Positions 1 to 59,948 of a stretch of 59,948 nucleotides of DNA are shown piece by piece. The stretch lies in assembly GCA_025359065.1 (NCBI GenBank), contig JANYHM010000067.1, positions 1 through 59,948 on the forward strand, read 5' to 3'. The notes beneath the pieces were generated by a model. It was given only the letters and a program-made list of their open reading frames with translations. It ran no database searches and had not been told where the DNA came from. The stretch is from Synechococcales cyanobacterium GL140_1_metabinner_5_sub (GTDB lineage: Bacteria; Cyanobacteriota; Cyanobacteriia; Cyanobacteriales; Chamaesiphonaceae). The position numbers and the translations under genes are program-made. Positions within the stretch are counted from its first letter, which is position 1; every line of letters starts with the position of its first letter.

Positions 1-79
1 ATTGCTGTTGTGTTAACATGACTTCAGATTTGTAAGTATCAATGATTTTCTGTCTCAGATCTACTGAATATGCTTTCAC
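1..79 (-). CDS. IS630 family transposase, N-terminal fragment
   Basis: A GTG start at 77-79 preceded by AGAGGAG gives a reading frame starting (M)KAYSVDLRQKIIDTY, the characteristic start of the IS630 helix-turn-helix domain that binds the terminal repeats. Only about 26 codons are present before the window edge, so the DDE catalytic domain cannot be seen. The second copy at 59868-59948 is identical where they overlap. Family assignment rests on this N-terminal motif and on the element ends. Confidence 0.8.
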   Translation of the reverse strand, partial: MKAYSVDLRQKIIDTYKSEVMLTQQQ

Positions 80-139
80 TAAGTTTCTCCTCTAGTAAAT
101 AAGCATATTATACTTCATCCGATCCTGATTTGCTATATC
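1..139 (-). mobile_element. IS630-type insertion sequence, left-end fragment
   Basis: This stretch is the exact reverse complement of 59808-59946 at the other end of the window. It holds the terminal region of an IS630/Tc1-like element: the outer end lies near 139 (reading TAGCAAATCAGGATC inward) and the start of a transposase reads out of the window. TA dinucleotides sit at the outer boundary, as expected for this superfamily, which duplicates TA on insertion. The element is cut by the window edge. It lies directly against a TPR gene fragment, so insertion probably truncated that gene. Confidence 0.85.
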
Positions 140-376
140 TACAGGCAACTCAATGATTATCAGGGCATTCTGAAATCTCTAGATGGTTTAGTGCGGATCT
201 ACCCAAATATTGGTGCTTATTGGTTTACCAGGGCTGAATCGAAGGCAAAGTTGCGAGATAAATCTGGGGCGATTGTTGATTACCGCAGGGCGATTCAAAT
301 ATATCAACAGCAGGGAGATACTGATCAGGTGGAACGACTATCGCAAGAAATCCGTAATCTTGGTGGTCGGCCATAG
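140..376 (+). pseudogene. TPR-repeat protein, C-terminal fragment cut by IS630
   Basis: An open frame runs from the IS boundary to a TAG at 376 with no start codon of its own near the boundary. Its residues (AYWFTRAESKAKLRDKSGAI, then DYRRAIQIYQQQGD) have the A-x3-Y/F and D-Y-x2-A-I spacing of tetratricopeptide repeats. It ends in a short tail after about 1.5 repeats. The upstream part is missing because the IS lies against it. An internal GTG at 191 could start a 61-residue peptide, but nothing suggests that it is used. TPR units normally act as protein-protein scaffolds, and the partner is unknown. Confidence 0.7.
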
Positions 377-599
377 TTAATCTTAACCCAGCTAGGATCG
401 CTGAGACGGCCATTAGATTTGCCTGTGTTGTTGGTTCCTCGATCTGCCCGACAAGCTGAGTGGCTTGGCGCAACATCTCGGCTGGATTTTCGCTTTGGCC
501 GAGTGCCGCGAAAGGTAAGAGTCCTGGATATTGTAGGAAAAAGATGCTGGTTTCTTCCACAGTCGTATAGACATTGAAAACAAAGAAAATTAGGACTTT
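377..599 (-). pseudogene. Remnant of Rpn/PD-(D/E)XK transposase-like nuclease
   Basis: On the minus strand a frame reads KVLIFFVFNVY, then GLLPFAALGQSENPAEMLRQ, then QANLMAVSAILAGLRL. This resembles the region after the catalytic domain in the Rpn (recombination-promoting nuclease) family common in cyanobacteria, where a GLLPFA...L segment is followed by a QxNLxAxxAILAGL helix. The catalytic N-terminal half is absent, and the C-terminal end runs into the TPR fragment on the other strand. It abuts and slightly overlaps the end of the glycosyltransferase gene. It is best read as a junction of two broken genes. The family assignment comes from pattern memory only. Confidence 0.55.
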
Positions 600-1318
600 G
601 CTCTAAAGTTTTGTGCATAGTTATTTAATGCTTTCCTTCTGAGGAAAAGGAATAGAGAAAAACGAATAAAAAGTGCATCAAGTACTAACTCTAAAGTAGA
701 TGATATAGGCTCAATAACAGATTTGTCTGCATGAGCATATGGTGTTTTCATGTGAAGAATTGAAAAGCTACTCTGTGATATTTTCATGCAAAGCTCAAGA
801 TCAAAAGCCAACCCACAATGACTGATTTTAGAGTTTAGTAATTTATCAAGTGTCTTCGCTTCAAATACTTTAAGGCCGTATTGAGTATCATATTTCTGAA
901 GGCTTGGAAATAATAAAGTTACATACGACCTAAATATGATTGTTCTAAGCTTTCTTGAGAAAGGTATTTTCTTTAGTCTTTTTGATTTATCAAGTATTCT
1001 ATGACCAAGAACTATATCAAACGTACTTGACTTCAATACAAGCTTAAGAATATCTTCACATGTTGCAGGTAAATCTGCGTCAATAAAAAGAATCGTTTCT
1101 CCCTTACAAGCCCTAAATCCTCTAATTAAATTGGAACCCTTACGCCCATCAGTAGAAATGAATATTACATTTGGTGGAAGACGATCTGGTTTAGATAGCA
1201 TACCAGATACAACAAACTCATGTTCGATAGAATTTTGATCTAAATAGTCATTGAGAAGGTGAATGGTCGAAAAAACACGATCATCTAAAAGTACGGGAAT
1301 TAACACAGAAAGTTTCAT
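590..1318 (-). CDS. Glycosyltransferase family 2 (dolichyl-P-sugar synthase-like)
   Basis: The protein has 242 residues. It opens with MKLSVLIPVLLDD, the usual start of a GT-A fold family 2 enzyme, and carries FIDADLPATCEDI near residue 78, where the DAD acts as the metal/nucleotide-sugar-binding DXD. GHRI and DTQYGLKVF segments further on resemble polyprenyl-phosphate glucosyl/mannosyltransferases. It probably transfers a sugar from a nucleotide donor to a lipid or polymer at the membrane; donor and acceptor cannot be told. It sits 5 bases downstream of a membrane protein gene on the same strand, so the two may be co-transcribed. The pair is visibly more AT-rich than the chromosome genes and lies between broken genes, which suggests horizontal acquisition. 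Confidence 0.75.
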   Translation of the reverse strand: MKLSVLIPVLLDDRVFSTIHLLNDYLDQNSIEHEFVVSGMLSKPDRLPPNVIFISTDGRKGSNLIRGFRACKGETILFIDADLPATCEDILKLVLKSSTFDIVLGHRILDKSKRLKKIPFSRKLRTIIFRSYVTLLFPSLQKYDTQYGLKVFEAKTLDKLLNSKISHCGLAFDLELCMKISQSSFSILHMKTPYAHADKSVIEPISSTLELVLDALFIRFSLFLFLRRKALNNYAQNFRAKS

Positions 1319-1323
1319 AATAT

Positions 1324-1815
1324 CTAAAATGGGCGTTTTTCTTGGGACAGCAGTCTCAAGACGGCTATAGAGATCCCAAGCATTGCTATTCCATTGAATA
1401 CATGGTCATTTGGTTTTTTGTTGGCAATCCAAAGAAATACAGTAATGATACACGCGATAAAAATTATTGGAGCCGTAACAAATTTGGTTTGATATTCTGG
1501 TCTTCGAGTGTTGATTGGTGCATATATCGATACAACTGTAAATAATGTCCCAAGAACTGAAACAACTGATGAAACTGGAGATGCATACTTGTCAAGATTA
1601 GGTGCTATCCAACCATCCTGAAATTCGGCAAGGACCCCAAATGAGAAAAGTGCAAAGCCATATAATCCAGTAGCAAGGCCAAAAATCCACGCGCCAGACA
1701 AAACCAACTCTACAACAGACCTAAAAACTGTGCACGTAAATTTTTCTAGCTTTGACATCTGTTTTCTTAACTTGCATGTATCTTTTGATTTGAGATTCAG
1801 AGATAATTCTAACAA
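1324..1815 (-). CDS. Hypothetical multi-pass membrane protein
   Basis: This 163-residue protein is not recognised. About four hydrophobic segments are visible: around residues 31-55, 80-100, 113-130 and 139-155, with a short charged N-terminus and a basic C-terminus (QEKRPF). There are no motifs of known families; in particular it does not show the GtrA pattern that might be expected beside a GT2 enzyme. It is 5 bases upstream of the glycosyltransferase gene in the same direction, so a joint role in membrane glycan or glycolipid synthesis is possible but is inference. A later Met at residue 19 (MSKLEKF) is an alternative start. Confidence 0.55.
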   Translation of the reverse strand: MLELSLNLKSKDTCKLRKQMSKLEKFTCTVFRSVVELVLSGAWIFGLATGLYGFALFSFGVLAEFQDGWIAPNLDKYASPVSSVVSVLGTLFTVVSIYAPINTRRPEYQTKFVTAPIIFIACIITVFLWIANKKPNDHVFNGIAMLGISIAVLRLLSQEKRPF

Positions 1816-2034
1816 CTGTTTATGATAACAGTTTCAGAATAACCTACTTCAATTAGGCATGTGTACTGGAGATTGTCTGCACATGCACTAAAAAATAGGG
1901 AGTTAACCCAAAGTGTTTTCAGTTCAAAGACACATGTGTAGAAGAGATGAACCATTTTCAGGTCATTTGGCCATAGTTCAATAATATTGCAGCTTTTACA
2001 CCGAAACAAGCCATGAAAGACCATTTTGTTCTTC

Positions 2035-2448
2035 TTAATCTCTCAGTAATGCTCGGAACCCTGCCTGCCGAAAATGGGTATCGGCAGTCAGTGCATCAGA
2101 TATTCCTCGATCCTGCATCACGATAAAAGATACACAGTCTACTAGACCCCATTCTTTGTCTTTTCATTGCTTAAACAAATTAAATGCTGATCTGTACAGG
2201 TTATCTGTTAATAAAACCACTTCAACATTAGGATCAGTTTCGAGGGATTCCAGAAGTTGAATTGCTACATCTCTATATCTTTGCCTAGAAAGTGCATTAC
2301 CTATTTCTAGCAAGATCGCTTGAGTTGTTACCAGACAAGTTTTATTCATCTCAATTTGATTAGCAAGCTGAATAGCTTGTCCATGATGTTGATCAGTGGT
2401 GGAAGATAACGCGATCGCAAACGAAGTGTCTAAGAAAGCTTCAGTCAT
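2035..2448 (-). pseudogene. vapC: VapC-type PIN-domain toxin, interrupted by one stop codon
   Basis: The frame starts MTEAFLDTSFAIA and overlaps the antitoxin stop, as in VapBC operons. It carries the first PIN acidic residues (Asp in LDTS, Glu in LLEIGNAL). At 2164-2166 it meets TGA, directly after FNLFKQ. The same frame then continues KDKEWGLVDCVSFIVMQDRG, ALTADTHF and GFRALLRD to a TAA at 2035. Family members usually have Arg or another residue here, and a CGA to TGA transition would explain the stop. The truncated product loses the last two metal-binding Asp residues (VDC and TAD), so the ribonuclease should be inactive. Full length would be 137 residues, normal for VapC. Confidence 0.8.
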
Positions 2449-2680
2449 TGTCAGCAAGAGTTTCCCCATACAAATATTGATCAATTTTTTCCGACCAATC
2501 AGGTTCACCCTGTAACTTTAAAGACCGAGCAGTTTCCAAAAATGTTTTAGGCGATCGAACTTCACTGGGTAAAACACTTTCAACAACAATCCTCACCCTC
2601 TTACCTGCCGCCAGGTTCAAAGGCACGTCCAATTGCAGAGCTGTCCCATCAAATACTGCATCGAGTTCTTGGAGCATCAT
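2441..2680 (-). CDS. VapB-type antitoxin (DUF104-like)
   Basis: The protein has 79 residues. The N-terminal half (AVFDGTALQLDVPLNLAAGK, then RVRIVVE) matches the short DUF104/AF2212-type antitoxin fold, in which xFDGxxLxPDxPLNLxxGxRVRI recurs. The C-terminal half (EPDWSEKIDQYLYGE) looks like the toxin-binding tail. It overlaps the start of the vapC pseudogene by 8 bases, so the two are translationally coupled. The antitoxin is intact while the toxin is broken, a common decay state because antitoxin loss is lethal while the toxin is active. The start could be either of two adjacent Met codons. Confidence 0.7.
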   Translation of the reverse strand: MMLQELDAVFDGTALQLDVPLNLAAGKRVRIVVESVLPSEVRSPKTFLETARSLKLQGEPDWSEKIDQYLYGETLADND

Positions 2681-2828
2681 CTTCTAGAAGCTATAGAATT
2701 TCCTCAGTATAGCCTGACCTTTAGGCAACCAGAGCAGCAACATAGAACCTTGATGATCGAACAAAAATCGACAGCCTTGGTATTCGGCAACTGCTGGTAC
2801 AATATCTGGGACTTAGCCGCAAACCACC

Positions 2829-2963
2829 ATGAGCATCAACCCCCGCGACATCGAACACATTTTTGAGCGTCTGCGATCAGGCGTAGTTCCAGGCCGTGGA
2901 TTAGAAGCCTTTGCCGTCGGCATCGAAATGCAGCGCGGCGAAGTCTCTGAATTAGTTTGCTAG
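2829..2963 (+). pseudogene. N-terminal remnant of BrxD-like (DUF2791) ATPase
   Basis: A 44-codon frame reads MSINPRDIEHIFERLRSGVV, then PGRGLEAFAVGIE, ending at TAG. This resembles the start of the DUF2791/BrxD-type ATP-binding proteins of BREX-like and related defence loci, in which (P/A)R-x-I-x-E-x-LRxGxVPxRGLExFAVG precedes the P-loop domain. Nothing after residue 44 matches: the P-loop ATPase is gone and the phosphoketolase-like gene starts 62 bases later. No other BREX genes are in the window. The bases between 2681 and 2828 contain no further recognisable gene. The assignment rests on a short stretch and should be treated as tentative. Confidence 0.5.
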
Positions 2964-3024
2964 AAGGTATGAGGCGACTCCCTCGCGGTAGAATGGCCGG
3001 AGTATTTATGCAAGGAAGCTCCTC

Positions 3025-5214
3025 ATGACCACCAGCGCACCAGACTTTTGCACAGGAATTCAGTATTTTGCCGAGCAGACCCCTGGGATTGAGCAATATG
3101 GACAGCAGCCCGCCATCGCCAACGGTCAAACCTCGATCGAACCCGGAAACCCCAATGCCACCTTTCAAACCCTGCTCTATGCTGATGCGCTGCGTTACCT
3201 TACCCTGCAAATTTGTGCCAGCAAAGCATCGGGGCACCCCGGCGGCTTTGCCAGCCAAGCCGAAGCCTATGCCGCGCTGGTGATGCTCGGTCACAAAAAC
3301 ATCATCACTGAAGTTGGCCACCATGCTCCCGGCTTTTACAGCGCCATGTTTCTAGATAAATCTCTAGAAAAAATGGGCATTACTACCGTGCAGCAGCTCC
3401 GCGATCGATTCCGGGAAAAACATGGGCTGATTGGTCACTTATCGGGCTTTATTCCAGGAATCTTGGCTCCGGCAGGCCCGTTGGGTCAAGGTCAACACTT
3501 TGCTATGTCTGCCGCGTTCTTACATCCTGGTAAATTATTTCCTTTTACCGTGGGCGATGGTGGCTTAGGTGAACCCTATATCATGAGTTCTATGCAGCAT
3601 TTTCATACTGCGTTCCCTAAAGTCACGAACTTCATGCCGGTCTTGGTTTGGAACGGCTACAGCCAAGAACACCACAGTATGGTTTCGACCAAAACCACCC
3701 CAGAAATGATTCGGTATTGGCAGGGGAATGGCTTTGAGGAGGTAATTCTTGTAGATGCCAAAGATTTTGATGACCAAAACCAGAGCGGTGCCTATGTAGA
3801 TAACACTATTTGCTCTTTAGAAAAGAGATTAGCATTTACAGCGGCAGTGATTGATGGAGTTGATCGGGCGGCTAAAGCAGCTTTAGGTGGCAAACTAACC
3901 GTCTTTATTATCAAACAGCTCAAAGGTGCCGGTGTACATGCCACTGGCTCAAAGTCCCACAACCTCTATGCTCACCACACGATCGATAATGCTGATATTA
4001 TCAAAGGTCTCCAAAATCGTTCTCTACATCCCGATGCCTGGGCTTTAGTGCGCACTAACTGCGAACGAGCAGGCGGTGGATCATCATCTCAAGTGGCAGT
4101 GACCGAATCGGTATTGCCAATGGTTGATCTAGGCACCTTGCCCCTCCAAGAATTCCCAATCGGTGGCGATTCACAGGTAGCTACTACTGCCATGGGTAAA
4201 CTGGTTGGCTATGTAGGTCAAAAAGATCCGAAATTTTTAGTAACCAATGCTGATGGCAACGAAGCCTCTGGGATTGCCAACATCAACCAAGCTCTTAAAA
4301 TTGTTCACCCCACCACTGATGATTTATACAACCAGGCTCCCAATGGTCAGGTTTATGAACCCCTGAGTGAAGATGCCTGTGCAGGCATGGCGGCTGGTTT
4401 GGCGTTGATGGGTTCACGTTCTCTGTGGTGCTCTTACGAATCTTTTGCTATCAACGGTCTACCAATCTGGCAAACCGTCACTCAAGGCATGGCCGAACTC
4501 CGTCGTCCCACCCCTTCAACCATTACTCTCTATACCGCTGGTGCTCTAGAGCAAGGTCGCAATGGCTGGACACACCAGCGCCCCGAAGTCGAAGCATACT
4601 TTGCCTCGATGATGCGCAATGGCAACGTCTTCCCGGTGTTTCCGCCCGATGCCAATAGTATCCAGGCTTGCTACGACTGGGCTTTGACTACTCAAAATAA
4701 AGGCATTGTAATCACCGCCAGTAAGTCACCGCTACCAATTCGGACTACCTTGGCACAAACTAAGCAGGGTCTGATTGATGGCTCGATCGAACTCCAAGTC
4801 ACACCGGGCAAAAAGACGGTAGTTTTGGCCGTAATTGGCGATATGACTTTGGCTCCCGCCTATGCTGCCGCTGCAATGTTGGCAGAACAAGGCATTGGCA
4901 GCAAAATTATCTCGGTAATCAACCCCCGTCGTCTCTATCGTCCTACCGATGTTGCTTGGGATACTTGCAGCGAGCCAGATGATGGTTTCTTGAGTGATGC
5001 TGATTTCCAAAAAACCTTTGGTGGTGATGTGTTGATTGGGATTACCGGTGGCGCTCCAGCAATGCTAGAGCCAATTATGCTGCGATCAACTGCTCCTCGG
5101 GACACTTTCGCTTGGAAGCGCGGTGAAACCACTGCAACGGCTGGAGAGTTGATGGAGTTTAATGGCATTACTGCCGCTAAGGTGGTCGATCGGGCAAAAG
5201 TATTACTTGGTTGA
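3025..5214 (+). CDS. Phosphoketolase/transketolase-like ThDP enzyme
   Basis: The protein has 729 residues. It belongs to the xylulose-5-P/fructose-6-P phosphoketolase family, which cleaves ketose phosphates with inorganic phosphate to acetyl phosphate and an aldose phosphate. Visible marks are an N-terminal SGHPGG at about residues 69-74, HLSGFIPGILAPAGPLGQGQ at 138-157, and the thiamine-diphosphate motif GDGGLGEPYIM at 177-187. It is shorter than classical Xfp (about 790-820 residues) and resembles the second, divergent cyanobacterial copy (sll0529-type in Synechocystis, from memory). Its substrate is less certain than for the main Xfp. The ATG is preceded by AAGGAAGCTCCTC; an upstream in-frame start is not obvious. 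It is probably monocistronic and followed by a weak hairpin. Confidence 0.8.
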   Translation: MTTSAPDFCTGIQYFAEQTPGIEQYGQQPAIANGQTSIEPGNPNATFQTLLYADALRYLTLQICASKASGHPGGFASQAEAYAALVMLGHKNIITEVGHHAPGFYSAMFLDKSLEKMGITTVQQLRDRFREKHGLIGHLSGFIPGILAPAGPLGQGQHFAMSAAFLHPGKLFPFTVGDGGLGEPYIMSSMQHFHTAFPKVTNFMPVLVWNGYSQEHHSMVSTKTTPEMIRYWQGNGFEEVILVDAKDFDDQNQSGAYVDNTICSLEKRLAFTAAVIDGVDRAAKAALGGKLTVFIIKQLKGAGVHATGSKSHNLYAHHTIDNADIIKGLQNRSLHPDAWALVRTNCERAGGGSSSQVAVTESVLPMVDLGTLPLQEFPIGGDSQVATTAMGKLVGYVGQKDPKFLVTNADGNEASGIANINQALKIVHPTTDDLYNQAPNGQVYEPLSEDACAGMAAGLALMGSRSLWCSYESFAINGLPIWQTVTQGMAELRRPTPSTITLYTAGALEQGRNGWTHQRPEVEAYFASMMRNGNVFPVFPPDANSIQACYDWALTTQNKGIVITASKSPLPIRTTLAQTKQGLIDGSIELQVTPGKKTVVLAVIGDMTLAPAYAAAAMLAEQGIGSKIISVINPRRLYRPTDVAWDTCSEPDDGFLSDADFQKTFGGDVLIGITGGAPAMLEPIMLRSTAPRDTFAWKRGETTATAGELMEFNGITAAKVVDRAKVLLG

Positions 5215-5233
5215 TCAACGGACTCTGTAATGT

Positions 5234-5257
5234 TGGGAGCCAAATCCCAGCGGTTTT
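5234..5257 (+). terminator. Weak terminator hairpin after phosphoketolase-like gene
   Basis: TGGGA and TCCCA form a 5-bp stem around a 6-base loop, followed by GCGGTTTTT. The stem is short, so termination may be partial. Confidence 0.4.
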
Positions 5258-5354
5258 TGTGCTAGTCAATACCGAAATCAACTCATCCGACGGATATCCA
5301 ATCCAGCCAAATTCCTGTAAGGTATTAGCATGTCTGAATGTTAACTTTTATTAA

Positions 5355-6644
<1,290 letters not shown>

Positions 6645-6665
6645 TTTTTAGGTTTATATTTAATT

Positions 6666-6702
6666 AACAAGGAGTGCTCTTGAGTACTCCTTGTTCTTTT
6701 TT
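6666..6702 (+). terminator. Rho-independent terminator of ahcY
   Basis: AACAAGGAGT (6666-6675) pairs perfectly with ACTCCTTGTT (6686-6695) around a 10-base loop, followed by CTTTTTT. Confidence 0.8.
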
Positions 6703-6761
6703 GTTAGACTAAGAGAAATCTATCAATCTGTTGCAAAATTTCGATGGTATCTTAGATTAAA

Positions 6762-7070
6762 ATGGATTTTAATGCTTTTGATAATGGTGTAAACATGCAG
6801 CGTTTTTCTGTTACTGAAATTCAAAATACTGATAGTCAAGCTTTGCATCAAGTGGAAATTGAACCTGCCATCCTCTTGGCCGAGTCGGGTTCTAGCTATG
6901 TAATTATGTCAATTGCCAATTATCAACAGTTAATCGATCGACTAGAACGTTTAGAAGATCTGGCGATCGGTCAGCAAGCCCAAGCTGCGCTCTCAATCTC
7001 CCGGATGGTAGGCACCGAAATATTTACAGCCGAACTCCAGCGGTTAGCAGCAATGGATGGCAACGGTTGA
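6762..7070 (+). CDS. Phd/YefM-type antitoxin
   Basis: The frame has 102 codons; the more likely start is the ATG at 6795 (MQRFSVTEIQ), which gives 91 residues. The SGSSYVIMSIANYQQLIDRL segment is the classic Phd/YefM dimerisation strand-helix, in which a residue set akin to Y-x-V-(I/L)-x-S-x-x-x-Y is followed by a leucine-rich helix. It would bind its own operator and neutralise the downstream RelE/ParE-like toxin. The genes overlap by 14 bases or are nearly contiguous, depending on the toxin start. This is a normal toxin-antitoxin layout with no sign of decay. Confidence 0.7.
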   Translation: MDFNAFDNGVNMQRFSVTEIQNTDSQALHQVEIEPAILLAESGSSYVIMSIANYQQLIDRLERLEDLAIGQQAQAALSISRMVGTEIFTAELQRLAAMDGNG

Positions 7071-7356
7071 GGTTATGGCAAAGCTTGATGGCCTTGAAGC
7101 TGTTCTCGATTTTCTCAAAGGATTACAGCCTAAGATAGTCGCTCAAATTGCAAAGAAAGTGATGTCGTTGAGTGTCGATCCTTTTCCCGCAGATTATAAG
7201 GAACTGACTGGTTATACCGGATACTACCGTGTGGATTCTGGAGAATATCGGATTATCTATTGTTTCGATCCAGATCTCGATTTAGTTGAAGTGATTTCGG
7301 TTGGCAAGCGCAATGATGATGAGGTGTACAAACAACTTAAGCGTTTATTAGGGTAG
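7057..7356 (+). CDS. RelE/ParE superfamily toxin
   Basis: The frame has 99 codons; a second ATG at 7075 (MAKLDG) just after the antitoxin stop is an alternative start. The C-terminal half has the RelE signature: YKELTGYTGYYRVDSGEYRI, then IYCFDPDLDLVEVISVGKRN. That is, G-x-YRVRxGxYRI(I)Y-type strands followed by V-x-V-x-x-(V/I)-(G/x)-KR-x-D. RelE-like toxins cut mRNA on the ribosome, whereas ParE-like ones poison gyrase; the conserved YR and KR positions favour the RelE type but do not prove it. It is paired with the upstream Phd/YefM antitoxin. Confidence 0.75.
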   Translation: MATVEVMAKLDGLEAVLDFLKGLQPKIVAQIAKKVMSLSVDPFPADYKELTGYTGYYRVDSGEYRIIYCFDPDLDLVEVISVGKRNDDEVYKQLKRLLG

Positions 7357-7439
7357 CAAGTTCATCCCAGCAAGTTCGCCAGAAACACGGTACTCAGAAA
7401 GGTTTTTTCCAGGACATCCTAAGTCTGACAAAATATCTA

Positions 7440-7468
7440 TTTATCAGAGACTGGCAGGCTCTGATAAA
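7440..7468. terminator. Stem-loop after toxin-antitoxin pair
   Basis: TTTATCAGAG (7440-7449) pairs with CTCTGATAAA (7459-7468) around a 9-base loop. No long T run follows on the plus strand, so it may be a weak terminator or an mRNA-end stabiliser between convergent units. I see nothing else in 7357-7554. Confidence 0.4.
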
Positions 7469-7554
7469 CTTTATGCTCTACGGTTCTGCATCTACTCAGG
7501 TCGCAAACTCCTCTTGATTTTTTGAATTTAGAATTGCTGTTGATAGAGAGAATA

Positions 7555-8277
7555 TTAAGAGTAAGGGAATTGTTGGACTACAATTTTATAGCTGTGGAAT
7601 GGAATACTGGTGCGTCGCTTGATATCGATAACCGATCGATACTCACCATTACTCTCCCGTTCAGCCACAATTTTTTTGGCAACACTACCACTGAGTCCAG
7701 CCATTACTAACTCATCGATCGACATGACATTTAAGCGCTGCCAAGAACACTCCATTTCCTTGTTGGTGTTATAGGTGAAAATCACCTTGCCAGCTAGCTT
7801 TCCAACATAAGATTCTGGCAAACCAGCGATTTCTGATAACTCTTCAACATGAGTAAAAATGTAGCCTTCATTCTTCAGAGACTCAACATCATTGGCGTAG
7901 ACGATCGGTAGCCCTAAAACTCTTACCAATTCGTCTTTAGAACAATTATTAATATCTAACTTAGCGTTAGATATGGGCATTGCCTGATACTGGGCAAGAT
8001 TATGAAAACCGGGCAATTCTGGGTTGTCTGATGTCTTCCGCAAAAAGGCTTCTTTAATATGAAACGAAATGTAGATCTGCGCTAACCAAGCGATGTAGAA
8101 CATGCTGCTGGAAGCAGAAAGTAAAGAAACGGTAAAAACACCGGCTCCTAAGTACATCCATTTAGAAGTTTTAGCTTTACTGCCAGCGTAGATGATTGCC
8201 ATACTGCCAAACAGTGGTACAAAGGAAAGCCATACCCAGTTGGGTGTTGACCTGTTTTTGGGAGTTGGCTCTAACAT
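7555..8277 (-). CDS. Membrane-anchored helix-hairpin-helix protein
   Basis: The protein has 240 residues. Residues 1-75 contain about three hydrophobic segments (VWLSFVPLFGSMAIIYAGSK, then WMYLGAGVFTVSLL, then MFYIAWLAQIYISF). After a linker come two helix-hairpin-helix-like units: LDINNCSKDELVRVLGLPIV with FTHVEELSEIAGL, and LNVMSIDELVMAGLSGSVAK with YRSVIDIKRRTSI. They resemble ComEA-type DNA-binding or protein-docking modules. The order (membrane part first, HHH at the C-terminus) would place the HHH units in the cytoplasm or periplasm next to the membrane. The exact function is not known. It sits upstream of a TM2/SHOCT protein on the same strand, which carries a similar N-terminal membrane part. 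Confidence 0.6.
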   Translation of the reverse strand: MLEPTPKNRSTPNWVWLSFVPLFGSMAIIYAGSKAKTSKWMYLGAGVFTVSLLSASSSMFYIAWLAQIYISFHIKEAFLRKTSDNPELPGFHNLAQYQAMPISNAKLDINNCSKDELVRVLGLPIVYANDVESLKNEGYIFTHVEELSEIAGLPESYVGKLAGKVIFTYNTNKEMECSWQRLNVMSIDELVMAGLSGSVAKKIVAERESNGEYRSVIDIKRRTSIPFHSYKIVVQQFPYS

Positions 8278-8341
8278 GGTGATGTAAACGAAATTTTAGC
8301 TGTGTTCAAGTTGTCGATAGGTGATGAATCTAAAAAATGAT

Positions 8342-8710
8342 TTAAATTGAATCTAACAGCTTCCGACGCTTATCTTCGTATTCTTCGGCAGTAATAACGC
8401 CATTGTCATAAAGATTTTTCAGTTCACCCAAAGTCGCAGCTTTATCGCGAGAAGACTCTTGAGAATGAGAAATAATATTGTTGGTGTAACCTGGAGAAAT
8501 TGATGCTCCACCGTTATATTTAGCATCAAAAACTTGGTCTGAGGTTAGCAATAAGCCAATAAACTCAAAGAAAGCAATCAGTCCAGGAATCAGTGTCCAA
8601 CAAAATAACAGATAAATTACACCTGCTACACCTTCACCTAAGTAAAACTTGTGGATACCAAAGCCACCTAAGAAAAAAGCTAATAAGGCTGCAACGATTT
8701 TACTTCTCAT
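8342..8710 (-). CDS. TM2 domain protein with C-terminal SHOCT motif
   Basis: The protein has 122 residues. The N-terminus (KIVAALLAFFLGGFGIHKFY) continuing into LGEGVAGVIYLLF is a TM2 domain: two membrane helices joined by a short turn with the G-x-H-x-FYLG signature. The C-terminus (LGELKNLYDNGVITAEEYED, then KRRKLL) is a SHOCT motif, a short helical pair often found at protein ends and thought to mediate oligomerisation. No catalytic residues are present. Its role is unknown; TM2 proteins are widespread small membrane proteins. It lies 63 bases upstream of the HHH membrane gene and may be in the same transcript. Confidence 0.75.
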   Translation of the reverse strand: MRSKIVAALLAFFLGGFGIHKFYLGEGVAGVIYLLFCWTLIPGLIAFFEFIGLLLTSDQVFDAKYNGGASISPGYTNNIISHSQESSRDKAATLGELKNLYDNGVITAEEYEDKRRKLLDSI

Positions 8711-8753
8711 GGTTGTTTAGAACGAATAGTTAGTCTGCAAATTATGTCAAATT

Positions 8754-8960
8754 TTACTTCTTGGACGGGGCTTTTTTTTGTGAAAAAAAGTAAAGAACCA
8801 AGAAACCCACTTGAAACTCCATCAGAGTAGCGTATCCGCGTACCACATATGGTAGATCCAAGCTCGAATTAAAAGAAAAAACAGCAAGACCCAAGAGTCC
8901 ATAAGGCAACATCTTGATCAGCGTTTTTCGACCAACTCTAACGCCCTCCTTATCCAACAT
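8754..8960 (-). CDS. Small hypothetical membrane protein
   Basis: The 68-residue frame is not recognised. It has a basic N-terminus (VRVGRKTLIK), a hydrophobic stretch around MLPYGLLGLAVFSFN, a second around MEFQVGFLVLYFF, and a lysine-rich tail. Two short membrane helices are plausible. It lies 43 bases upstream of the TM2 protein gene on the same strand. Small size and lack of homologues in memory make this a moderate-to-low confidence gene. Confidence 0.4.
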   Translation of the reverse strand: MLDKEGVRVGRKTLIKMLPYGLLGLAVFSFNSSLDLPYVVRGYATLMEFQVGFLVLYFFSQKKAPSKK

Positions 8961-9160
8961 ATAATTTTTGGGGTTTTTGGGTTTGGTGAGAAATTGTTAA
9001 ACTGTGACCGACAGCACAAATTCGTTTGTCACGGTTATGCTGTTGTCCGTTCACAAGTTCTACTACTTTCGCCATTCTAACACGACTAATTCTTACCGTA
9101 ATTGCTTGCTTTTGCCTCTGTCTAGACTTTATTGCTGGGTTAAAAAGCTAAAAGGCACTA

Positions 9161-10513
9161 TCAGACTTTGTTTAGTCGTACCATAAAAAAACCATCCATC
9201 TGATGATGATGAGGCCAAATTGTCACAAAACCATCAGAATCAGCCAAACTACCCAAAAAACCAGAGGGTGAGCTGACGCTCCATTCTGGATGAGTTGCTA
9301 GGAATGGCTGAATTACCTGGGCGTTTTCGATCGGATGCACCGTACAAGTGGCATAAACTAATGTGCCACCGGGTTTTACCCAACTAGCACAGCTCTCTAA
9401 AAGTTCTGATTGCAGTTGGCTCAACTCTTGGACAGTCGCCAGAGTCTTTTGCCAGCGGGCATCGGCTCTGCGATGCAGTGTGCCCAACCCGGAACAAGGA
9501 GCATCTAACAGCACTCGATCGACCTTTCCTACCAAATCATCTTGCTGCCGTCCATCGCCAGTTTTAATTTGTACAGACTGTAAGCCTAGTCGCTCACAGT
9601 TCTGGGTGACTTGTTTCAATCGTGACTGACTAGAATCGATCGACCAAATCACCCCTTGATCGTTCATTAGTTCTGCGATATGAGTGGTCTTGCCACCGGG
9701 GGCAGCACAGGCATCTACCACCACTTCTCCGGGTTGAGGATCTAAAAGTGCAGCAACTAGCTGGGCGCTGCTGTCCTGCACTGACCACCAAGCTTCGTTG
9801 TATCCAGGTAGGCGGGGAATTGCGCCAACTTTACCGGTAAGGCGGATTCCTTGAGCTAAGTAGTTGATCGGCACCGCAGTAATTCCGGCCTCGCTCAAAG
9901 CTGCTAAAACTGTTGATCGATCGGTCTTGAGCTGGTTTACTCGCAGGTCGATCGTCGGTGACTGGTTAAAATAAGTACAGAGTTCGATCGTGCCAATCTC
10001 CCCCAGCACCTCTAGCCAATGCTCCACCAACCAATCAGGAAAGCTATATTCCACGCCGATTCTTTCTACTAGTGAATCACTCTGATGCCAATTGCTCACC
10101 AGTGATTCTTGCTGACGCTGATATTCTCGTAGAACTCCATTAGTCAGCGCAGCTAATCCCTCTAATCCATTGGTCTTGGCTAAGTTCACCGTGGTATTCA
10201 CCGCCGCCGAAGGGGGAATGCGATCCATGTAGCGCAGTTGATAAATTCCAAGCTGCAATAGGAGGCGCAGATCGCTGGTTGGTTTTTCGGGTTTGCGTAA
10301 GAGTCGATCGATCAACACATTCAATGTGCGCTGTTGACGCACAGCTCCATAGACCAATTCAGTGGCCAATTGGCGATCTAAGTTAGATAAGGTGGCTCGG
10401 TTCCCAGCTTTTTCGAGAGCATCATCGGCGTGTTTGCCTCGAACTATTTGACGAAGGGCATAGAGGGCAACCGATCGGGGATTGCTGGTAGGGGCAGAGG
10501 GAGTCGATGACAA
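9161..10513 (-). CDS. rsmB: 16S rRNA (cytosine-967-C5)-methyltransferase RsmB
   Basis: The protein has 450 residues, the normal size for the family. Residues 12-140 form the NusB-like RNA-binding domain (ALYALRQIVRGKHADDAL...). The methyltransferase domain has the SAM-binding loop VDACAAPGGKTTHIAEL at 266-282, motif IV DAPCSGLGT with Cys340, and motif VI YATCTVHPIEN with Cys390, the two-cysteine set of m5C RNA methyltransferases. It modifies 16S rRNA during ribosome maturation. It is divergent from the aminotransferase gene across a 209-base region that includes a GC-poor stretch but no operator that I can recognise. No obvious partner gene follows downstream (9001-9160). Confidence 0.92.
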   Translation of the reverse strand: MSSTPSAPTSNPRSVALYALRQIVRGKHADDALEKAGNRATLSNLDRQLATELVYGAVRQQRTLNVLIDRLLRKPEKPTSDLRLLLQLGIYQLRYMDRIPPSAAVNTTVNLAKTNGLEGLAALTNGVLREYQRQQESLVSNWHQSDSLVERIGVEYSFPDWLVEHWLEVLGEIGTIELCTYFNQSPTIDLRVNQLKTDRSTVLAALSEAGITAVPINYLAQGIRLTGKVGAIPRLPGYNEAWWSVQDSSAQLVAALLDPQPGEVVVDACAAPGGKTTHIAELMNDQGVIWSIDSSQSRLKQVTQNCERLGLQSVQIKTGDGRQQDDLVGKVDRVLLDAPCSGLGTLHRRADARWQKTLATVQELSQLQSELLESCASWVKPGGTLVYATCTVHPIENAQVIQPFLATHPEWSVSSPSGFLGSLADSDGFVTIWPHHHQMDGFFMVRLNKV

Positions 10514-10722
10514 AATGATCCTGGGGCAAAAATCTCTGTAGCTTCCTAACTTTAAATCAAAAAGTAACTTGAGTATTTAAGAACTATTTTTGTGACGTTT
10601 TATGGTTTGTCCACACAGTCTTAAGAAATTGCGCTAATCTATTTGCAGCATTTAAGGTGTGGTTAATCACGCCCATTTCGCTCCGGTATGGCGAAATAAC
10701 TGATTTTTGACAAGAGGCAACT

Positions 10723-11850
10723 ATGGCTGGCTTACTTCCCAATATTGATCCTGATGGACTTTTAGAATATTCGGTTGTTTACACCGATCGGGCATTGAAC
10801 CACATGTCTCAGTCTTTTCAAAAGACGATGCAGGATATTTCCCGGTCTTTGAAACAGGTCTATAGCGCTCAGGCGGTGGTGATTGTGCCAGGGAGCGGCA
10901 CGTTTGGCATGGAGGCAGTAGCTCGGCAGTTTGCCACAGGTAAGAATTGTTTGGTGATTCGCAATGGTTGGTTTAGCTTTCGCTGGACGCAGATCTTTGA
11001 AATGGGCAGTATTCCAGCAAAGTCCACGGTGCTGATGGCACGTCCAGTAGATGATAGTGCTCAGGCCGCATTTGCTCCGGCTCCGATCCAAGAAGTCGTG
11101 GCAGCAATCAAAGCAGAGAAACCAGATGTGGTGTTTGCGCCCCATGTGGAGACTTCTGCTGGGTTGATATTGTCAGATGATTATATTAAGGCGGTGACGG
11201 CGGCAGTGCATGAGGTGGGCGGGATTTTTGTGTTGGACTGTATTGCATCGGGGACTATTTGGGTAGATATGGCGGCCTGTGGTGTAGATGTGTTGATCAG
11301 TGCGCCCCAGAAGGGTTGGAGTGGTTCACCTTGCTGTGGTTTGGTGATGTTAAGCGATCGGGCGTTAGAGCGACTGGAAGCAACCACAAGCACTAGTTTT
11401 GCCTGTGATTTGAAGAAGTGGTGGCAGATTATGCAGGCTTACGAGAATGGCGGCCATGCTTATCATGCAACGATGCCTACCGATGCTCTGACTGTTTTTA
11501 AGGATTTGATTAATGAAACTGGGGCTTTTGGGTTTAAGAAGGCTTATGAGGCACAGCAGGAATTGGGCGATCGGGTGCGGAATATTTTGCGGAGTAAAGG
11601 CGTAAAGAGTGTTGCCGCAGAAGGCTTTGAAGCACCGGGAGTAATCGTGAGCTATACCGATAATGCCGAGATTCAGTCTGGTAAGAAATTTATGTTGGCA
11701 GGGGTGCAGGTTGCTGGTGGAGTACCGTTGCGCTGTGGTGAGCCAGAACCTTTCCAGACGTTTCGTATTGGGTTGTTTGGCTTGGATAAGTTGAAAGATG
11801 TCGATCGGGCTGTGGCGAACTTAGAAGCTGTGTTAAATCAGATTTTCTAG
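10723..11850 (+). CDS. Class V aminotransferase (alanine-glyoxylate type)
   Basis: The protein has 375 residues. It is a fold-type I PLP enzyme of class V: the ligand loop is near PGSGTFGMEAV (56-66), the cofactor Asp lies in IFVLDCIASG (168-177), and the Schiff-base lysine is K197 in LISAPQKGWSG. Family members transfer amino groups between serine/alanine and glyoxylate or pyruvate, which in cyanobacteria fits 2-phosphoglycolate (photorespiration) recycling. The QKGWSG context is typical of the alanine-glyoxylate/serine-pyruvate group, but the amino donor cannot be fixed from sequence. The start is supported by GACAAGAGG 9 bases upstream. It is transcribed divergently from rsmB. Confidence 0.8.
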   Translation: MAGLLPNIDPDGLLEYSVVYTDRALNHMSQSFQKTMQDISRSLKQVYSAQAVVIVPGSGTFGMEAVARQFATGKNCLVIRNGWFSFRWTQIFEMGSIPAKSTVLMARPVDDSAQAAFAPAPIQEVVAAIKAEKPDVVFAPHVETSAGLILSDDYIKAVTAAVHEVGGIFVLDCIASGTIWVDMAACGVDVLISAPQKGWSGSPCCGLVMLSDRALERLEATTSTSFACDLKKWWQIMQAYENGGHAYHATMPTDALTVFKDLINETGAFGFKKAYEAQQELGDRVRNILRSKGVKSVAAEGFEAPGVIVSYTDNAEIQSGKKFMLAGVQVAGGVPLRCGEPEPFQTFRIGLFGLDKLKDVDRAVANLEAVLNQIF

Positions 11851-11981
11851 GCTATTTGGTGTCTAAAATATCAAAGTAATATTGTGCTGTAAAAGAACGG
11901 CTATTTTTTGGCGATGGGCAGCAACTTCTAAAAAAAAACTAAAGAATAGGAATTGTTTTATTTTTTTCAAAAAAATAGACA

Positions 11982-12047
11982 ATAAAAAAGAGAACCGACG
12001 ACTGGCCGTGTTTCGTCTCGGTTCTCTTTCTTATTTACTCCTCACAC
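11982..12047 (-). ncRNA. Predicted ~66-nt small RNA with anti-Yfr1 5' end
   Basis: Reading leftward, a consensus promoter (12054-12082) would start transcription at about 12047. The RNA begins GUGUGAGGAGU, continues through an A-rich single strand, and ends in a hairpin: 12018-12029 pairs perfectly with 11987-11998 (12 bp, GAGAACCGA core), followed by TTTTTTATT. No ORF fits. The first 11 nt (12047-12037) are the exact complement of ACUCCUCACAC, the invariant unpaired motif of the cyanobacterial small RNA Yfr1 (motif recalled from the literature). It could thus pair with Yfr1 or mimic a Yfr1 target. Promoter, unpaired 5' end and terminator are seen in the sequence; the RNA itself and its partner are inference. 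Confidence 0.55.
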
Positions 12048-12053
12048 TCCTTT

Positions 12054-12082
12054 AATATACATATCTCTGTTTAGAATGTCAA
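12054..12082 (-). promoter_or_regulatory. Sigma70-type promoter for the small RNA
   Basis: On the minus strand, TTGACA (12077-12082) and TATATT (12054-12059) are separated by exactly 17 bases, a perfect -35 box with a near-consensus -10 box. No protein gene lies downstream on this strand before the terminator at 11982-12029. Confidence 0.65.
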
Positions 12083-12145
12083 GCACTTAGAAAAAGATTT
12101 TTTGAATATCAAGCATAGTGCGCTGAGCACCCCTTTCGATCAGCT

Positions 12146-12201
12146 ATTATGGATAATAACACCTATAGATATTAATAAATGTAAGTATTATTGTCCATAA
12201 T
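12146..12201 (+). promoter_or_regulatory. Inverted-repeat operator upstream of AbiEi-like gene
   Basis: ATTATGGATAATAACAC (12146-12162) and GTATTATTGTCCATAAT (12185-12201) are inverted copies with 15 of 17 positions matching. They lie just upstream of the AGGAGG ribosome site (12203-12209) of the AbiEi-like gene. AbiEi antitoxins are known to repress their own promoters by binding paired inverted repeats, so this is probably that operator. The spacing of the arms (22 bases) fits binding on the same DNA face. Confidence 0.55.
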
Positions 12202-12213
12202 TTAGGAGGATAA

Positions 12214-12612
12214 GTGGTGGAAACAGCTTCAGTTAACGCACTGCGATCGATTCAAGCTCAAGGTCAATTCATTCGGACTGCTCAGGCTCTCAAAGCCGGT
12301 ATCCATCCCCGGACTCTCTATCAGCTCCGAGATAGTGGCTGTCTGGAGCAAATATCTCGTGGCGTTTATCGACTGGCAGTACAAGCCCCGATATCTGATC
12401 CCGACCTGTTTACAGTTGCTGCTCGGATTCCCCAGGGTGTAATCTGTTTGGTTTCGGCCTTAGCAATTCATCAGATTACTACTCAGATTCCTCGTGCGGT
12501 AGAGATCGCACTCTCTAGAGGAACAGAATCACCCAGACTCGATTACCCATCGATCGCTCTTCACCGTTTTTCTGCTGTAAGTTTTGCTGCCGGGATTGAA
12601 ATCTTTGACACT
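12214..12612 (+). pseudogene. AbiEi-type antitoxin/regulator, cut by IS605 element
   Basis: The first ~130 residues are an AbiEi-like protein: a winged-helix start (TAQALKAGIHPRTLYQLRDS), then GCLEQISRGVYRLA, then the conserved DLFTVAARIPQGVICLVSAL segment, and HRFSAVSFAAGIEIFD just before the break. The family would continue into a V-x-V-(Y/T)-x-PAKTVADC region, which is absent. Instead the frame enters the IS end and stops at 12672. GTG start(s) at 12214/12217 follow a strong AGGAGG. AbiEi proteins are type IV antitoxins for AbiEii nucleotidyltransferase toxins. No AbiEii gene is visible in the window beyond the IS, so the rest of the system may be deleted. Confidence 0.7.
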
Positions 12613-12613
12613 C

Positions 12614-13903
12614 TCAGGGCTGAAGCCGCTGAGATTCTTGAACAGCCCATATCCGGACTCTCAAAGGCGTAGTCAATGCGCCACTACTGATTCCCTCAAG
12701 GCATAACCCCAAAGTTACCGCTACTTTTCTCAAAATGTTGGCCGCACCATTACAGTCAGCATTTATCTCTACTTTATCAGCACTCTGATACAAGCCTCTT
12801 TGTACACGTCTGCCAGATTCTTTCCACCGCTCGGGTTTTTCACCGTATTTTGGTAGAGTATCCGAATCTAGAAAACTTGCTTTACTGGTGTAGCTTTCTT
12901 CCGTCTCGACAAACCGAATTCCATACCGTTCACACAATTGAGAGATCCTATCTTTCAGCTTAGCTGTAGGGATCTGGACGAACTTTTGATTGTTCTTTCT
13001 TCCCATATTAACCCCATCTTTTTGACCCTGATTCCAGCCAAAAACCAAGGTTCCAATTCCATTGTCTATACAGTGATTAATCACTAATCTAGCTGCTTTA
13101 TTTACTGCATCACGCATTTGTCGATTACGCTTTTCAGTAATAGCTGCTAGCTTCCCAGACCAGAATCCTTGAGGCTTTCCATTTTTAATATTGGCAATTT
13201 GCTTATTGTAAAGCTGATTCAGAGATTTCAAATGTAGCCCATCAACAATAAACGATGTACCAACGTTACTCACTCCAGTTAACCAGTTGCTTATTCCATG
13301 ATCTAACCCTAAACATTTAGTGAAATCTAGATTGATTTTATTGGCAGAGACAGGATAAACAAATTTTGCATAGAAACATCCATTTCTGGGTAGAATCCGA
13401 ACTTCTTTAATTAGATTGAAATCAAGGTTGGATGGCATTGGTAGAAAAAAGTCTCTTAATCCAAACCAAGCCTTAACTTGCAAACCCAATGGGAAGCGAA
13501 TTTGACCATCTACTAGCTTTAATGCCCGTTTGGGGAAAGAAACTACTTGGTAGCCTCCTGACTTACGATAATTTGGAAACTTTGGCTTTTGACCGAGTTC
13601 TCCAGTACGGGATTTTTTTAGTAGCTCAGAGAAGGATTTAATAGATTCACCAACAGACAAGCATGTTTGGACGGCTGCCTCAGAAGACAACGCGGCAAAA
13701 TGTCTATTAGAACCCATCATGTTCACCAAATCAAAGCTTGTTACATATGTTCCGGTCTTAAACCAAATTTGACGAGCATAATAAACTGCACAGTTGTGTA
13801 GGTTGTTAGATTCTGAGCAAATATATTGCAGAATAGCTTGAGTATCTTTATCCGTACTAATCAAGCATTGCTGAACACCCATCAATTTTTTAGGTTTAGC
13901 CAT
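12614..13903 (-). CDS. tnpB: TnpB-family RNA-guided nuclease, atypical RuvC site
   Basis: The protein has 429 residues. The N-terminal part (VQQCLISTDKDTQAILQYIC) through the KPKFPNYRKSGGYQVVSFPK strand region is typical of IS605 OrfB. RuvC-I Asp is D201 in CLGLDHGISNWLTG. At the RuvC-II position the usual (I/V)xxED reads LVFGWNQG, so the canonical Glu is missing; acidic residues in FVETEESYTSKASF (333-336) may substitute. RuvC-III Asp is D383 in EINADCNGAANI. The CxxC zinc-finger cysteines are absent. TnpB proteins cut DNA guided by an RNA made from the element's right end, here overlapping the tnpB 3' end. The frame is intact over full length although the neighbouring tnpA is broken. Confidence 0.85.
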   Translation of the reverse strand: MAKPKKLMGVQQCLISTDKDTQAILQYICSESNNLHNCAVYYARQIWFKTGTYVTSFDLVNMMGSNRHFAALSSEAAVQTCLSVGESIKSFSELLKKSRTGELGQKPKFPNYRKSGGYQVVSFPKRALKLVDGQIRFPLGLQVKAWFGLRDFFLPMPSNLDFNLIKEVRILPRNGCFYAKFVYPVSANKINLDFTKCLGLDHGISNWLTGVSNVGTSFIVDGLHLKSLNQLYNKQIANIKNGKPQGFWSGKLAAITEKRNRQMRDAVNKAARLVINHCIDNGIGTLVFGWNQGQKDGVNMGRKNNQKFVQIPTAKLKDRISQLCERYGIRFVETEESYTSKASFLDSDTLPKYGEKPERWKESGRRVQRGLYQSADKVEINADCNGAANILRKVAVTLGLCLEGISSGALTTPLRVRIWAVQESQRLQP

Positions 13904-13922
13904 CTTTTACCCTAAAGATCAT

Positions 13923-13962
13923 TTGACCTACTTACTGTAATCAATTACAGTAAGTAGGTCAA
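13923..13962. repeat. Perfect 19-bp palindrome between tnpB and tnpA
   Basis: TTGACCTACTTACTGTAAT (13923-13941) and its exact reverse complement (13944-13962) are separated by CA. It lies between the start codons of the two divergent transposon genes (13903 and 13982), so it covers both promoters. It could be an operator, or a cruciform/hairpin limiting expression from either strand. It is distinct from the terminal hairpins of the element. Confidence 0.8.
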
Positions 13963-13981
13963 CCCCTAGCAACATTGTTTT

Positions 13982-14389
13982 ATGCTTCCTCTGCCTGAAT
14001 ATAAAACTCATAATCATGTTAAGTTCCTTCTCAACTATCACTTTGTATTTATACCAAAGCGTAGAAAATCAGTTCTATTAGGTAAAGTAGCAACTAGGCT
14101 TAGGCAAATATTTTTAGAACTTGCAATTGAAAAGGGGTGAGATATTCTTGCTTTGGAAGTCGCACCAGATCATGTCCATCTTTTCGTGGCAGTTAAGCCC
14201 ACAGACACTCCTTCACTAGTAATAAAACTTTTCAAAGGTCGCTCCAGTCACCACTTGAGAGCTGAGTTTCCACACCTTAAAAAACTTCCTTCACTCTGGA
14301 CTAGCAGCTATTTCGTTAGTACAGCAGGAAATATCAGTAGTGAGGTAGTTATGAAATATATTGAAGATCCACATCATGCAGCAAATTAA
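13982..14389 (+). pseudogene. tnpA: TnpA HUH transposase with in-frame stop
   Basis: Read through, the 135-residue frame is a standard IS200/IS605 Y1 transposase: FLLNYHFVFIPKRRKSVL, the HUH motif in EVAPDHVHLFVAV, and the C-terminal helix VMKYIEDPHHAAN with the Tyr of the catalytic helix. TGA at 14138-14140 (residue 53, context AIEKG-stop-DILALEV) replaces what is normally Trp (TGG). One base change therefore splits it into a 52-residue N-terminus and a 78-residue C-terminus. The HUH and Tyr both lie after the stop. Unless an internal start or readthrough rescues it, transposition in cis is lost while tnpB remains intact. Confidence 0.85.
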
Positions 14390-14576
14390 GATTAAGGGGA
14401 CTAAAGTCCCCCGAGTCGCTTCCCTCTCAGGGCTAAAGCCACTGAGTTTCCCACATCTCGCACTCTTTCTATGAACCGCAGGCGTGACATTTAAACATTA
14501 GGTTTTCCTCCTTACTTGATCTAGTCTAGACTTTAGTAACTTGTGATTCAGGTGAATCGCCACAATCTGGGAACCC

Positions 14577-15257
14577 ATGAAAAAAATAATTGCCCTGGTG
14601 GCGCTGTGTTCGATCGGCCTCACAACCGGCATTGCCTACTTTTATGTACAGCGTGCCAGCGAATTACCCGAATGGTATGTAGACAAACCAGCGCAGCCTA
14701 TTACTCCCGTTGCATCACCCACTCCCCGCGCAGCCAGCGCCATCCAAGAAAAAATCAAAGCCGCTAAACCTGGAGCAATCCAAGAGCAGTTAACTGCCGC
14801 AGAAGTAGATAATTTAATCGTCGCAGGTTTGACCAAAAGTAGCGCAGCCAAAGTTTTACCAGCGGCAGTGAAAGGAATTAAAACCCAAATTCAACAAGAC
14901 CAAATCCGCACCGGCGCGATCGTAGACCTAGCTGAGGTCGAAAGAATGCCCTCTAGCCCTCGTACCGAAATGATGAGTCGGCTGCTCAAAATCATGCCCC
15001 AACTGCGCGGTAAGCCAATATATATAGGAGTTGCTGGCAAACTGTCAGTCCAAGATGGGCAGCCGCAACTTGCTCCTGATAGCAAACTCCAAATTGGTAA
15101 AGTAGAATTGCCATTAAATGACGTTGCCCAACAGCTTGGAGTATCTCGATCGGCATTGGAAGAACATGTGACTAACTACCTACAGTTCCGCAATCTTGAC
15201 ATCGAAAATATCGACCTCACCAACCAAGGTGCCATGATTACTGGCAAAAAGAAATAG
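14577..15257 (+). CDS. Conserved cyanobacterial protein with N-terminal anchor
   Basis: The 226-residue protein has no recognised function. The N-terminus MKKIIALVALCSIGLTTGIA is a signal anchor or signal peptide, followed by a Pro/Ala-rich linker (about residues 40-55). A mostly helical region (GAIQEQLTAAEVDNLIVAGL) and a C-terminal segment of alternating charged and hydrophobic residues, ending in basic GKKK, come next. The layout suggests a periplasmic or thylakoid-lumen-facing, membrane-tethered protein. It is 42 bases upstream of the next gene, so the two may form a unit. There is no Cys lipobox of the LxxC type; the Cys at residue 11 is inside the hydrophobic core. Confidence 0.6.
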   Translation: MKKIIALVALCSIGLTTGIAYFYVQRASELPEWYVDKPAQPITPVASPTPRAASAIQEKIKAAKPGAIQEQLTAAEVDNLIVAGLTKSSAAKVLPAAVKGIKTQIQQDQIRTGAIVDLAEVERMPSSPRTEMMSRLLKIMPQLRGKPIYIGVAGKLSVQDGQPQLAPDSKLQIGKVELPLNDVAQQLGVSRSALEEHVTNYLQFRNLDIENIDLTNQGAMITGKKK

Positions 15258-15299
15258 ACTTATGATATACGTTGCTAAGTCAACTAGGAGAAAAATGCC

Positions 15300-16403
15300 A
15301 TGAGCGAATATCAATACTACGAATTTCAGGCGATCGATCGTCCTTTAACCACCGATGAGCAGGCCGAGATCGATAAACTTTCTAGTCGTGCCCAGGTTTC
15401 TTCTAGTCAAGCAATTTTTGTTTACAACTATGGTGACTTTCGGGGCAGTGCCGAGAAAGTGTTGACTCAATACTTTGATGCTATGTTGTATATGGCTAAC
15501 TGGGGTACCTGGCAATTGATGTTCCGATTCCCAAAATCACTTATTGACCCCGAGTTATTTGAGCCTTATGATTTGCCTAATGTAATCACTACAACACAAA
15601 CAGCTAATCATGTTGTCCTAGATATCAATATCAACGAAGAAGAAGGATCATCTAATTGGATGGAAGGTGAAGGCTGGTTGTCAAAGTTTTTGTCGTTAAG
15701 AGAAGACTTGATGACCGGAGATCTGCGGTTGCTCTATTTGGTTTGGTTGCGCATGGCTCCTACTCTGGATGAAGATGCTGTTGAACCACCTATTCCGCCT
15801 AATTTAGAGAAGCTTTCTAGACCACTTAAATCATATGTAGAATGGATAGAACTTGATCCTAATTTATTAGAAGCTGCGGCTCATACTAGTCCTAGTCATC
15901 AAGTTGCTGATATCAAACTAGAAAAATGGCTGCCAGCTTTGACTGAAGCTGAGCAACAAAAGTTTTTGTTGAAGTTGGTGAAACGAGAACCACAAGTAGA
16001 TTTGCAATTGATCAGCCGTCTGAAGGAGTTAGCTGGCGTTGGGAAGTCTGCGGCATCACTAACTCCAGGATCTCGGTACTTTTCAGAAATACAGTTGATC
16101 GCTGATAGTTTGACTAAAAAGAAGCAGCAGAAAGATCAAAAGGCTGCGCAATTAAAGCGTACTAAATATCTAGAAACATTGTCACTCACCGAAGACCAAA
16201 CTTGGCAACAGGTGCTAGATCTGATTGCTGTAAAAAAATCCAAGTCTTATGATGAAGCTACTGTACTGCTTCAAGATCTATGTGATTTGGCAAAATCTCA
16301 AGGGCGATTAGCTGCATTCAGTCAGCGTTTTGAAAAGCTTAGAGCTAGTTATAGTAGTCGTCCAGCTTTGATGGATCGTTTGAAAAGAATAAATATTAAC
16401 TAG
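15300..16403 (+). CDS. Conserved protein of unknown function (MSEYQYYEFQAID family)
   Basis: The 367-residue protein starts MSEYQYYEFQAIDRPLTTDE, a start shared (from memory) by a widespread uncharacterised bacterial family. Members continue with GDFRG, a YFDAMLYMANWGTWQLMFR-type segment, then EGWLSKFLSLREDLMTGDLR, all present here. The C-terminal third is a lysine-rich coiled region (LTKKKQQKDQKAAQLKRTKY) and a helical end. In other bacteria it sits near SWIM zinc-finger protein genes; none is visible here. It looks soluble and cytoplasmic. No catalytic residues are known. The gene is intact and well supported by the preceding AGGAGAAAAATGCC ribosome site. Confidence 0.65.
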   Translation: MSEYQYYEFQAIDRPLTTDEQAEIDKLSSRAQVSSSQAIFVYNYGDFRGSAEKVLTQYFDAMLYMANWGTWQLMFRFPKSLIDPELFEPYDLPNVITTTQTANHVVLDININEEEGSSNWMEGEGWLSKFLSLREDLMTGDLRLLYLVWLRMAPTLDEDAVEPPIPPNLEKLSRPLKSYVEWIELDPNLLEAAAHTSPSHQVADIKLEKWLPALTEAEQQKFLLKLVKREPQVDLQLISRLKELAGVGKSAASLTPGSRYFSEIQLIADSLTKKKQQKDQKAAQLKRTKYLETLSLTEDQTWQQVLDLIAVKKSKSYDEATVLLQDLCDLAKSQGRLAAFSQRFEKLRASYSSRPALMDRLKRININ

Positions 16404-16429
16404 AAAAGTTAGTATTACATAAAGCAAAC

Positions 16430-17551
16430 CTATCCTTGAATATTCCTTAACTGCGAAGTAAGAAACCGATCCATCCAGTTCTCAAAATAAGCTAGATTGC
16501 TGGCTTGTTCTTGAGGATCGTTAGTTTTGAGATCATGGGGAGCCAAACCCAAAATCGCAGCACTAGTTACACAGTACATTGACTTCTGGAAGCTCTGACA
16601 GATTTTTACCAGCAAATCATTTTCTTGACGCTTACTGCTTTGATACATCTTGTGCAAATACTCTGGCAAATAATGACGCATATCTTGCATCAGCAAAGTT
16701 GGCGGAATTCCAGAACCCCCGATCGGCAGCGGGTCAGCATATAGAGCGCCGTAAGTGAAAGCACTTTGCTCAAAGGGTATTTCTCCAGCCTGGGCATTGT
16801 AAGAAACCGTCCCCAAAAATGGTGTACCCCGAAAGAAAACAGCTTCTACATAAGGAACAGCTACATCCATCAAAAAAGTCAGATTCGCCGATTGAGGCAA
16901 AATATCATAGCTTTTACCACCAATCTGCACCGCATAAACAATTTGATTACCCGCCGCTGCCACCAGTCCAGCCTTAATAAAACCGACTACCTCTGGAATA
17001 GTAGTTATCTTACCCTGATCATAGGCTTTACCCAAATTTAAGAACAGCGCATACATCACCTCCCAAAACTGGCCAAGAGCATTGTAATAAACCGATTGCC
17101 GCACTTGTTCTGGCAAAAACTCTGGAAACAGACGATGTAATAGTTGAATTATTGGATTACCTTTAATCTTGGCCTGAATTGCCAACTCAATTAATTGCCG
17201 AAAATCTGGCGACTCCACATACTCTTCTAGTTTGCCGCCGCCGTGCCAGAGCATGACTTTCATGCAGTATTCGGCATACTCAAAATTAATTCGATCGTGT
17301 GCTAAATGCTTCAGAAGTTGGTTACTAGAGACCCCGTGATTAAAATATTTAAAGAAGGGGAAAATAGTAAGAAACTCTCGATCGGCAATATGCTGAAGAT
17401 TTTCTTGGTACGCTTCCAAGACATAGCCATAGCTTTCTAAAATGCCCACGACTTCTTTTACATTGTCAGGATTATCGGGCAAAAAGCTTTGGCCGTTATA
17501 GAACCGATCAATATAGGCAGCTAAAGGATGGCGAGAAGTAGTAAAAGTCAT
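16430..17551 (-). CDS. cupB: CO2 hydration protein (CupB/ChpX type)
   Basis: The 373-residue protein belongs to the ChpX/ChpY (CupB/CupA) family, which attaches to specialised NDH-1 complexes and converts CO2 to bicarbonate in the cytoplasm, driven by electron flow. It is soluble, starting MTFTTSRHPLAAYIDRFYNG, with the conserved EYCMKVMLWHGGGKLEEYVE segment near residue 90-110. It overlaps the ndhD stop by 4 bases (ATGA), so it is translationally coupled. The short length without a CupA-like C-terminal extension, the absence of cupS, and position beside the ccm cluster favour the constitutive CupB/NdhD4/NdhF4 module over the inducible CupA one. This subtype call is inference. Confidence 0.8.
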   Translation of the reverse strand: MTFTTSRHPLAAYIDRFYNGQSFLPDNPDNVKEVVGILESYGYVLEAYQENLQHIADREFLTIFPFFKYFNHGVSSNQLLKHLAHDRINFEYAEYCMKVMLWHGGGKLEEYVESPDFRQLIELAIQAKIKGNPIIQLLHRLFPEFLPEQVRQSVYYNALGQFWEVMYALFLNLGKAYDQGKITTIPEVVGFIKAGLVAAAGNQIVYAVQIGGKSYDILPQSANLTFLMDVAVPYVEAVFFRGTPFLGTVSYNAQAGEIPFEQSAFTYGALYADPLPIGGSGIPPTLLMQDMRHYLPEYLHKMYQSSKRQENDLLVKICQSFQKSMYCVTSAAILGLAPHDLKTNDPQEQASNLAYFENWMDRFLTSQLRNIQG

Positions 17552-19047
17552 GGCTGAAGATCTAGGGTAGGAATAGTGGCGACAGTAGCAACAATAGCTG
17601 GAGGTTGCAGCATAGCTAAAATAGTTGGCTCACTCCAGCGGGTGATCCAACCAGGGACAAAACCAAATAGAATAATCGCCCCAGTTAAAATCATCGCGGG
17701 ATAGCGTTCTCGCCAAGTTACCGCTTCTAGATCTTGAACTTGGGGTGACAGACGACCAAAAAAGGCTTTGTTAATCAGCAATAGATAATAAACCGCTGTT
17801 AAACCAGTGCCAATCATGCAAAGCAAAGTTGGAATAGGGAATATCGGAAAAGTACTGCGAAAAATCAGAAACTCCGCGACAAATCCCACCATGCCCGGAA
17901 TTCCGGCGCTAGCCATTACACCCAATATCATTAGGCTGCCAATCACCGGCATTCCGCGTTCGGGGTTGAGTAAACCTTCAAGTATCGTAATATCACGGGT
18001 GCCCGCTTTCTGGTAAACCACGCCCACCGAGAGAAACAGTGCGGCTGAGATCAAACCATGGCTGACCATCTGAATCATTGCAGCCGAAAAACTGAGAGGA
18101 GTATTGGCTGCTGCGGCCAGCAAAATATAACCCATGTGACTGACAGAGCTGTAGGCCACCATTTTTTTCATGTCTTTTTGAGCGATCGCCATCAATGCTC
18201 CATAAAGCACGCTAATAATTGCCCAACCGGCCAACCAAGGAGCCGCAACTTGCCAAGCATCTGGAAACAGTCCAACACAGAAGCGCAAAATTCCATAGGT
18301 AGCAAGTTTCAATAGCACTCCAGCCAGCAACACCGAAATTGGCGTAGAAGCCTCAACGTGAGCATCGGGCAACCAGGTATGAAAAGGAAACAGCGGCATC
18401 TTGATGCCAAACCCTAATAGCAGCGCCCCTAAAAGCAAAAACTGCTGATTCAAAGGCAAAGCATGAGCCAAAGCTGGGTTGTAGGTAAAACTATTGCTGC
18501 CGCCTAACCAAGCCAATCCTAAAAAAGCCGCTAAAATCAGCGCTCCCGACAAGGCAGTATAAATCAAAAACTTAGTAGCCGCATAAGCCCGCTTCTGGCC
18601 ACCCCAAATCGCAATCAAAAGATACAGAGGAACCAGCTCTAGTTCGTAAGAAATAAAGAACAGCAGTAAATCTTGTGCCAAAAACACCCCAGTCACCGCC
18701 GCATTCAATAACAAAATGAGACTGTAATAAAGACGTGGCCGATCGACCTTTTCATCACTGCTATAAATGGCTACCCAAGTCAACAAACTATTTAAAGCCA
18801 CCAACGGCAAAGACAAGCCATCAATACCCAGCTTGTAAGACAAACCCAGAGAATCAATCCAGGTAAAATCTTCTACAAACTGCATACCCGGTTCACCCAA
18901 ATTGAACTTGGTCAGCAACAACACCGTCCAGCCAATCACTGCCAAGGCGACTGTAGAAGCGATCGAGCGAGTTTTCCCCGGCCACCAAGCCACCAACGCT
19001 GCACCGATCAGCGGCACCACTAACAAAATACTAAGCATAATCACCAC
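17548..19047 (-). CDS. ndhD4: NDH-1 subunit D of the CO2-uptake module
   Basis: The 499-residue, multi-pass antiporter-like subunit has about 14 hydrophobic segments. Conserved marks are the Glu in YELELVPLYLLIAIWGG (the charged residue in the TM5 helix), the Lys of the KFLIYTALSG region, HTWLPDAHVEASTPISVLLA, and KKMVAYSSVSHMGYI. It pumps protons in NDH-1MS-type complexes, replacing NdhD1 of the respiratory form. It lies 12 bases downstream of ndhF and overlaps the hydration protein gene, a three-gene operon. A second start at MLSILLVV (Met4) is equally plausible. Numbering as D4 rather than D3 rests on the neighbourhood only. Confidence 0.85.
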   Translation of the reverse strand: MVIMLSILLVVPLIGAALVAWWPGKTRSIASTVALAVIGWTVLLLTKFNLGEPGMQFVEDFTWIDSLGLSYKLGIDGLSLPLVALNSLLTWVAIYSSDEKVDRPRLYYSLILLLNAAVTGVFLAQDLLLFFISYELELVPLYLLIAIWGGQKRAYAATKFLIYTALSGALILAAFLGLAWLGGSNSFTYNPALAHALPLNQQFLLLGALLLGFGIKMPLFPFHTWLPDAHVEASTPISVLLAGVLLKLATYGILRFCVGLFPDAWQVAAPWLAGWAIISVLYGALMAIAQKDMKKMVAYSSVSHMGYILLAAAANTPLSFSAAMIQMVSHGLISAALFLSVGVVYQKAGTRDITILEGLLNPERGMPVIGSLMILGVMASAGIPGMVGFVAEFLIFRSTFPIFPIPTLLCMIGTGLTAVYYLLLINKAFFGRLSPQVQDLEAVTWRERYPAMILTGAIILFGFVPGWITRWSEPTILAMLQPPAIVATVATIPTLDLQP

Positions 19048-19059
19048 CGCTGCTAAAAA

Positions 19060-20892
19060 TTACCAGAACAACCAAACCACCATTAAACCCAGTACACCAA
19101 CTCCCACGGTAATCGTGAAGAAATAGCTTTGCACCTGTCCAGATGTGCCGTATTTCAAACCCTCACTACCAAAAATCGTGGCCACGCCCACCGAGTTCAC
19201 CAAGCCTTCGACCACATAGCGATCGACCCAGGCTATAATCCGAGAAAGCTGAGAGATTGCCCAAACGATCGTGTTGTTGTAGAAATCTTCGGTGTAAAAG
19301 TCTTTTTCCAACAGCTTTTGCACCTTGAGCACCGGGAACTTCATCGGCTGTCGATCAGGATTGAAATACAACAATGCACCAGCAGCAAATCCTATCAAAC
19401 TGGATAAGCTGATCGAGCCAATCTGAAACAAACTAATATCATCTAAACTTGGCAAGAGACCAAACCCAGACATTATGAGCGGAGTAATCAAAGTGAAGAC
19501 AGTCAAAAACACCATTGGTAAAGCCAACGGCCAAGGAACTTCTGGTGCCCGTCGGGTCTTGGGCTGAGTCTTACCCAAAAATACCAAACCATACACCCGA
19601 GTCAGATTAAAAGTGGTCAAGCCATTGACCAGTAAAATCACCCCGATTACCCAGGGGTACTCTACCCAAAATCCCTTAAAGCCATCTTGGAATGCCCAAA
19701 AGCCCCCCAAAGGAAACACCCCAGTCATCGCCAACGTGCCCACAATGTAAGCAATGGTGGTAGCGGGCATACTTTTACCCAAACCGCCGTATTCCGTCAC
19801 ATCCTGATTATTCGTGGTCAAAATCACACAGCCGACGCTCATGAAAAGTAATGCTTTGGCGATCGCGTGGGCAAACAGCAAAAACAGCGCAAAGCTAATC
19901 CAATTTGCTCCTACCGAGATAAACACTAATCCCAGATAGGCACTAGTGGAATAAGAAATAGTTCGCTTGATGTCTACTTGGGCGATCGACACTAGCGTTG
20001 CACCAATGGCCGTCACGGTTCCAATCACGATCAGCGTGTCATTAACAAATGGTGACAAATACAAAATCGGGTGAACTTTGATCAAAATATAGGCTCCACC
20101 AGTTACCACCACCGAGTTCCGCAGAATCGAAGCCGGGTTAGGGCCTTCCATTGCTTCATCTAGCCACAGATGCAAGGGAAATTGTGCACACTTACCGATC
20201 GGTCCCGCAATCAAGGCCAAACCAATCAAGGTCTTGGTCAACATCGAAATATTAGTAGTTTCACACCAGTCATACAGATCATTGAAATCTAGACTGCCAG
20301 CCATGCTGGATAAAGCAATCACCCCAGCAAATAAAATAATGTCGCCCGCTCGCTTGGTCAAAAAAGCATCTCTGGCTGCTTTTACGACTAATGGCTGGGC
20401 GTACCAAAAACCTACCAATAGATAAGTCGAAAGAGTCAGCAATTCGAGCAAACCATAGCTGACTAATAGCGAATTGCTAATGGCCACCGCACTCATCGCG
20501 CCTTCAAAGAAACCCACCAAGGCAAAGAATCTGGCCAAAGCCCAGTCTTTTTCCATATAGCCTAAGGCAAACAGTTGAGCTAACAAGCTTAAGCCCGTCA
20601 CCGATTCCATTGCCGCCACACTGACCGAAGATAGCTCAAAGGTGAGATTTAACTCTAGACCGGCCACTGTCAACCAATTAAAGACCAAATGATAAGGAGT
20701 ATGATCCCAAACTTGTCGAAACAGCAAACTGCCATGAATAAAGGCCAGTACTGTCATTAAAATATTCAAATAGGCCGCTGGTCTTGGCCCCGTCCGCCGC
20801 ACCAATCTAGTTACCCAAGGAATGGTCAGGAGCGCTCCTAGAAAACCATAACAAGGTATCCACCAGCCAGTGTTTATCAGCAGATGCTCCAT
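19060..20892 (-). CDS. ndhF4: NDH-1 subunit F of the CO2-uptake module
   Basis: The 610-residue, multi-pass subunit is of the NuoL/NdhF family. Visible marks are the first segments (GWWIPCYGFLGALLTIPWVT), LHLWLDEAMEGPNPASILRN in place of the canonical HxWLPDAMEGPTPVSALIH, and KRTISYSTSAYLGLVF. The LxLWLDEAMEGPNP variant is characteristic of the F3/F4 subfamily of CO2-uptake complexes rather than the respiratory F1. The C-terminal part contains the long lateral-helix region and a final membrane segment. It is the first gene of the leftward operon ndhF-ndhD-cupB. Its start is 563 bases from the divergent ccmK gene, so the two CO2-concentrating operons can share regulation. Confidence 0.87.
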   Translation of the reverse strand: MEHLLINTGWWIPCYGFLGALLTIPWVTRLVRRTGPRPAAYLNILMTVLAFIHGSLLFRQVWDHTPYHLVFNWLTVAGLELNLTFELSSVSVAAMESVTGLSLLAQLFALGYMEKDWALARFFALVGFFEGAMSAVAISNSLLVSYGLLELLTLSTYLLVGFWYAQPLVVKAARDAFLTKRAGDIILFAGVIALSSMAGSLDFNDLYDWCETTNISMLTKTLIGLALIAGPIGKCAQFPLHLWLDEAMEGPNPASILRNSVVVTGGAYILIKVHPILYLSPFVNDTLIVIGTVTAIGATLVSIAQVDIKRTISYSTSAYLGLVFISVGANWISFALFLLFAHAIAKALLFMSVGCVILTTNNQDVTEYGGLGKSMPATTIAYIVGTLAMTGVFPLGGFWAFQDGFKGFWVEYPWVIGVILLVNGLTTFNLTRVYGLVFLGKTQPKTRRAPEVPWPLALPMVFLTVFTLITPLIMSGFGLLPSLDDISLFQIGSISLSSLIGFAAGALLYFNPDRQPMKFPVLKVQKLLEKDFYTEDFYNNTIVWAISQLSRIIAWVDRYVVEGLVNSVGVATIFGSEGLKYGTSGQVQSYFFTITVGVGVLGLMVVWLFW

Positions 20893-21455
20893 AAATTGTG
20901 TCCAACTAAATATATGAGGTGTTTAAAAAAGATTTTTAAGTCTGTCAGCAAGCTGCTCAGATGGCGGCTGAACGCAGAAAGCCTAATTGTTCTAGGGTTC
21001 TTAACAGTGTTTCACATTTCTTCAACTATCTCAAGCTACGTTCAAATATTTTCTGATCGAAGACAATGCTGTTTTCAAATCAATCAGACCCAAATTAAAT
21101 ACTATTGTTAGTGTATTTATATTAATAAATCGAACGTATTATAGAGTGTATACTATAATAACAAGCATTTTTGCTAATAATCAAAGAACAAAAGGCCGCC
21201 GGTGAGTCATTAGCCCAGCTTATAAACAGAATCAAAAAGAATAATTGTATATTATATTGCCAAATTGAACACCTAAACTGTATTGTTGATCGTGGCGCTC
21301 GTGCAATTTTAGGCTTTACTAATTTTCCGAAAATGTCTAGCTTTTGCTAACTTCAGCTTAAGCCTGCTCTTTTCGTGTCTGTGAAACCTGGTTCAACAGT
21401 GCGCTAAAAATAAAGAAATAGCTAACTGAATTAATATTGAGGAGTTCCTCTAATA
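20893..21455. promoter_or_regulatory. Shared divergent region between NDH-1 and carboxysome operons
   Basis: This 563-base AT-rich stretch holds no convincing gene; a 75-codon frame at 20884-21111 overlaps ndhF and looks like noise. It contains an inverted repeat TATTATAG (21137-21144) / CTATAATA (21153-21160) with 8-base spacer, inside a run of TA-rich promoter-like sequence. LysR-type regulators of CO2 genes (CcmR/NdhR, CmpR) bind such AT-rich dyads in other cyanobacteria, but no exact consensus is recognised here. GAGGAG ahead of the first ccmK (about 21440) is the ribosome site. I see no further structure. Confidence 0.5.
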
Positions 21456-21764
21456 ATGTCTATTGCAATAGGAATGATTGAAACCAAGGGTTTCCCAGCG
21501 CTTGTAGAAGCGGCTGATGCCATGGTGAAAGCAGCTCGTGTGACCCTGGTGGGCTACGAGAAAATTGGTAGTGCCCGAGTTATTGTCATCGTGCGCGGTG
21601 ATGTATCTGAAGTACAAGCTTCTGTTGCTGCTGGCGTAGAATCTGCCAAGCGGGTAATGGGTTGTGAAATTGTTTCCACTCATATCATTGCTCGTCCTCA
21701 CGAAAACCTAGAATTCGTACTGCCAATTCGCTACACCGAAGATGTAGAAAGATTCCGCATGTAG
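21456..21764 (+). CDS. ccmK: Carboxysome shell protein CcmK, copy 1
   Basis: The 102-residue single-BMC-domain protein forms flat hexamers that tile the facets of the beta-carboxysome shell. The whole domain is present: [20 protein letters not shown], the edge Lys/Arg positions, and [12 protein letters not shown]. The pore loop reads YEKIGSA, with Ala where the other copies have Gly. Residues 1-90 are about 90% identical to copy 2. It is the first gene of a seven-gene ccm operon; the start is supported by GAGGAG 17-22 bases upstream and ccmK family length. Whether it is CcmK1 or CcmK2 cannot be told. Confidence 0.92.
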
Positions 21765-21825
21765 GGCAGTAGAATGCCTCGAACACAGCTAAACTAATTA
21801 ACAAGTTAAAAATAGAGCAGAAATT

Positions 21826-22134
21826 ATGGCAGTTGCCGTTGGAATGATTGAAACCTTGGGCTTTCCAGCTCTAGTAGAAGCCGCCGACGCGATGGTGAAA
21901 GCCGCTCGCGTTACTTTAGTAGGCTACGAAAAAATCGGTAGTGGCCGTGTAATTGTCATCGTTCGTGGTGACGTATCAGAAGTACAAGCTTCGGTTGCTG
22001 CTGGTGTAGCATCTGCCAAGCGGGTGAATGGTGGCGAAGTAATTTCTACTCACATTATTGCTCGTCCTCACGAAAACCTAGAATTTGTATTGCCAATTCG
22101 CTACACCGAAGCTGTCGAACAGTTCCGGATGTAA
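21826..22134 (+). CDS. ccmK: Carboxysome shell protein CcmK, copy 2
   Basis: The 102-residue BMC-domain hexamer is nearly identical to copy 1, with the standard pore loop YEKIGSGR, typical of CcmK1/CcmK2. It begins [20 protein letters not shown] and ends EAVEQFRM. It lies 61 bases after copy 1, with the same direction and the same sequence style. The positively charged pore (from the loop Ser and nearby Lys) is thought to admit bicarbonate and phosphosugars. Tandem duplication of ccmK is usual in beta-cyanobacteria; three in a row is less so. Confidence 0.92.
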
Positions 22135-22218
22135 CAACAGTCTGGTTGATAAAACCCTGACTAATAGAAATAATCGCAAGATCTGAAAAGCTAAACTAAC
22201 TAAAATTGGAGCAAAACT

Positions 22219-22560
22219 ATGGCTATCGCCGTTGGAATGATTGAAACTCTTGGTTTCCCCGCAGTTGTAGAAGCCGCTGACGCTATGGTGAAAGCCGCTC
22301 GCGTTACCTTGGTAGGCTACGAAAAGATCAGCAGTGGTCGCGTTACTGTAATTGTGCGTGGTGACGTATCTGAGGTACAAGCCTCGGTAGCTGCTGGTGT
22401 AGAAAGCGTTAAGCGCGTGAACGGTGGTCAGGTTCTTTCCACTCACATTATTGCTCGTCCTCACGAAAACCTAGAATTTGTACTGCCTATTCGTTATACC
22501 GATGCAGTTGAATCTTTCCGCGAAAGCGTTAGCGGCATTCGTCCGTCGAGCCGCGCTTAA
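22219..22560 (+). CDS. ccmK: Carboxysome shell protein CcmK, copy 3 with extended C-terminus
   Basis: This 113-residue BMC-domain protein starts [20 protein letters not shown]. It differs from copies 1 and 2 in two ways. The pore loop is YEKISSG (Ser for the usual Gly). The C-terminus runs 11 residues further ([15 protein letters not shown] in place of RFRM/QFRM), ending basic. The extra tail lies on the concave or convex rim in known CcmK structures and could affect stacking or interaction with CcmM/CcmN. The stop is 1 base ahead of the ccmL start, so the two genes are almost fused in translation. Confidence 0.9.
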
Positions 22561-22561
22561 G

Positions 22562-22861
22562 ATGAGAATTGCGAAGGCTCTAGGTACGGTCGTTAGCACA
22601 GTCAAAGATCCTAGTTTAGGTAGCGTTAAGCTTTTGTTTGTTCAATATATGGACGAAAATGGCGAAACGCTGCCTGAGTATGAAGTGGCTGCTGACTTAG
22701 TGGGAGCAGGAATTGGTGAGTGGGTGTTGATCAGTATTGGTAGCGCTGCTCGGAAAGTTTCTGGATATGAAGACCGTTCCTTAGACGCAGCAGTGGTAGG
22801 GATTATCGACACCGTTAATTTGGGCAGTCGATCGCTCTACAGCAAAAAAGATGCTGGGTAA
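22562..22861 (+). CDS. ccmL: Carboxysome vertex protein CcmL
   Basis: The 99-residue protein of the CcmL/EutN family forms pentamers capping the 12 vertices of the carboxysome. It starts MRIAKALGTVVSTVKDPSLG with the conserved strand KLLFVQYMDENGE, GAGIGEWVLISIGSAAR and DAAVVGIIDTVNL. An upstream in-frame start would extend it back into ccmK, but family length and alignment support the ATG at 22562, one base after the ccmK stop (TAAG-ATG). It is co-transcribed with the shell genes and with ccmM, which follows after 33 bases. Confidence 0.93.
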   Translation: MRIAKALGTVVSTVKDPSLGSVKLLFVQYMDENGETLPEYEVAADLVGAGIGEWVLISIGSAARKVSGYEDRSLDAAVVGIIDTVNLGSRSLYSKKDAG

Positions 22862-22894
22862 TCGTAGTACGCCTATATAAGGAGGATTGAAATA

Positions 22895-24613
22895 ATGGTG
22901 GCAGTCCGGAGTAACTCCGCCGCAGCTCCGCCCACACCGTGGTCTAGCGGCTTAGCTGAGCCGAGTATTCACCCAACTGCATACGCCCATGCTTTTTCTA
23001 ATATCATTGGCGATGTGCGAATTGGGGAGAATGTAATGATTGCGCCCGGTACATCGATCCGGGCTGATGAAGGCACGCCTTTTGTGATTGGGGCGAACAG
23101 CAATATTCAGGATGGCGTGGTCATTCATGGTCTAGAACAGGGTCGAGTAGTTGGAGATGATAATGAGCCTTACTCAGTTTGGGTGGGTGACAATACTTCT
23201 TTAACTCACATGGCGCTGATTCATGGACCTGCTTATGTGGGTGACGATTGCTTTATTGGCTTTCGTTCCACAGTGTTTAATGCCAAAGTCAACAATGGTT
23301 GCATTGTGATGATGCACGCCCTGATTCAGGATGTAGAAATTCCACCGGGTAAATTTGTACCCTCTGGATCGATCATTACTTCTCAACATCAAGCTGATCG
23401 GCTGTCGGATGTACAGCCTGCCGATCGTAAGTTTGCCTCCCACGTAATTAGCATTAACGATTCTTTGCGCTCCGGCTATCGCTGTGCCGATGATATCGCC
23501 TGTATTACTCCACTGCAAAACGCCAATGAATTGGCGTATCAAGGCGCAACGCCATTAGGCTTGCCAAGAATAGATTCGTCCGGTCTAGACTCGCCAGCTC
23601 ATACAGAAACTACTGACACATCAAATACCATGTATAACCGTAATAATTTAAAACTTCACCCCGACGTAGTTAATAACGTCCGTCGCTTGCTCTCCCAGGG
23701 CTACCGTGTAGGCACCGAACACGCTGACAAGCGTCGCTTTCAGGTCAGTTCTTGGATGAGCTGCTCGCCGTTTAACTCCAATAATGAAGGCGATATTCTG
23801 AATAGCTTAGAAACTTGCTTGCATGAGCATAGCGGTGAGTATGTTCGTTTAATTGGTATTGATGTTAATGCCAAGCGTCGGGTATTAGAAACTATTATTC
23901 AACGTCCTAGCGATCAACCCGGTCAATCAGAAATTCGTAGTGTCAGCACTTCTTTCAGCTCTACAGGTTCTGCTCCAGCTAGCGTAGCTAACGCTGGTTC
24001 TGAGTTGGTAATGATTGTGCGCCAATTGATCAATCAAGGCTGCAAAGTTGGGGTAGAAACCGCCGATAAGCGTCGCTTCCAAACTAGCTCTTGGACTAGC
24101 TGTGGTCAAATTGAATCTCAGTCGGAAGGTTCGATTTTAGGCGCGATTTCGGATTGTATTGCTAATAACCCGGATGGCTATGTCCGAGTAATTGGTATCG
24201 ATCCACAGGCTCGCAGACGGGTATCTGAAAAAGTGGTGCATCGTCCTGGTCAACCGATCGGTGCAGCTAGCAGCGGCGGTTCAACCAGCAGCTTTAGCGC
24301 TGGCAATGTTAATAAGAGCTATGGTGGCGGCAGCGCTAGCAGCGCGGTTCTCTCTGTAGACGCGATCGAGACTATCTCGCGGGTGATAGCTCAGGGGTGT
24401 GTGATTATGACTGAGTTTGCTGATGAGCGTCGCTACAAGAGCAATGCCTGGGAAACCGGTGGTCAAGTAGCCGGCAACAGTGCAGCAGCGATCGTCCGTT
24501 CTTTGGAATCTATTATTAATGAGCGTCCTAAGTCCTTCATTCGGGTAATTGGCGTAGACCAAAAAGCCAAGAAGCGGGTAGCTGAGAAGATGATTCATCG
24601 TCCGGCTAAATAG
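22895..24613 (+). CDS. ccmM: Carboxysome scaffold CcmM with carbonic anhydrase-like domain and three SSUL repeats
   Basis: The 572-residue protein crosslinks Rubisco inside the beta-carboxysome. Residues 25-205 are a left-handed beta-helix gamma-carbonic-anhydrase-like domain with the metal-binding His set (VIHGLEQ at 78, LTHMALIHG at 105-110). C197 and C203 (YRCADDIAC) match the disulfide pair needed for activity in the Thermosynechococcus enzyme, so the domain may be catalytically active. Residues 252-565 hold three Rubisco small-subunit-like repeats (each starting L/I-x-Q-G and ending (I/V)H/QRP), joined by Ser/Gly-rich linkers. An internal ATG at 23630 (residue 246) lies just before the repeats and could give the short form known in other species. 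It has a strong AAGGAGG ribosome site. Confidence 0.95.
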
Positions 24614-24631
24614 TGCCTGATAAGTAGTGTA

Positions 24632-24656
24632 AATGCGGCTAGTAGCCGCATTTTTG
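24632..24656 (+). terminator. Stem-loop with T run between ccmM and ccmN
   Basis: AATGCGGC (24632-24639) pairs with GCCGCATT (24645-24652) around a 5-base loop, then TTTTT. It has the form of a rho-independent terminator inside the operon, 25 bases before ccmN, and may lower ccmN/ccmO expression relative to the shell and scaffold genes. Confidence 0.7.
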
Positions 24657-24681
24657 ACCATCCTCTTCTCCCACTAGGCCA

Positions 24682-25329
24682 ATGATTCCCCTGCACGTTG
24701 CCATGCCACCTCCTAATCGCACTGCCGTAGTCAGCGGCGATGTAATGGTGCATCCAACGGCAAGTATTGGCAGTGGAGTATTGCTACATGCCGATCCGGG
24801 CAGTCAGCTAATTATTGGAATTGGTGCCTGTGTTGGTGCTGGCAGTGTGATCCATGCTCATACCGGTACGCTATTTATTGGGGATGGAGTGATTTTAGGG
24901 ATGGGTACCTTGGTTTTTGGTACTACCCAGGTGGGAGAGCGGGCTTGTATAGGTGCAGGAAGCAGCTTGATTGACGTATTGATTGCCCCCAACACCGTCG
25001 TTCCACCAAATTCTTTAATTGATTCTTATGGCCTGTCTGCGGAATATGCTAAAGCTCATCCGTCGGAAGTTGTTGCTGCGCCAGAATTTGCGGAGGATGT
25101 GAGTCCGGCTACTGCTAAATCGGTCAATTCGATGGCGAACAAACCGATTGATTTATTTACGCCAGAGGCGAGCATTGAACAAGAACCATCAGAGCCTTCA
25201 TCTTCTTCGCCGAAATCGGTTGAACCTCCTAAAGTTCAAGAGGTGCCCATGACACTCACAATCAATGCTCCGATATACGGTAAGGCTGGTTTAGAGCGGT
25301 TGTTGGCGACGTTGCGAAATCAAAGGTGA
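24682..25329 (+). CDS. ccmN: Carboxysome assembly protein CcmN
   Basis: The 215-residue protein bridges the CcmM-Rubisco core and the shell. Residues 15-125 are a left-handed beta-helix with hexapeptide turns (VMVHPTASIGSGVLLHADPG, then IGDGVILGMGTLVFGTTQVG). A long acidic/serine-rich linker (about 150-190, EQEPSEPSSSSPKSVEPPKV) follows. The C-terminal encapsulation peptide is the amphipathic helix INAPIYGKAGLERLLATLRN at 194-213, which recruits CcmK. All parts of a functional CcmN are present. The start may be Met1 or Met8 (MPPPN). It follows the stem-loop after ccmM; ccmO lies 174 bases further. Confidence 0.9.
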   Translation: MIPLHVAMPPPNRTAVVSGDVMVHPTASIGSGVLLHADPGSQLIIGIGACVGAGSVIHAHTGTLFIGDGVILGMGTLVFGTTQVGERACIGAGSSLIDVLIAPNTVVPPNSLIDSYGLSAEYAKAHPSEVVAAPEFAEDVSPATAKSVNSMANKPIDLFTPEASIEQEPSEPSSSSPKSVEPPKVQEVPMTLTINAPIYGKAGLERLLATLRNQR

Positions 25330-25503
25330 TCTTGAAAGTGAGAGGTTTCAATGGGAAACCCTGCACTTGGCGATCAGTGGGATTGTCGATCGAGGGGTTA
25401 TGATTGGTGCAGGCGCGGTCATTTTGCTTGTGGTTTTTCTTAGCCGGTTAGCCATTTGTTAAGCCACTGATATTTTTGGTCAATGATATTACCGAGGTAA
25501 TAG

Positions 25504-26310
25504 GTGCTTCCAGCTAAACAGCAATCTCCAGATAATTTTAATGACATGGCTTTGGGTATTATTTCTACCCAGAGTTTTCCGGCGATCGTGGGTATTGCCG
25601 ATATGATGCTGAAATCTTCGGGTGTGACTTTGGTGGGCTATGAGAAGATCGGTAATGGTTATTGTAATGCAGTGGTACGGGGGACGATCGCTAACGTGCA
25701 AATTGCGATTGATGTGGGTTTAGATACCGCCGAGAAATTTGGTCAAACTATTTCTAGTACGATTATTCCTCGGCCTTTGCCAAATTTGGAGGCAGTGTTG
25801 CCGATCGGGAGTAGGCTGGCGGCTTTGACTCGGGGGAATGGTCGCAATAAGTTGGCAAATACGGCGATCGGGCTGCTAGAAACCAGGGGGTTTGTGGCTT
25901 TGGTGGGAGCGGCAGATATTATGATGAAGGCGGCAGATATTGAGGTGGCGGCCTACGAAAAAATTGGGGCAGGTCTGTGTACGATCGTAATTCGGGGGGC
26001 GGTGACGGATGTGGCGATCGCGGTGGAAGCGGGAATGTTGGAGGCGGAGCGAATTGGTGAGCTGAGTGCGGTGATGGTGATTCCTCGGCCTCTAGATGAT
26101 CTGGAAAATACGTTGCCGATTAGTAGTCATTGGGTCGAGAAGCCAATTATGCTGCCGTTGACTGCTCAAGAAGTAGCGGTGCCTCAGGTATTGGAGCCAG
26201 CTTTGGAGTTGGTGGAGTTGCCGTTGGTAGAGTTACCTCAAAGAGAGCCACAAAGTTTGCAGTTGCCGGATGGGGATGAGAGGAGAGATGGTGACGATCA
26301 ATTAAACTAG
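25504..26310 (+). CDS. ccmO: Tandem-BMC carboxysome shell protein CcmO
   Basis: The 268-residue protein has two BMC domains in one chain: first about residues 15-100 (MALGIISTQSFPAIVGIADM, pore YEKIGNG), second about 119-205 (TAIGLLETRGFVALVGAADI, pore YEKIGAG). Trimers of tandem domains mimic a hexamer and help form facet junctions. After residue 215 a proline/leucine-rich tail with VELPLVELP-type repeats and an acidic end is specific to this protein. The GTG at 25504 is proposed; ATG at 25546 (MALGII) would start exactly at the BMC domain. The 174 bases before it contain only degenerate coding-like sequence. It is the last gene of the ccm operon. Confidence 0.9.
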   Translation: MLPAKQQSPDNFNDMALGIISTQSFPAIVGIADMMLKSSGVTLVGYEKIGNGYCNAVVRGTIANVQIAIDVGLDTAEKFGQTISSTIIPRPLPNLEAVLPIGSRLAALTRGNGRNKLANTAIGLLETRGFVALVGAADIMMKAADIEVAAYEKIGAGLCTIVIRGAVTDVAIAVEAGMLEAERIGELSAVMVIPRPLDDLENTLPISSHWVEKPIMLPLTAQEVAVPQVLEPALELVELPLVELPQREPQSLQLPDGDERRDGDDQLN

Positions 26311-26418
26311 GATATAATCAAGGACATCTAAAATATCAGTGTTTTCTTAAATAGATACTCCTTGAGTAGTTGGGATTTGGATCATCCTGTTTTAAATATT
26401 TTCAGAATTATCGACATC

Positions 26419-26952
26419 TTAGCCCAAAAAAGACTCGATCGCCTCTGCACACCAAGCCAACCATTCCGTCTCCAGTCGAATACCTTGGCGTAGAGTCAAA
26501 TACTGATAACGACGATTTACATCAAGCTGACAGGTATCCGCAAAAAATCTTTGCTCGATCGACTTATAGGTATCCAACAGATCTTGGTGCTGCGATCGAT
26601 GATGCTCTAACTCATCTAAAATCACCGCCGGATCCACCAAGTTTCCTGCAAATAATTTCACCAACAAATCATCCTTAATCGCCGCTACCGTCGATGGTTG
26701 GGCAATCCATTCCCGCAAATAATCCTTCCCGGTCTCGGTTACTTCATAGACTTTTTTATCAGGACGATTGCTCTGCTGCACCACCACGGCTGAAATGTAA
26801 GCTTGCTCTTCTAGCTTGGTCAATTCCCGATAGATCTGCTGGTGACTGGCACTCCAAAAGAAGCCTACCGTGCCGTCAAATTTTTTCGCTAGGTCATAGC
26901 CACTGCAAGGGGCTTCGTGTAACGCAGTCAAAAGGGCGTGGGATAAAGCCAT
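26419..26952 (-). CDS. PadR family transcriptional regulator
   Basis: This is a 177-residue protein from the preferred start Met (MALSHALLTALHEAPCSGYD); an upstream ATG at 26982 adds 10 residues. The N-terminal winged helix (ALSHALL-x-L-x-x-x-x-x-SGYDLAKKF, then SASHQQIYRELTKLEEQAYI) is the PadR signature. The C-terminal half is an elongated helical dimer region (ELEHHRSQHQDLLDTY). It is divergent from a Coq4-like gene, with a perfect 19-bp inverted repeat between them. It probably represses both the neighbour and itself and responds to a small molecule, perhaps a phenolic or quinone compound; the ligand is not known. Confidence 0.87.
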   Translation of the reverse strand: MALSHALLTALHEAPCSGYDLAKKFDGTVGFFWSASHQQIYRELTKLEEQAYISAVVVQQSNRPDKKVYEVTETGKDYLREWIAQPSTVAAIKDDLLVKLFAGNLVDPAVILDELEHHRSQHQDLLDTYKSIEQRFFADTCQLDVNRRYQYLTLRQGIRLETEWLAWCAEAIESFLG

Positions 26953-27011
26953 GGACAATTCGATCAATAAGCCAACATCCAAATTATGACATCCCTAGTT
27001 CACATTAAGGG

Positions 27012-27065
27012 TTGACATATTCAATTAAGTGCATATAAAATCACGGTATGCACTTAATTGAATAT
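27012..27065 (+). promoter_or_regulatory. PadR-type operator overlapping promoter
   Basis: ATATTCAATTAAGTGCATA (27017-27035) and its exact inverse TATGCACTTAATTGAATAT (27047-27065) are separated by 11 bases. The TTGACA at 27012-27017 with TATAAA at 27034-27039 (16-base spacing) forms a promoter toward the Coq4-like gene whose spacer is the left arm. PadR proteins bind such dyads (ATGCA/TGCAT half-sites), so bound regulator would block the polymerase. Confidence 0.75.
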
Positions 27066-27097
27066 TAAATTTTTTTGCAATTATTAGGAGTCACACT

Positions 27098-27760
27098 ATG
27101 TTAAATATCCTCAAACCTTGCCAAATGCCAAAAGGCATTAACTGGCGAGAAGTGGGCAAAGCCTACCAAGTATTCATGCGCGATCCAGCCAAAGGAATTT
27201 TGCACATCCTTGCCGCTGGTCGCCACAGCTATTGGCAGAAATTAGTAATTGCCCGACTGCGCCGTCAAGCCAAACTCATTGCCGATAAAGAAGTCTCGAT
27301 CGCCTTTGGCGCAAGCGGAGCGATCGACCTAAACAGCCTCAGTCAACTTCCTGCCGATACCTTGGGTGGAGCCTACGCTCGGCACATGCTTGCCCAGGGT
27401 TTTACTGCCGATTCTTTTATTGATAACGACCAAGACACGGTGTTTGATAAAAGGCTGGGGATCGCCCACGATGTGCAACATATTATGACTGGCTTCGATA
27501 GTTCGCCGATCGGGGAATTTGGTCTGGCCGCCTTTATGTTGGTGCAGTATCGAGACTTGTTGAATGTATTTGTACTTTCTTGGGTGCCTTGGTCAATGAT
27601 TGGCAATATTCGTTGGATCCCCAAACTCACAGCGGCTCTGTGTCGCGGTTTTATCGGAGGCTGGCAGAGTCAACCCCTGGTAGCCTATCCGTTTGAAGAC
27701 AATTGGCATAAGTCGCTATTAGAGGTTCGCCAAGAACTACGAATTCCGCAGATCAAATAG
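27098..27760 (+). CDS. Coq4-family protein
   Basis: The 220-residue protein has the Coq4 zinc-ligand motif HDxxH as HDVQHIMTGFD near residue 127, preceded by RHMLAQGFTADSF and followed by GEFGLAAFMLVQYRD. Coq4 acts in ubiquinone biosynthesis in eukaryotes and proteobacteria (C1 decarboxylation/hydroxylation step in recent work). Cyanobacteria use plastoquinone, so the role here is open: quinone modification or lipid binding is possible. It is controlled from a PadR operator next to its promoter and has the ribosome site TTAGGAGTC. The frame is intact. Confidence 0.75.
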   Translation: MLNILKPCQMPKGINWREVGKAYQVFMRDPAKGILHILAAGRHSYWQKLVIARLRRQAKLIADKEVSIAFGASGAIDLNSLSQLPADTLGGAYARHMLAQGFTADSFIDNDQDTVFDKRLGIAHDVQHIMTGFDSSPIGEFGLAAFMLVQYRDLLNVFVLSWVPWSMIGNIRWIPKLTAALCRGFIGGWQSQPLVAYPFEDNWHKSLLEVRQELRIPQIK

Positions 27761-27763
27761 AAT

Positions 27764-27976
27764 ATGTTTTGCGTCTTACTGATGGGCAAGGTGGCTGCGC
27801 CAACTATGGCCACTTACTCGGCGATAAAGTTCGCTATCTTGGGCTTTAGTCGTGCTCTACGCAACGAATTAGCCGCCGATAACATATTGATCTACCTCAC
27901 ATTCCTATCGATCGCTCTGGTAAATTACCGGGGCGATTTGTTAAAAGCTTTGATAAAACTTGTTCTAATTTGGTAG
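27764..27976 (+). pseudogene. Short-chain dehydrogenase remnant
   Basis: The frame MGKVAAPTMATYSAIKFAIL, then GFSRALRNELAADNI, carries the SDR active-site block (Tyr-x3-Lys as YSAIK, here with Ile where Thr is typical) and the helix after it. The family's N-terminal Rossmann domain is missing, and after NELAADNILIYLT the sequence no longer follows the family. The only available start gives a 70-residue peptide, too short to be an enzyme. It is a broken fragment 3 bases after the Coq4-like gene, so it was perhaps once part of the same operon. Confidence 0.65.
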
Positions 27977-28021
27977 CTAGGACAACTACAATATGGCTAT
28001 TAAAAGATTTTGGATTTATCT

Positions 28022-28528
28022 ATGACAATTTCGATGTATCAAGCTTCATTGCCAGGATTAATTCACTCTTTGAGCAACCTGGCAACTATTTTAGAAAAGG
28101 CTGATGCTCACGCCACAGCCAAAAAAATTGATCCAAGCGTGTTAATTAATAGTCGTTTATCACCCGATATGTTGCCCTTGAGCAAGCAAGTCCAAATTTC
28201 TTCAGATATTGCCCGTCGAGGTGTGGCCAGACTAGCTGGCGTAGATGCTCCAAGCATGGAAGATAACGAAACTACTTTTCCAGAGCTGATTACGCGGTTA
28301 CAAAAGACGATCGATTACCTCAAACAGTTCACGCCAGAACAAATCGATGGCTGCGAAGAAAAAGAAATCACGTTACCAATTGGCAAAGAAACCATGAAGT
28401 TTGCCGGAATGCCCTATTTGCTCTACTTCATTTTGCCCAACGTCTATTTCCATGTGACTACTGCCTACGGCATTTTGCGCCATTCTGGTGTAGAGCTAGG
28501 CAAAACAGACTTTTTGGGTAAACCTTAA
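28022..28528 (+). CDS. DUF1993 family protein
   Basis: From the preferred ATG at 28022 (MTISMYQASLPGLIHSLSNL) the protein has 168 residues, the normal DUF1993 length. Conserved parts are PGLIHSLSNLATILEKADAH, RLSPDMLPLSKQVQISSDIA, and the C-terminal PNVYFHVTTAYGILRHSGVE with its His-containing helix. The fold is like the DinB four-helix bundle, which in some members binds a metal. Function is unknown. It lies downstream of the SDR remnant and upstream of a small hypothetical gene, all on the plus strand. A TTG at 28010 would add 4 residues. Confidence 0.8.
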   Translation: MTISMYQASLPGLIHSLSNLATILEKADAHATAKKIDPSVLINSRLSPDMLPLSKQVQISSDIARRGVARLAGVDAPSMEDNETTFPELITRLQKTIDYLKQFTPEQIDGCEEKEITLPIGKETMKFAGMPYLLYFILPNVYFHVTTAYGILRHSGVELGKTDFLGKP

Positions 28529-28535
28529 ATAAAAG

Positions 28536-28898
28536 GTGTCGCTCTTGTTTTGTCCTAACCAAATTATCTGTATCGATTTAGATGATCTGCGGCTATTCGC
28601 CGAAGTTATTCAAATGATCCCCGATCGCGATCGACTATGGGCTAGACCTTTGGCATTGGCAGAGCAAGAGAATTACGATCTGCGGCTGCTCTATGATTTG
28701 CGGGAAGCACCCCAGCTAATTTTGCCCCCAGCATTATTCCGCGAAGCAATGGATACCGAGGTGATGCCCTTAATGACTGAGCTATTTCAGTTAGAAGCAG
28801 TTGCTAAACCAGAGGCAAACACTGAAGTTTTGGGACGACAAGCGCTACAAGCTTTTATCCGCAGTCTGTTGCGGCCAACAGCTCATTGGCATTCTTAG
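28536..28898 (+). CDS. Conserved hypothetical cyanobacterial protein
   Basis: The 120-residue protein has a GTG start at 28536. It resembles small soluble cyanobacterial proteins without assigned function: [19 protein letters not shown], then [40 protein letters not shown]. The pattern of leucines and charged residues suggests helical bundle packing. Its 3' end overlaps the end of hemE on the other strand by 44 bases (28855-28898), with hemE stopping inside. This convergent overlap could allow antisense interference between the two mRNAs. Confidence 0.6.
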
Positions 28899-29925
28899 CG
28901 GTCTCAAAGAAAAAGCGCACATTATCTTCGGGAGTAGTGGGCAACACTCCATGCCCCAAATTCATCACATGCTTATGACGGCCAGCCTTGCTCATGGTAT
29001 CTAAAATCCGATCGCGGATAAAATCTTGAGATCCATAGAGCACACAAGGATCCATATTTCCCTGAGCGCCAATATTTGCGCCAATCCGCTGACGACCAAC
29101 CGCCATATCCACAGTCCAGTCCAGGCTGACCATATCGCAACCCGAAGCACCCATCATTTCTAAAATGCCACTGCTGCCGGTCACCAACAAAATTAACGGT
29201 GTATCGGGGTGAGTTTCTTTTACCTTTTTAAAAACCTGCTGCTGGTAAGGATGGGCAAAAGTAGCATAGTCTTGAGGGCTAAGATGACCAGCCCAAGAAT
29301 CAAACATCTGCACAATTTGGGCACCGCTGTCGATTTGATAGCACACATATACGGCGATCGCGTCGGCAATTTTAGACAGAAGCTGATGCAGCAAAGCTGG
29401 CTCAGTAAAAGCCATCCCCTTAATTACTTCATAATTTTTCGAGCCTTTACCTTCTACCGCATAGGCCGCCAAAGTCCAAGGCGCACCCACAAACCCCAAA
29501 ACAGTGGCCGCATTGCCAACTTCTTGCCGCAAAGATTTCAGAATAGTTTTAATAAAAGGCATCGATTCTTCTGGCACCAAGGGATGCAAAGCATCAATTT
29601 GAGCCTGAGTGCGCAACGGCGAATGAATAATAGGCCCTTTGCCTTCGGCAATATCCATATCGATGCCCAAGCCAGGAAGGGGCGTGACGATATCAGAAAA
29701 AAGAATTACGCCATCGGGTTGAAAAGCTTTCCAGGGTTGCAGAGAAACCTCGATCGCCACTTCTGGAATTTCGGAGCGTTCCCGAAAAGAGGGATATTTG
29801 TCGCGCAAATCTCGATAGACCTTCATGTAGCGGCCAGCCTGACGCATCATCCAGACAGGAGTGCGCTCCACATTTTCGCCACGGGCAGCACGCAAGAGCA
29901 AAGGGGTATCATTAATGCCGGTCAT
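28855..29925 (-). CDS. hemE: Uroporphyrinogen decarboxylase
   Basis: The 356-residue protein is the complete length of the family. It starts [20 protein letters not shown] and shows the signature [20 protein letters not shown] (residues 22-41), substrate residues in [40 protein letters not shown], and the C-terminal [20 protein letters not shown]. It removes four acetate carboxyls from uroporphyrinogen III to give coproporphyrinogen III in heme and chlorophyll synthesis, in the cytoplasm. It is monocistronic as far as can be seen; its 3' end overlaps a convergent gene by 44 bases. The 181-base region upstream contains a TATATA-rich promoter area. Confidence 0.95.
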
Positions 29926-30106
29926 ATAAGTGCCTTATATATAGGTGAGGAAAAATTAACAATCATTAAGAATTTAAGACTTAATCTCCGGATCATCATC
30001 CGTTCTGGGCGTTTTTTCTTTCCCAAAAGTTAACAAAAAAACACAGTTAAACATTTGGCATGTTTAATGACACCCAGCGCATTTTCCAGATTCTGGGGAA
30101 AGATTC

Positions 30107-30721
30107 TTAATGCGGAAATTCTACCGGCTTCACTGCTCCATCTCCTACCGTAAATACAGTCTTGGCCGCAAAAACCCCGCCCACCAGCAAACCACAAGCA
30201 GCCAAAAACATCACCAAATGCAGCGGCTTACTTAACAAAGGGTGTCGCTGACGAAAAGAGATAGCCGATTTCTGGGGAGTGTGCTTACGCTTAGCCTGCT
30301 GTTGACGAGCAGGCGGTGGCATTTGGGGCAAATCGGCCTGATGCAAATTGAGAATGTGTTGCCAGTCTGGAAGCAGCCTTGCCCGATCGCGGCCCACAAT
30401 CACCACCCGATCAATCTCTTCTGGTTGCAGTCTCTCTAGGGCTTCTCGCAAAAAGTCAATCAAAAACAGCCGATCGACCGTCTCTGGCAAAATCGCCGTC
30501 ACCACCAAACAATCATTTCCCATGATTGCAGTCACTTCTACACCTAACGGCGATAAGGTATTATCAATTAGCCAATTCAATGCAGCCACATCTCCAGCTT
30601 TCGCTAAAGCCATCAAATGAGGACGAGTTTCTGATGATAAACGAGGAGTGGAAGAGGGCGCTGAGCGGGGTATTGACCGCAAAGTTGACCGAGATTTGGT
30701 AGGAGAGCTGGTAGAAAACAT
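30107..30721 (-). CDS. Hypothetical cyanobacterial protein with C-terminal membrane helix
   Basis: The proposed ATG at 30721 (MFSTSSPTKSRSTLRSIPRS) gives 204 residues; an upstream frame start at 30832 adds 37 that look non-coding. Residues 1-30 are Ser/Arg/Pro-rich and disordered. A mixed alpha-beta region follows (HLMALAKAGDVAALNWLIDN, then EIDRVVIVGRDRARLLPDWQ), then a basic linker (QQQAKRKHTPQKSAISFRQR) and one membrane helix (PLHLVMFLAACGLLVGGVFA). It is probably a cytosolic domain anchored at the membrane by its C-terminus. It resembles cyanobacterial proteins without known role. It is divergent from the polysaccharide co-polymerase gene across about 218 bases. Confidence 0.6.
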   Translation of the reverse strand: MFSTSSPTKSRSTLRSIPRSAPSSTPRLSSETRPHLMALAKAGDVAALNWLIDNTLSPLGVEVTAIMGNDCLVVTAILPETVDRLFLIDFLREALERLQPEEIDRVVIVGRDRARLLPDWQHILNLHQADLPQMPPPARQQQAKRKHTPQKSAISFRQRHPLLSKPLHLVMFLAACGLLVGGVFAAKTVFTVGDGAVKPVEFPH

Positions 30722-30939
30722 AATCTTTATTGAGAGATATTTATCAAGTGGAAATAAAGCCAATCGTTCAGCAATATCTATGATGCCAGTAGTTAGTGTG
30801 TTTAGGCTATAATCACGATCAAAGCCACTCACGCTAATGAATTCAGACTCTGTATCTATTCAGCGCTAATCATTGAGCTGCGCTTTTAAACTGTACTGCA
30901 AAGACACATAACTTACCAGGCTTTAAACCCGATCTGCTC

Positions 30940-33141
30940 ATGGAAGAAATCGCACAATACGGCTCAATTTTAAAGCGTCGCTGGTTACCCGCAACCTTCG
31001 TATTCTTGCTGATTGCTGGGTTAGCTACCATCTATACGGTTAAGCAAACACCCATCTACCAGTCAAAAGGCCAGTTGCTATTCAAGAAAAACAGCAAAAC
31101 TTCTAGTTTGCTAGACGGGTTAGGTGTTAGTGCATTAGCGGATGTCGGTGGATCTAATAGCCCCGTAAACAACCAATTAGAAATCATTCGCTCTTTACCG
31201 ATTATTGAGGGGGCAATTACCTCTCTAGATTTGAAGGACAAAAAAGGTGAACGGCTCAAGGCTGAGCAGTTTTTGACACAAATGAAAGTTGCTAATATTA
31301 AAAGCACTGATGTCTTAGACTTTTCTTATCAAGACACCGATGCGACTAGAGCCGCTAGAGTATTGCAAATGGTGTTTGATCTCTACCAACAAAAAGATTT
31401 AGAAAACCAGCGCAAAGATTCTCAAGCTGCCCGGATATTTGTTGAAAAGCAATTGCCCGATTTGGAAATTAAAGTACGGGAATCGGAAAGTAGAATTAGA
31501 GATTTCCGTGAGAAGCACCAAGTGGTCGATTTGGCATCTGAAGCTTCTCGATCGGTGGAAACTATCAATAACCTAAACCGAGACATTACAACTGCATCGG
31601 CTCAGCTAGCCGCTGAAAAGTCTCGCATCGCCAAAATGCAGACACTCTTAGGTAAGGATGTTTCTTCGGTAGTGCAAAATACCTTAGTGAGTGAATCGCC
31701 TGGTATGAAAGATGCGATCGCTACCCTTCAAGAAGCTCGCAAAAAACTGGCTCTGGAACGCACTCGCTTTAGCGAAATTAATCCATCAGTAATTGATCTA
31801 CAGCAAAAAGTGCAGGCTTTAGAGGTCGATCTGCGCGATCGATTCAACAAGGCTGTGAGCAACAGAAACCCCAATATTAAAACTGGTGAAGTTACTGACC
31901 TGCAAAAATCTGGTTTGCAAGAAAGTATGGTTACTGACTACACTAAAGCAGAAACCCAACGAGTAGCCCTAGAGCAGCAAATCAATGCCTTAGTCTATGT
32001 GTCTACGGCCTATCGCGATCGGGCAAATCGTTTACCTCAGCTTGAACAAGCCCAACGGGAATTGAACCGGCAACTGGAAGTATCTTTGACCACTTATAAA
32101 ACCCTACGCGCCAAGTTAGAAGAGTTTCGGATTGCCGAAAATCAAACCACCGGTAACATCACTCTGGTCACACCGCCTACAATCAACCCCGAAGCAATTT
32201 CACCCAAAAATGTCCAGAACATTGCCATTGGTAGTTTCTTGGGTCTGTTCTTAGGGGCAGCCGCAGCATTTGTGTTGGACAGTACCGATCGCCGGATCAA
32301 AACTGCTCAAGAAGCTCAACAGCTTTTCCCCGACTACTCAATTTTGGGACGTATTCCTGACTTCCAGCAGAGAGAAATGGTGGTTACTAGCAAATTGATG
32401 TTTGGTAAATCTACTAGAACCGCCGGTAGACTAATGGCCAGAAACACCGGCAGTGACCAAGAAAATGAAGCATTCCGCTCACTCCAAGCTAACCTGCGCT
32501 TCTTGAACGCCGATACGCCCATTAAGGCGATCGTGGTTTCTAGCTCGTTGCCGCGCGAAGGTAAATCTACTGTGGCTGCCAACTTAGCCTTGGTAACAGC
32601 AGAGCTAGGCCGCAAAGTGCTGCTGGTAGATGGCGATATGCGCAAGCCTTCTCAACATCGGATTTGGCGGCAAAATCCCGATGTGGGCTTGAGTAACGTT
32701 TTGACTAATCAAAGCAAGCAAGAAGAAGCGATTATTGAAGTAGAACCCAATTTATATCTACTCACTGCCGGTACTCCACCACCTAACCCGATCGCCCTAA
32801 TCGATTCTTCTCAGATGGGAATTTTGATCGGTGAATGGACGAAGACCTATGACTTGGTGATCATCGATGCTCCACCGCTAACCGTAGCGGCGGATGCTAC
32901 TTTACTTTCTAAGAAAGCCAGCGGTATTGTGTTTGTCATGCGCCCCAACGTGGTGGACAAAGATGCAGCCATGCAGTCGCGAGAAATCTTGGAACAGTCT
33001 GAGCAGAATGTCTTGGGCATGGTACTTAATGGTATCCCAATGGAATCCAAGAAATACAATGACTACTACTACCAAGGAAGCAAGCCTGCGGTAGAAGACA
33101 GCGACCTGACTAGTGGCATCAAGATTAAGCAGGATGTTTAA
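30940..33141 (+). CDS. Polysaccharide co-polymerase/bacterial tyrosine kinase (Wzc-like)
   Basis: This 733-residue protein fuses a Wzz chain-length domain with a BY-kinase. TM1 is near residues 17-36 (TFVFLLIAGLATIYTV), then a long periplasmic coiled region (about 150-400), then TM2 near 423-445 (NIAIGSFLGLFLGAAAAFVL). The cytosolic kinase has Walker A SSLPREGKSTVAANLAL near 533, Walker A' LLVDGDMRKPSQ near 565 and Walker B LVIIDAPPLTV near 639. The C-terminus KKYNDYYYQGSKP is a short Tyr cluster for autophosphorylation. It controls extracellular polysaccharide polymer length and export. No Wzx/Wzy or glycosyltransferases are next to it, so this is a stand-alone copy with a strong terminator after it. 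Confidence 0.87.
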   Translation: MEEIAQYGSILKRRWLPATFVFLLIAGLATIYTVKQTPIYQSKGQLLFKKNSKTSSLLDGLGVSALADVGGSNSPVNNQLEIIRSLPIIEGAITSLDLKDKKGERLKAEQFLTQMKVANIKSTDVLDFSYQDTDATRAARVLQMVFDLYQQKDLENQRKDSQAARIFVEKQLPDLEIKVRESESRIRDFREKHQVVDLASEASRSVETINNLNRDITTASAQLAAEKSRIAKMQTLLGKDVSSVVQNTLVSESPGMKDAIATLQEARKKLALERTRFSEINPSVIDLQQKVQALEVDLRDRFNKAVSNRNPNIKTGEVTDLQKSGLQESMVTDYTKAETQRVALEQQINALVYVSTAYRDRANRLPQLEQAQRELNRQLEVSLTTYKTLRAKLEEFRIAENQTTGNITLVTPPTINPEAISPKNVQNIAIGSFLGLFLGAAAAFVLDSTDRRIKTAQEAQQLFPDYSILGRIPDFQQREMVVTSKLMFGKSTRTAGRLMARNTGSDQENEAFRSLQANLRFLNADTPIKAIVVSSSLPREGKSTVAANLALVTAELGRKVLLVDGDMRKPSQHRIWRQNPDVGLSNVLTNQSKQEEAIIEVEPNLYLLTAGTPPPNPIALIDSSQMGILIGEWTKTYDLVIIDAPPLTVAADATLLSKKASGIVFVMRPNVVDKDAAMQSREILEQSEQNVLGMVLNGIPMESKKYNDYYYQGSKPAVEDSDLTSGIKIKQDV

Positions 33142-33147
33142 ATAATA

Positions 33148-33201
33148 AATTAAAAATTTGACGTGATGAAAAATTAGTCTCATCACGTCAAATTTTTAAT
33201 T
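33148..33201. terminator. Perfect 22-bp terminator stem-loop
   Basis: 33148-33169 (core ATTTGACGTGATGA) pairs without mismatch with 33180-33201 around a 10-base loop. The AT-rich outer arms supply A- and T-runs on both sides, so it can stop the polysaccharide gene transcript and any leftward transcription. Confidence 0.85.
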
Positions 33202-33387
33202 AGGTGGTAGCAATAGCTTTGATTCTATCGCTGGTCTATGGGACGAAGTATGTGAGGGACGACCGCGATCGATAACGATCGCACGTCATCAGCAAGTTGC
33301 TGTATAGGTTTGCTGGATGTGATATTTTAGTGAAATGATACTCAAATCAATAACTAATACCTATGCAGATGAAGATCGAGTTTGGTG

Positions 33388-33951
33388 TCAAAGATTTAGG
33401 ATTGCTCGATCGATCCACCCAGGTAATTCTGGCATGTAAGTAACGATCGAATTGCCGTCAATCGTAGCTACTAGCTGATGTCTAGCATCTGTGGAGTTGT
33501 CGTAAAGGATTAATCGATCGACGATTTTGGCGGCTTTGTTTAGGTTGGCAAGGCTGCGATCGTAGCGACGTAGAATATCGGCTCTGGGCACATCATGACC
33601 GCCTAGTTCAACTCGATCGCCAACCCTCAGAACATTAATGTTGGGATTGCTGATCCCGATGTAAATTAGTACAACTAGCCAGCCCTGACTTTTCAACTCA
33701 CGCATTAAGTTGATGTATGTGTTGCCAGCCAGAGTTGTCTCGACAATAAAGCTCTGTCCTGAGCGAACATATTGCTGGGCAAGAATTAAGGATTGTCTGC
33801 CAGCCGCGATCGCAGCGGAAGATGGATCGATGGGATCGATTTCTCTCGCGATCGCGTCAGGGTCGATGAGCGGAGTATTATTGGCAGATAGTTTGGTGAG
33901 TGTTGATTTACCAGAACCATTAGCTCCAGCAACAACGGTTAAAGTCGGCAT
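33388..33951 (-). CDS. Zeta-toxin-like P-loop kinase
   Basis: The 187-residue protein starts MPTLTVVAGANGSGKSTLTK, where GANGSGKS at 9-16 is the Walker A. It continues PLIDPDAIAREIDP, then the FIVETTLAGNTYINLMRELK segment, VVLIYIGISNPNINVLRVGD, and RADILRRYDRSLANL, which match the zeta toxin/AAA_33 family. Zeta toxins phosphorylate UDP-N-acetylglucosamine and block peptidoglycan synthesis, though many genomic members have other nucleotide substrates. A small antitoxin-like gene ends 2 bases before its start. The length is normal for the single-domain form and no residues are obviously lost. Confidence 0.8.
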   Translation of the reverse strand: MPTLTVVAGANGSGKSTLTKLSANNTPLIDPDAIAREIDPIDPSSAAIAAGRQSLILAQQYVRSGQSFIVETTLAGNTYINLMRELKSQGWLVVLIYIGISNPNINVLRVGDRVELGGHDVPRADILRRYDRSLANLNKAAKIVDRLILYDNSTDARHQLVATIDGNSIVTYMPELPGWIDRAILNL

Positions 33952-33953
33952 AC

Positions 33954-34208
33954 TCAGAGGATTTCACCAATTATTTTTGTGCTGCCATCTGCTTCGATCT
34001 CAATCTCGAATTTCTGCCCGTTGGCTTCTTCTCTGACCAATTTCTCACCGCTGGTGTAATGAATTGGTTTCCCCATTGCTTTGAGACGCATAATATCTGC
34101 CCCAGCTTGCTTTTGGGCTGCAATCTCTATCCTTCGTGCCATGACCTCAATATCTTCATCAGGAATAATATTGGAGCCAGTATTGGTTTTAGGTTTGGTA
34201 TAAGTCAT
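33954..34208 (-). CDS. Small protein paired with zeta-like toxin (antitoxin candidate)
   Basis: The 84-residue protein starts MTYTKPKTNTGSNIIPDEDI with an acidic helix (EDIEVMARRIEIAAQKQAGA), a basic linker and an acidic C-terminus (KFEIEIEADGSTKIIGEIL). It is not a recognised antitoxin fold, but small acidic proteins encoded immediately ahead of zeta-type kinases (2-base gap here) usually serve as their antitoxin. The ribosome site AGGAGGATACA is strong. Its function is inferred from position. Confidence 0.6.
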   Translation of the reverse strand: MTYTKPKTNTGSNIIPDEDIEVMARRIEIAAQKQAGADIMRLKAMGKPIHYTSGEKLVREEANGQKFEIEIEADGSTKIIGEIL

Positions 34209-34343
34209 TGTATCCTCCTTAAAACTACGTCAATTCAAATTTGAACTGGTGTGATAGGCTATCGACCGAATAAGCAATTCGACTAGTGAATCTATACATA
34301 GGGAGGAGAGTAGAAAATCCACCCTCCTCCTTTTTCAAACTTA

Positions 34344-34427
34344 TGCGGTACCCGAGACTCGAACTCGGAAGTCCTTGCGAACACTAGAACCTGAATCTAG
34401 CGCGTCTACCAATTCCGCCAGTACCGC
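34344..34427 (-). tRNA. trnL-CAG: tRNA-Leu (anticodon CAG)
   Basis: On the minus strand, GCGGTAC (5') pairs with GTACCGC plus a discriminator A at the 3' end. The D arm contains GGCGGAATTGGTAGACGC, the anticodon stem-loop is CTAGA-TTCAGGT-TCTAG with CAG as anticodon, a long variable arm (TGTTCGCAAGGACTT) is typical of class II Leu tRNAs, and the T arm is CCGAGTTCGAGTCTCGG. The length is 84 nt without encoded CCA. It reads leucine CUG codons. It stands alone between the toxin pair and a GTPase-like gene. Confidence 0.95.
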
Positions 34428-34481
34428 AATCTCCTGCGATCAGGATTTCCATCATAGGATCTAGCCTCGATCCTGTCAAGA

Positions 34482-35891
34482 TCAGGAAACCTGGGGCTTA
34501 GTATCGGGCATCAAACGCTGAATCCCCTGTTGCACAAACTCCTGCATCACAGTTAAACGTTGATTGGCCTGGAAAACCTGCTGTAACAAAGTGCCAAACC
34601 GCTCTGAATTCCAGACTGGGTTAGACTGAGCTGCCACAACATCTTGGTCTGCAAAGTATTCCATCAAAGTCAGACCCACAATTCTGGTCAGATAAGCAGC
34701 GCTCATTCCTTGCACCAGACCACCCGCTACATAGGTAACAGCATTGGTTTTTAAGATACCCCCGATCGCCTGGGTAGCAACTTCTACCAAGCCCAGTTGC
34801 AGCAACAATTTACCCATGGCGCTAGCCGCTGACTGACCAAGTTCGATCGAAAACGGCTGTTGATAAATAGCACTCAAATCTACAATGGTTTGGGCATTGA
34901 CGGTGGCAGTAGCCAACAAATCTAATGCTGGCAAAGGATTAGCAAAAGCTGTGGCTCCGGCAATCCACTGGCGCTGTTCAATAATCGGTAAAGCACGAGC
35001 ACGACGCAACCCATTTAATTGAGCTTTGCCGCTATTTTTAAGGCGATCGACTTCCCAATAAGTGGTATTCAACACCAACTGAGCACCAGATTCAGCCAAT
35101 ACCGTGCGTAGGGAATTGGTTAAAGGAGTTATTTCGATCGGCGGTTGCTCGATCGATTCCTGCACATCACCGCTAGCCGCAATCGTTCGCACTTTAATCG
35201 GAGCAGGCTTGGCGGCGATCGCCACGACTTGATTAGTTATGCCTGCTAGCGTTCGTTGAATATTTTGATACACTGCATCTCGATCGGCTGGAGCCAATTG
35301 ATCTTGTTTGTTCAGCACGACTACTACCTGCTGCTGAAGTTTACTGAGATGAGCAAACTCGGTCGCTGTCAAATCGCCATTGGTAACAAATACCACCAGG
35401 TCAGCCTGCTGCAAAGCCTGATCGATCTGCACCTTGGCACCATCCACCTCAAACAGCGCAGGAGTTTCGGTCAATTCTAAAGGCTGCACCGAAATAAAAT
35501 CTGTGGCGGGCAACGCTGCAATTACGCTAGTTTTACCAACTCTGGCGGCACCGGTCACGACTAACCGATAGTGCTGCCGATTAGCTTCTTGCAGAGCCTG
35601 TACCAATGATTGACGCAAAGATGCGGAGTTACCACCTTCGATGGTTAACTGATCGGCGATGAGTTTTACTTGCTCACTTAAGCGGGTGAGAGTCGAAGGA
35701 TCAATTTTGATCGGCTGTACAGCTATGGCACCCCGACCCTTACTCCAAAGCCAGTAGCCACCCCCGATCGCCATTGTCCCCAACATCAAAGCATTGCCGT
35801 TGCTGGCTGCATGACTCAGCAGATCCAAAGAGAGAAGCCCAGCAACCACCAGACCGCCTACTAAGATTGGTTTTTGAATTTGTAGACTCAT
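34482..35891 (-). CDS. Membrane GTPase-like protein with DUF697 domain
   Basis: The 469-residue protein begins with an N-terminal membrane part (PILVGGLVVAGLLSLDLLSH). The P-loop GAARVGKTS lies near 117-125 (context LVVTGAARVGKTSVIAALPA), with NKQD-like VVLNKQDQLAPAD as the G4 motif. The C-terminal half has hydrophobic hairpins (GATAFANPLPALDLLATATV) and is like DUF697 proteins, a set of GTPase/YcjF-like membrane proteins common in cyanobacteria. It probably cycles GTP at the inner or thylakoid membrane. The effector is unknown. It lies alone, 54 bases from the tRNA-Leu. Confidence 0.75.
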   Translation of the reverse strand: MSLQIQKPILVGGLVVAGLLSLDLLSHAASNGNALMLGTMAIGGGYWLWSKGRGAIAVQPIKIDPSTLTRLSEQVKLIADQLTIEGGNSASLRQSLVQALQEANRQHYRLVVTGAARVGKTSVIAALPATDFISVQPLELTETPALFEVDGAKVQIDQALQQADLVVFVTNGDLTATEFAHLSKLQQQVVVVLNKQDQLAPADRDAVYQNIQRTLAGITNQVVAIAAKPAPIKVRTIAASGDVQESIEQPPIEITPLTNSLRTVLAESGAQLVLNTTYWEVDRLKNSGKAQLNGLRRARALPIIEQRQWIAGATAFANPLPALDLLATATVNAQTIVDLSAIYQQPFSIELGQSAASAMGKLLLQLGLVEVATQAIGGILKTNAVTYVAGGLVQGMSAAYLTRIVGLTLMEYFADQDVVAAQSNPVWNSERFGTLLQQVFQANQRLTVMQEFVQQGIQRLMPDTKPQVS

Positions 35892-36053
35892 CGCCTTAAG
35901 AACTCCGCAGATTGCACTTCAGTTTTGAATTGATGCTTGAACTAAGTTACCGACTTTTCAAATCACATTCAGATTTTAGAATACTGCCGGGAGATCACAG
36001 TGATCGGATCTCCGCTGCTCAATATTTCTATACGCTACTGACCACTCGATGAG

Positions 36054-36578
36054 CTACTCGATAGCTTCGTTTGCAATCGGCTCAGCAGTTTCTTCGCTAG
36101 GCGGCTCTTGCAAAGTGGCTAATACATCGGCAGTAATGGTGGCAGCTTCTTCAGAATCTACATCTAAAGCCACTTGTAACTCCTGCAAAAAAGCTTTGCG
36201 CATGGGCGGCACCGTTAATGAATTGCCATCTGCCCCACCCATCGTAATCGAGGCAGCAACAGCGATCGCATAGGCCGTAGGAACTAGATCATCGGAGATC
36301 ACCTCCACATCATCGGCAGCATTGAACAATGCACCTAACCCCTCTTTATCGGCAATTTCGGCCAGCTTATCGATCGAAGCCAGCAAATCTTCTTCGGAAG
36401 ACTCATCGAACAGCTCAAAAGTAGACAAAATATCTAGCAGACGATCTACGGGAATTTCGGCATCTGGTCGATCGGCCAACATGGTAATTAAGGCGATCGA
36501 TGCAATTCCTTCGGTGGGAGTAAGCTTCACATCGGTAAACTCGTCAGAATTATTGAGGATGGCCTCGTACTTAGTCAT
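36054..36578 (-). CDS. TerB-like acidic protein
   Basis: This is a 174-residue, strongly acidic protein. LTPTEGIASIALITMLADRP and FELFDESSEEDLLASIDKLA, then DDLVPTAYAIAVAASITMGG, show the helical arrangement with acidic patches of the tellurite resistance TerB family (cyanobacterial members are usually not involved in tellurite resistance). The family binds divalent metal through clustered Asp/Glu and is often found in stress-linked contexts. A Glu-rich tail (EEPSEETAEPIANEA-like) closes the chain. No ter operon partners are visible. Confidence 0.65.
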   Translation of the reverse strand: MTKYEAILNNSDEFTDVKLTPTEGIASIALITMLADRPDAEIPVDRLLDILSTFELFDESSEEDLLASIDKLAEIADKEGLGALFNAADDVEVISDDLVPTAYAIAVAASITMGGADGNSLTVPPMRKAFLQELQVALDVDSEEAATITADVLATLQEPPSEETAEPIANEAIE

Positions 36579-36773
36579 TTTGCACTCCTTATATAACTAT
36601 TAATTTATTGGCAATTTGCTGCGTGATGCCGAAGGTCGGCACAGGGTTTTACGGCTGTTTTCCGATAATCGGATAAGATTTGAGTCTGTATCCCATGCAA
36701 GTATGGCAGAATATTGTAGCCGCACCACCTATTACCCATCCGCCCTCTGGGAATTTAGTTAACCTAAGCACCA

Positions 36774-37652
36774 ATGACAATTAGAACCAACTTGGAATTC
36801 TTTGGTCGAGTCCTTCAAAGACCGCAGCTTTCTAGTCGCCTCATGGCCACCGGATTGGCAGTGACGCTACTGTTTATTGCGATCGCCTTTCTTTCTCCAT
36901 TGTTGGTAGCGTTAGGCTTGCTGGCAGATCCTCAAGATTCGATTACTTTTGCGATTCATGAGCCACCATCTTTTAACCATTGGTTTGGCACCAGTCGTGA
37001 AGGCTACGATGTTTTTTCGCGCACGTTAGCTGCTACTCAAGCTGCTTTTCAGGTGGTAATTGCCGCTACTGCTATCAGTTTATTGGTAGGGGTGTCCTTG
37101 GGAATGGTCAGCGGTTACTTGGGCGGCAACGTTGATCGAGTCCTGCTGTTTTTCATGGATACCATTTATACATTGCCGGGACTGCTATTGTCGATCGTCC
37201 TGTCTTTCGTTGTGGGGCGTGGAATTATCAACGCGGCGATCGCCATCAGTATTTCCTATATTCCTCAGTACTTTCGGGTAGTAAGAAACCAAACAGCCAG
37301 CTTGAAAAATCAGATGTTTGTGGAGGCTGCTCAAGCTTTGGGCGCTTCTACTCCTAGAATATTAATAAAATACTTACTAGCTAACGCCATCCAGAGCGTA
37401 CCAGTATTATTTACCCTGAATGCTGCTGACGCGATTTTGGTTTTGGGGGGACTCGGATTCTTAGGTTTGGGCTTGCCCGAAGAGATCCCCGAGTGGGGTC
37501 ATGACCTCCGTGAAGCACTGCCTGCACTTTCGACTGGAATTTGGTGGACAACTTTTTTTCCGGGCTTAGCGCTCACCGCAATGGTTACAGGACTTTCTTT
37601 GTTAGGAGAAGGACTGAGTGAACTAATTAATCCAAAAGAAAGGGAAAGCTAA
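36774..37652 (+). CDS. ABC transporter permease, DppC/OppC type
   Basis: The 292-residue permease has about six membrane helices. The N-terminus (RLMATGLAVTLLFIAIAFLS) and the EAA loop (NQMFVEAAQALGASTPRILI, residues about 183-202) are the second-permease pattern of peptide/nickel importers. A GTSREGYDVFSRT segment is the conserved periplasmic loop before the second helix. Such permeases need a DppB partner, an ATPase and a solute-binding protein; none lies next to it, so it is an orphan that probably pairs with components encoded elsewhere, as is usual in cyanobacteria. A terminator follows immediately. Confidence 0.85.
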   Translation: MTIRTNLEFFGRVLQRPQLSSRLMATGLAVTLLFIAIAFLSPLLVALGLLADPQDSITFAIHEPPSFNHWFGTSREGYDVFSRTLAATQAAFQVVIAATAISLLVGVSLGMVSGYLGGNVDRVLLFFMDTIYTLPGLLLSIVLSFVVGRGIINAAIAISISYIPQYFRVVRNQTASLKNQMFVEAAQALGASTPRILIKYLLANAIQSVPVLFTLNAADAILVLGGLGFLGLGLPEEIPEWGHDLREALPALSTGIWWTTFFPGLALTAMVTGLSLLGEGLSELINPKERES

Positions 37653-37678
37653 AAGTAGAAGTCACAGTTCTTAGTTAG

Positions 37679-37707
37679 ATCCTCCTTGTTCTCAAGGGGG
37701 ATTTTTA
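37679..37707 (+). terminator. Terminator of ABC permease gene
   Basis: ATCCTCCTTG (37679-37688) pairs with CAAGGGGGAT (37693-37702, one G-T) around TTCT, followed by TTTTA. Confidence 0.8.
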
Positions 37708-37824
37708 TTAAAACATAAAAAAAATGTTTAAACTGCATGAATGCAAGACTGTATCTATACTGCTAGACAAAATCGGGAGGGTGCTGCTAAAATGCCGGTG
37801 ATGAAGAGTCTATTTTAAACTCCT

Positions 37825-38529
37825 ATGAACTTGACTGACGAGCATGAGGTTGTATCGCTCATCGTCCGCTATAATTTTGACCTTGGAGGTCAGCAGGCCG
37901 CTGCATTAGTTCGTCTATGGGGAAGCAAGTACGATCGGGAATGGCTATTACCTGCCACCATCGAATCACTGCATCGGGGAAGATATAAAGTTGCCTCGAT
38001 CGAACAAGTATTGCAGTCTTGGCAGCGCCAAGACAAAATGACCACTCGCTTCGCTGCCGATTTTGCTGAAATGATTTTGGGGCGCAGTCACCAGGCCAAG
38101 TCAGCAGACCTGCAAGAAGAACTAGATGAATCATTGCTGGACGAGGAGATTCACCAGTTTTCTGACCAAGATTTAGCAGAGGCTCACCAGTTTGCCGAGG
38201 AAGCTGGTCTCAGTGAACCAGCTTTAGACGACGATAATATTAACTGGGGAAATGTCCATAGCCAAATGGTTTCTGATAGAGTGCCATTTAGAAGCGGTGT
38301 GATCTCGGATTTAACGGCTTCTAGCTATCCACCCAGCAAGCTCCGCAAACCCGGTGAAGAAGAGATTGTGCCATCTTTATTACCCCAAGACACCACTGAG
38401 TTTGAGCCACCGCCTGAAGTTTCACAGTTTTACTATCGATTACTAAGAATGGCTAATACGTCTCCTGCCGTCAATGCGCAGGTTAGTTTGGCGGTGTTAA
38501 CTGAGCCTCAATATCTTGCTGGGTATTAA
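37825..38529 (+). CDS. Conserved cyanobacterial hypothetical protein
   Basis: The 234-residue protein has no known function. The N-terminal half is helical with REWLLPATIESLHRGRYKVA, a segment found in cyanobacterial conserved proteins (memory only). The C-terminal half is acidic and low-complexity (DDDNINWGNVHSQMVSDRVP, then EEEIVPSLLPQDTTEFEPPP). There is no signal peptide or membrane helix, so it is soluble. It has its own region upstream after the permease terminator and ends 14 bases before the converging CpcS-type lyase gene. Confidence 0.55.
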   Translation: MNLTDEHEVVSLIVRYNFDLGGQQAAALVRLWGSKYDREWLLPATIESLHRGRYKVASIEQVLQSWQRQDKMTTRFAADFAEMILGRSHQAKSADLQEELDESLLDEEIHQFSDQDLAEAHQFAEEAGLSEPALDDDNINWGNVHSQMVSDRVPFRSGVISDLTASSYPPSKLRKPGEEEIVPSLLPQDTTEFEPPPEVSQFYYRLLRMANTSPAVNAQVSLAVLTEPQYLAGY

Positions 38530-38543
38530 TGATTGCCGGCCAA

Positions 38544-39029
38544 CTATTCTGAACGCATCCGGATTTCTGAACAGAATGAAGCTAGCTGAACACCCTCGCT
38601 AGTCTCTTGCACAATGCTGCGCAGACGCAAATTGGGGCTGGCAAACCAAATTCTTTCGGTGCTAGTAAACTGGTCGTTGCTGACCGTAAAAGTTAAAGCT
38701 TCATCGCTGCCGATCGCCACCTGACCCACAGAATTTTTGCGGCCATTTAACACCCAAGCCAGCTCTCCCACAGCGGTGGGGGCTAATAGAGTAGTCGTAG
38801 CAGCCATACTGGTATTTTTGGGCGAACTCCAGTCGGCCACCGGCTTACTCACTACCTGAATACCACCCCAGTCGGCTTGGGGACAAAACTCTTTTACAGC
38901 ATCAACGGTAAGCAACTCCATGACAATCTCTGACTTGCAGTGATCAGATTTTTGGCTGGCTAGCTGGTGAGTGGTGCGCTGGGAAAACCATTTACCAACA
39001 CTGAGGGCAAAAAATTCTTGGATCGTCAT
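38544..39029 (-). CDS. cpcS: Phycobiliprotein chromophore lyase, CpcS/CpeS type
   Basis: The 161-residue protein starts MTIQEFFALSVGKWFSQRTT, then HQLASQKSD, the CpcS/CpeS N-terminal signature (EFFxxSxGKWxSQRT). TLLAPTAVGELAWVLNGRK and ERIWFASPNLRLRSIVQETS follow. This ten-stranded lipocalin-like lyase attaches phycocyanobilin to Cys82-type positions of phycobiliproteins. Whether it serves CpcB, allophycocyanin or phycoerythrin cannot be told. It is monocistronic, convergent with the preceding hypothetical gene, and 55 bases from the M15-peptidase-like gene upstream on the same strand. Confidence 0.8.
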   Translation of the reverse strand: MTIQEFFALSVGKWFSQRTTHQLASQKSDHCKSEIVMELLTVDAVKEFCPQADWGGIQVVSKPVADWSSPKNTSMAATTTLLAPTAVGELAWVLNGRKNSVGQVAIGSDEALTFTVSNDQFTSTERIWFASPNLRLRSIVQETSEGVQLASFCSEIRMRSE

Positions 39030-39084
39030 CGCGAAAATTTATAGACTATTCATACTATAGCAAAACTTGAGTAAGCTACACCGA

Positions 39085-39912
39085 CTAAGAACCCATTGGA
39101 TCGGGCAGCCCCAAAGCTTGGCGGGTTTTGCTACCCACAATGCCATCTACATATAGCTTGCGATCGGTTTGAAGCTGGCGAACCGCCCGATCAGTATCTT
39201 GACCAAAGACTTTGTTGACTTCTGCCTGAATGCCAATTTTACGCAGGGCATTTTGCAGGGCTTCCACATCGTTGCCCAATTGGAGCGGCTCAGTAAGCTT
39301 TAAGATACGCGGAATATCTAAACCCGAAAAGCCTTCGGCAGGAGCATAGCGCAATCTACTAGCCGTCACCGGCCCAAAATCTCCATCGCTGGCTACTGGG
39401 TCATTGGGGCGACGAGAATTCCAAAGCTGCTGAAACGCCTGCACCGCAACTTGGTGGATAGATTTTACACTGGGATCTACGCAGTCATAGTGTACAGGGT
39501 CAAAGGAACCAATCCATCTCCAATTATTTGCTTCCAAGACTGGTCGCCAGCCTTCCACATCTTCGATATCGATCGCGCTGGCATTGTTGTGATTGCTCTT
39601 GCCTGGTGGCGCTGCGGCACTGATGCCACAGCGACTGTTGCGATAGTGAGTCCGCAGCAGCATTTGGCCAGCAATGGTGCGATAGGCCGAATTAATCACC
39701 ATTTTTTGATTGCGATCGGCAATGGCCTTGGCTAAATTTTGCTTCGCTGAAGCCTGCATCCAAGCATGAACAGAGCCACTCAAAGATACATTCAAATCAT
39801 CAATCCGCACCAGTAACCCGGGGCTGATTTTATTCATTTGATAGATCAGTTGAATATCCAGACCGCGCACTGCAAAAGTAGAGCAGTCTGTCACATCCTT
39901 AATCAGAGCCAT
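39085..39912 (-). CDS. D,D-carboxypeptidase-like protein (M15/VanY) with peptidoglycan-binding domain
   Basis: The 275-residue protein has a central M15-type peptidase part: SNHNNASAIDIEDVEGW (residues about 107-123) supplies the His and Asp zinc ligands of the SxHxxxxAxD motif, and DPVHYD (about 137-142) the third His. The C-terminal third (LQLGNDVEALQNALRKIGIQ, then FGQDTDRAVRQLQTDRKLYV) is a peptidoglycan-binding type 1 repeat. No signal peptide is obvious at the N-terminus, unusual for a cell-wall hydrolase, so export may be by another route. The middle AVQAFQQLWNSRRPND may be a degenerate second PG-binding repeat. Confidence 0.7.
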   Translation of the reverse strand: MALIKDVTDCSTFAVRGLDIQLIYQMNKISPGLLVRIDDLNVSLSGSVHAWMQASAKQNLAKAIADRNQKMVINSAYRTIAGQMLLRTHYRNSRCGISAAAPPGKSNHNNASAIDIEDVEGWRPVLEANNWRWIGSFDPVHYDCVDPSVKSIHQVAVQAFQQLWNSRRPNDPVASDGDFGPVTASRLRYAPAEGFSGLDIPRILKLTEPLQLGNDVEALQNALRKIGIQAEVNKVFGQDTDRAVRQLQTDRKLYVDGIVGSKTRQALGLPDPMGS

Positions 39913-39977
39913 AGGTTTCTTAGTAGATAAGCAGATTCACCATGCCAAATTATCACAGAAACCGGTAGCTTTGATTT

Positions 39978-41393
39978 CTATTCGCCTGCTGCCTTTAGAT
40001 CTTGATACAGTCGCTTAAACTCTCGCTGTTGAACAGCGTGATCAATAATCGGTTCGGGATAATTACTTTTTGATCGCCAGAGTGGCGCAATTTTGCCACT
40101 AATCAAGTCAGCAGCGGGCACAGACTTTAATTCTGGCAACCACTTTCTAATATATTCAGCATCTCGATCGAACTTCTGCGCCTGGGTAGAAGGATTAAAA
40201 ATTCGTAAAGGCTTTGGATCCATGCCGCTAGAAGCACTCCATTGCCAGCCGCCGTTATTTGCAGCCGGATCGCCATCTACCAAGGTTTGCATAAAGTATT
40301 GCTCACCCCACTGCCAATTTATAATTAAATCCTTGGTCAAAAAGCTAGCCACAATCATCCGACAGCGGTTGTGCATCCAGCCAGTTTCATTTAACTGGCG
40401 CATGGCAGCATCCACAATGGGATAGCCGGTTTTACCCGCACACCAAGCCTCAAAGCGCGATCGATCATCTGACCAAGGAAACTGCTGCCACAGCGATCGA
40501 TATGGACCATCAATCAAACTAGGAAAATGATACATGGCCTGCCAATAAAACTCTCGCCAAGCCAGCTCTTGCTGCCAGGTCGTGACCCCAGCTTGGGCAT
40601 CAGGACTACTGGCCTGCTCCATGGCCTGCAATGTCGATCGCCACACCGTGCGAATTCCTAAAGTCCCCCAGGTTAAAGCAGGACTGAGACTAGAGGTGCC
40701 ATCTACTGCTGGGAAATTGCGATCGGTTTCGTAGCGCTCGATCGCTTTGTTGGCAAACGATTCTAGTCGCGCCATGGCAGCGGCAGTCCCTGGAGCCAAA
40801 AAGTGCGGCGCATCCCAAACAAAACCCAAATCGGCCAAACTAGGCAGCGGCTGCTGAAGATCTGCTGGGATAGTCACTGGCATCAAAGCTGGCATGTCTA
40901 CAGGTTCTGGCTTGGTTCGACCCAACCAATTGCGCCAGTAGGGAGTGTAGACGCTATAAGGAGTGTTACTGCCGCTGTAGATGGTATCGGGAGCATGAAG
41001 CAAAGCATCCCAATGACGATGCAGCGAGATCCCCAATGATTGAAGATGACTAGCGATATCTTGATCCACTTGGCGACGGCTAGGTTCGACCAATTCATTA
41101 CAGTGTATTGTCTGGATGCTCAAAGCTTTAGCTAAACGAGGAATTTGCTGACAGGGATCTCCCTGTACCACAATTAAATCACTGCCCTGTGCTTGATAAG
41201 CCTGCTGTAGCAGCCGCAAAGAATTTAAAACATAGCTCACACTGGCTGGGGCAATTTTGCTGGGACTGAACTCGATCGGGTCGAAACAAAAAATGCCCAA
41301 TACCGGGCTACCAGAACCACAGGCTGTCGCTAACCCCAAATTATCTTCTATTCGCAAATCTCGTCGATGCCAAAAAAGAGCCTGTTCTTTCAT
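39978..41393 (-). CDS. phrA: Deoxyribodipyrimidine photolyase (class I)
   Basis: From the preferred ATG (MKEQALFWHRRDLRIEDNLG) the protein has 471 residues; a frame start at 41432 adds 13 atypical residues. The N-terminal Rossmann antenna-binding domain (FWHRRDLRIEDN) is followed by the FAD domain: GKTGYPIVDAAMRQLNETGW, MHNRCRMIVASFLTKDLIIN, WQWGEQYFMQTLVDGDPAAN, NGGWQWSASSGMDPKPLRIF. These are the class I cyclobutane pyrimidine dimer photolyase signatures. Antenna cofactor is 8-HDF in known cyanobacterial enzymes. It splits UV-induced thymine dimers with blue light. It stands alone, divergent from pilB across ~107 bases. Confidence 0.92.
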   Translation of the reverse strand: MKEQALFWHRRDLRIEDNLGLATACGSGSPVLGIFCFDPIEFSPSKIAPASVSYVLNSLRLLQQAYQAQGSDLIVVQGDPCQQIPRLAKALSIQTIHCNELVEPSRRQVDQDIASHLQSLGISLHRHWDALLHAPDTIYSGSNTPYSVYTPYWRNWLGRTKPEPVDMPALMPVTIPADLQQPLPSLADLGFVWDAPHFLAPGTAAAMARLESFANKAIERYETDRNFPAVDGTSSLSPALTWGTLGIRTVWRSTLQAMEQASSPDAQAGVTTWQQELAWREFYWQAMYHFPSLIDGPYRSLWQQFPWSDDRSRFEAWCAGKTGYPIVDAAMRQLNETGWMHNRCRMIVASFLTKDLIINWQWGEQYFMQTLVDGDPAANNGGWQWSASSGMDPKPLRIFNPSTQAQKFDRDAEYIRKWLPELKSVPAADLISGKIAPLWRSKSNYPEPIIDHAVQQREFKRLYQDLKAAGE

Positions 41394-41499
41394 ACTCAAA
41401 TGCCATATTTTGCCTTTGAAGTATAACGCCATATTTTAAGTAAGTGTTTTCGCTCAAAATCTGGGAATGCTCTAGAAGATAGCGATATCTCGAGCATCC

Positions 41500-43488
41500 A
41501 TGACTCAATCTTCATCTCCCAAACGCGCCCTTACAGTCCGCAACGACTTCTCCCCGTTCGGCAACAAGCTAGTTCAGTCTGGCTACGTCAATTCTGAGCA
41601 AATGAAGCAGGCATTAGTAGACAGTCGCAATGCCAATAAGTCTCTGATGGAGACCTTGGAGGAAATGACTGGCAAATCACTGCCGGTGGAATTGCGCGAG
41701 CAATATCGCAAGCAGCAGCTATTTGAGCTGAAAGTGCTTTATGGTCTACCTAGCCTTGACCTGGTTGCCAACAAAATCGATCAAGGACTAGTTCGCACCC
41801 TAATTACTAACTATGTTTCGGTAGACAGTTGCCGTCAGCTCAAGATTTTACCTTTATCGCTTAACGATACTGAACTTGAAATCGCCATGGTTAACCCCAG
41901 CGATTTGGAAGTCTGTAACGACCTAGATAAAATATTGCGCAAGCACAATATTTCTTGGAAAGCGCGGGTTATTCCTCTTGAAGACTACCAACAGTTGCTG
42001 GATACCTATTTGGATGAAAAAGTCCAGCTAGAAGAAGCCAATGCTTCGATGAAGCGTTTGGATATGCAGGAAGTGCTCGCTGATTTTGAAAATGGCGACC
42101 TCCATACCCTTGATGACGAGATTGATGATGAGATCGATATTGAAGGAGCCGAAGCCGCACCAGTAGTTAAACTGGTGAACCAAATACTCGCCAAAGCCCT
42201 CCTAGAAAAAGTTTCGGATATTCACATTGAACCTCAAGAAGAAGGATTACGCATTCGCTTTCGCAAAGATGGCGTATTGCGGATGGCCTTCCCGATTTTA
42301 CCTAAACACATTATCCCAGCGATTACCTCTCGCTTTAAAATTATTGCCGAACTGGATATTGCCGAACGTCGCAAACCCCAAGACGGCAGAATTCGCCGTA
42401 CTTATGAAGGCCGGAAAGTAGATTTCCGGATGAGCACCCTGCCCAGCCGCTACGGCGAAAAAGTCTGTATGCGGATCTTGGATAACTCCTCGACCCAGCT
42501 TGGCTTAGATAAGCTCATTAGCGACATGCCCACCCTGGACATAGTGCGCAGCATGGGTGCTAAACCTTTTGGCTTGATTTTGGTTACCGGACCGACCGGT
42601 TCTGGTAAATCTACCACCTTGTATTCTTTGCTAGCCGAGCGCAACGACCCCGGCGTAAACATCAGCACTGCCGAAGACCCGATCGAGTACGCCCTCCCAG
42701 GCATTAATCAAGTCCAGGTTATTCGCGATAAAGGCGTAGATTTCCCCTCTATTCTGCGCGCCTTCATGCGTCAAGATCCAGACATTATTCTGGTTGGTGA
42801 GACCCGCGATAAAGAAACCGCCAAGACTTCTATGGAAGCAGCCCTCACCGGTCACTTGGTAATGACAACTCTACACACCAACGATGCGGCTGGATCGATC
42901 GCCCGTCTAGATGAAATGGGCGTAGAGCCATTCATGGCATCGGCAGCCTTGCTGGGTGTAGTAGCTCAACGTCTCGTCCGCCGAGTGTGCGTAGAATGCC
43001 GCATCGCCTATAATCCTTCCCGCGAAGAACTAGCTCGCTTTGGCTTAACTTCGTCTGGCTCTGGCATCATCACCTTTTACCGTGCCAATTCTCTGGCTCC
43101 AGAGGCAATCGAACCAGCCCGGGCAAGCTCCACCCTCTGTCGCACTTGCAACGGCATTGGCTATAAAGGCCGGGTTGGTGTTTATGAAGTGATGCAAGTT
43201 ACCGATGAAATTGCTTCTTTGATTAACCGACGTGCTCCCACAGCCATGATTAAAGAAACCGCCGTACAGCAGGGTATGAAAACTTTACTGGCTTATAGTT
43301 TGCAGCTAGTGCAAGAAGGGCATACTACTTTAGACGAGGTTGAACGAGTCACATTTACCGATTCTGGCCTGGAATCGGAGCTGCGTGCCAAACGGAAAAC
43401 TTCGCTGACCTGTAGCTGTTGCCAAGCAGATCTCAAGCCTGAATGGCTAGATTGCCCCTACTGCATGACCCCCCGCTTTGAAAACTAA
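41500..43488 (+). CDS. pilB: Type IV pilus assembly ATPase PilB
   Basis: The 662-residue ATPase energises pilus extension for twitching motility and DNA uptake. The N-terminal GSPII_E domain is near residues 15-170; Walker A GPTGSGKSTT near 365, Asp box, Walker B DIILVGETRDKETA near 427, His box TTLHTND near 456. Zinc Cys pairs CVECR (about 498) and CRTCNG (about 548) belong to the usual C-terminal domain. Beyond it a C-terminal extension holds another set (TCSCCQADLKPEWLDCPYC), a zinc-ribbon-like tail. It is the first gene of pilB-pilT-pilC, with 30 bases to pilT. Confidence 0.93.
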   Translation: MTQSSSPKRALTVRNDFSPFGNKLVQSGYVNSEQMKQALVDSRNANKSLMETLEEMTGKSLPVELREQYRKQQLFELKVLYGLPSLDLVANKIDQGLVRTLITNYVSVDSCRQLKILPLSLNDTELEIAMVNPSDLEVCNDLDKILRKHNISWKARVIPLEDYQQLLDTYLDEKVQLEEANASMKRLDMQEVLADFENGDLHTLDDEIDDEIDIEGAEAAPVVKLVNQILAKALLEKVSDIHIEPQEEGLRIRFRKDGVLRMAFPILPKHIIPAITSRFKIIAELDIAERRKPQDGRIRRTYEGRKVDFRMSTLPSRYGEKVCMRILDNSSTQLGLDKLISDMPTLDIVRSMGAKPFGLILVTGPTGSGKSTTLYSLLAERNDPGVNISTAEDPIEYALPGINQVQVIRDKGVDFPSILRAFMRQDPDIILVGETRDKETAKTSMEAALTGHLVMTTLHTNDAAGSIARLDEMGVEPFMASAALLGVVAQRLVRRVCVECRIAYNPSREELARFGLTSSGSGIITFYRANSLAPEAIEPARASSTLCRTCNGIGYKGRVGVYEVMQVTDEIASLINRRAPTAMIKETAVQQGMKTLLAYSLQLVQEGHTTLDEVERVTFTDSGLESELRAKRKTSLTCSCCQADLKPEWLDCPYCMTPRFEN

Positions 43489-43518
43489 TTTGATTGACAT
43501 CAGGACACATAAACTATT

Positions 43519-44622
43519 ATGGCAGAATTATTGATTGAAGATTTGATGGAGCAGCTCGTAGAAATGGGCGGTTCTGACATGCACATTCAAGCGGGGGCAC
43601 CAGTTTACTTTCGAGTAAGTGGTAAATTAGCGGCGATCGATGACGAAATTCTTTCTCCCCAAGATTGTCAGAAACTGATTTTTAGTATGCTGAACAACAC
43701 CCAGCGCAAAGAGCTTGAACAGGGCTGGGAACTAGATTGTTCTTACGGCGTAAAAGGTTTAGCCCGCTTCCGGGTAAATGTCTATCGTGAACGAGGTTGT
43801 TATGCCGCCTGTCTACGGGCATTGGCCTCGAAGATTCCGCAGTTTGAACAGCTCGGTTTACCAGAAATTGTGCGAGAAACCTCCAAAAAGCCTCGGGGCT
43901 TGGTGTTGATCACAGGACCTACCGGCTCTGGCAAAACCACCACCATGGCAGCGATGATCGATTTAATCAACCGCACCCGCGCCGAACATATTCTGACTAT
44001 CGAAGATCCGATCGAGTATGTTTTTCCTAATCACCTCAGCTTAATTCATCAACGCCAAAAAGGCGAAGATACCAAGAGTTTTAGTAATGCGCTGCGCGCC
44101 GCCCTACGGGAAGATCCTGATGTGATTTTAGTAGGAGAAATGCGTGACTTAGAAACGATCAGCTTGGCCATTACTGCCGCTGAAACTGGTCACTTGGTTT
44201 TTGGTACTTTGCACACTAGCTCCGCTGCTCAAACCGTCGATCGGATGTTGGATGTATTTCCGCCTGAGCAACAGCCCCAAATCCGTGCCCAGTTGTCTAA
44301 TTCACTAATTGCAGTATTCAGCCAGTGCTTGGTGCAAAAGAAAAATCCCAAGCCTGGCGAATATGGCCGTGTACTAGCTCAAGAAATCATGATTGTTACT
44401 CCAGCGATCGCCAATCTCATTAGAGAAGGCAAAACCGCCCAAATGTATGGTGCCATCCAAACTGGGGGGAAACTGGGCATGAATACGCTTGAAACCACTC
44501 TGGCCAACTATGTCCGAAATGGTTCGATCAGTCTGGAGACGGCTATGACCAAGGCTGCTAAACCAGATGAGTTAGAACGACTGGTTGCTACTAATCCAGC
44601 ACTGGTTAATGGCCGCCGCTAA
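43519..44622 (+). CDS. pilT: Type IV pilus retraction ATPase PilT
   Basis: The 367-residue ATPase powers pilus retraction. It starts MAELLIEDLMEQLVEMGGSD with the PilT N-terminal domain MHIQAGAPVYFRVSGKL. Walker A ITGPTGSGKTTTMAAM lies near 130-145, the Asp box DPIEYVF near 162, Walker B DPDVILVGEMRDLETI near 200, and the His box TLHTSSAAQTVDRML near 232, followed by the conserved AIRNLIREGK-like C-terminal helix. It is complete. It follows pilB by 30 bases and precedes pilC by 51, forming the standard cyanobacterial pilB-pilT-pilC order. Confidence 0.94.
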   Translation: MAELLIEDLMEQLVEMGGSDMHIQAGAPVYFRVSGKLAAIDDEILSPQDCQKLIFSMLNNTQRKELEQGWELDCSYGVKGLARFRVNVYRERGCYAACLRALASKIPQFEQLGLPEIVRETSKKPRGLVLITGPTGSGKTTTMAAMIDLINRTRAEHILTIEDPIEYVFPNHLSLIHQRQKGEDTKSFSNALRAALREDPDVILVGEMRDLETISLAITAAETGHLVFGTLHTSSAAQTVDRMLDVFPPEQQPQIRAQLSNSLIAVFSQCLVQKKNPKPGEYGRVLAQEIMIVTPAIANLIREGKTAQMYGAIQTGGKLGMNTLETTLANYVRNGSISLETAMTKAAKPDELERLVATNPALVNGRR

Positions 44623-44673
44623 CTTGCCCAAAATTGCCCTGTTCCTTATAAGTACTACAATCCAATCTGAATC

Positions 44674-45909
44674 ATGCCTACATTTACTGCTGAAGTCCGG
44701 GATAACCACGGTAACACCCGCCAAGAAAAGATCTCTGCCAAATCGGCAAAGGTTGCTCAAACTCAACTGAAACAAAAATATCAGTTTGTCAAAAATGTCC
44801 GTCAAGAGAAAAGCTTTGACATAACTCAACTTACTAAAATCAATGTTCAAGATATTGAAGCAGCACTGAGTCCAGTTAGCGTCAAAGATAGAGCCGTTTT
44901 TTCGAGACAGTTCGCAGCCATGGTAAATGCAGGAGTAGCAATGGTGCGCTGCTTGAGTATTTTAGGTGAACAGTCTGCTAATCCTCGAATGAAAAAGGCT
45001 CTCTCGGCAATCAGCCTAGATGTTCAACAGGGTATGAACCTCTCTGACGCGATGCGTCGTCAGCCGGAGTGTTTTGATAATCTATATGTGAGCATGATTC
45101 AAGCTGGTGAAGTGGGTGGGGTGCTGGATGAAGTTCTCAACCGTCTAGCTAAAGTACTAGAAGATATGGCCAGACTGAAAAACCAAATCAAGGGTGCCAT
45201 GGCATACCCTGTGGCAGTAGGTATTTTGGCCACTTTGGTATTTTTGGCCATGACAATTTTTTTGATTCCCATCTTTGCCAAAATTTTTCAGGATTTGGGT
45301 TCTACCTTACCTCCATTGACTCAATTCATGTTGGAAGTTAGTGGCATCCTTACTAGCTGGAAAGCAATTATTCCAGTTGCTTTTATTTTCACTGTCACCT
45401 TTGCTTTTCGCCAATATTACAAAACAACTGTAGGAAGAGTAACCATCGATCGGTTGCTGTTGAAAATGCCGATCGTGGGTGATTTGAACGAAAAATCGGC
45501 AGTGGCCAGATTCTGCCGCATTTTTGGTACTCTGACTCGCTCAGGTGTACCGATCCTCAGTTCTCTAGACATCGTGCGAGATACTGCGGGTAATAAGGTA
45601 ATTGCCAACGCGATCGAAAAATCAAAATATGAAGTGCAGCAGGGTGGAATGCTCAGCTTGGCTCTCCAACGGGAGCGGGTTTTCCCACCTTTGGCTATTC
45701 AAATGATTAGCATTGGCGAAGAAACCGGTGAAATCGACGCGATGATGATGAAAGTCGCTGACTTTTATGAAGATGAAGTAGAGCAGGCTGTTAAAGCTCT
45801 TACCAGCGTTTTGGAGCCAATCATGATGGTATTTCTAGCTGGGATGGTAGCAGTAATTTTGCTAGCTATGTACCTACCAATGTTCGCGGTATTCGAAAAA
45901 CTGGCTTAA
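44674..45909 (+). CDS. pilC: Type IV pilus inner-membrane platform PilC
   Basis: The 411-residue protein carries the GspF domain twice. Cytosolic domain 1 (FSRQFAAMVNAGVAMVRCLS, residues about 75-200) is followed by TM1 (AVGILATLVFLAMTIFLIPI). Domain 2 (EKSAVARFCRIFGTLTRSGV) has TM2-3 (AIIPVAFIFTVTFAF and MMVFLAGMVAVILLAMYLPM). It links PilB/PilT to the pilus base. Its stop TAA overlaps the next ATG (TAATGG, 1-base overlap with 45909), so the following hypothetical gene is translationally coupled. Confidence 0.93.
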   Translation: MPTFTAEVRDNHGNTRQEKISAKSAKVAQTQLKQKYQFVKNVRQEKSFDITQLTKINVQDIEAALSPVSVKDRAVFSRQFAAMVNAGVAMVRCLSILGEQSANPRMKKALSAISLDVQQGMNLSDAMRRQPECFDNLYVSMIQAGEVGGVLDEVLNRLAKVLEDMARLKNQIKGAMAYPVAVGILATLVFLAMTIFLIPIFAKIFQDLGSTLPPLTQFMLEVSGILTSWKAIIPVAFIFTVTFAFRQYYKTTVGRVTIDRLLLKMPIVGDLNEKSAVARFCRIFGTLTRSGVPILSSLDIVRDTAGNKVIANAIEKSKYEVQQGGMLSLALQRERVFPPLAIQMISIGEETGEIDAMMMKVADFYEDEVEQAVKALTSVLEPIMMVFLAGMVAVILLAMYLPMFAVFEKLA

Positions 45910-46469
45910 TGGCTGCTTCCGACATGTACGAAACTCTCCTCGCGGAGTATAGCAATCATGAAATGGCAATGCTGCTCTTGCAGCAGCACCGCCCTTACAT
46001 GGAAATGCTGCCCAGCATCCGCCGATCGCGTGAAAGTATTATGACTCTGCCACTGCCTGCGGTAAAAATGCGGGGCAGTGGCTCAGTGGTTTTACCCTGT
46101 GATCTGGCTTATTTGCTCTGTGACCCAGAGTGGAAAATCAAAATGGGTGGAGAAATTATTGTGTTGATTCAGCGCCCTGATGAGCTTTTTTCGGAGTTGC
46201 TGGGTCGCTGGCGACAAACTCAGGTGATTTTGGACTGCGATTATGAATGGCATCGCCCTAATTATTACCGACAAATTATGACTGAAGGCAGCGATCGACT
46301 ATACCCTTTGTTTGTGCTATGCCCTGATAGTGATCAACGGTTATCCAGAGGCTTAAGAGGTGCTCACTTGCCTTTTGTCATCTCCAATTTGTTAGAAAAT
46401 TTATCCGTAGCTGAAGATAATAATCTCCTGATAAATAAGGATTGCGAAACAGCCGAGGACATGACTTAG
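45909..46469 (+). CDS. Hypothetical protein coupled to pilC
   Basis: The 186-residue soluble protein is not recognised. It starts MAASDMYETLLAEYSNHEMA, continues MLPSIRRSRESIMTLPLPAV, a Cys pair in VLPCDLAYLLCDPEWK, and FSELLGRWRQTQVILDCDYE. The start overlaps the pilC stop by one base, so it belongs to the pil operon. Its 3' end is 76 bases ahead of cdsA. It might be a pilus-accessory or regulatory protein, but there is no motif to support this. Confidence 0.6.
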   Translation: MAASDMYETLLAEYSNHEMAMLLLQQHRPYMEMLPSIRRSRESIMTLPLPAVKMRGSGSVVLPCDLAYLLCDPEWKIKMGGEIIVLIQRPDELFSELLGRWRQTQVILDCDYEWHRPNYYRQIMTEGSDRLYPLFVLCPDSDQRLSRGLRGAHLPFVISNLLENLSVAEDNNLLINKDCETAEDMT

Positions 46470-46544
46470 GAGATTACCAAAAGCTAAATTTGATGCGAAT
46501 GGTAAAAATTTGGTTAAAATCTAAAGTACTCGATCGAAGTACCA

Positions 46545-47405
46545 ATGTCTTTATCTCGCTTGCTCAGTGCCATCGTGGCGATCATTTTAGCCTTGGGAAT
46601 GTTGTTCTTAGGGGGCTGGTACTTTACCCTCGGGCTGTGCATAGCGGTTTTTTTGGGTCAGCAAGAATATTTTCAGCTTGTGTTAGCGAAGGGATTTCAG
46701 CCTGCGATCAAAACTACGCTGGTGTTAAGCCAAGCATTATTGGTGGTCACGGCGCTGTTTCCAGGCTTTGCTGACACCATGTTTCCGGTTGCCGGAATTA
46801 TTGTCTGCTTTGCCATGCTGTTTGCCCCCAAGTTGGTCTCGATCGCCGACATTTCTACTTCCATTTTGGGCTTGTTTTATGGTGGCTATTTACCTAGCTA
46901 CTGGGTGCGGCTACGGGTAGGAATGCAGCCAACTGGTAACTTGCCCTTCTATGGCTACTGGCCAACGAGCTGGTCTGATTGGCAACATTTGCCGCCAACA
47001 CTTTCTAATACACTGCTGGTTTTTATGTGTATTTGGGCGGCAGATATTGGGGCTTATATGTTTGGTAAGTCTTTAGGCAAAACTAAGCTTTCGGTTATCA
47101 GTCCTAAGAAAACTCTAGAAGGGGCAGTTTTGGGGCTGGTTTCTAGCACCTTAATGAGCTTGGCTGGAGCCTATTATTTACACTGGCATCAGTGGCTGGT
47201 CAGTGGGCTAATTATGGGCATCTTAATTGGCTGTTCTACACTAGTTGGCGACTTAACAGAGTCTTTAATGAAGCGCGATGCTGGGGTGAAAGATTCTAGC
47301 GGGCTGATTCCTGGCCATGGGGGAATGCTCGATCGGACTGACAGCTATATTTTTACGGCTCCTTTTGTCTATTATTTTATTACTTTGATTTTGCCGCTTT
47401 TTTAA
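46545..47405 (+). CDS. cdsA: Phosphatidate cytidylyltransferase
   Basis: The 286-residue, multi-pass membrane enzyme has about eight hydrophobic helices from LLSAIVAIILALGMLFLGGW onward. The signature near the C-terminus, ESLMKRDAGVKDSSGLIPGH, then GGMLDRTDSY (S-x-x-K-R-x-x-x-x-K-D-x-x-x-x-x-P-G-H-G-G-x-x-D-R), is complete. It forms CDP-diacylglycerol from phosphatidate and CTP, the precursor of phosphatidylglycerol (essential in thylakoids). It is on the same strand as the pil genes but separated by 76 bases. A bidirectional terminator follows. Confidence 0.93.
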   Translation: MSLSRLLSAIVAIILALGMLFLGGWYFTLGLCIAVFLGQQEYFQLVLAKGFQPAIKTTLVLSQALLVVTALFPGFADTMFPVAGIIVCFAMLFAPKLVSIADISTSILGLFYGGYLPSYWVRLRVGMQPTGNLPFYGYWPTSWSDWQHLPPTLSNTLLVFMCIWAADIGAYMFGKSLGKTKLSVISPKKTLEGAVLGLVSSTLMSLAGAYYLHWHQWLVSGLIMGILIGCSTLVGDLTESLMKRDAGVKDSSGLIPGHGGMLDRTDSYIFTAPFVYYFITLILPLF

Positions 47406-47420
47406 TGTTCGATTTATTAT

Positions 47421-47462
47421 CTAAAAATGGATCCCCAGCAATTGCTAAAGATCCATTTTTAG
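47421..47462. terminator. Bidirectional terminator between cdsA and ankyrin gene
   Basis: CTAAAAATGGATC (47421-47433) pairs exactly with GATCCATTTTTAG (47450-47462) around a 16-base loop, with A- and T-runs at both edges. It serves the two convergent genes. Confidence 0.8.
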
Positions 47463-47466
47463 AATA

Positions 47467-48837
47467 TTAGGATACGGCAAAACAGGCGATCGTGGCTCGA
47501 TTGCCGCTGAGCTTGGCAATCTCTGATGCGGTGAGTCCACCCTGGTTACGAATGGTGCGATCGGCTCCAGCAGCCATTAAAATTTCGACTATTTCTACCC
47601 GCCGCTGGTTGGCAGCCCACATTAAAGGCGTGGCACCAGTTTTATCTTGGTGGTTTAGATCTACACGGTAGGCAATAAGCTGTCGCACCAAATCTGAATT
47701 GTCTTTTTTGATTGCCACCACCAGCAAAGACTGCTCTTGATGTACCAAAATATTCGGATTCACTCCTGCTCGTAGTAACACTGCAACCACTGGGTAATGC
47801 TTCGCTAACCCGGCCACAGTTAAAGCCTTGTCTCCTTGGCGATGGCGGTTCAGATCAATCAGGGGCAACAACTGCTCTACTACTAATCGATGGCCATGGA
47901 GAGCGGCCAAGAGTAGGGGAGTATCACCCAAAGCATTGGTAGCACTGCTATTTGCTGTATTTAAAGCCGCGACTACTTCGTGATGACCTTCCACTGCGGC
48001 CAAATGGAGCGCGGTATCGCCCTCTTGAGTCGCCCCATTAGGATTTGCCCCTTGAGCCAGTAAGAGTTGCACCGTCTGAGCTTGGCCTGCCGCTGCTGCT
48101 GCCAGTAAAGGTGTCCAGCCATCTTGATTGGGCAGGTCGATCGCTGCTCCGGCTTGCAGTAAAGCCGAAATTAATGGGGTGTAACCATGTTCGGCAGCAT
48201 TTAACAGACAGGTGTTGCCTTCGGCATCTTGAGCATTAACTTGGGCACCAGCTTTAATCAGGCTGTTAATCATTTGCACATTGCCAGGAGCCGGGACTAG
48301 CAGCAAAGATGAGCGCTCATCGACTAAGTTTGGATTAGCTCCGGCAGCGAGCAATAACTCTACTGCGGCAAGATGGTTTTTAACGATCGCAATATTGAGC
48401 GCGGTGTCTTGGTCTTGATCGATCACATTCACCTCCGCCCCGGCAGTTAGCAGCATCTGCACAATTTCGGGGGAACCAACCAGTGCAGCGGCCATTAGTG
48501 CCGTACTGCCATCATTATTTAAGGCATTGGGGTTGGCATGATGGCTCAACAAGAGCTGCACAATACCACTGTGACCAGAGGCCGCCGCCAACATGAGGGC
48601 AGTGGTGCCAAAATTGCCCCGGGCTAAGTTCACGTCAGCTTTTTTGGCCAGCAACAGCTCGACTATTTCAGTAAACCCTTGCTTGGCGGCAAACATCAAT
48701 GCGGTAGTGCCATTGGTGTCTCGGCAATCTACATCGGCTCCTTCAGCCAACAGCGTGGTCAATCGTTCCTTCTCCCCAAACCGCGCCGCTTGAATTAATT
48801 CTTGCCGAAGTTTGTTGCTGATCATGCCTGTTACCAC
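47467..48837 (-). CDS. Ankyrin-repeat protein
   Basis: This 456-residue soluble protein is built almost entirely of about 13 ankyrin repeats (units such as DGSTALMAAALVGSPEIVQM and QDQDTALNIAIVKNHLAAVE; each has the G-x-T-(P/A)-L-(M/H)-x-A-A pattern and an ELLLAAGAN-type helix end). An N-terminal cap (MISNKLRQELIQAARFG; Met5 is a likely start) and a final repeat RTIRNQGGLTASEIAKLSG are visible. No catalytic domain is present, so it is a protein-binding scaffold; the partner is unknown. It is convergent with cdsA over a shared terminator. Confidence 0.9.
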   Translation of the reverse strand: MVTGMISNKLRQELIQAARFGEKERLTTLLAEGADVDCRDTNGTTALMFAAKQGFTEIVELLLAKKADVNLARGNFGTTALMLAAASGHSGIVQLLLSHHANPNALNNDGSTALMAAALVGSPEIVQMLLTAGAEVNVIDQDQDTALNIAIVKNHLAAVELLLAAGANPNLVDERSSLLLVPAPGNVQMINSLIKAGAQVNAQDAEGNTCLLNAAEHGYTPLISALLQAGAAIDLPNQDGWTPLLAAAAAGQAQTVQLLLAQGANPNGATQEGDTALHLAAVEGHHEVVAALNTANSSATNALGDTPLLLAALHGHRLVVEQLLPLIDLNRHRQGDKALTVAGLAKHYPVVAVLLRAGVNPNILVHQEQSLLVVAIKKDNSDLVRQLIAYRVDLNHQDKTGATPLMWAANQRRVEIVEILMAAGADRTIRNQGGLTASEIAKLSGNRATIACFAVS

Positions 48838-48897
48838 GAAGAAAGTGTGCTAATTTCTATAAACAAATGTTAACTATCGCAATTATACAGAGAGACA

Positions 48898-49365
48898 ATG
48901 GATTTTTTCGCTCCTGAGGTCAAACCCTATTTAAATTTTGTCCATCCACCGCTGATGTGGGTGCTCCTAGGCATGTGTGTTTACGCGATGTATTTGGGCG
49001 TGCAGATTAGGCGCACTCGATCGGCCACCCCGGAAGTGCGTAAAGAATTAATTAAAGGTAAGTACAATGACCGACATCACAAAATCGGCTCAATTATTTT
49101 GGCACTGATGGTTTTGGGTTCGATCGGGGCTATTACTGTAACTTACATCAATAATGGCAAGCTGTTCGTTGGTCCACATTTATTGGCAGGGCTGGGCATG
49201 ACTGTATTGATTGCCATCTCGGCTTCTTTAACTCCTTACATGCAGAAGGGTAAAGACTGGGCGCGCGTTGGTCACATTGGTATCAACGTGACCATTGTGG
49301 GTTTATTTGGTTGGCAGGCTTTAAGTGGCCTAGAAATTCTCCAGAGAATAATTAGCAAGATGTAG
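48898..49365 (+). CDS. DUF4079 family membrane protein
   Basis: The 155-residue protein has four predicted membrane helices: PLMWVLLGMCVYAMYLGVQI, KIGSIILALMVLGSIGAITV, LFVGPHLLAGLGMTVLIAIS, VGHIGINVTIVGLFGWQAL. Several His residues (HPPLMW, HHKIG, GPHLLAG, VGHIG) are placed at helix edges, as in cytochrome b561-like proteins that hold heme. This fits the DUF4079 group of cyanobacteria and plant chloroplasts, thought to be related to photosynthetic electron transfer. Whether it binds heme is inference. It has its own promoter region and a hairpin downstream. Confidence 0.75.
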   Translation: MDFFAPEVKPYLNFVHPPLMWVLLGMCVYAMYLGVQIRRTRSATPEVRKELIKGKYNDRHHKIGSIILALMVLGSIGAITVTYINNGKLFVGPHLLAGLGMTVLIAISASLTPYMQKGKDWARVGHIGINVTIVGLFGWQALSGLEILQRIISKM

Positions 49366-49378
49366 ATTCCACTTGCAG

Positions 49379-49403
49379 TGCCCCTGCTCGGAAGCTGGGG
49401 GCA
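49379..49403. terminator. GC-rich hairpin between convergent genes
   Basis: TGCCCC (49379-49384) pairs with GGGGCA (49398-49403) with a further short inner stem across the loop. It separates the DUF4079 gene from mtnP. No clear T run follows on the plus strand. Confidence 0.45.
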
Positions 49404-49423
49404 TTCCCAACTTGTAAAAATTA

Positions 49424-50299
49424 CTAATTCGCATACTTGCCAATCAACAAGTTAAGTTTCTCCTTAGTCGCCTGATTCATCCCTGCTGGCGGCGTGATGA
49501 TGGCATATTTTAGGGCACTGTGAGCGATCGATTCAAAAGGCTTGGCCGCAATGCGTTTTACTGTTTCTTGAATCACTCGCTGGGCATTCACGGCATTCTT
49601 ACCCAAATTAGCAATTACCATTTCTACAGTTACGCTGTCATGGTCAGGATGCCAACAGTCATAGTCTGTAGAAAGCGCCAACGTTGCATAGGCAATCTCT
49701 GCTTCCCGCGCCAGCTTGGCCTCTGGCAAATTAGTCATGCCAATAATTGTGCCGCCCAACTGGCGATACATATTGGATTCTGCCTTAGTAGAAAAAGCTG
49801 GGCCTTCCATACACACATAAGTACCGCCCTTGTGGCAGGTAATATCTGGCAGATTTAAAGAATTGATCGAGTCCGCCAAAACTTGCTGCAATTGCGGACA
49901 AATCGGATCCCCAAAAGAAATATGGGCTACGACCCCTTCTCCAAAAAAAGTCGCAGCCCGACCTTTTGTGCGATCGATAAACTGGTCAGGCAACACCAAA
50001 TCCAACGGCTTCACTTCTGCCTGCAAGGAACCCACCGCCGAAGCCGAAATTAGATATTCCACACCCATTTGCTTCATGGCATGAACATTTGCACGATAGG
50101 GCACTTCGCTAGGCATTAGATGATGATTGCGCCCGTGCCTGGGGATAAAAGCTACCTTTACACCATCAATCTCGCCAGTAATTAACGCATCAGAAGGATC
50201 ACCAAAAGGAGTCTTCACCCGAACTTCGGCCACGTTTTGCAGCGCCTCCATTTTGTAAAGACCACTGCCACCAATAATGCCAATTTTGATATCTGTCAT
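49424..50299 (-). CDS. mtnP: 5'-Methylthioadenosine phosphorylase
   Basis: From ATG at 50299 ([20 protein letters not shown]) the protein has 291 residues. Family marks are the GGSGLY phosphate loop at 9-14, [20 protein letters not shown] (residues about 50-69), [20 protein letters not shown], and [20 protein letters not shown], with STDYDCWH at the purine pocket. It releases adenine and 5-methylthioribose-1-P from methylthioadenosine, part of methionine salvage, parallel to the ahcY branch earlier in the window. The NLPEA segment (rather than a T-N-D pattern) supports MTA over purine nucleoside as the substrate. Confidence 0.93.
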
Positions 50300-50403
50300 G
50301 AGTTGCAAAATGCTAAAAGTCGATCGACTTCAGAATTATAGTCGATAGCCTCGGCTTAAGCGAAGCTATCGGCTCCCCTTCAAGACTCCACTGAAGTCTA
50401 AAC

Positions 50404-51306
50404 CTATGTTTCGCCCAGTACTTCATCAAACTTGGTGGGGTCAACTGTCTCGCCATCAATCGGGTCTTCACCTGGTACTCTAGCCATAAACCACAGGGCA
50501 ACCAAGGGCACGACACCCAAAGCAAGACCCAATAGAATCGGAATCCAAATGTTGCCGCCAATGCTCAGTACCATGGCAAATACAAAGTTACCTAAGTACA
50601 TCGCCATTGGTAAATTGAGCTGCGATCGATCCAAAGTAATTCTTTCTTTCGGCCATAGCAAAGCTGCTACCGACATAAAGACGGCTCCGGTTTCCATCCA
50701 GCCTGCAAAATTTAGGTAAGGCATACCAAAAAATGGCCCAGGAGTTTTCCACTCCCAAAAAGGCACCGCTGTTTGACTCATGGCCGGATCCAAAACAAAA
50801 TCCCAAGAAGTCAGCAGCAAAGCGCCAAAAAAGATTGAGCCAGTATGGCGTAACCAGTTTGGTAGATTGGTGTTGTCAAAGCCAGCTCGCGCCACGATGT
50901 AGCACGAAAAACCCAAGTAGAACCAAGACAAGGGAATGGTAAAGGGCACCAAGCCAGCAATCTTATATCCCAAGCCGTTTAGGTAGCCATAATCACCAAA
51001 AGGTAAACCGGTGCTAGTACCTAACAACTCGCTACTCAAAGATAGCCCGATCGCGGGCACCATAAAGCTCAGCCATTGCCACCACCCCAACATCCGATAG
51101 GCATATGCCGAGACCGCGATCGTCCCCAGCACAATGTAAAGAACTCCACCGTTGGCCATTGAGAGCTGAAAAACGCTCTGACCGAAAGGTGGCAATTGTA
51201 AAATCAAATCAGCATGGGGCAACACAATCAACAGCCCAGCAAGGCCAAATGCCATCGACACTAAATGTCCGATTAGGCTCCAGCGCTCTATTTTTTTCAG
51301 CTCCAT
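50404..51306 (-). CDS. cruF: CruF-type carotenoid 1',2'-hydratase
   Basis: From the ATG at 51306 (MELKKIERWSLIGHLVSMAF) the protein has 300 residues with about seven membrane helices. LSSELLGTSTGLPFGDYGYL (with the ELLG...PFGDY signature) and WDFVLDPAMSQ are the hallmark of the CruF family, which hydrates carotenoid psi ends (C-1' hydroxylation) in myxol glycoside synthesis. CruF in cyanobacteria often lies beside CruG (glycosyltransferase); no cruG is visible here. A TTG at 51318 would add 4 residues, but the GGAGAAATGC before the ATG is a better ribosome site. Confidence 0.87.
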   Translation of the reverse strand: MELKKIERWSLIGHLVSMAFGLAGLLIVLPHADLILQLPPFGQSVFQLSMANGGVLYIVLGTIAVSAYAYRMLGWWQWLSFMVPAIGLSLSSELLGTSTGLPFGDYGYLNGLGYKIAGLVPFTIPLSWFYLGFSCYIVARAGFDNTNLPNWLRHTGSIFFGALLLTSWDFVLDPAMSQTAVPFWEWKTPGPFFGMPYLNFAGWMETGAVFMSVAALLWPKERITLDRSQLNLPMAMYLGNFVFAMVLSIGGNIWIPILLGLALGVVPLVALWFMARVPGEDPIDGETVDPTKFDEVLGET

Positions 51307-51389
51307 GCATTTCTCCAAGAAAGGGTGACGGCTATTTTGGTTAATATTTCTTCATATTCTACCGAATTTCTACAGACTTTCTTGAGCTT

Positions 51390-51422
51390 CTTCTGGGTTT
51401 CTTCTGAGTTTCTTCTGGGTTT
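51390..51422 (+). repeat. Tandem 11-bp repeat, three copies
   Basis: CTTCTGGGTTT, CTTCTGAGTTT and CTTCTGGGTTT follow each other directly (one difference in the middle copy). They lie in the non-coding stretch upstream of the next gene, divergent from cruF. They may mark slipped-strand replication or a binding site array. Confidence 0.8.
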
Positions 51423-51475
51423 GTTAGATATTTCACCTGTGAATTTGTCCAAACTTAGCCAGATATTGACTGAAC

Positions 51476-52513
51476 ATGGCCAAAAACTCTCCGAATTTTC
51501 ATCAGATTTTCAGGGTAAACTATGGTGAAGGTCTAGAGATCACTGCATCTACCCCTAGTATTTCCCCTAAAAACATGAAGCTGAAGTACATCAAAAAAGA
51601 TCGCGCCCTGCTGCTGACCAGTTTTTTGTTAATGTTGATGCTGGCTGCCGGGTTGTTTAGCGGCATTATTGGTTTCACCATGGGACACGCTGCCCTGAAA
51701 GGTGTAACCCAACCAGATATCCGTCGCAGCAACAAAGGCACTACTGAAAACACCAAAACTCGGGGGCTAGAAGTATTGCCCGAAAAACAGCTAATCACCG
51801 ATGCCCAAGACATTATGGGAGTTGATCGCAAAGCAGAAGCGGCCAAATTTAAAACTGACGAAAAAGCTGCTTTGGTTTTCCCGATCGAAAGCAAAGATCA
51901 GGGCATCACCATGGTCATCAAATCAGCCAAGCTCGAAGGGAATAATTTAAAGCTCGATATTGCTCTGAGCAACCAAGGCAGTCAGCCCATCAAATTCAAC
52001 CAGGGCGTGTTGACAATTGTGGGAGATAAAGAGCAAAACATTCCATTTAGCGTCGCAGGCATCCCCTCATCTTTAGCGGCTGATGGCAAAGAGGTAGGAG
52101 TGAAAGTATTGGTGGCCAAAACCGCGATCCCGCCAGAAAATAATCTGACGCTACGTTTGACCGATGCCGATCGGAAACTGCAAATCGAAGCCAAAGATGT
52201 GCCATTGGGTGCAGCAGTTGCCAAGCCCCCGATCAAAATCAGTATTCCTGACGGTCAACTCAGCACCACCGAAGAAAAAGAAGGTAAAGCCGAAAAACCG
52301 GAGAAGCCAACCAGCGGCGCTTCACCGACTCCTAAAGCAAGCCCCAAATCTACAGCGGCTAAGCCCACCCCTAGCGCAAAGGCTGCTCCCAGTAAGCCTC
52401 CTGCTCCTAACACCAAAGCGAATACGGCACCGGTTAATCCCCCAGCCCCCGTTGAGCCTACTGAAGCTCCTAGTCCAGCGGCTCCAACTGGCGACGGCAG
52501 CCAACAGCAGTAG
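51476..52513 (+). CDS. Hypothetical anchored protein with proline/alanine-rich tail
   Basis: The open frame is 345 codons. The more plausible start is ATG 51575 (MKLKYIKKDRALLLTSFLLM), directly before a signal anchor TSFLLMLMLAAGLFSGIIGF. The 33 residues before it look non-coding, and neither start has a good ribosome site. After the anchor comes a mixed domain with SKDQGITMVIKSAKLEGNNL and a beta-rich stretch resembling immunoglobulin-like or DUF4352-type folds. From residue about 265 it is a Pro/Ala/Thr/Lys-rich tail (PTSGASPTPKASPKSTAAKP), typical of an extended periplasmic linker. It likely faces the periplasm. It precedes the CNNM-type gene by 27 bases. Confidence 0.6.
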   Translation: MAKNSPNFHQIFRVNYGEGLEITASTPSISPKNMKLKYIKKDRALLLTSFLLMLMLAAGLFSGIIGFTMGHAALKGVTQPDIRRSNKGTTENTKTRGLEVLPEKQLITDAQDIMGVDRKAEAAKFKTDEKAALVFPIESKDQGITMVIKSAKLEGNNLKLDIALSNQGSQPIKFNQGVLTIVGDKEQNIPFSVAGIPSSLAADGKEVGVKVLVAKTAIPPENNLTLRLTDADRKLQIEAKDVPLGAAVAKPPIKISIPDGQLSTTEEKEGKAEKPEKPTSGASPTPKASPKSTAAKPTPSAKAAPSKPPAPNTKANTAPVNPPAPVEPTEAPSPAAPTGDGSQQQ

Positions 52514-52540
52514 TTTTTTGAACCTATATACAGAGGACTA

Positions 52541-53875
52541 TTGAGCTCGCCAGAAGTTGCACTGCGGTTAGCAGTGGTGTTTATTTTAATTGCAATCAAC
52601 GGTTTTTTTGTAACCGCAGAGTTTGCTGTGGTTTCGGTACGCCGCTCTAGAATCAATCAACTAGTTGTAGATGGAGACTTGCAATCTCGCAGTGTCCAGC
52701 GTTTACAAAACCAAATCGACCAGTTACTATCGACGACCCAACTAGGCATCACTTTATCTAGCTTGGCTTTAGGCTGGCTGGGCGAACGTACCGTATTGCA
52801 GTTAATTGCCCCGCTGTTTTCTGGCTGGCTAGGGGGCAGCTATTTGCCCACAGCCAATTTGCTGGCGATCGTTTTTACTTTCATACTGCTGGCTTATTTA
52901 CAAATTGTGTTGGGAGAACTGATTCCCAAGTCTCTGGCTTTGACCTACGCCGAGCGCATTGCCAGAGTATTAGCTCCTCCTAGCTTGGTGATTGCCAAAA
53001 TTTTCCAGCCCTTAATCTGGATTCTGAATCAGTCTACCAACCTCTTTTTAAGAGCTTTTGGCATCGATGATAACCGGCACAATCGCCATCAGCTCTCCTC
53101 TCAAGAATTACAGCTATTGATCGCCACCGAACCGATCGGACTCCAAAGCAACCAGCGCCAAATTATCGATAAAGTCTTTGCCCTCAATACCGTCGCCCTA
53201 ACCGAAGTGATGGTGCCCCAGCCTCAAATGGAAACGATCCCGATGGATGCTACTTGGCAGGTGGTCTTAGACCGAGTAGCAGCCACCAATTTTTCTCGTT
53301 ACCCAGTTACCGGTCGGTCAAGCGACGAAATTGTCGGCACCATTCACTACCGTGATTTGGCCAAGCCCATGGCGGCTGGTCGCTTAAATTTGGATAGCCC
53401 CATTAAGAGCTGCGTTCGCCCATTACATTTGTTTTTTGAATCTGCCTCGATCGATGAAGTCTTATTACCCATGCAGACAGCGGGCATTGCCATGGCCATG
53501 GTAGTCAATGAATATGGTGGCATGGTGGGTTTGCTCACCCGCAAAGATGTAATTGCCGAGATTTTAGGCAAGCAAAAAGAAGATTACCCCCGCTTAGAAT
53601 CGATCGTTTCCACGGGCCGAGATACTTTTTTGGTGCAGGCTCAAATTTCAGTCACTGAATTGAATGCAGCTCTAGATATTACTCTGCCGATCATTGAGGA
53701 ATATCAGACTCTGGGAGGGTTTTTGCTTTACAACTGGCAACAAATGCCAGTCGTGGGTGAACCCTATCGATATCAAAACCTAGACTTTACGGTCAGCAGT
53801 ATGGACGGCAATCGCCTCGATCGAGTGTTGATCCATCGCCACCCCCTGCCGATTATCCCATTAGATTCTCTCTAG
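52541..53875 (+). CDS. CNNM/CorC-family transporter (DUF21, CBS, CorC_HlyC)
   Basis: The 444-residue protein has a TTG start with AGAGGA 6-11 bases upstream. An N-terminal DUF21 membrane domain with about four helices (ALRLAVVFILIAINGFFVTA, then GWLGERTVLQLIAPLFSGWL) is followed by two CBS repeats (VMVPQPQMETIPMDATWQVV, then RSSDEIVGTIHYRDLAKPM, and SASIDEVLLPMQTAGIAMAM), and a C-terminal CorC_HlyC domain (YQTLGGFLLYNWQQMPVVGE). The family effluxes magnesium/cobalt or related divalent cations; older annotations call it hemolysin. Both CBS pairs are intact. Its 3' end is 2 bases from the convergent queC end. Confidence 0.9.
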   Translation: MSSPEVALRLAVVFILIAINGFFVTAEFAVVSVRRSRINQLVVDGDLQSRSVQRLQNQIDQLLSTTQLGITLSSLALGWLGERTVLQLIAPLFSGWLGGSYLPTANLLAIVFTFILLAYLQIVLGELIPKSLALTYAERIARVLAPPSLVIAKIFQPLIWILNQSTNLFLRAFGIDDNRHNRHQLSSQELQLLIATEPIGLQSNQRQIIDKVFALNTVALTEVMVPQPQMETIPMDATWQVVLDRVAATNFSRYPVTGRSSDEIVGTIHYRDLAKPMAAGRLNLDSPIKSCVRPLHLFFESASIDEVLLPMQTAGIAMAMVVNEYGGMVGLLTRKDVIAEILGKQKEDYPRLESIVSTGRDTFLVQAQISVTELNAALDITLPIIEEYQTLGGFLLYNWQQMPVVGEPYRYQNLDFTVSSMDGNRLDRVLIHRHPLPIIPLDSL

Positions 53876-53877
53876 GT

Positions 53878-54555
53878 TTAACGATAGGGCACAGGATCGA
53901 CCAATCCCAGCTCCGCAAAAGCGGCCAAGCGCAGTTGGCAAGAGTCACAGACTCCACAAGCCAACTCACCTCCGTCATAGCAAGACCAAGTGTCTGCCCA
54001 AGACACCCCCAAGCGGTTGCCGAGCTGAATAATTTCAGTTTTGTGCAGATTAATTAACGGCGCGACAATTTGAATGCCGTTGCCACCCAATCCTTGTTTA
54101 GTGCCTAAATCAAAGACCTGCTGCATCGCCGCGATGTATGCTGGTCGGCAGTCTGGGTAGCCAGAGTAATCTAGGGCATTGACCCCCAAATAAACTCGGC
54201 TGGCCTGAATGGCCTCGGCATAAGCCAAGGCAAAACTCAAAAAGATCGTGTTTCGGGCTGGAACATAGGTGACAGGGATTTCTTGCGCCATTTGTCCTAG
54301 TTCTCGGTCAATCGGTAAATCGATCGAACTATCGGTAAGTGCCGAGCCGCCCCAACTGCGTAGGTCAAAAGCCACTACTCGATGTTCAGATACCTGCGCC
54401 ATCTGGGCAATCTTTTGGGCAGCAGCCAACTCTTTTTGGTGGCGCTGTTGGTAGTCAAAAGACAGAGCATAACAATCAAACCCGTCTACCCGAGCTTGAT
54501 GCAAAACAGTGGTGGAATCTAATCCACCAGAAAGCAAAATAACAGCTTTGGGCAT
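53878..54555 (-). CDS. queC: 7-Cyano-7-deazaguanine synthase
   Basis: The 225-residue protein has the ATP-binding motif LLSGGLDSTTVLHQA at residues 7-21, the conserved YVPARNTIFLSFALAYAEAI at 96-115, and the zinc cysteines in the C-terminus (TWSCYDGGELACGVCDSCQLR: Cys at four positions). It converts 7-carboxy-7-deazaguanine to preQ0 in queuosine synthesis. Other queuosine genes are not adjacent. No preQ1-type riboswitch is recognised in its upstream bases. It is convergent with the CNNM gene, 2 bases apart. Confidence 0.93.
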   Translation of the reverse strand: MPKAVILLSGGLDSTTVLHQARVDGFDCYALSFDYQQRHQKELAAAQKIAQMAQVSEHRVVAFDLRSWGGSALTDSSIDLPIDRELGQMAQEIPVTYVPARNTIFLSFALAYAEAIQASRVYLGVNALDYSGYPDCRPAYIAAMQQVFDLGTKQGLGGNGIQIVAPLINLHKTEIIQLGNRLGVSWADTWSCYDGGELACGVCDSCQLRLAAFAELGLVDPVPYR

Positions 54556-54960
54556 AAGTAAAAAAGCGCAGAAAAATCAATAGTAATGGGAAAAAGCTTT
54601 GTTTGCACTGGAAGTAATCAGTTACAATTCAGAGGCAATACTTAACACTTTTAAACATTTCAGCTTAAACAGCAGGAGCCTCATACCTACCCGGAAGGGA
54701 TGTGTAGGAGGAAGTCATCAATAGTCAGCATCGGTTCACTCCGGTCTATTGGAACATAAACTCACTCCGACTGTCCCTGAATGTAAAGGCAACTGTGGTA
54801 GTATCTGGCAACAGATGGCTAACGCATCTAGTCACATTGCCGTAATGATTGCTGCATGACTTAGCACATGATCGTTCTTACTTTCATTGGCGTAAAGACA
54901 TTCTTAATCTCTGGCAAATTGACTACTGTTAACCACTCTGCGGTGGAGGAGTAGATTCAG
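54556..54960 (+). other. Long leader region with stable stem-loops (possible structured RNA)
   Basis: This 405-base region without a gene lies between queC and the oxidoreductase. A plausible promoter is TTGTTT (54599-54604) with TACAAT (54623-54628), 18 bases apart. Downstream are two stems closed by GNRA-type loops: CCC-GGAA-GGG at 54690-54699 (with partly paired flanks CCTAC/GTGTAGG) and ATCTG-GCAA-CAGAT at 54803-54816. ACTCCG occurs twice in between. It does not match any riboswitch or housekeeping RNA that I can recall (6S, SRP, RNase P, TPP, B12). It may be a structured 5' leader, or a small RNA followed by the gene's own promoter. Confidence 0.35.
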
Positions 54961-56022
54961 GTGAAATACAATATGTCGGCAAACAAAGTACAGGAAACTG
55001 CCATGCCCGCTCAGGCATCAAGGCAATTGCTGCGAGTCGGTTTAATCGGGGTCGGGAATATGGGTCAACACCATGCCCGGGTACTCAGTTTAATTAAAGA
55101 TGTCAAGTTCGTCGGGATTGCCGATATAAATGTAGAACAGGGTCTGGAAACTGCTAGCAAGTACCGAGCCCGTTTTTTTGAAGATTTTCGTGAACTCATT
55201 CAGCATGTAGATGCCGTGTGTATTGCGGTGCCTACTCGCCTGCACTACGAAGTAGGAATTGCCTGCCTGAAAGCAGGAATACATGTATTAATCGAAAAAC
55301 CAATTGCTGCCACGATCGAAGAAGCTGAGCAATTGGTCAATGCCGCTGCCGAAAGTCAGTCGATTTTGCAGGTTGGTCATATAGAGCGCTTTAATCCGGT
55401 CTTTCAAGAGCTAAGTCAAGTACTAAAAACTGAGCGGGTCTTAGCCTTAGAAGCCCATCGGATGAGTCCTTACAGCAACCGCGCCAACGATGTATCGGTG
55501 GTCTTGGATTTAATGATTCATGACATCGATTTGTTAATGGAGCTAGCCGGGGCACCGGTAGTTGGCTTAACTGCCAGCGGTAGTCGCAGTGGAGAGTCAT
55601 CTAAGTACCTAGACTATGTAACAGCGACTTTGGGGTTTGCCAACGGTGTGGTGGCCACTCTAACCGCCAGTAAGGTAACTCACCGCAAAACTCGTAGCAT
55701 AGATGCCCATTGCCGTCATTCTTTAACTCGCGCTAACTTCTTGAACAACGAGATCTCGATCCACCGTCACAACGGCGACAAGCTCAACGATTTTCAGCAG
55801 GGTCTGTATCGTCAAGATGGTCTGATCGAGAAGGTCTATACTAGCAGCGTTGAGCCGCTATATGCCGAGCTAGAACACTTTGTGAACTGCGTGCGCTGTG
55901 GCAATCAGCCTTCAGTAGGTGGGGAACAGGCACTCAAGGCTTTACGACTGGCGATCGATATTGAGCAAATGGCATTAGATGGCAAAGTTTGGCAGCCCGC
56001 GATGGTGATGACTGAAGTTTAA
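54961..56022 (+). CDS. Gfo/Idh/MocA family oxidoreductase
   Basis: The 353-residue protein starts with GTG at 54961; Met5 or Met15 are alternatives. The NAD(P)-binding Rossmann fold (RVGLIGVGNMGQHHARVLSL, residues about 25-44) is followed by EKPIAATIEEAEQLV, the family's EKP motif with its Lys. The C-terminal half has VLDLMIHDIDLLMELAG (HD..D catalytic/substrate residues) and a beta-sheet domain. Members reduce or oxidise sugar-nucleotides and cyclic polyols. Some nearest relatives act on UDP-GlcNAc-type sugars (3-dehydrogenase), but the substrate is not fixed. It has a long upstream region that may be structured RNA, and ends in a strong terminator. Confidence 0.83.
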   Translation: MKYNMSANKVQETAMPAQASRQLLRVGLIGVGNMGQHHARVLSLIKDVKFVGIADINVEQGLETASKYRARFFEDFRELIQHVDAVCIAVPTRLHYEVGIACLKAGIHVLIEKPIAATIEEAEQLVNAAAESQSILQVGHIERFNPVFQELSQVLKTERVLALEAHRMSPYSNRANDVSVVLDLMIHDIDLLMELAGAPVVGLTASGSRSGESSKYLDYVTATLGFANGVVATLTASKVTHRKTRSIDAHCRHSLTRANFLNNEISIHRHNGDKLNDFQQGLYRQDGLIEKVYTSSVEPLYAELEHFVNCVRCGNQPSVGGEQALKALRLAIDIEQMALDGKVWQPAMVMTEV

Positions 56023-56030
56023 AATTTATG

Positions 56031-56070
56031 CCAAACCAAAAGCCCTGTGATCGCAGGGCTTTTGGTTTGG
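56031..56070. terminator. Perfect 17-bp terminator stem-loop
   Basis: CCAAACCAAAAGCCCTG (56031-56047) pairs exactly with CAGGGCTTTTGGTTTGG (56054-56070) around TGATCG. It ends the oxidoreductase transcript, and the AT-rich stem portion also supports termination of the leftward mscL transcript. Confidence 0.85.
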
Positions 56071-56086
56071 TCTGAATAATTAAAAA

Positions 56087-56506
56087 CTAGATTTTTTGGG
56101 AAACAGTGGTGTTCAAACGATCGATCGAGCTAATAAGCTGTTGCTGAACTGCTATAGGATCAGCAGCTTCACCGGCCATTGCTTCTTGACGAGACAACTT
56201 TTTCTTGGCAGTTTCAAAGCTTCTAACCATTAAGAAAATTACGGCGGCTACCAATAAGAAGTTGATTAAAGCCGAAAGGAATAATCCATACTTAATACCG
56301 TTAAAGCTCAATTCACCAATGTCTTTGAGCTTAGCAGCTTCCAACAAAGGAGATAAAACTGCGGGAGTGATGATGTCTTTAATAAATGATTCTACAATCT
56401 TGGCGAATGCTCCGCCTAAGATGACAGCAACGGCCAAGTCCAGCACGTTGCCTTTCATTATAAAGTTTTTAAAATCGCCCAAGAGGCTACTTTGTGCTGC
56501 GGCCAT
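56087..56506 (-). CDS. mscL: Large-conductance mechanosensitive channel
   Basis: The 139-residue protein starts MAAAQSSLLGDFKNFIMKGN. The first helix (VLDLAVAVILGGAFAKIVES) has the G-x-x-x-D-L-A-V-(A/G)-V-x-x-G-x-x-F pattern that forms the pore. The second helix is GLFLSALINFLLVAAVIFLM and the basic cytoplasmic tail follows (FETAKKKLSRQEA), ending in an extra helix with INRLN-like leucines. It relieves pressure on hypo-osmotic shock by opening a large pore in the plasma membrane. It is monocistronic as far as seen. Confidence 0.93.
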   Translation of the reverse strand: MAAAQSSLLGDFKNFIMKGNVLDLAVAVILGGAFAKIVESFIKDIITPAVLSPLLEAAKLKDIGELSFNGIKYGLFLSALINFLLVAAVIFLMVRSFETAKKKLSRQEAMAGEAADPIAVQQQLISSIDRLNTTVSQKI

Positions 56507-56631
56507 GATTATCTTCCTGTTATTGAAATATTATTCGATAACAGATTTTAGCACTGCTTTTCACTTGCGGGAAGTACTAAGGACTTTTCCTGCATATCCT
56601 TAGACATTTAGCCGATTACATTCCATAAATG

Positions 56632-58833
56632 TTAATTGGATAAAGATGGTGAATCGGTGGTTTTAGCATGTAACATTGCTTGTAAATCTTGCAATACATC
56701 AGCAGCTCTTGAATAGCGCTGCTGATATTGATAGGCCACCATCTTATTAATGATTGCCTTCAGCTCAGGACTGATCGGTGCTAAATCTTCCCAGTCTAAA
56801 CCGCCGGTTTTCTCGTTTTGGGGAATTTCGCGGGGATTAGTATGAGTGGCGGCTTCAATGGCGATCGTCCCCAGAGCATAAACATCGCTGGCAAAGCGCG
56901 GGAAACCAGCATATTGTTCGGCGGGAGTGTATCCTCGGGTGCCGATGGCGATCGTGTTGGCATCGGGCAATTGGGGATTGATTTCTTTCACTGCCCCAAA
57001 GTCAATCAAAACAAATGCGCTGTCTTTATTACGGCGAATAATATTGCTGGGCTTAATATCGCGGTGAATTACTCCCCGTTCGTGAATATATTCCAGAACT
57101 GGCAGCATTTGTTGCAATAAATCCACCACCTTTTTTTCTGTCCAAGGCTCAGCGGTGTCATCTAGCTCTACATCCAAACATTTACCCTCAATTAGTTCTT
57201 GTACCAGATAAAACTCACCATTTTGTTCAAAATAAGCCAGCAAATTAGGAATCTGTTCGTGATTGCCCAACCGCTCCAAAATAGCCGCTTCGGTATTAAA
57301 CAAGCGGCGAGCCATATCTACAAAAGCTGCATCCCGACGTGCTGGAGTGAGGTGCTTAATCGCACAGCGAGGCTTACTGGGCTTATTATTGTCTTCGGCT
57401 AAATAGGTAGTGGCAAAACCCCCGGCACCCAAAATATTGATGGTTTGATAGCGATCGCCTAGCAATTTTTGCTCAGGAATAGCTGTAGTCTTTGGCATCT
57501 GCTGCTGAGACATGTTCTGGGTGGGGATACCCGTGATCGGCTGCTGACTCAGAATCTGTTTGAGAGCTTCGATCGTCTGTTCTTGATTCCGCGCCAGTGA
57601 CTGCATTTTTTGCTGCTCTCGATCGATCCCATAGTTCCGCCAGCCATAAGCCGCCAGCGCCGCACCACTCAGACCCAACAAGGGTGAAAGCACCGGAATC
57701 CACACCGAGTTGGCAAACAACATGCCAAAAGCCCCAATCGAGCCAGTTCCCGCTAAGGTCAATGAACCCAACAACTTGCCGGGATGACGCACAAACCAAG
57801 CCAAACTGCCGCCCACCAGCGACCAACCAAATAGCCATAGCCCCTCAGTTGGTTCTGACCAAGCTCTGATCAAAGGACGCTTATCTAACACCGCACTGAT
57901 CAATTGACTGGTCACTTGAGCATGGACTCTTACCCCCAGCATTTTTTGATCTTCGGCTCCGTTGGGGCTAAAAGGGGTGCGGATGCTGTCTTTATCTCCG
58001 CCACCTATTTTGTAATCTGCGCCGACCAAAATAATACGGTCTTTGATATTTTTAACTTTGTCATCTAAAACATCGCTGAGAGTCACTGTTTCAAAAGCTT
58101 GCTCCGATCGGCGATACTTCAACATAATAGGATATCCAGCGGTTTCAGCTTTCTGATAGCCCCCAAAGTTAGCTGCCAAATTAGGAATAGATCTTTCCCC
58201 ACTCTTGTACAGCCGCGATGCTTCATCTAAACCTGATTGCTTTTTATGGATGTCCTCCAAATAATGATTCGCCATATTTTCGGCTAAGGAATATTGCGCC
58301 AAGCAGCCAGAGGCAGGATCGGTGCCACCAATTAACAACGAAGCCCTGCGTACTACCCCGTCAGGATCTACGGGCAGATCAGCAAAGCCCACTTTTCCTA
58401 AAAAGTCTTCGCTATCCATGCCGGGAGGACTTTTGATTGTTTCTTCTGATTTTCCACCATGACTACAAATGGTAATGACCTGATTGTCGGCTTTGAATGT
58501 TTTGAGCAACTCATCTTTGGTGACATCTTTGATTAAATCCACCCCAATTACTGCGGCGTTACCATCAATTAGCTTTTGCAATGCCTTATTTACAATGGGG
58601 TCGGGCACTGGCACGCCATATTTGCTGATGTCTTTGGTAGTAATTAACACCACTAAAATGCGTGGGTCAGTAGGCTCAGCAGGCATTAGACGAGTCGCCT
58701 GGTCATAAGCATCTAATTCACGCTGCTGTAGCCAGCCCAGCTCTTTTACACCCAGAACCAATCCTGTAACGGCTAGGCTTGCTAGTAACGGCATTGAGCA
58801 AAAGCGAGCTGCGCGAGAAAGTCGATCGATCAT
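56632..58833 (-). CDS. CHASE2-domain serine/threonine protein kinase
   Basis: The 733-residue receptor-type kinase has a signal anchor near residues 15-30 (MPLLASLAVTGLVLGVKELG) and an extracytoplasmic CHASE2 domain to about residue 325 (DPRILVVLITTKDISKYGVP, then AAVIGVDLIKDVTKDELLKT). Three hydrophobic helices follow at about 328-395 (WLFGWSLVGGSLAWFVRHPG, then GSLTLAGTGSIGAFGMLFAN). The cytoplasmic kinase occupies about 455-730: GAGGFATTYLAED loop, AIKHL with Lys, HRDIKPSNII catalytic loop, DFGAVKE, and EQ(Y)AGFPR activation end. A short region with Gln-rich linkers joins the parts. It would sense an unknown external cue and phosphorylate cytoplasmic proteins. Its neighbours do not suggest the target. 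Confidence 0.88.
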   Translation of the reverse strand: MIDRLSRAARFCSMPLLASLAVTGLVLGVKELGWLQQRELDAYDQATRLMPAEPTDPRILVVLITTKDISKYGVPVPDPIVNKALQKLIDGNAAVIGVDLIKDVTKDELLKTFKADNQVITICSHGGKSEETIKSPPGMDSEDFLGKVGFADLPVDPDGVVRRASLLIGGTDPASGCLAQYSLAENMANHYLEDIHKKQSGLDEASRLYKSGERSIPNLAANFGGYQKAETAGYPIMLKYRRSEQAFETVTLSDVLDDKVKNIKDRIILVGADYKIGGGDKDSIRTPFSPNGAEDQKMLGVRVHAQVTSQLISAVLDKRPLIRAWSEPTEGLWLFGWSLVGGSLAWFVRHPGKLLGSLTLAGTGSIGAFGMLFANSVWIPVLSPLLGLSGAALAAYGWRNYGIDREQQKMQSLARNQEQTIEALKQILSQQPITGIPTQNMSQQQMPKTTAIPEQKLLGDRYQTINILGAGGFATTYLAEDNNKPSKPRCAIKHLTPARRDAAFVDMARRLFNTEAAILERLGNHEQIPNLLAYFEQNGEFYLVQELIEGKCLDVELDDTAEPWTEKKVVDLLQQMLPVLEYIHERGVIHRDIKPSNIIRRNKDSAFVLIDFGAVKEINPQLPDANTIAIGTRGYTPAEQYAGFPRFASDVYALGTIAIEAATHTNPREIPQNEKTGGLDWEDLAPISPELKAIINKMVAYQYQQRYSRAADVLQDLQAMLHAKTTDSPSLSN

Positions 58834-58872
58834 GACAAAAAAACCTATGTTTAAAAATTAATTGGGTTAAAA

Positions 58873-59637
58873 CTAGAGCAAGCTAGCCGCTACAGCATCT
58901 AACAGCAGTGTAGCCTGGGACTGTCTACGCAGTATAGTAGCGGGCAAGCTGGGGGCGATCGGCTGGTGTAAAAATTGGCTCACAATGCTGGCTTTCCGCT
59001 GACCAGTAGCCAAACAGTAAATCTGCTCTGCCCGACAAATGCTCGGAATGGTCATGGTCATGGCATATTGAGGCACTTGGGCAATATCAGGAAAAAAGCC
59101 CACATCCACTTGCTGCCGGCGAGATTTCTCGGCTAGTTTGACGATTTTGACTGGTTCGGGATCGGTGAAGTCAGCTACCAATGGGTCATTGAAAGCGATG
59201 TGGCCGTTGTCTCCGATGCCCAGCAAACAGAGATCGATCGGCTGGGCAGCCACTAAGGCACCGTAGCGGCGGCATTCTTGAATTGGTTGCAGGGTGCCGC
59301 TATCTAGAAAATGGAATTTTTTTAAGGGTACTCGATCGGCGACTAGTTCTTGCATGTAGTGCTGAAAACTAGCGGGATGATTGGCTTCGATGCCCAGGTA
59401 TTCATCTAGATGGAAGCAGGTGATTTTTGACCAGTCGAGCTGCTGATTGGCAGTGAAAGTTTTGAGAAACTGGGTATAGGAACTACCGGAGGCTAAGATG
59501 ATGGTGGCTTGGCCTTGCTGATCAATTTTTTGCTGAAGATACTGGTGTAATCGATCGACGGTATCTTCAATAAGAGTGGTGAGATCTGGGTAGATCTGGA
59601 CGGTGAGGTTTTCAACTTTCTGAGTAACTGGTTGCAT
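58873..59637 (-). CDS. nagB: Glucosamine-6-phosphate deaminase
   Basis: From the ATG at 59637 (MQPVTQKVENLTVQIYPDLT) the protein has 254 residues; an upstream start at 59682 adds 15 atypical ones. LASGSSYTQFLKTF is the phosphate loop, ITCFHLDEYLGIEANHPASF the conserved HLDEYLG block, and LLGIGDNGHIAFNDPL the catalytic segment (GIGxDGHIAFNEP-type with Asp/His). It interconverts glucosamine-6-P and fructose-6-P plus ammonia, linking amino-sugar and central metabolism. The 6-phosphogluconolactonase relatives lack the HLDEYLG pattern. It lies just inside the right IS630 copy. Confidence 0.87.
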   Translation of the reverse strand: MQPVTQKVENLTVQIYPDLTTLIEDTVDRLHQYLQQKIDQQGQATIILASGSSYTQFLKTFTANQQLDWSKITCFHLDEYLGIEANHPASFQHYMQELVADRVPLKKFHFLDSGTLQPIQECRRYGALVAAQPIDLCLLGIGDNGHIAFNDPLVADFTDPEPVKIVKLAEKSRRQQVDVGFFPDIAQVPQYAMTMTIPSICRAEQIYCLATGQRKASIVSQFLHQPIAPSLPATILRRQSQATLLLDAVAASLL

Positions 59638-59699
59638 GACGGCTGCGCAAAACTTCCCCAATATCATAGCGGGGCGATCCACCTTTCCGTCTGCCCCAA

Positions 59700-59783
59700 A
59701 ACCATTTCCCAGGTTTCTTCAAGTGCATGGTTGATCGCGACTACAACGATGTTGTTTTTGAAATCCAAGGAATCAGATCTTAG
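59700..59783 (+). pseudogene. DUF4114-like C-terminal remnant
   Basis: In the frame reading to TAG at 59781-59783, the sequence is NHFPGFFKCMVDRDYNDVVF, then EIQGIRS. It matches the end of DUF4114-type domains, where (H/Y)FxGFEDL...GSDRDYNDVVF is followed by a short hydrophobic strand. The linker before VDRDYND is degraded (KCM for a Gly-rich segment) and the rest of the domain is absent. It is probably the end of a gene cut or rearranged when the IS630 copy landed 24 bases away. Only 28 residues support this. Confidence 0.45.
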
Positions 59784-59807
59784 TTGTCAACACTTTCTAG
59801 CCAAGCT

Positions 59808-59948
59808 GATATAGCAAATCAGGATCGGATGAAGTATAATATGCTTATTTACTAGAGGAGAAACTTAGTGAAAGCATATTCAGTAGATCTGAGACAGAAA
59901 ATCATTGATACTTACAAATCTGAAGTCATGTTAACACAACAGCAATTA
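59808..59948 (+). mobile_element. IS630-type insertion sequence, right-end fragment
   Basis: Bases 59808-59946 are the exact reverse complement of 1-139, and the last two bases (TA) continue the element beyond the region seen on the left. The outer end reads GATATAGCAAATCAGGATC and holds the terminal repeat next to a TA. The element is cut by the window edge. Two identical copies facing each other bound the 59.7-kb segment. Confidence 0.85.
59868..59948 (+). CDS. IS630 family transposase, N-terminal fragment
   Basis: A GTG at 59868 after AGAGGAG starts (M)KAYSVDLRQKIIDTY, continuing KSEVMLTQQQL to the window edge (27 codons). This is the helix-turn-helix start of an IS630 transposase; the DDE domain is outside the window. 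Identical to the left copy over the shared part. Confidence 0.8.
   Translation, partial: MKAYSVDLRQKIIDTYKSEVMLTQQQL

Follow-up and report, generated by a model that had tools for sequence, protein, structure and literature searches.

A Yfr2-family small RNA gene and its Yfr1 partner in a cyanobacterial genome

The minus strand between positions 12082 and 11979 of the window, as the whole 59,948-nucleotide stretch of DNA analysed here is called, reads by its sequence as a complete small-RNA gene, and its product is an ordinary member of the Yfr2 family, which occurs in most cyanobacteria. This RNA very probably comes from its own promoter and pairs through its 5' end with the core of another small RNA, Yfr1, thereby titrating Yfr1 and relieving the repression that Yfr1 exerts. 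Titration of Yfr1 by a sponge RNA, or binding of the RNA by Yfr1, had been proposed in a preliminary description of this DNA, and the proposal is supported by a match to the Rfam family Cyano-1, by perfect complementarity to the Yfr1 of the same genome and by the antagonism ascribed to Yfr2 in published work (PMC6778093; PMC6974561). That description missed that the family and the interaction have both been published, and the window locus is known biology. What the present analysis provides is the anatomy of this gene, its family membership, its complementarity to the genome's own Yfr1 and its conservation among relatives.

On the minus strand, a promoter scan recovered a -35 box TTGACA (12077-12082) and a -10 box TATATT (12054-12059), which are 17 nt apart and match 11 of 12 consensus positions. 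The promoter claimed at the outset, TTGACA-17-TATATT, is therefore confirmed, and it scores best among the six promoter-like sites found in 11800-12300, where 1.1 were expected. From the spacing to the -10 box, the RNA is predicted to start at about 12047, and the predicted transcript runs to about 11984. Folding places a stem-loop at 11981-12035, in which the arms 12035-12015 and 12002-11981 form 21 pairs with a single bulged base at 11999 and enclose a 12-nt loop, GAAACACGGCCA, at 12003-12014 (minus strand). The hairpin has an energy of -27.2 kcal/mol (z -4.75), and none of 200 shuffles was equally stable. A 12-bp terminator hairpin ending in TTTTTT had been claimed here, and both the hairpin and the TTTTTT are present, but the stem is longer, at 21 pairs, and since the TTTTTT occupies 11989-11984, the U-run lies partly within it. 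The long stem-loop probably serves as an intrinsic terminator as well; its absence from the output of a simple terminator scan is explained by that scan permitting loops of 3-8 only, when the loop of this hairpin has 12 nt. The loop also contains a GGCC palindrome (12007-12004, minus strand) that could permit loop-loop dimers.

The 5' end of the predicted RNA carries the single-stranded motif GUGUGAGGAGU (12037-12047, minus strand), which is the exact complement of the Yfr1 core and in which each of the 11 bases has an unpaired probability of at least 0.98 in the predicted fold, as the preliminary description had it. The match to GTGTGAGGAGT at 12047-12037 is the only one in the window at 0 or 1 mismatch; matches with one mismatch are unremarkable (mean 0.59 in shuffles), but the window match is exact. 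The earlier estimate of roughly 3 in 100 for a chance 11-mer was right, with 0.029 expected in 60 kb on both strands. Over the whole assembly the chance expectation rises to about 1.9, and GTGTGAGGAGT was found twice in its 3.92 Mb, with one copy opposite the core of yfr1 and the other at the 5' end of the window RNA, so that the telling feature is the position of the copies and not their number. Read on the other strand, the exact Yfr1 core thus occurs in the assembly only in yfr1 and opposite the 5' end of the window RNA, and a control with GTGTGAGGAGT read backwards gave 0 occurrences in the whole assembly.

The assignment to a family comes from Rfam, where Cyano-1 (RF01701) matches 12051-11979 of the minus strand at 46 bits, where the gathering score is 41, over model positions 1-69 of 69, and is the sole RNA family to reach gathering level within the window. 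In print, the Yfr2 family has Cyano-1 as its sequence motif (PMC8400943). The model consensus of Cyano-1 contains GUGUGAGGAGu, which makes the complement of the Yfr1 core typical of the family as a whole and not something special to the window locus. In the published description of the Yfr2 RNAs of model cyanobacteria (PMC2662882), the 5' end is conserved and unpaired, the central loop of 12 nt is conserved as well, and a bulge lies at position -4 from this loop; the highly conserved unpaired 5' end has been described as complementary to the Yfr1 core (PMC2662882; PMC2518516). The window RNA has all three traits, namely the unpaired 5' end, the 12-nt loop and a bulge after three pairs.

The partner was sought in the assembly of the same genome (121 contigs, 99.84% complete), as had been suggested for the strain's own yfr1, and one Yfr1 match (RF01116) was found, with 38.5 bits against a cut-off of 38. 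Its neighbours, on the same strand as the match, are frames for an IMP dehydrogenase (PF00478) on one side and a thioredoxin (PF00085) on the other, and judged by them it sits at the usual yfr1 site, guaB-trxA (PMC6778093). Both motifs are unpaired in the separate predicted folds, and a co-fold of the window RNA with its own Yfr1 pairs all 11 positions. The gain of the co-fold over the separate folds is 20.1 kcal/mol, which was reached by none of 500 shuffles of the 11-nt motif (mean 10.6, best 17.8). A cruder duplex measure, which ignores internal structure, set the motif apart less clearly, with 2 of 1000 motif shuffles equally good; the co-fold control was run afterwards.

Conservation was followed in 60 genomes, including that of the window (G000) and its sole genus mate among them (G001). 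The element is identical in the genus mate at 73 of 73 positions and both promoter boxes are unchanged, while the promoter spacer agrees at 8 of 17 positions and the 15 nt downstream at 9, which indicates that the transcribed part is what is held constant. A Cyano-1 match is present in 58 of the 60 genomes (36 above the cut-off) and a Yfr1 match in 59 (55 above the cut-off); G008 and G009, which are 77% and 91% complete, are without a Cyano-1 match, and G008 is without a Yfr1 match too. For comparison, 86 of the 96 listed Cyano-1 matches were extracted, together with the best yfr1 match of all 59 genomes. The ten Cyano-1 copies left out belong to G020, G021, G031, G033, G034 (two), G038, G043, G045 and G059, among which those of G031, G038 and G043 show the type B apex defined below by pattern, and a second, weak Yfr1 match of G018 was also left out. 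The 10-mer GTGTGAGGAG is present in 70 of the 86 loci and the loop sequence GAAACA in 84. The Yfr1 core is exact in all 59 best yfr1 matches, and it therefore offers no compensatory change by which the pairing could be tested; compensatory Yfr1/Yfr2 change was discarded as a test for this reason.

The extracted loci can be divided by the pairs beneath the loop into type B, with GAC-loop-GUC, and type A, which comprises the rest and is mostly GUC-loop-GAC (the labels are our own). Type B, to which the window RNA belongs, accounts for 41 loci in 39 genomes, and type A for 45 loci in 29 genomes. The 12 stem pairs nearest the loop are standard pairs in 489 of 492 cells in type B and 514 of 540 in type A, and when the partner is shifted out of register (1 to 3 columns in one direction, 1 to 2 in the opposite one), pairing falls to 23-68% and 36-54%, respectively. 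The 10-mer is found in 40 of the 41 type B loci, followed by C in 38 of them, and in 30 of the 45 type A loci, 16 of which carry the full 11-mer. Of the 11-nt complement claimed for this RNA, the first 10 nt are thus nearly fixed in type B, but the 11th matching base, T, occurs in only two of the 41 loci, those of the window's genus. The comparison of related strains proposed in the preliminary description went in favour of its reading, in that the genus mate carries an identical motif and the first 10 nt persist throughout nearly all of type B. The hairpin apex is conserved too, and the predicted drift of the loop is absent; 29 of the 41 type B loci have the exact apex, GGCC included. A TGACA precedes the motif by 34-38 nt in 35 of 41 type B loci, as against 4 of 45 type A loci (range 30-38 nt). 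Most type B loci (34/41) score below the Cyano-1 gathering score of Rfam. When 386 genomes drawn across the phylum were searched, the type B apex pattern was found in 95, all of the window's order or class, and many of the other genomes belong to other classes.

Contact between Yfr1 and Yfr2, and antagonism in a reporter, have been shown elsewhere with the RNAs of other cyanobacteria. Pairing of the two was proposed in 2008 for Prochlorococcus (PMC2518516), Yfr2 used as bait enriched Yfr1 and Yfr10 (PMC6778093), and in an E. coli reporter, which is a heterologous system, GFP under repression by Yfr1 was restored by Yfr2 (PMC6778093). In Nostoc, Yfr2 has been reported to bind Yfr1 in vitro in a gel shift, with negative regulation of Yfr1 by Yfr2 marked as hypothetical (PMC6974561). 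We infer the same antagonism for the organism of the window. Here, a stand-alone gene under a sigma-70-type promoter of its own would give an RNA that starts at about 12047 and ends in the long stem-loop, and its unpaired 5' end would pair with the unpaired ACUCCUCACAC core of the Yfr1 made from the guaB-trxA site. Such a duplex would mask the region of Yfr1 used for binding to mRNA leaders, so that Yfr2 would titrate Yfr1 and lift its repression of targets; Yfr1 would in turn occupy Yfr2, and the conserved 12-nt loop would be a likely second contact site. Against this reading stands the departure of 15 of the 45 type A loci from the 10-mer while Yfr1 is unchanged.

It is conceivable, although less probable than titration and compatible with it, that Yfr2 mainly uses the 12-nt loop together with the 5' end to regulate mRNAs or antisense RNAs directly, as targets of its own, and that it is Yfr1 that switches Yfr2 off. 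Targets of its own have been described for Yfr2, with regulators or antisense RNAs making up almost half of the enriched peaks, and it has been described as neutralisable by pairing with Yfr1 or Yfr10 or by RNase E, but in the reporter of the same study it is Yfr2 that overrides Yfr1 (PMC6778093). The counts given above also favour direct regulation, since the GAAACA of the loop is conserved no less strictly than the 5' motif.

The GAGGAG of the 5' end looks like a ribosome-binding site, and it could be argued that it merely belongs, as a Shine-Dalgarno-like stretch, to a leader or a small gene, with the match to Yfr1 incidental. This is highly improbable, as the next gene downstream (10723-11850, plus strand) faces the RNA, as 12047-11981 holds no open reading frame of more than 4 codons and only two ATG/GTG/TTG codons, with stops after 1 and 4 codons, and as the entire 10-mer, and not GAGGAG alone, is conserved in type B. 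Least probable of all is that the GGA motifs of the window RNA titrate a CsrA/RsmA-type protein in the manner of RsmY and RsmZ, which was proposed from the resemblance of GGA motifs in a paper that also reports no RsmA or RsmE homologue found in cyanobacteria (PMC2662882), and it was rejected here because a search for CsrA (PF02599) at E <= 0.001 found no match in this genome but gave one in 3 of 14 controls (E. coli, B. subtilis and T. maritima).

Besides the sequence of the RNA, the two types differ in their surroundings. Within 1 kb of type B, 25 of 39 genomes have a convergent frame of one family and 21 have a co-oriented frame of another family on the upstream side, with one or both in 31, whereas the best common neighbour of type A is present in only 3 of 29 genomes. 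Pfam searches with one example each identified the convergent neighbour as a HAD-type hydrolase (PF08282) and the upstream neighbour as a DALR-domain protein (PF05746); L150, L157 and L183 are among the type B loci. Eight of the 39 type B genomes have neither, the window's genus among them, and in the window's genome the relative of the hydrolase is on another contig and the RNA adjoins an aminotransferase gene instead. The genes for Yfr2 have been said to occupy unconserved loci (PMC6778093; PMC2662882), and the conserved neighbours of type B qualify this picture. Tentatively, and with more doubt than confidence, Yfr2 may be regarded as two kinds of gene, of which type B would be old, vertically inherited and mostly syntenic, with a consensus -35 box and a near-invariant 10-mer, acting as a constitutive, dedicated buffer of Yfr1, and type A would be mobile, often multi-copy and differently promoted, with a drifting 5' motif, serving regulated responses. 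A statement of this split was not found in the literature searched, a scope outside which fall the review of the Yfr2 family by Gierga et al. (2009) and supplements, and the split is not claimed as unpublished. The window locus itself adds little beyond the identification of a Yfr2 gene and its Yfr1 partner, and the comparison contributes a modest extra, a Yfr2 subtype that has a -35 box, often lies among conserved neighbours and is mostly under the Rfam cut-off. Should the synteny of type B be borne out, one and the same Yfr2 ortholog could be knocked out in different species and the results compared.

The aminotransferase gene beside the window RNA (10723-11850, plus strand) encodes a class-V enzyme. 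Among 80 loci kept of 440 with relatives of this protein, only two carry cyanobacterial titles (L032, the genus mate, at 95%, and L033, at 74%), and the remaining loci, at 68-75%, carry the names of Pseudomonas and other, mostly proteobacterial, organisms, a distribution that suggests acquisition of this gene by horizontal transfer. The opposite flank of the RNA carries an antitoxin-like frame of AbiEi_4 type (PF13338; 12214-12672, plus strand), which overlaps the end of an oppositely oriented frame for an IS605 OrfB/TnpB-type transposase (PF01385 and PF07282; 12614-13903, minus strand), and the antitoxin-like gene may have been cut by an insertion. The genus mate has a 134-aa frame with a PIN domain (PF01850, VapC-like; L235:3406-3810) between the aminotransferase gene and the RNA, so that toxin-antitoxin-like genes flank the RNA on opposite sides in the two genomes, PIN in the genus mate and AbiEi-like in the window.

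Copies of the RNA were also sought on mobile elements. The plasmid search gave no match, and that of phages gave weak ones of 25 nt (E 0.6) in 12 Gordonia phage records. Two loop patterns run against IMG/VR retrieved 1 and 2 stretches, none of them matched by Rfam at gathering level, and one of these (L233) falls within a 777-aa open frame. All three stretches were taken as chance; the Rfam cut-off misses most type B loci, and the lack of a gathering-level match is thus by itself no proof of chance.

Among known systems, Yfr1 (RF01116) is the partner RNA with the complementary core in the same genome, and the window element is a different RNA that bears the complement of that core. The Yfr10-type RNAs belong to the same published network as Yfr2 (PMC6778093) and carry the Yfr1 motif itself, not its complement. 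The closest likeness is to Yfr2/Cyano-1, from which the window RNA differs in two respects. Firstly, the 11th base (U), which completes the match to the Yfr1 core, is within type B confined to the window's genus. Secondly, the window's assembly contains a single Cyano-1 match (E <= 0.001), whereas yfr2 is described as multi-copy (PMC6778093); several copies per genome are usual in print and not defining, and over the 60 genomes exactly one copy was counted in 33, none in 2 and two or more in 25, under filters stricter than those of the single-genome search. With Yfr2/Cyano-1 the window RNA shares the unpaired 5' GUGUGAGGAG, the long bulged stem with its bulge after three pairs, the 12-nt GAAACA loop, a predicted promoter of its own and the organisation as a stand-alone gene.
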